Assembly (NCBI GenBank): GCA_015222855.1
Contig: JADFWA010000039.1
Span: 1 to 10,289, forward strand
DNA from: Pseudomonadota bacterium
GTDB lineage: Bacteria > Desulfobacterota > Syntrophia > Syntrophales > JADFWA01
DNA length: 10,289 nucleotides
Direction: 5' to 3'
Numbering within the stretch: position 1 is the first letter of the stretch; each line of letters starts with the position of its first letter. Below, one piece after another: positions 1-10,289 of this stretch. The position numbers were made by a program, and so were the translations under genes. The notes beneath the pieces are model-generated. The model had not been told where the DNA came from. It saw only the letters and a list, made by a program, of their open reading frames with translations, and did not search any database.

Positions 1-642
1 GAGCATATTGGCGGCAACGCGTCGGACTTTCTGACCACAGTTAAGGGTCTTGAAGCCCCCATGCATGATCCCAGGGCCTCTCACGGCTACGGTCTGGCTT
101 ATGCCGTTTCGCCCAGGGGGGCGTGTCACATGGCCAGCCTAAACTATCCGGTCGAAGGCGGTGGTATGTATCTGCCCGAAATCCCTGAACTGGCAGATGA
201 GATAACCGGGATGAGCAGTGAGGGCAAGGCGAAATTGAACATCGCCTGCCAGGATTTCGGGATGTTCTTTTCAAACTGTGCCATCTTTTGTAATCTGGGT
301 GCGATGCCACTGAACGCAACCCAGGCTGTGGACATGGTAAATCATGTTACGGGATTTGAATACACCCTTGAGGAATTAATGCGGTTTGGCAGGAGGATCT
401 GGTACTTGAAGCGTGGTTTGTCAAATCTGTTTGGAGCCAGGGCCGGGCACGACGGGCTTCCCAAAAGGCTTCTGACGCCAATGGAGACAGGCCCTACAGA
501 GGGAAGTGTACCCGATATGGAACTAATGTTGAAGGAGTTTTACGAGCTGCGGGGATTTAATGACGACGGGGTGCCCAAAAGAGAGGTTCTTGAGGAACTT
601 GGCTTAGCGGAACTGGCGGAACTTCTCTACAGGGGGCAATGA
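1..642 (+). CDS. Aldehyde:ferredoxin oxidoreductase family protein, C-terminal part (5' end outside window)
   Basis: This is the last 213 codons of a tungsten/molybdenum-pterin oxidoreductase of the AOR family, cytoplasmic enzymes that oxidise aldehydes (or related substrates) with ferredoxin-like acceptors. The frame is open from base 1, so the start lies upstream. Recognisable family signatures are KGLEAPMHDPRA (window residues 15-26) followed by GLAYAVSPRGACH (31-43), and the later QDFG segment. In classical AORs the last Cys ligand of the [4Fe-4S] cluster sits in a DxxGLC motif. Here the matching region reads CQDFGMFFSNCAIFC (residues 83-97), so the ligand is probably Cys97 or Cys93, in a diverged setting. 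The substrate cannot be told from this fragment. The gene is tail-to-tail with the minus-strand cyclase gene, with one base between the stop codons. Family assignment is firm; subfamily is not. Confidence 0.9.
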   Translation, partial: EHIGGNASDFLTTVKGLEAPMHDPRASHGYGLAYAVSPRGACHMASLNYPVEGGGMYLPEIPELADEITGMSSEGKAKLNIACQDFGMFFSNCAIFCNLGAMPLNATQAVDMVNHVTGFEYTLEELMRFGRRIWYLKRGLSNLFGARAGHDGLPKRLLTPMETGPTEGSVPDMELMLKEFYELRGFNDDGVPKREVLEELGLAELAELLYRGQ

Positions 643-643
643 C

Positions 644-1531
644 TCAGCTTTTGGGTGTTATTGATATCTTGAATACCTCCGGCGGGTCTTCAATGTTTTT
701 CAGTTTTTCTTTACCCAGGCTTGAAACCTTAATATCAAGGGCTTTTTTTGCAAAGTTGTACACATCTGCAGAGATACATATACCTCCGGGTTCCGCAAGA
801 GGTTCAATCTTGGAGGCAATATTTACTCCGCTTCCAAAAACGTCATTGTCCATTATCAAGATGTCTCCGATATGTATTCCGATGCGCACCAAAATTTGGT
901 TAAATTTCTCTTTATCTTTATTGTATTCCAATAACTCGTTCTGAATATTTATAGCGGCTTTAACAGCATCCACCGCGCTTTTAAATCGAACCAAAAATGA
1001 ATCACCAATAGTTTTGATTTCCCTTCCTCTGTTTTTTGAAATTTTTCTCCGTATTATTTCGTTATGTGTCAACAGTTTTGAGTAGGTGCGCTCCTCATCC
1101 TTTTCCATATCTTCACTGAAGCCCACGATATCCGTGATCATTATAGCTGCAAGCGCCCGGTAGCCTATTAGTTTTTCAATTTTCCTGTGGAGCTCTTCGA
1201 AATTGTAAGGTTTTACCACATAATCGTTGCCCCCCGCCTCTATCACTTTCAGCACATCCTTTCTTTGCGCCTTTGCGGTTAGAAAGATAACGGGTATATG
1301 TTTTGTAATATCCGACTCTCTCAGCCGTCTGAGCACTTCATATCCATCCATCTTAGGCATCATAATATCCAGGATAATCAGGTCCGGCATATTTTCCGAG
1401 GCGTACTCAATGGCCTTTTCCCCGCTGTCCGCATCTATAACATCATAACCCTCCTCCTCAAGATTGTAGCGGAGGATTTTTCTGATTTGACTTACATCAT
1501 CTACTATCAGGATCGTTCTTCTTTCATCCAT
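644..1531 (-). CDS. Response regulator with C-terminal class III adenylate/guanylate cyclase domain
   Basis: A 295-residue two-domain protein. Residues 5-122 are a CheY-like receiver with acidic pair D11/D12, phospho-acceptor D55 (LDIMMPKMDG), T85 and K107. Residues 128-293 are a class III cyclase domain (MITDIVGFS start). Predicted metal-binding aspartates are D134 and D177 (KTIGD). Adenine-specifying residues look like K173 and D230, so the product is more likely cAMP than cGMP. N237 of the transition-state Asn/Arg pair is present, but the expected Arg is Lys241 (VNIASKIE). Kinase-driven phosphorylation probably controls cyclase activity; this is inferred from domain order. The start is ATG 1531, preceded by AGGGA, 11 bp after the stop of the histidine kinase, so the two are surely co-transcribed as a cognate pair. 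Architecture is certain; catalytic competence is not. Confidence 0.93.
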   Translation of the reverse strand: MDERRTILIVDDVSQIRKILRYNLEEEGYDVIDADSGEKAIEYASENMPDLIILDIMMPKMDGYEVLRRLRESDITKHIPVIFLTAKAQRKDVLKVIEAGGNDYVVKPYNFEELHRKIEKLIGYRALAAIMITDIVGFSEDMEKDEERTYSKLLTHNEIIRRKISKNRGREIKTIGDSFLVRFKSAVDAVKAAINIQNELLEYNKDKEKFNQILVRIGIHIGDILIMDNDVFGSGVNIASKIEPLAEPGGICISADVYNFAKKALDIKVSSLGKEKLKNIEDPPEVFKISITPKS

Positions 1532-1542
1532 TCGCGATTTCC

Positions 1543-3147
1543 CTAATTCCTGTCAAAAGGCAGCAACACGGTAAATGTGGAACCTTTACCCGGTTTACTC
1601 CTTACGGATATTTTCCCTCCATGAGATTCAACAATATGTTTTACAATTGATAATCCCAATCCTGTTCCTGATATCTCGTAGCTGTCCGAGCTGTCAACTC
1701 TGTAAAATTTTTCAAAAATGTGAGGGAGGTCCTCACTGTCGATTCCTATTCCCTGGTCGGAGATATCACATTTTATCATCTTCCCTTTAACTTCGGCTTT
1801 AATGGCTACCTTTCCGCCGTCGGGTGAAAATTTAACGGTGTTGTCTATCAGGTTTAAGAATACCTGAAACATTTTATCCCTGTCTGCCAGCAGATCTGGT
1901 AAGTCCGAAGGGATATCAACGACTATTTGGTGTTTGCTGCTAATATTTTCAAGGTCTCTAAATACCGTCTGTATGCTGTCGGAGAGACGAACGGGACCCA
2001 GTTCTATCTCAAATCTTCCTGATTCAATACGGGAAATATCCAGGAGATCGTTCACCAGAGCGGCCAGCCTATCTGTTTCATCGCTGACCACGGTAAGAAA
2101 TTCTCTCCGGGTTTCGTAGTCGCCGGAGTCCACCCGGTTGAGCAGGGTTTCGACATAGGATTTGATGACACTTAGTGGTGAGCGCAGCTCGTGAGAGACA
2201 TTTGAAACAAATTCGCTTTTCATCTCATCCAGTTGTCTCAGTCGTTCAAGCTCCTTTGATGCTGACATATCCCTGAGAACAATAATTATACCGATACGAT
2301 TACCTTCATCGTCGAGCAGCAGGGAAGAATTTATCCCCAAAGGGATTTTCAGGTCTTTGATCGGAGAATATTCGAACAGGGTGTCAAGTGTAAAGCCATC
2401 TTTTATAGTTCTTTTCTTTACATTGTCAATCATTTTGACTAAATTTTTAGCCAGGGTATCTTTATAGTTGACTCCAATAATATCTCCGGATGGAAGTCCC
2501 AGCATGGCCGTGGCATTCTTGTTTATCTGGGTAATCCTGTCTTCCGTATCCATGGTGATAATTCCGTTATTTATGCTTTCCAGAATGTTTTTGATGTATT
2601 CTTCTGAATGACTCAGTTTTGAGTACAGGTCCTGATTCTCCAAGGCTATACCGGTCTGGCTGGCTACAAACGAAAGGTGTTTCATATTCGCCTGTGTAAA
2701 AACATCTTTTTCCGGGTCAGAGAATATTAATAAAAAACCTAAATCTCTTTTAGCGCCCTGCAACGGAAGTATACTGATAAAGCTATTATTTTTTTGATCA
2801 GGGCGTTTGAAGGAGGATATATGGGCCCATCGTCCTTCTTTTAAAACCCAGTCTATTATTTCGTAATCCAGCTCATAACTTTTCAGGTCTTTTTCCGAGA
2901 CCCCCCGAAGTCCCGACACCCGATAGGAATTTGAATCTCCATGGTAAAGATATAAAATGCATGAGTTATAGTTAATAATTTCGTTAACCAGATCAAGGAA
3001 CGTATTGATGATCTGGTTGAAATCAAATTTGGAAATTATCTGTTTGCTTATATCCTGCAGGACGGTCAACTGGTCTATCTGCTCGGTCAGATCGGAGATA
3101 GTTTTTCGCAGGAAAAGGGTATCTTCTTCAATGGGCTTAACATTCAT
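1543..3147 (-). CDS. Soluble GAF-PAS sensor histidine kinase
   Basis: A 534-residue hybrid-free histidine kinase without a membrane helix or signal peptide, so a cytosolic sensor. Order of parts: N-terminal coiled coil (about 8-40), GAF domain (about 40-172, ending VASQTGIALENQDLYSKL), PAS domain (about 182-300, with INNGIITMD and ending in the VLRDMSASKELERLR linker), HisKA dimerisation domain with phospho-acceptor H319 in SHELRSPLS, then HATPase. The ATPase boxes are intact: N box LNLIDNTVKFS (431-441), G1 DQGIGI (464-469), F box FEKFYR (478-483) and G2 GTGLGLS (494-500). The ligand of the GAF/PAS region is unknown. It autophosphorylates and presumably passes phosphate to D55 of the receiver-cyclase encoded 11 bp downstream. 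The start at ATG 3147 has a weak GGTG ribosome site. The HDOD gene lies 154 bp upstream on the same strand. Confidence 0.95.
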   Translation of the reverse strand: MNVKPIEEDTLFLRKTISDLTEQIDQLTVLQDISKQIISKFDFNQIINTFLDLVNEIINYNSCILYLYHGDSNSYRVSGLRGVSEKDLKSYELDYEIIDWVLKEGRWAHISSFKRPDQKNNSFISILPLQGAKRDLGFLLIFSDPEKDVFTQANMKHLSFVASQTGIALENQDLYSKLSHSEEYIKNILESINNGIITMDTEDRITQINKNATAMLGLPSGDIIGVNYKDTLAKNLVKMIDNVKKRTIKDGFTLDTLFEYSPIKDLKIPLGINSSLLLDDEGNRIGIIIVLRDMSASKELERLRQLDEMKSEFVSNVSHELRSPLSVIKSYVETLLNRVDSGDYETRREFLTVVSDETDRLAALVNDLLDISRIESGRFEIELGPVRLSDSIQTVFRDLENISSKHQIVVDIPSDLPDLLADRDKMFQVFLNLIDNTVKFSPDGGKVAIKAEVKGKMIKCDISDQGIGIDSEDLPHIFEKFYRVDSSDSYEISGTGLGLSIVKHIVESHGGKISVRSKPGKGSTFTVLLPFDRN

Positions 3148-3222
3148 ATAAGATCACCAACTTAATATCAAATATCAAAACGCAAAATTTAAAAGTAAAA
3201 TGATTTGTAATCTTCTTTCTTT

Positions 3223-3284
3223 GTGCCTCTGTGCCTTTGGTACTTTGTGCCTTTGGTACGGGTGTATTGCTATACGCCCCTACA
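3223..3284. repeat. Short direct repeats plus a palindrome between the HDOD and kinase genes
   Basis: The 154-bp spacer (3148-3301) holds a degenerate 16-bp-period repeat: GTGCCTCT (3223-3230), then two exact copies of GTGCCTTTGGTAC (3231-3243 and 3247-3259). A palindrome follows directly, GGGTGTAT (3260-3267), loop TGCT, ATACGCCC (3272-3279), an 8-bp stem with one G-T pair, ending in CCCCTACA (3277-3284). That CCCCTACA end is shared with the tandem elements near 6400-6675, so both may belong to one dispersed repeat superfamily. The rest of the spacer is AT-rich and holds no gene. No T-run follows the stem on the minus strand, so a classical terminator is not supported and read-through from the HDOD gene to the kinase gene remains possible. 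Confidence 0.7.
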
Positions 3285-3301
3285 TACCTGAGTAGTTACA
3301 T

Positions 3302-4159
3302 TTATTTTACGAAAGGCAAAGAGGTATCGGCAGTTGCAACCTCTTCCTCCATTTCTGAAAACAGGCGTTTTATGGTTTGTTTGTTAAGGTTCAACAATTC
3401 CCATGACTCTTCATTTATGCAGGGAACCTTACCGTCTCCCCCGTTACCCATGCCTATCGCCCGGCAAAGCGCGTCTGCCAGATGTACTATGGCGGCTATC
3501 CTCATCGATTCATTGGCGAGCGGGGGATTATGGTGAAATCGGATGGCTTTTATCAATGCCGGTGGTAAATTCCATTTATCCGCCACGACGCCTCCCACTG
3601 CGGCATGGTCAATGCCCAGGAGCTGTTGCTCCGCGTCTCTTATGAGGATTTCTTTTTCCTTTACCAGGCGAACTACGCGGCCAAAGTCCTCATTAAAATG
3701 TGTATCCATGACCAACTTTCCCAGGTCGTGAAGCAATCCGCATATAAAAGCCTCTTCAAGGTTCTTTATTCCCAGCCTCTTTGCGATGAGCTTTGATGTA
3801 ACGCCACAGGCAAGCGAGTGTTTCCAGAATCCTTCCCGATCAAAATATTTATTCTTCCCTTTTGATGGAAACATGTCGAATATGGATGCGGTAAGGACTA
3901 TATTTCTGATATTGGCAAAACCAAGTATAACTATGGCATGTGTGATGGTGGTTATTTTCCTGGGGAACCCATAAAACGCGGAATTGGCCGTCTTTAAAAC
4001 CTTAGTGGCAAGAGCCTGATCATAGGAGATGGCCCTTCCTACTTCCAGGGCAGAGGATTTAGGATTCTGAGTAATCTGGATGACGTTGTTGACCACAACC
4101 GGTAGTGTAGGAAGATCATGAACTTTTGCAAGCCTTCTTTCTAATTTAGCCTGTTTCAT
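3302..4159 (-). CDS. HDOD domain protein
   Basis: A 285-residue single-domain HDOD protein, a family linked to signal transduction, motility and cell-cycle or stress regulation in Desulfobacterota and related groups. The HDOD core begins at LPTLP (residues 16-20) and contains the usual ANSAFYG segment (58-64). The metal-coordinating residues of the HD superfamily are kept: H114, H144-D145 (GLLHDLGKL), H185, H209-H210 and D229. There is no GYP motif, so it is not a typical c-di-GMP phosphodiesterase. ATG 4159 is preferred (AAGG 8 nt upstream); an in-frame GTG sits directly before it at 4162 and could serve instead, giving 286 residues. The start overlaps the end of the 57-residue gene by 14 bases, suggesting translational coupling. 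Partner and substrate are unknown. Confidence 0.92.
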   Translation of the reverse strand: MKQAKLERRLAKVHDLPTLPVVVNNVIQITQNPKSSALEVGRAISYDQALATKVLKTANSAFYGFPRKITTITHAIVILGFANIRNIVLTASIFDMFPSKGKNKYFDREGFWKHSLACGVTSKLIAKRLGIKNLEEAFICGLLHDLGKLVMDTHFNEDFGRVVRLVKEKEILIRDAEQQLLGIDHAAVGGVVADKWNLPPALIKAIRFHHNPPLANESMRIAAIVHLADALCRAIGMGNGGDGKVPCINEESWELLNLNKQTIKRLFSEMEEEVATADTSLPFVK

Positions 4160-4319
4160 CACTGCTACCTTTTTCTGTTATATATTCTTTGGCGGCAGCC
4201 ATAAGCTCTTCCATAATAGCATTGCCCCTCACATCCGAAAATCTGTGTTCTAACTCTTCTATCGCCGTTAGTACCGGAGAAATGCTGTCTTGACTGTCAT
4301 TTTTCTTGGTATTCTTCAT
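4146..4319 (-). CDS. Small acidic helical protein, 57 residues, function unknown
   Basis: A short gene reading MKNTKKNDSQDSISPVLTAI, then an acidic helix-prone stretch (EELEHRF..., EELMAAAKEY) and a hydrophilic tail ending SSDETG, stop TAA at 4146. Support for it being real: a near-perfect ribosome site AAGGAG five bases before ATG 4319, continuous coding up to and 14 bases into the HDOD gene (stop-start overlap), and first place in the minus-strand signalling cluster. It has no signal peptide, membrane segment or cysteine. I do not recognise a family. By position it could be a small partner or regulator of the HDOD protein, or a leader whose translation sets HDOD expression; both ideas are inference. 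Confidence 0.7.
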   Translation of the reverse strand: MKNTKKNDSQDSISPVLTAIEELEHRFSDVRGNAIMEELMAAAKEYITEKGSSDETG

Positions 4320-4338
4320 GGGTACTCCTTATTCCCTA

Positions 4339-4367
4339 ATCTTAGCTTCATAACTGTTAATGTGCAA
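4339..4367 (-). promoter_or_regulatory. Possible sigma-70 promoter for the small gene-HDOD cluster
   Basis: On the minus strand TTGCAC (4367-4362) and TAAGAT (4344-4339) are 17 bp apart. The match is modest (3/6 and 4/6), and the transcription start would fall only a few bases before the ribosome site of the 57-residue gene, so this is a tentative call. The region 4320-4449 otherwise shows no gene. Confidence 0.3.
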
Positions 4368-4449
4368 CAAAAATTCGGAAAAATCCGGTTGAAAACCTCG
4401 AAGTAGTGGTGATAGTAAGTATTTCGTGACGCCGGCACAAACATACTGC

Positions 4450-4478
4450 TTGTAAATGAAAAAATATTTTTCTATAAT
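4450..4478 (+). promoter_or_regulatory. Sigma-70 promoter of the B12-fold gene
   Basis: TTGTAA (4450-4455) and a consensus TATAAT (4473-4478) are separated by exactly 17 bp of AT-rich DNA. The predicted start is near 4485, giving a leader of about 26 nt with an AGGAGG ribosome site at 4496-4501, nine bases before ATG 4511. This is the best promoter visible in the window and points to strong, probably constitutive expression of the small B12-fold protein. Confidence 0.7.
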
Positions 4479-4510
4479 CGAAAAAAAGTCAAAAGAGGAG
4501 GAATATTCCT

Positions 4511-4906
4511 ATGGGTGATAGAATGGTTAGAATACTGATGGCAAAGTTGGGAGATGGTTTTGACAATGCTATGTTAAGATTGGCCATGGTTTTTCGAGAG
4601 GCAGGATATGAAGTGATTTATACGGACGCGCAAGAACCTAAAACAATTGTTCTATCGGCCATCCAGGAATCGGTGGACCATATAGGGATAACGACGTTGA
4701 AAGGGGCGGACATTGAAAAATTCGCAGAAATTACAGAGCTGCTTGCCAGGGAAAATGCCTCCGATATCGGGGTGACGGCAGGGGGATTTTTAGCGGAAGA
4801 AGATATGCCCCGGGTCAAGGAAATGGGAGTAATAAAATTTTTCCCCATGGGCACATCCTTCTCAGAACTGGTCGAATGGGCCAGGGAGAATATTAAGGCA
4901 ACTTAG
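4511..4906 (+). CDS. Stand-alone B12-binding-fold protein (methylmalonyl-CoA mutase C-terminal type) with lost His ligand
   Basis: A 131-residue Rossmann-like protein matching the small cobalamin-binding domain of methylmalonyl-CoA mutase and related isomerases. Seen: RILMAKLG at the start (family: KILVAKPGLDGHDRG), GYEVIYTD (32-39), VDHIGITTLKGA (55-66), TAGGFLAEEDMP (89-100) and MGTSFSELVEW (113-123). In the family the DxHxxG motif supplies the His that ligates cobalt from below. Here it reads D15-G-F17-D-N-A20, so the His is Phe and the Gly is Ala; the SxL motif is also altered (TTL, 61-63). The fold is therefore likely kept while base-off/His-on cobalamin binding is lost. No mutase large subunit is nearby. 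It has its own promoter and sits divergent from the HDOD cluster, so a sensory or scaffold role is possible, though unproven. Confidence 0.85.
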   Translation: MGDRMVRILMAKLGDGFDNAMLRLAMVFREAGYEVIYTDAQEPKTIVLSAIQESVDHIGITTLKGADIEKFAEITELLARENASDIGVTAGGFLAEEDMPRVKEMGVIKFFPMGTSFSELVEWARENIKAT

Positions 4907-4913
4907 AATCTTT

Positions 4914-4949
4914 ATCCGCAACATCAACATCTATGTTTTTTGCGCGGAT
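4914..4949 (+). terminator. Weak possible terminator after the B12-fold gene
   Basis: Just past the stop codon there is AACAT-CT-ATGTT (4926-4937) running into a T-run (4936-4941). It is nested in a longer-range pair ATCCGC (4914-4919)/GCGGAT (4944-4949), with an overlapping CAACATC/GATGTTG pair (4919-4925/4947-4953). The inner stem is short and AT-rich, so termination here is only a possibility. Confidence 0.25.
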
Positions 4950-4989
4950 GTTGGTATCAGTTCAAACAACAATATTTAGTTAAAAGTGT

Positions 4990-5082
4990 GAAGTGAACTA
5001 AAGTGACCTAAGGTGCCTAAAGTTAAGGATTTTGATCAGTTAACTTTAGATCACTTTAGGCATTTTAAACTTTAGGCACTTC
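4990..5082. repeat. Large inverted repeat built of CTAAAGTG-type units
   Basis: The left arm (4990-5026) is a run of about three 10-bp units, GTGAACTAAA, GTGACCTAAG and GTGCCTAAAG, then TTAA. The right arm (5040-5082) carries the same words in reverse complement (CTTTAG, CACTTTAGG, CTTTAGGCAC). The innermost stem is perfect for 10 bp: CTAAAGTTAA (5017-5026) with TTAACTTTAG (5040-5049), around a 13-nt loop. The outer parts pair imperfectly in several registers. There is no coding potential between 4907 and 5100. It could end transcription from the B12-fold gene or fold in the leader of coaE, or be a dispersed genomic repeat; the sequence alone does not decide. Confidence 0.8.
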
Positions 5083-5100
5083 TTTATGATAGGGTGTGTC

Positions 5101-5745
5101 ATGTTGAACGTAGGGTTAACAGGCGGAATAGCCAGCGGAAAGTCAACGGTAGCTAAAATGTTCCGTGAGAAGGGCGCATACCTGATTGACTTTGATGTCC
5201 TGGTGTACTCCCTGGAGGAGCCGGGGGCTCCTGCCTGGGAGAAGATTGTGGAGAGTTTCGGATCGGAGATTCTGAGGGATGACAGGACGATAGATCGTGA
5301 GAAACTGGGTGCAATTATCTTCAATGACAGTGAAAAGCGGGAAAAGCTGAACAGTATCGTACATCCCCTTGTCTTTGAAGAATGGGAACGGCAGATTTCC
5401 AACATAAAGAAAGAAAATCCGGATGCCGTAATAGTATCGGATATTCCCTTGCTTATAGAGGTGGGGAGGGTGGACGCGGTTGATGTGGTTGTGCTGGTTT
5501 ATGTCTCTGCCGAGGAGCAGGTTCGAAGGCTCATGAGAAGAGACAGGTACAGCCGCGAAGAAGCCTTGGTTCGGCTCGATTCCCAGATGCCCATTGATGA
5601 AAAGCTTAGATATGCCGATTTTGTCATTAATAGCGGAGGTTCGCCGGAAGAGACAAGGGAGCAGGTAGATGATATCTGGGGGAGGTTGCTGGAGAGGGCA
5701 GGGTGGGCAGTGGATACAAACAAAATTCTGGAGGAGATAAGATGA
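5101..5745 (+). CDS. coaE: Dephospho-CoA kinase
   Basis: A cytosolic P-loop kinase that phosphorylates the 3'-OH of dephospho-CoA with ATP, the last step of coenzyme A synthesis. It has 214 residues, normal for the family. Family marks: LNVGLTGGIASGKST at the N terminus (P-loop G8-T16), the IDFD pair D30/D32, the HPLVFEEW segment (88-95), SDIPLLIE (113-120), and the C-terminal RDRYSREEALVRLDSQMP and ADFVINSGG stretches. ATG 5101 is chosen because AGGGTG lies four bases before it and the protein then begins like other CoaE proteins; an in-frame ATG at 5086 lacks a ribosome site and adds only five residues. Its stop TGA overlaps the ATG of the carbonic anhydrase gene (ATGA), so the two are translationally coupled. 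Confidence 0.96.
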   Translation: MLNVGLTGGIASGKSTVAKMFREKGAYLIDFDVLVYSLEEPGAPAWEKIVESFGSEILRDDRTIDREKLGAIIFNDSEKREKLNSIVHPLVFEEWERQISNIKKENPDAVIVSDIPLLIEVGRVDAVDVVVLVYVSAEEQVRRLMRRDRYSREEALVRLDSQMPIDEKLRYADFVINSGGSPEETREQVDDIWGRLLERAGWAVDTNKILEEIR

Positions 5746-6356
5746 TAGAGAAAAATGTATTGACGGATTTTAGTTCCAGGGTGTCGGAGCCGGTAATTGA
5801 TGCTTCTACCTATGTTCATCCACAGGCTGCCGTTATAGGGAATGTAATTCTCGGGAAAAACATTCTGGTCTCGCCGATGGCGTCCATACGTGGTGACGAG
5901 GGGCAGCCGCTTTATGTCGGCGATGATTCGAACGTTCAGGATGGAGTCATCATCCATGCCCTGGAAACCGAGCATGATGGGAAACCGGTGGAAGGGAACC
6001 TGTATGAAGTTGACGGCAAAAAGTACGCTGTTTATGTGGGAGACAGTGTGTCGTTGGCCCATCAGGTCCAGATCCACGGACCTGCCGTTGTTATGGATGA
6101 TACCTTTGTAGGGATGAAGGTGTTGGTTTTTAAATCTTTTGTGGGCAAAAATTGCGTAATTGAACCCGGAGTTATCCTTATGGGGGTGACCGTGGCGGAT
6201 CGCCGCTGTGTTCCCGCGGGTTCTGTAATAAATACACAGGAACAGGCGGATAACCTCCCGGAAGTAACGGACGATTATCCCTTGAAAGATTTGAACAAGG
6301 GTGTTGTTCACGTTAATACGTCACTGGCGAAGGCTTATCTTAAAAGAGAGCAGTAA
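5742..6356 (+). CDS. Gamma-class carbonic anhydrase, Cam type
   Basis: A 204-residue left-handed beta-helix (hexapeptide repeat) enzyme interconverting CO2 and bicarbonate, closely resembling the Methanosarcina Cam enzyme. The three zinc/iron ligands are present: H72 (HALET), H107 (LAHQ) and H112 (IHGP), matching Cam H81, H117 and H122. Other active-site counterparts are visible: R50 and D52-E53 (IRGDEG), Q66-D67, N192 and Y199. The acidic-loop Glu (E75 in HALETE, like Cam E84, the proton shuttle) is kept, which marks true Cam rather than the shorter CamH group. The archaeal leader peptide is absent, so it is likely cytoplasmic. ATG 5742 is chosen because GGAGG lies seven bases upstream inside coaE and the ATGA overlap is typical of coupling; an earlier in-frame start at 5703 would lie inside coaE with no benefit. 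Confidence 0.94.
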   Translation: MIEKNVLTDFSSRVSEPVIDASTYVHPQAAVIGNVILGKNILVSPMASIRGDEGQPLYVGDDSNVQDGVIIHALETEHDGKPVEGNLYEVDGKKYAVYVGDSVSLAHQVQIHGPAVVMDDTFVGMKVLVFKSFVGKNCVIEPGVILMGVTVADRRCVPAGSVINTQEQADNLPEVTDDYPLKDLNKGVVHVNTSLAKAYLKREQ

Positions 6357-6392
6357 TCTCCATACTGTCCGGTACAATAATTGCTCGATTTA

Positions 6393-6675
6393 AAATTGTA
6401 GGGGTGGGGTTTATCCCCACCCGCGGGTAGGCTAAATAGGGAGGGCATAAAGCTCTCCCCTACATCTCAATATAGCGTAACCGGGGACAGCCATAAATTT
6501 GCAGGGGCGGGGTTTATCCCCGCCCGTGGGGTAGGCTAAATAGGGAGGGCATAAAGCCCTCCCCTACATCTCAATATAGCGTAACCGGGGACAGCCATAA
6601 ATTTGTAGGGGCGTGGTTTATCCCCGCCCGCGGGTAGGCTAAGCAGGGAGGGCATAAAGCCCTCCCCTACATCTA
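6393..6675. repeat. Three tandem copies of a ~103-bp double-hairpin element
   Basis: Copies start near 6393, 6495 and 6599 (marker GTAGGGG or GCAGGGG at 6398, 6501, 6605, so a period of 103-104 bp). Each holds stem A, GGGGCGGGG-TTTAT-CCCCGCCC or a variant, a GGGTAGGCTAA linker, and stem B, GGGAGGGC-ATAAA-GCCCTCCC, then CCCTACATCT. Copies 1 and 2 continue through a conserved tail CAATATAGCGTAACCGGGG to ACAGCCATAAAT; copy 3 lacks it. TAGGGG/CCCCTA ends bracket the hairpin pair as an outer inverted repeat. Stem A of copy 1 has T-A where copy 2 has C-G, a compensated change; copy 3 has one mismatch, and stem B of copy 1 has one G-T pair. No protein gene is credible from 6357 to about 6680. The stems lack T-runs, so they are not ordinary terminators. 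Confidence 0.88.
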
Positions 6676-6680
6676 GTTGC

Positions 6681-6941
6681 GATAACCTATCGCGGCCATC
6701 ATTCAAAAATTTAGCCGGTGTGTTGCGTTCGGTTATGCCCGAAGGGGTGAGTGAAGAGCGCCTGATGCTCAACATCTTAAGCATATTCGGCATGGTGCTT
6801 TATTTTAACTTTGCCCGTGTAGCGGTTACACAGATGACCGGCTGCCAATATGACCAGGCTTTCAAGGCGCGTCTGGTGGAACATATAACCGATTTTTCCC
6901 TTACAGGACTGGGTGTAAGCAAGGAGGAGGAATCCCGGTGA
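6681..6941 (+). pseudogene. TetR-family regulator remnant, C-terminal ligand-binding half only
   Basis: In-frame residues from about 6681 (DNLSRPSFKNLAGVLRSVMP) through LNILSIFGMVLYFNFARVAV to LVEHITDFSLTGLG resemble the C-terminal domain of TetR regulators of the CecR/DUF1956 type, which commonly sit beside efflux genes. The DNA-binding HTH half is missing: upstream is only the repeat array, and the carbonic anhydrase gene ends at 6356, leaving no room. The frame is open upstream only to a TAG at 6606 inside array copy 3. The first usable start, GTG 6720, has no ribosome site. Its TGA (6939-6941) overlaps the GTG of the outer-membrane factor gene, and its last codons hold that gene's ribosome site, showing an old regulator-pump operon. 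The exact upstream edge of homology is uncertain. Confidence 0.65.
6921..6930 (+). promoter_or_regulatory. Strong ribosome binding site fixing the GTG start of the outer-membrane factor
   Basis: AAGGAGGAGG contains two overlapping perfect AGGAGG cores, ending seven bases before GTG 6938. It is the only good site near the gene and lies outside the inserted element, so it shows the native start codon and the original signal peptide phase. Confidence 0.85.
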
Positions 6942-8560
6942 AGCGAGACCTTTGCAAAACATTTCCTTTTGCCCAATTTCAATTAGAGGCGAAAGGCGAA
7001 AGGCGAAGGGTGAAGGGAAATAGAAAAAACCTTTTGCCTTTTGCCCTACATGTATTCCTGCGGTTAAAAACTTCAAGTTTTTTTGCACGGACAAACAAGT
7101 TTGTCCATGCCACGAACGAGATTGGACATTTTGCAAAGGCCTCGAAGCGTTCGTATCTTTTTCTTCCCGCGATCCTGGGAATTTTACTTATAATGAGCGG
7201 ATGCATGAAAATGGGTCCGGATTTTCAGCGGCCCGACACGGGGGCAGGGGTGCCGGAAACGTATCAACACGCTCATGTCGATAAAATCTCTGTTCAACCA
7301 GAGGACCGGTGGTGGACCATTTTCAACGATCCGGAATTGAACCGGATTGTGGAGCAAGTCCTGAAAAACAACCTGGACATCAAAAAGGCTGCGGCCAGGA
7401 TTCTGGAATTGCGGTCCCATTTTGTCCAGACCAGAGCCGACCGATTTCCCGGTTTAAGCGTGAAGGGTGAAGGTGGAAGGCAGCGCGTTTCCCCAGGCGT
7501 TGAGACGGATGTCTACAATCTTTCTCTGCCTGCTTCCTTTGAGCTGGATTTCTGGGGACGTCTGGCCCGGGCTCAGGAGGCTGCGCGGGCCGATCTCACA
7601 CAGGTGGAGGAAAATGCCCGCATCGTGGCCCAAACGGTAGCAGCCGAGGCGATTACACTTTACCTGGAGATGGAATCCCTGGAACGGAGGATTCAAATAA
7701 CAGAACAAAGTGTGGAAAATTACCGGCGTAACCTGGCCCTGGTGGAAAGGCGCTACGAAGGGGGTCTGACTTCCATTCTTGATTTGAGGCAGTCGCGCCG
7801 CGTCCTGGCCCAGGCTGAGGCATTCCTTCCCTCACTGCGGCAGGATCTGGGAATCAGGCAGCAAAAACTGGCCGTTCTCCTTGGACATTATCCGGGAACC
7901 AGACCGCCCAGGTCTCAACCGGAAGACTATTTTAAACGTCTCGCCCCGGTGCCGCCGGGGCTGCCCTCTGATCTCCTCTTGCGACGGCCGGATATCAGAG
8001 CGGCGGAGGCGAATTTGAGGGCGCTAAACGCCCGTGTGGGCGTTGCCAAGGCCAGCAGATTCCCCCGGATTACCCTGACGGGAAGCTTTGGCTACTCTAG
8101 CAGTGAACTTGACCGGCTCTTCCGGCCCGAGAGCGAGCTGTGGAATATTGCCCTTGGTGTTGCGCGGCCCCTTTTCGATGCCGGAAAATTGAAGGCCGGA
8201 CAAAAGGCCGCCGAGGCAAGGTACAAACAGGAACTGGCCGAATACGCGAAGACGGTATTGACGGCATTTTCCGAGGTGGAAAGGGCACTCCTGACGCGGA
8301 AGGAACAACTGGAAAGGCGGGATCGGATAATGAATTTTCTCATGGAGGCCCGTGCCACCCAGAAGGTGGCCGAGAGCCGTTATGAGAGGGGGCTGGTGGA
8401 TTACCTGACCGTTCTCGATGCCCAGCAGACCCGGTTTCAGGCTGAAGAAAATGTAGTCCTCGTTGACTTGGCCATTCTCAGCAATCGTGTTACACTGCAC
8501 CGCGCACTGGGCGGCGGGTGGGCCGACCCGACTATGCCGCGTCGAGGGAAGGATTTGTAA
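6938..8560 (+). CDS. RND efflux outer-membrane factor (NodT/TolC-type lipoprotein) with a 68-residue N-terminal insertion
   Basis: A 540-residue outer-membrane channel subunit of a tripartite RND pump, NodT-type lipoprotein subfamily. The mature protein starts at Cys89 of lipobox MSGC, after hydrophobic YLFLPAILGILLIMSG. Two OEP repeats follow (about 120-310 and 325-530), with hallmarks RWWTIFNDPELNRIV, LLLRRPDIRAAEANL, FPRITLTGSFGY, and GLVDYLTVLDAQQT near the end. The length beyond the insertion (472) is normal for the family. Residues 4-71 are encoded by a MITE-like element plus its target duplication; they are basic and unlike any signal peptide. Joining codons across the element gives MKRSYLFLPAILGILLIMSGC, a textbook type II signal, so export of the present product may be impaired or depend on a long n-region. 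Start GTG 6938 is fixed by AGGAGG. The adaptor gene follows after 36 bp. Confidence 0.93.
   Translation: MKRDLCKTFPFAQFQLEAKGERRRVKGNRKNLLPFALHVFLRLKTSSFFARTNKFVHATNEIGHFAKASKRSYLFLPAILGILLIMSGCMKMGPDFQRPDTGAGVPETYQHAHVDKISVQPEDRWWTIFNDPELNRIVEQVLKNNLDIKKAAARILELRSHFVQTRADRFPGLSVKGEGGRQRVSPGVETDVYNLSLPASFELDFWGRLARAQEAARADLTQVEENARIVAQTVAAEAITLYLEMESLERRIQITEQSVENYRRNLALVERRYEGGLTSILDLRQSRRVLAQAEAFLPSLRQDLGIRQQKLAVLLGHYPGTRPPRSQPEDYFKRLAPVPPGLPSDLLLRRPDIRAAEANLRALNARVGVAKASRFPRITLTGSFGYSSSELDRLFRPESELWNIALGVARPLFDAGKLKAGQKAAEARYKQELAEYAKTVLTAFSEVERALLTRKEQLERRDRIMNFLMEARATQKVAESRYERGLVDYLTVLDAQQTRFQAEENVVLVDLAILSNRVTLHRALGGGWADPTMPRRGKDL
6940..6944. repeat. Left target-site duplication GAAGC
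   Basis: GAAGC immediately before the left inverted repeat matches GAAGC at 7144-7148 immediately after the right one. Removing one copy plus the element restores the codons GTG AAG CGT TCG TAT. Confidence 0.75.
6945..7143. mobile_element. MITE-like element, 199 bp, with 15-bp terminal inverted repeats
   Basis: The left end GAGACCTTTGCAAAA (6945-6959) is the reverse complement, with one mismatch, of the right end TTTTGCAAAGGCCTC (7129-7143). A 5-bp direct repeat GAAGC flanks it on both sides. The interior has no transposase and contains the direct-repeat run AGGCGAAAGGCGAAAGGCGA, CCTTTTGCCTTTTGCCC that could partly pair with it, and a perfect 8-bp palindrome GGACAAAC-AA-GTTTGTCC (7089-7106). 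Size, ends and duplication fit a non-autonomous element moved by a transposase encoded elsewhere; I cannot name the parent family with confidence. It sits inside codons 3-4 of the outer-membrane factor gene, and element plus duplication (204 bp) keeps the frame with no stop. Confidence 0.8.
7144..7148. repeat. Right target-site duplication GAAGC
   Basis: Second copy of the 5-bp duplication, directly after the right inverted repeat and followed by GTTCGTATC, the resumption of the native signal-peptide coding sequence. The match to the left side extends by one base (GAAGCG), so the exact element edge could be shifted by one. Confidence 0.75.
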
Positions 8561-8596
8561 AACCAAACATATGAACAAAAAGGAAGAAATTCAAAA

Positions 8597-9802
8597 ATGA
8601 TTTTCAAAAAGCTATCTGCCATGAGCAAGAAAAAGAAACGTCTTTTTCATTTTGCCGTCACCATGCTCTTCATCATCGTGGGGGTCGCCGGTTTAATCGC
8701 ATTGACGGCAAGTAAATCTCAGCTGGAGAAATCAAGGCATGTTGCCCCCATGCCCATGGTCAGGGTGATTAAGATACATACGGGACCCAAATCTATACAT
8801 ATCCGGGGTGAGGGCACGGTGAGACCGCTCAGGAAAATCAATCTTGTTCCTCAGGTGGGAGGCAAAGTGGTTTATGTTTCCCCTGCTCTGGTCGACGGAG
8901 GGGAATTCCGCAGAGGTGATACATTACTTACTATAAATCCGGTGGATTACGAGTTGGCCGTTACCCTGGCCAGGGCCAGAGTGAAGGATTCGGAAAGCAA
9001 ACTCAAGATAATACAGGAAGAGGCCGCGGTGGCACAGGAAGAGTGGTGTGTCCATTATGCCGGCAATTCCGATACACAAAAAAAGGCGCCACCCCTTGTG
9101 GCCAAGGAACCGCAACTGGCGGCTGCCCAAGCTCAGCTTGATGCCGACCGGGCGAATCTGAAAAAGGCCTTTCTGAACCTTGAAAGAACGGTACTCAACG
9201 CTCCGTTCGACGGTCGTGTAAGTGAAAAAAATGTAGATGTGGGGCAATATGTATCACCGGGGCAGACCTTGGCCGCCCTCTATTCCACCGATGCGGCAGA
9301 GATTGCCGTGCCGCTGGAAGACGAAAACCTGTTCTGGTTTGACGTGCCGGGATTCACTCCCGGAAATGCCCCCGGATCTTCCGCAACGGTCAGGGCAAGG
9401 CTTGCCGGACGTGATCTCGTCTGTCCGGGAAGGGTCGTTCGCGCTGAAGGTGAGCTGAATGAAAAAACGCGGATGATCAATATAATCGTGCGGGTGGATA
9501 AACCCTATGCCAGGAAACCGCCCCTTGCCATGGGTCTCTTTGTAACGGTGGAAATCGAAGGACGTGTTCTGCCCGCCGCCGCCGTCATCCCCAGAACGGC
9601 CCTCCACCAGGGTAACGTGGTCTGGGTGGTGAATGGTGACGGGGTGCTCCGATTCCGCAAAGTGGATGTGGCGCACCACCAGGGTGAAGGGGTCATCGTC
9701 CGGTCCGGTCTCAAGGACGAAGAGATGGTTGTTATCTCTCCACTCAAGGCAGTTACTGACGGTATGGTTGTACGGACTGCGATTATAAAGGAGCCGAAAT
9801 GA
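8597..9802 (+). CDS. RND efflux periplasmic adaptor subunit (membrane fusion protein, HlyD/AcrA type)
   Basis: A 401-residue adaptor that bridges the inner-membrane pump and the outer-membrane channel. A basic N terminus (KKKKR, 11-15) and one membrane anchor (about 17-38) place the rest in the periplasm. The first half-lipoyl segment is around 80-115 (INLVPQVGGKVVYVSP). A helical hairpin follows (about 118-195), rich in Ala/Gln/Glu and carrying a 20-residue loop-like stretch around CVHYAGNSDT. The second lipoyl half is TVLNAPFDGRVSEKNVDVGQ (198-217), then the beta-barrel and membrane-proximal domains (about 232-398, with IPRTALHQGNVVWVV). ATG 8597 is used because AAGGAAG lies upstream; M9 has no ribosome site. 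The stop overlaps the next start (ATGA), so translation is coupled to the pump gene. Confidence 0.95.
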   Translation: MIFKKLSAMSKKKKRLFHFAVTMLFIIVGVAGLIALTASKSQLEKSRHVAPMPMVRVIKIHTGPKSIHIRGEGTVRPLRKINLVPQVGGKVVYVSPALVDGGEFRRGDTLLTINPVDYELAVTLARARVKDSESKLKIIQEEAAVAQEEWCVHYAGNSDTQKKAPPLVAKEPQLAAAQAQLDADRANLKKAFLNLERTVLNAPFDGRVSEKNVDVGQYVSPGQTLAALYSTDAAEIAVPLEDENLFWFDVPGFTPGNAPGSSATVRARLAGRDLVCPGRVVRAEGELNEKTRMINIIVRVDKPYARKPPLAMGLFVTVEIEGRVLPAAAVIPRTALHQGNVVWVVNGDGVLRFRKVDVAHHQGEGVIVRSGLKDEEMVVISPLKAVTDGMVVRTAIIKEPK

Positions 9803-10289
9803 AGGGAGCCATCGCCTGGTTTGCCGAGAATCGCGTCGCGGCCAACCTGTTAATGATGTTTTTGATACTGGCCGGTGTCATCACGTGCACGACCATAAAA
9901 CTGGAGATTTTTCCCGAGACTTCTCTGGACCGTATTTCCATCACCACGGAATATCCGGGCGCTTCTCCCGCCGAGGTGGAGGAGGCCGTCATCCGGCGGA
10001 TCGAGGAAAGGCTGTCCGGTCTGGCCGGCATAAAGCGGATTGATTCCACAGCCCGGGAAGGACTCGGTGTCGTGACCATTGAGGTCATGAAGGACTGGGA
10101 TCTGAAGAAGCTCCTCGATGAGGTAAAGGCCGAAGTTGACCGTATCACCACCTTCCCGGATGAGGCTGAAAAGCCCGTGGTCCGCGAGGTAACCCGCCGG
10201 GTCGAGGTAATCAATCTTGCCGTTTATGGCGACGTTCCAAAATCGACAATCAAATATTTAACGGAAAAGATCAAAGACGACATTACAAA
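9799..10289 (+). CDS. RND efflux inner-membrane transporter, N-terminal part (3' end outside window)
   Basis: The first 163 codons of an AcrB/MexB-like proton-driven pump. It starts MKGAIAWFAENRVAANLLMM, with the first membrane helix about 10-32, then the periplasmic porter domain: FPETSLDRISITTEYPGASP, the EVEEAVIRRIEERL helix and GLAGIKRIDSTAREG, all usual for RND permeases. AAGGAG five bases before ATG 9799 and the ATGA overlap with the adaptor gene fix the start. The window ends inside the porter domain, so substrate class (drug, metal, solvent) and the catalytic membrane aspartates cannot be seen. It completes the gene order channel-adaptor-pump. Confidence 0.95.
   Translation, partial: MKGAIAWFAENRVAANLLMMFLILAGVITCTTIKLEIFPETSLDRISITTEYPGASPAEVEEAVIRRIEERLSGLAGIKRIDSTAREGLGVVTIEVMKDWDLKKLLDEVKAEVDRITTFPDEAEKPVVREVTRRVEVINLAVYGDVPKSTIKYLTEKIKDDIT

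Follow-up and report, generated by a model that had tools for sequence, protein, structure and literature searches.

How can a mobile element that lies almost at the start codon of a gene for an exported protein leave that gene open, and what would become of the protein? The window, by which we mean the whole 10,289-nt stretch analyzed here (contig JADFWA010000039.1 of a Syntrophales draft genome), raises this question with a MITE placed in frame within an outer-membrane factor gene (Table 1). The initial annotation had described a 199-bp element with 15-bp inverted ends and a GAAGC target-site duplication (TSD), and this description was confirmed: the two ends are identical at 14 of 15 positions (94% over 16-nt arms). 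When the window was scanned for 15-bp inverted pairs (≤1 mismatch, spacing 30-400 bp) flanked by an exact 5-bp TSD, the structure was unique, and none of 60 dinucleotide shuffles contained one. Element and duplication together do amount to 204 bp, or 68 codons, without a stop in the frame of the factor gene, and the ORF of 540 aa is open from GTG 6938. The near-start, in-frame position was also correctly placed, but the exact break falls inside codon 3 and not in codons 3-4. An Rfam search of the window yielded no family at the gathering score.

Table 1. Features of the window around the inserted MITE.
Feature	Position	Strand	Remarks
Palindromic repeat, 104-bp unit, 2.7 copies	6391..6674	.	A repeat other than the MITE; occupies the place of the repressor N-terminal part
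TetR-family repressor, C-terminal remnant	6693..6941	+	
Shine-Dalgarno-like AAGGAGGAGG	6921..6930	+	Upstream of GTG 6938
Outer-membrane factor, NodT/OprM type, 540 aa	6938..8560	+	N terminus extended by the MITE
TSD GAAGC, left	6940..6944	.	
MITE, 199 bp, mosaic	6945..7143	+	Ends of the 142-bp family, GGCGAAA-type heptad repeats, nested palindrome
Left terminal inverted repeat GAGACCTTTGCAAAA	6945..6959	+	
Possible in-frame GTG start within the MITE	7010..7012	+	Preceded by aaaggcgaaaggcgaagg from the heptad repeats
Palindromic stretch around GGACAAACAAGTTTGTCC	7086..7113	.	Nested in the MITE; near-exact matches elsewhere in the genome
Right terminal inverted repeat GAGGCCTTTGCAAAA	7129..7143	-	
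TSD GAAGC, right	7144..7148	.	
Native lipoprotein signal KRSYLFLPAILGILLIMSGC	7145..7204	+	Now begins at residue 70
RND periplasmic adaptor, intact ORF	8597..9802	+	
Next operon ORF, start only	9799..10287	+	Truncated where the contig ends; putative RND permease, judged from its place and look

The interrupted gene encodes a recognizable outer-membrane factor (TIGR01845, 362.5 bits, cut-off 210.05; OEP domains and the NodT model above cut-off) whose best solved relatives are SilC, OprM, and CusC. Compared with NodT/OprM/CusC factors it carries 68 extra N-terminal residues. The signal peptide had been placed about 70 residues into the present protein, and this was borne out. The predicted lipobox, LIMSGC, has its cysteine at residue 89 (codon 7202-7204), where signal peptidase II would be expected to act. 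The empty site is found in G001, a genome of the same genus (contig JAUVKS010000032.1). Here a 472-aa factor gene, 83% identical to the window protein over 453 aa, starts MKRSYLFLPAILGILLIMNGC without the element, directly behind a complete TetR gene of 217 aa, and its lipoprotein signal has the same residues except for one S/N difference. Four more distant orthologues (G034, G049, G004, and G057; 70-74% identical) also start shortly before the signal, so that every orthologue inspected lacks the added N terminus; at a further locus, L306, the N terminus is the same as in G057.

The inverted ends recur elsewhere in the genome, as the initial annotation had expected. The genome contains 19 exact and 22 one-mismatch sites, the two of the window included, against a single site for the reversed pattern used as control. 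A first scan for convergent pairs (up to two mismatches per end) returned 14 pairs at 37-205 bp and one spaced at 1195 bp on contig C323, and nine copies in this genome, the window copy among them, pass the TSD rule. The commonest form of the element is 142 bp long; that of the window is longer and mosaic. We counted 81 copies with a TSD (≥4/5 bases identical), spread over 13 genomes of the order, in the loci that were fetched, which do not amount to a census; the hand counts were 9 in the genome of the window (G000), 12 in G001, 4 in G002, 9 in G018, 14 in G032, 2 in G049, 1 in G051, 2 in G069, 1 in G080, 1 in G081, 5 in G133, 14 in G134, and 7 in G135. Within the class, 41 of 155 genomes contain the exact end sequence. 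The window element shows all four marks of a MITE, namely inverted ends, a TSD, multiple copies without an internal transposase gene, and an empty site in G001.

Two further repeats touch on this family. The palindromic stretch nested in the window MITE is a second short repeat family; among the matches listed (40 of 88 candidates scored; query 149-176 or 142-176), it is matched at 93-100% at six other places (C317 twice, C394, C183, C170, and C10). In G032 (loci L116-L135), with 90 exact end repeats, MITEs of approximately 195 bp share the ends and, by eye, not the interior, and they make up another high-copy family built on such ends. Length plus 5 is divisible by 3 in 64 of 81 copies, many of one 142-bp lineage; counted by distinct length the figure is 15 of 30 against 10 expected, and the idea of selection on element length was rejected since the signal is weak once counted in this way.

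The ends of the MITE are identical to those tabulated for ISNme1 of the IS5 family in PMC4596501, and a Kingella primer given in PMC5070880 also matches the end sequence. Other genomes of the order contain related full-length elements that have similar ends and 5-bp TSDs (L196, L199, and L211); L199 has the ends GAGACGTTTGCACAA...TTTTTCAAAGGTCTC, a GCGGG duplication, and a transposase scoring 178 bits on the IS5 model NF033581 (cut-off 140). Judged by these shared ends, the window element is classified as a non-autonomous IS5-type MITE. No autonomous partner was found in its own genome, which is 80.6% complete, and the partner may be missing from the assembly. PF01609 gave no hit there; 14 hits in six of seven genomes were rejected as partners since no convincing pair of such ends accompanied them, and at L164 two one-mismatch ends in the same orientation lie near a PF01609 hit. 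The sole DUF772 gene of the genome (G000:C288) was likewise dropped, having no matching pair of ends. PF05598 matches occur in 65 of 154 genomes, and the loci checked for ends were the 30 given and three fetched stretches. At L222 (G080:C73:5500-8600) an exact end repeat and a short DUF772 fragment lie approximately 1 kb apart and may be the remains of an autonomous partner.

If such an insertion can be carried at the start of one exported protein, it should be asked where other copies lie. The flanks were put through a register test, which requires ≥100 codons in total and ≥8 behind the element and so misses shorter genes; it flagged 28 of the 81 copies as possibly genic. All 28 were inspected by eye, and the flank or whole proteins of 8 of these loci were scanned against Pfam. 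Five of the 81 copies were judged to be in frame and free of stops inside a gene, and four of these five lie in the n-region of a signal peptide. In all four the element stands between start codon and hydrophobic core. The first is the window gene. The second is a lipoprotein that matches neither Pfam nor NCBIfam (G000:C342), MKPDISL[48 aa]LRRPSIWTLLLIILLLSTGC; the third, a NicO-domain protein (G135:C24), MN[48 aa]NRLPVITLTILLLLACASQANA; and the fourth, an outer-membrane-type PF13557 protein (G081:C52), MLKLRNNHLRRILS[element]IIFLSAIFWSIF. The window, C342, and G135 copies share strand and frame of the element; the G081 element differs in being 157 bp long and read in another frame, and its TSD agrees at 4/5 bases. 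The fifth open case, L279, is a degenerate rmlA-like gene.

These n-region elements offer few ways to remain open. The numbers of stop-free frames are 2, 1, 1, and 1 of 6, and the chance that all four would be open at random orientation and frame is approximately 0.0015, a naive product and a rough one, as the genic assignments depended largely on visual inspection. Among the 28 flagged copies, none was recognized as an n-region insertion that breaks the frame. Orthologues of the C342 protein were found in 2 of 40 other genomes (70 and 65% identical; none in G001), and they start upstream of the insertion point, as do the four inspected (70-84% identical) of six hits to the G081 protein in 39 other genomes. 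For the G135 protein no orthologue was found in 40 other genomes.

Other genic copies were judged to be frame-broken: L079 at the 3' end of an aminotransferase gene, L228 in a gene of the 23S IVP type (below the Pfam cut-off), L247 in an S1-domain gene, and L162 (G001:C186) after codon 4 of a TRAM-domain gene. In the last of these, stops lie in frame and the start is apparently disrupted, so an insertion near the start is not benign in every case; one more stop-free frame, the sixth, lies on the minus strand of L162 and was dropped as antisense to the gene. Among the remaining flagged loci, L045, L119, L134, L157, and L303 were dropped by eye because the gene starts behind the element or the frame looks antisense or non-coding. 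The same grounds applied to L085, L130, L133, L233, L261, L276, and L277, and to L290, L293, L299, L300, L301, and L236. L129 (2263-2455) was counted neither as open nor as broken. At L072, L085, L121, L122, and L156 a frame is open through the element, and these were set aside for want of a supportable gene start before it.

Similar fusions are found in database proteins. With the N-terminal parts of the proteins from C342 and G135 as queries, a search of 5.8 billion sequences retrieved ten distinct proteins, one of which (P0001) is C342 itself; run from the window protein, the search returned nothing homologous to its extension. We read the other nine as seven putative insertions, four before signals, one ambiguous, and two in other proteins. 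In the first group the MITE peptide directly precedes a hydrophobic segment: a TPR lipoprotein (P0004/P0010), a protein with a prepilin-like leader, so labeled from its sequence (P0005), P0007, and a PF16811 lipoprotein in a cluster of 24 sequences (P0008). P0009 (PF03548) is ambiguous, with a methionine directly behind the element, and neither P0006 (PF14907) nor P0002/P0003 (transposase-like by eye) has the look of an exported protein. From P0005, prepilin leaders may tolerate the same insertion. P0004 and P0010 are identical at 45/50 positions of the MITE part, 12/20 of the signal, and 136/178 of the mature part. Unusual residues common to both MITE parts were noted by eye, which suggests one ancestral insertion, although gene conversion is a possible source of the likeness. 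Across the genic 142-bp copies and the metagenome proteins the encoded peptide is conserved, in the frame RDLCKTxPFxQ...HF(A/S)KVS.

How much of the element is translated differs between cases. In the window gene at least part of it must be translated, and G081:C52 requires read-through, as do P0005 and P0008 as far as the protein sequence shows. Read-through is not forced in G135:C24, P0004/P0010, P0007, and perhaps C342, because there a possible start codon directly follows the element.

We propose that the n-region tolerates the insertion. An IS5-type MITE would have entered the outer-membrane factor gene closely downstream of its GTG, duplicating 5 bp; the copy lies in one of the two of six orientation and frame combinations that leave the ORF open. 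Translation would still begin from the native Shine-Dalgarno sequence and GTG, adding 68 residues before an unchanged lipoprotein signal. The precursor would be targeted by its own native signal, and signal peptidase II would cut off MITE peptide and signal together. The mature protein would stay unchanged, as the extension, being on the positively charged, cytoplasmic side of the signal, would be removed with it. The first 70 residues have a net charge of +12, and the native hydrophobic segment is the strongest of the extended protein (2.39 vs. 1.06 for the best MITE segment). In the 142-bp cases the MITE stretches reach 1.91 and 2.01 against native values of 2.35 and 2.61, and this stronger stretch might interfere with targeting. 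A long charged n-region before an ordinary signal is also the form of the extended signal peptide regions (ESPR) of some autotransporters; the likeness is one of n-region form alone, and unlike the ESPR the region described here derives from a mobile element. We consider it probable that the n-region is a permissive coding site at which the same event has recurred in other exported proteins; the recurrence itself is observed, and selection is what we infer from it. More tentatively, n-regions may be the preferred surviving niche of this IS5-type MITE, translated there in its single stop-free frame and then discarded by lipoprotein, type I, or prepilin signal peptidases, and in at least one lineage (P0004/P0010) the MITE-derived n-region may have become a conserved part of the precursor.

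The strongest competing explanation is that the pump is being lost, with the MITE among several hits that a decaying operon has recently taken and the open frame a matter of luck. The repressor gene, a feature absent from the initial annotation, has lost its DNA-binding part and retains the C-terminal 82 residues behind the 104-bp repeat array; the stop codon of this remnant (TGA 6939-6941) overlaps the GTG of the factor gene (6938-6940). In G001 the orthologous repressor is intact, with TetR_N and CecR_C domains. Counted by eye, the remnant has 11 differences from it in 82 residues, so the loss looks recent. No sigma-70-like promoter site was found in 6300-7250, against a mean of 1.1 in shuffles, and the operon may be silent, derepressed, or driven from upstream genes. 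Moreover, 199 + 5 would be divisible by 3 by chance in one case out of three, and another in-frame copy sits in the decayed rmlA-like gene. Against such decay, the factor and adaptor ORFs are open without clear acceleration. On the G000 branch the factor gene has 24 amino-acid against 34 synonymous changes, on the G001 branch 36 against 55 (a further 18 amino-acid differences and 33 of the 122 synonymous ones could not be polarized); the corresponding figures for the adaptor gene are 21:20 and 19:21, with 11 amino-acid differences unpolarized. Constraint on the factor gene thus appears not to be visibly relaxed on the G000 branch, though the insertion may be too young to have decayed. In G004 (L090, G004:C110) most of the same tetR has been lost, apparently independently of the window, and the factor gene is still open, so repressor loss alone does not show a dead pump. 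Together with the recurrence of in-frame n-region insertions, this makes loss of the pump somewhat unlikely. The initial annotation had left it open whether the extension is tolerated, changes export, or disables or attenuates the pump; similar constraint on the two branches and the recurrence lean to tolerance, and expression may still have been lost through the damaged repressor and upstream region.

A quite unlikely alternative is that translation restarts inside the MITE or at its edge, so that the element acts as a mobile ribosome-binding site and the protein carries a shorter extension or none. The heptad repeats do provide AAAGG-type ribosome sites (before GTG 7010, where the site is aaaggcgaaaggcgaagg, and TTG 7034), and a shorter window precursor from either codon is possible. 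The terminal repeat also ends AAAGGYCTC, which resembles a ribosome site and lies near some gene starts, e.g. in P0009, and in some other copies a potential start codon closely follows the right end. However, over 156 element ends with room (ORFs of at least 90 codons) the first start codon fell at 0-9 nt in 11 cases vs. 4, 6, 7, 8, and 8 in the next 10-nt bins, and the idea of a mobile ribosome site was rejected for lack of a clear excess. Use of ATG 7193, the first in-frame start codon past the element in the window, would remove the signal, and the native Shine-Dalgarno sequence and GTG look strong. Both are unpaired in the centroid fold, with the ribosome site partly paired in the minimum-energy fold, and the start-region stretch folds better than shuffles (z = -3.2). 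That two unrelated contigs were joined at the repeat during assembly is very improbable: some contigs of the draft genome do end in partial copies of the element, but the TSD is exact and both flanks match one continuous G001 locus.

The element's class and in-frame MITE fusions are already known, and it is the n-region niche that is new. Type II MITEs of the IS5 family, as described in PMC4596501, include the Neisseria ATR (with ISNme1) and the Porphyromonas BrickBuilt elements (with ISPg1). Like these, the MITE described here is short, has no transposase, and exists in several copies, with ends equal to those of ISNme1, the ends being the part compared, and, as in BrickBuilt, an internal minisatellite in the window element. 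Unlike the variable duplications given there for BrickBuilt, its 5-bp duplications are regular, and unlike the type II elements of that account it has no matching autonomous IS that we could find in its own genome. Rickettsia palindromic elements, as reported in PMC10969869 and PMC2229807, are inserted in frame in many unrelated genes; they share with our element the short mobile repeat, the in-frame position in genes, the stop-free frame, and the conserved peptide. Unlike them, most in-frame cases here lie in signal n-regions and most copies lie outside genes, frequent gene-body insertion of that kind not being seen among the 81 copies (five open in genes, four in n-regions). In the enterobacterial RU-1/RU-2/RU-3 fusions, e.g. 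YPO1552, MITE-like ORFs are fused in frame (Delihas 2007, PMC2759123), and in the cases outlined there the repeat helps to build the signal, whereas here a complete native signal stands behind the MITE peptide, with an empty site for the window gene. Small mobile elements fused in frame are also mentioned for Coxiella (PMC5896051). In the literature covered, which was open-licence texts with subscription papers mostly outside, we found no report of repeated n-region insertion that leaves a complete native signal.

These comparisons bear on how such elements survive in coding sequence. Proteins with in-frame mobile elements are known, but how the product could still work is usually difficult to see. 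Proteins extended by a MITE may also be misjudged by gene callers and signal predictors. The extended proteins would form a natural series of very long signal-peptide n-regions in which the tolerance of Sec and of signal peptidases could be tested. An n-region that is cleaved off would explain why such insertions survive and would predict where others should be looked for.
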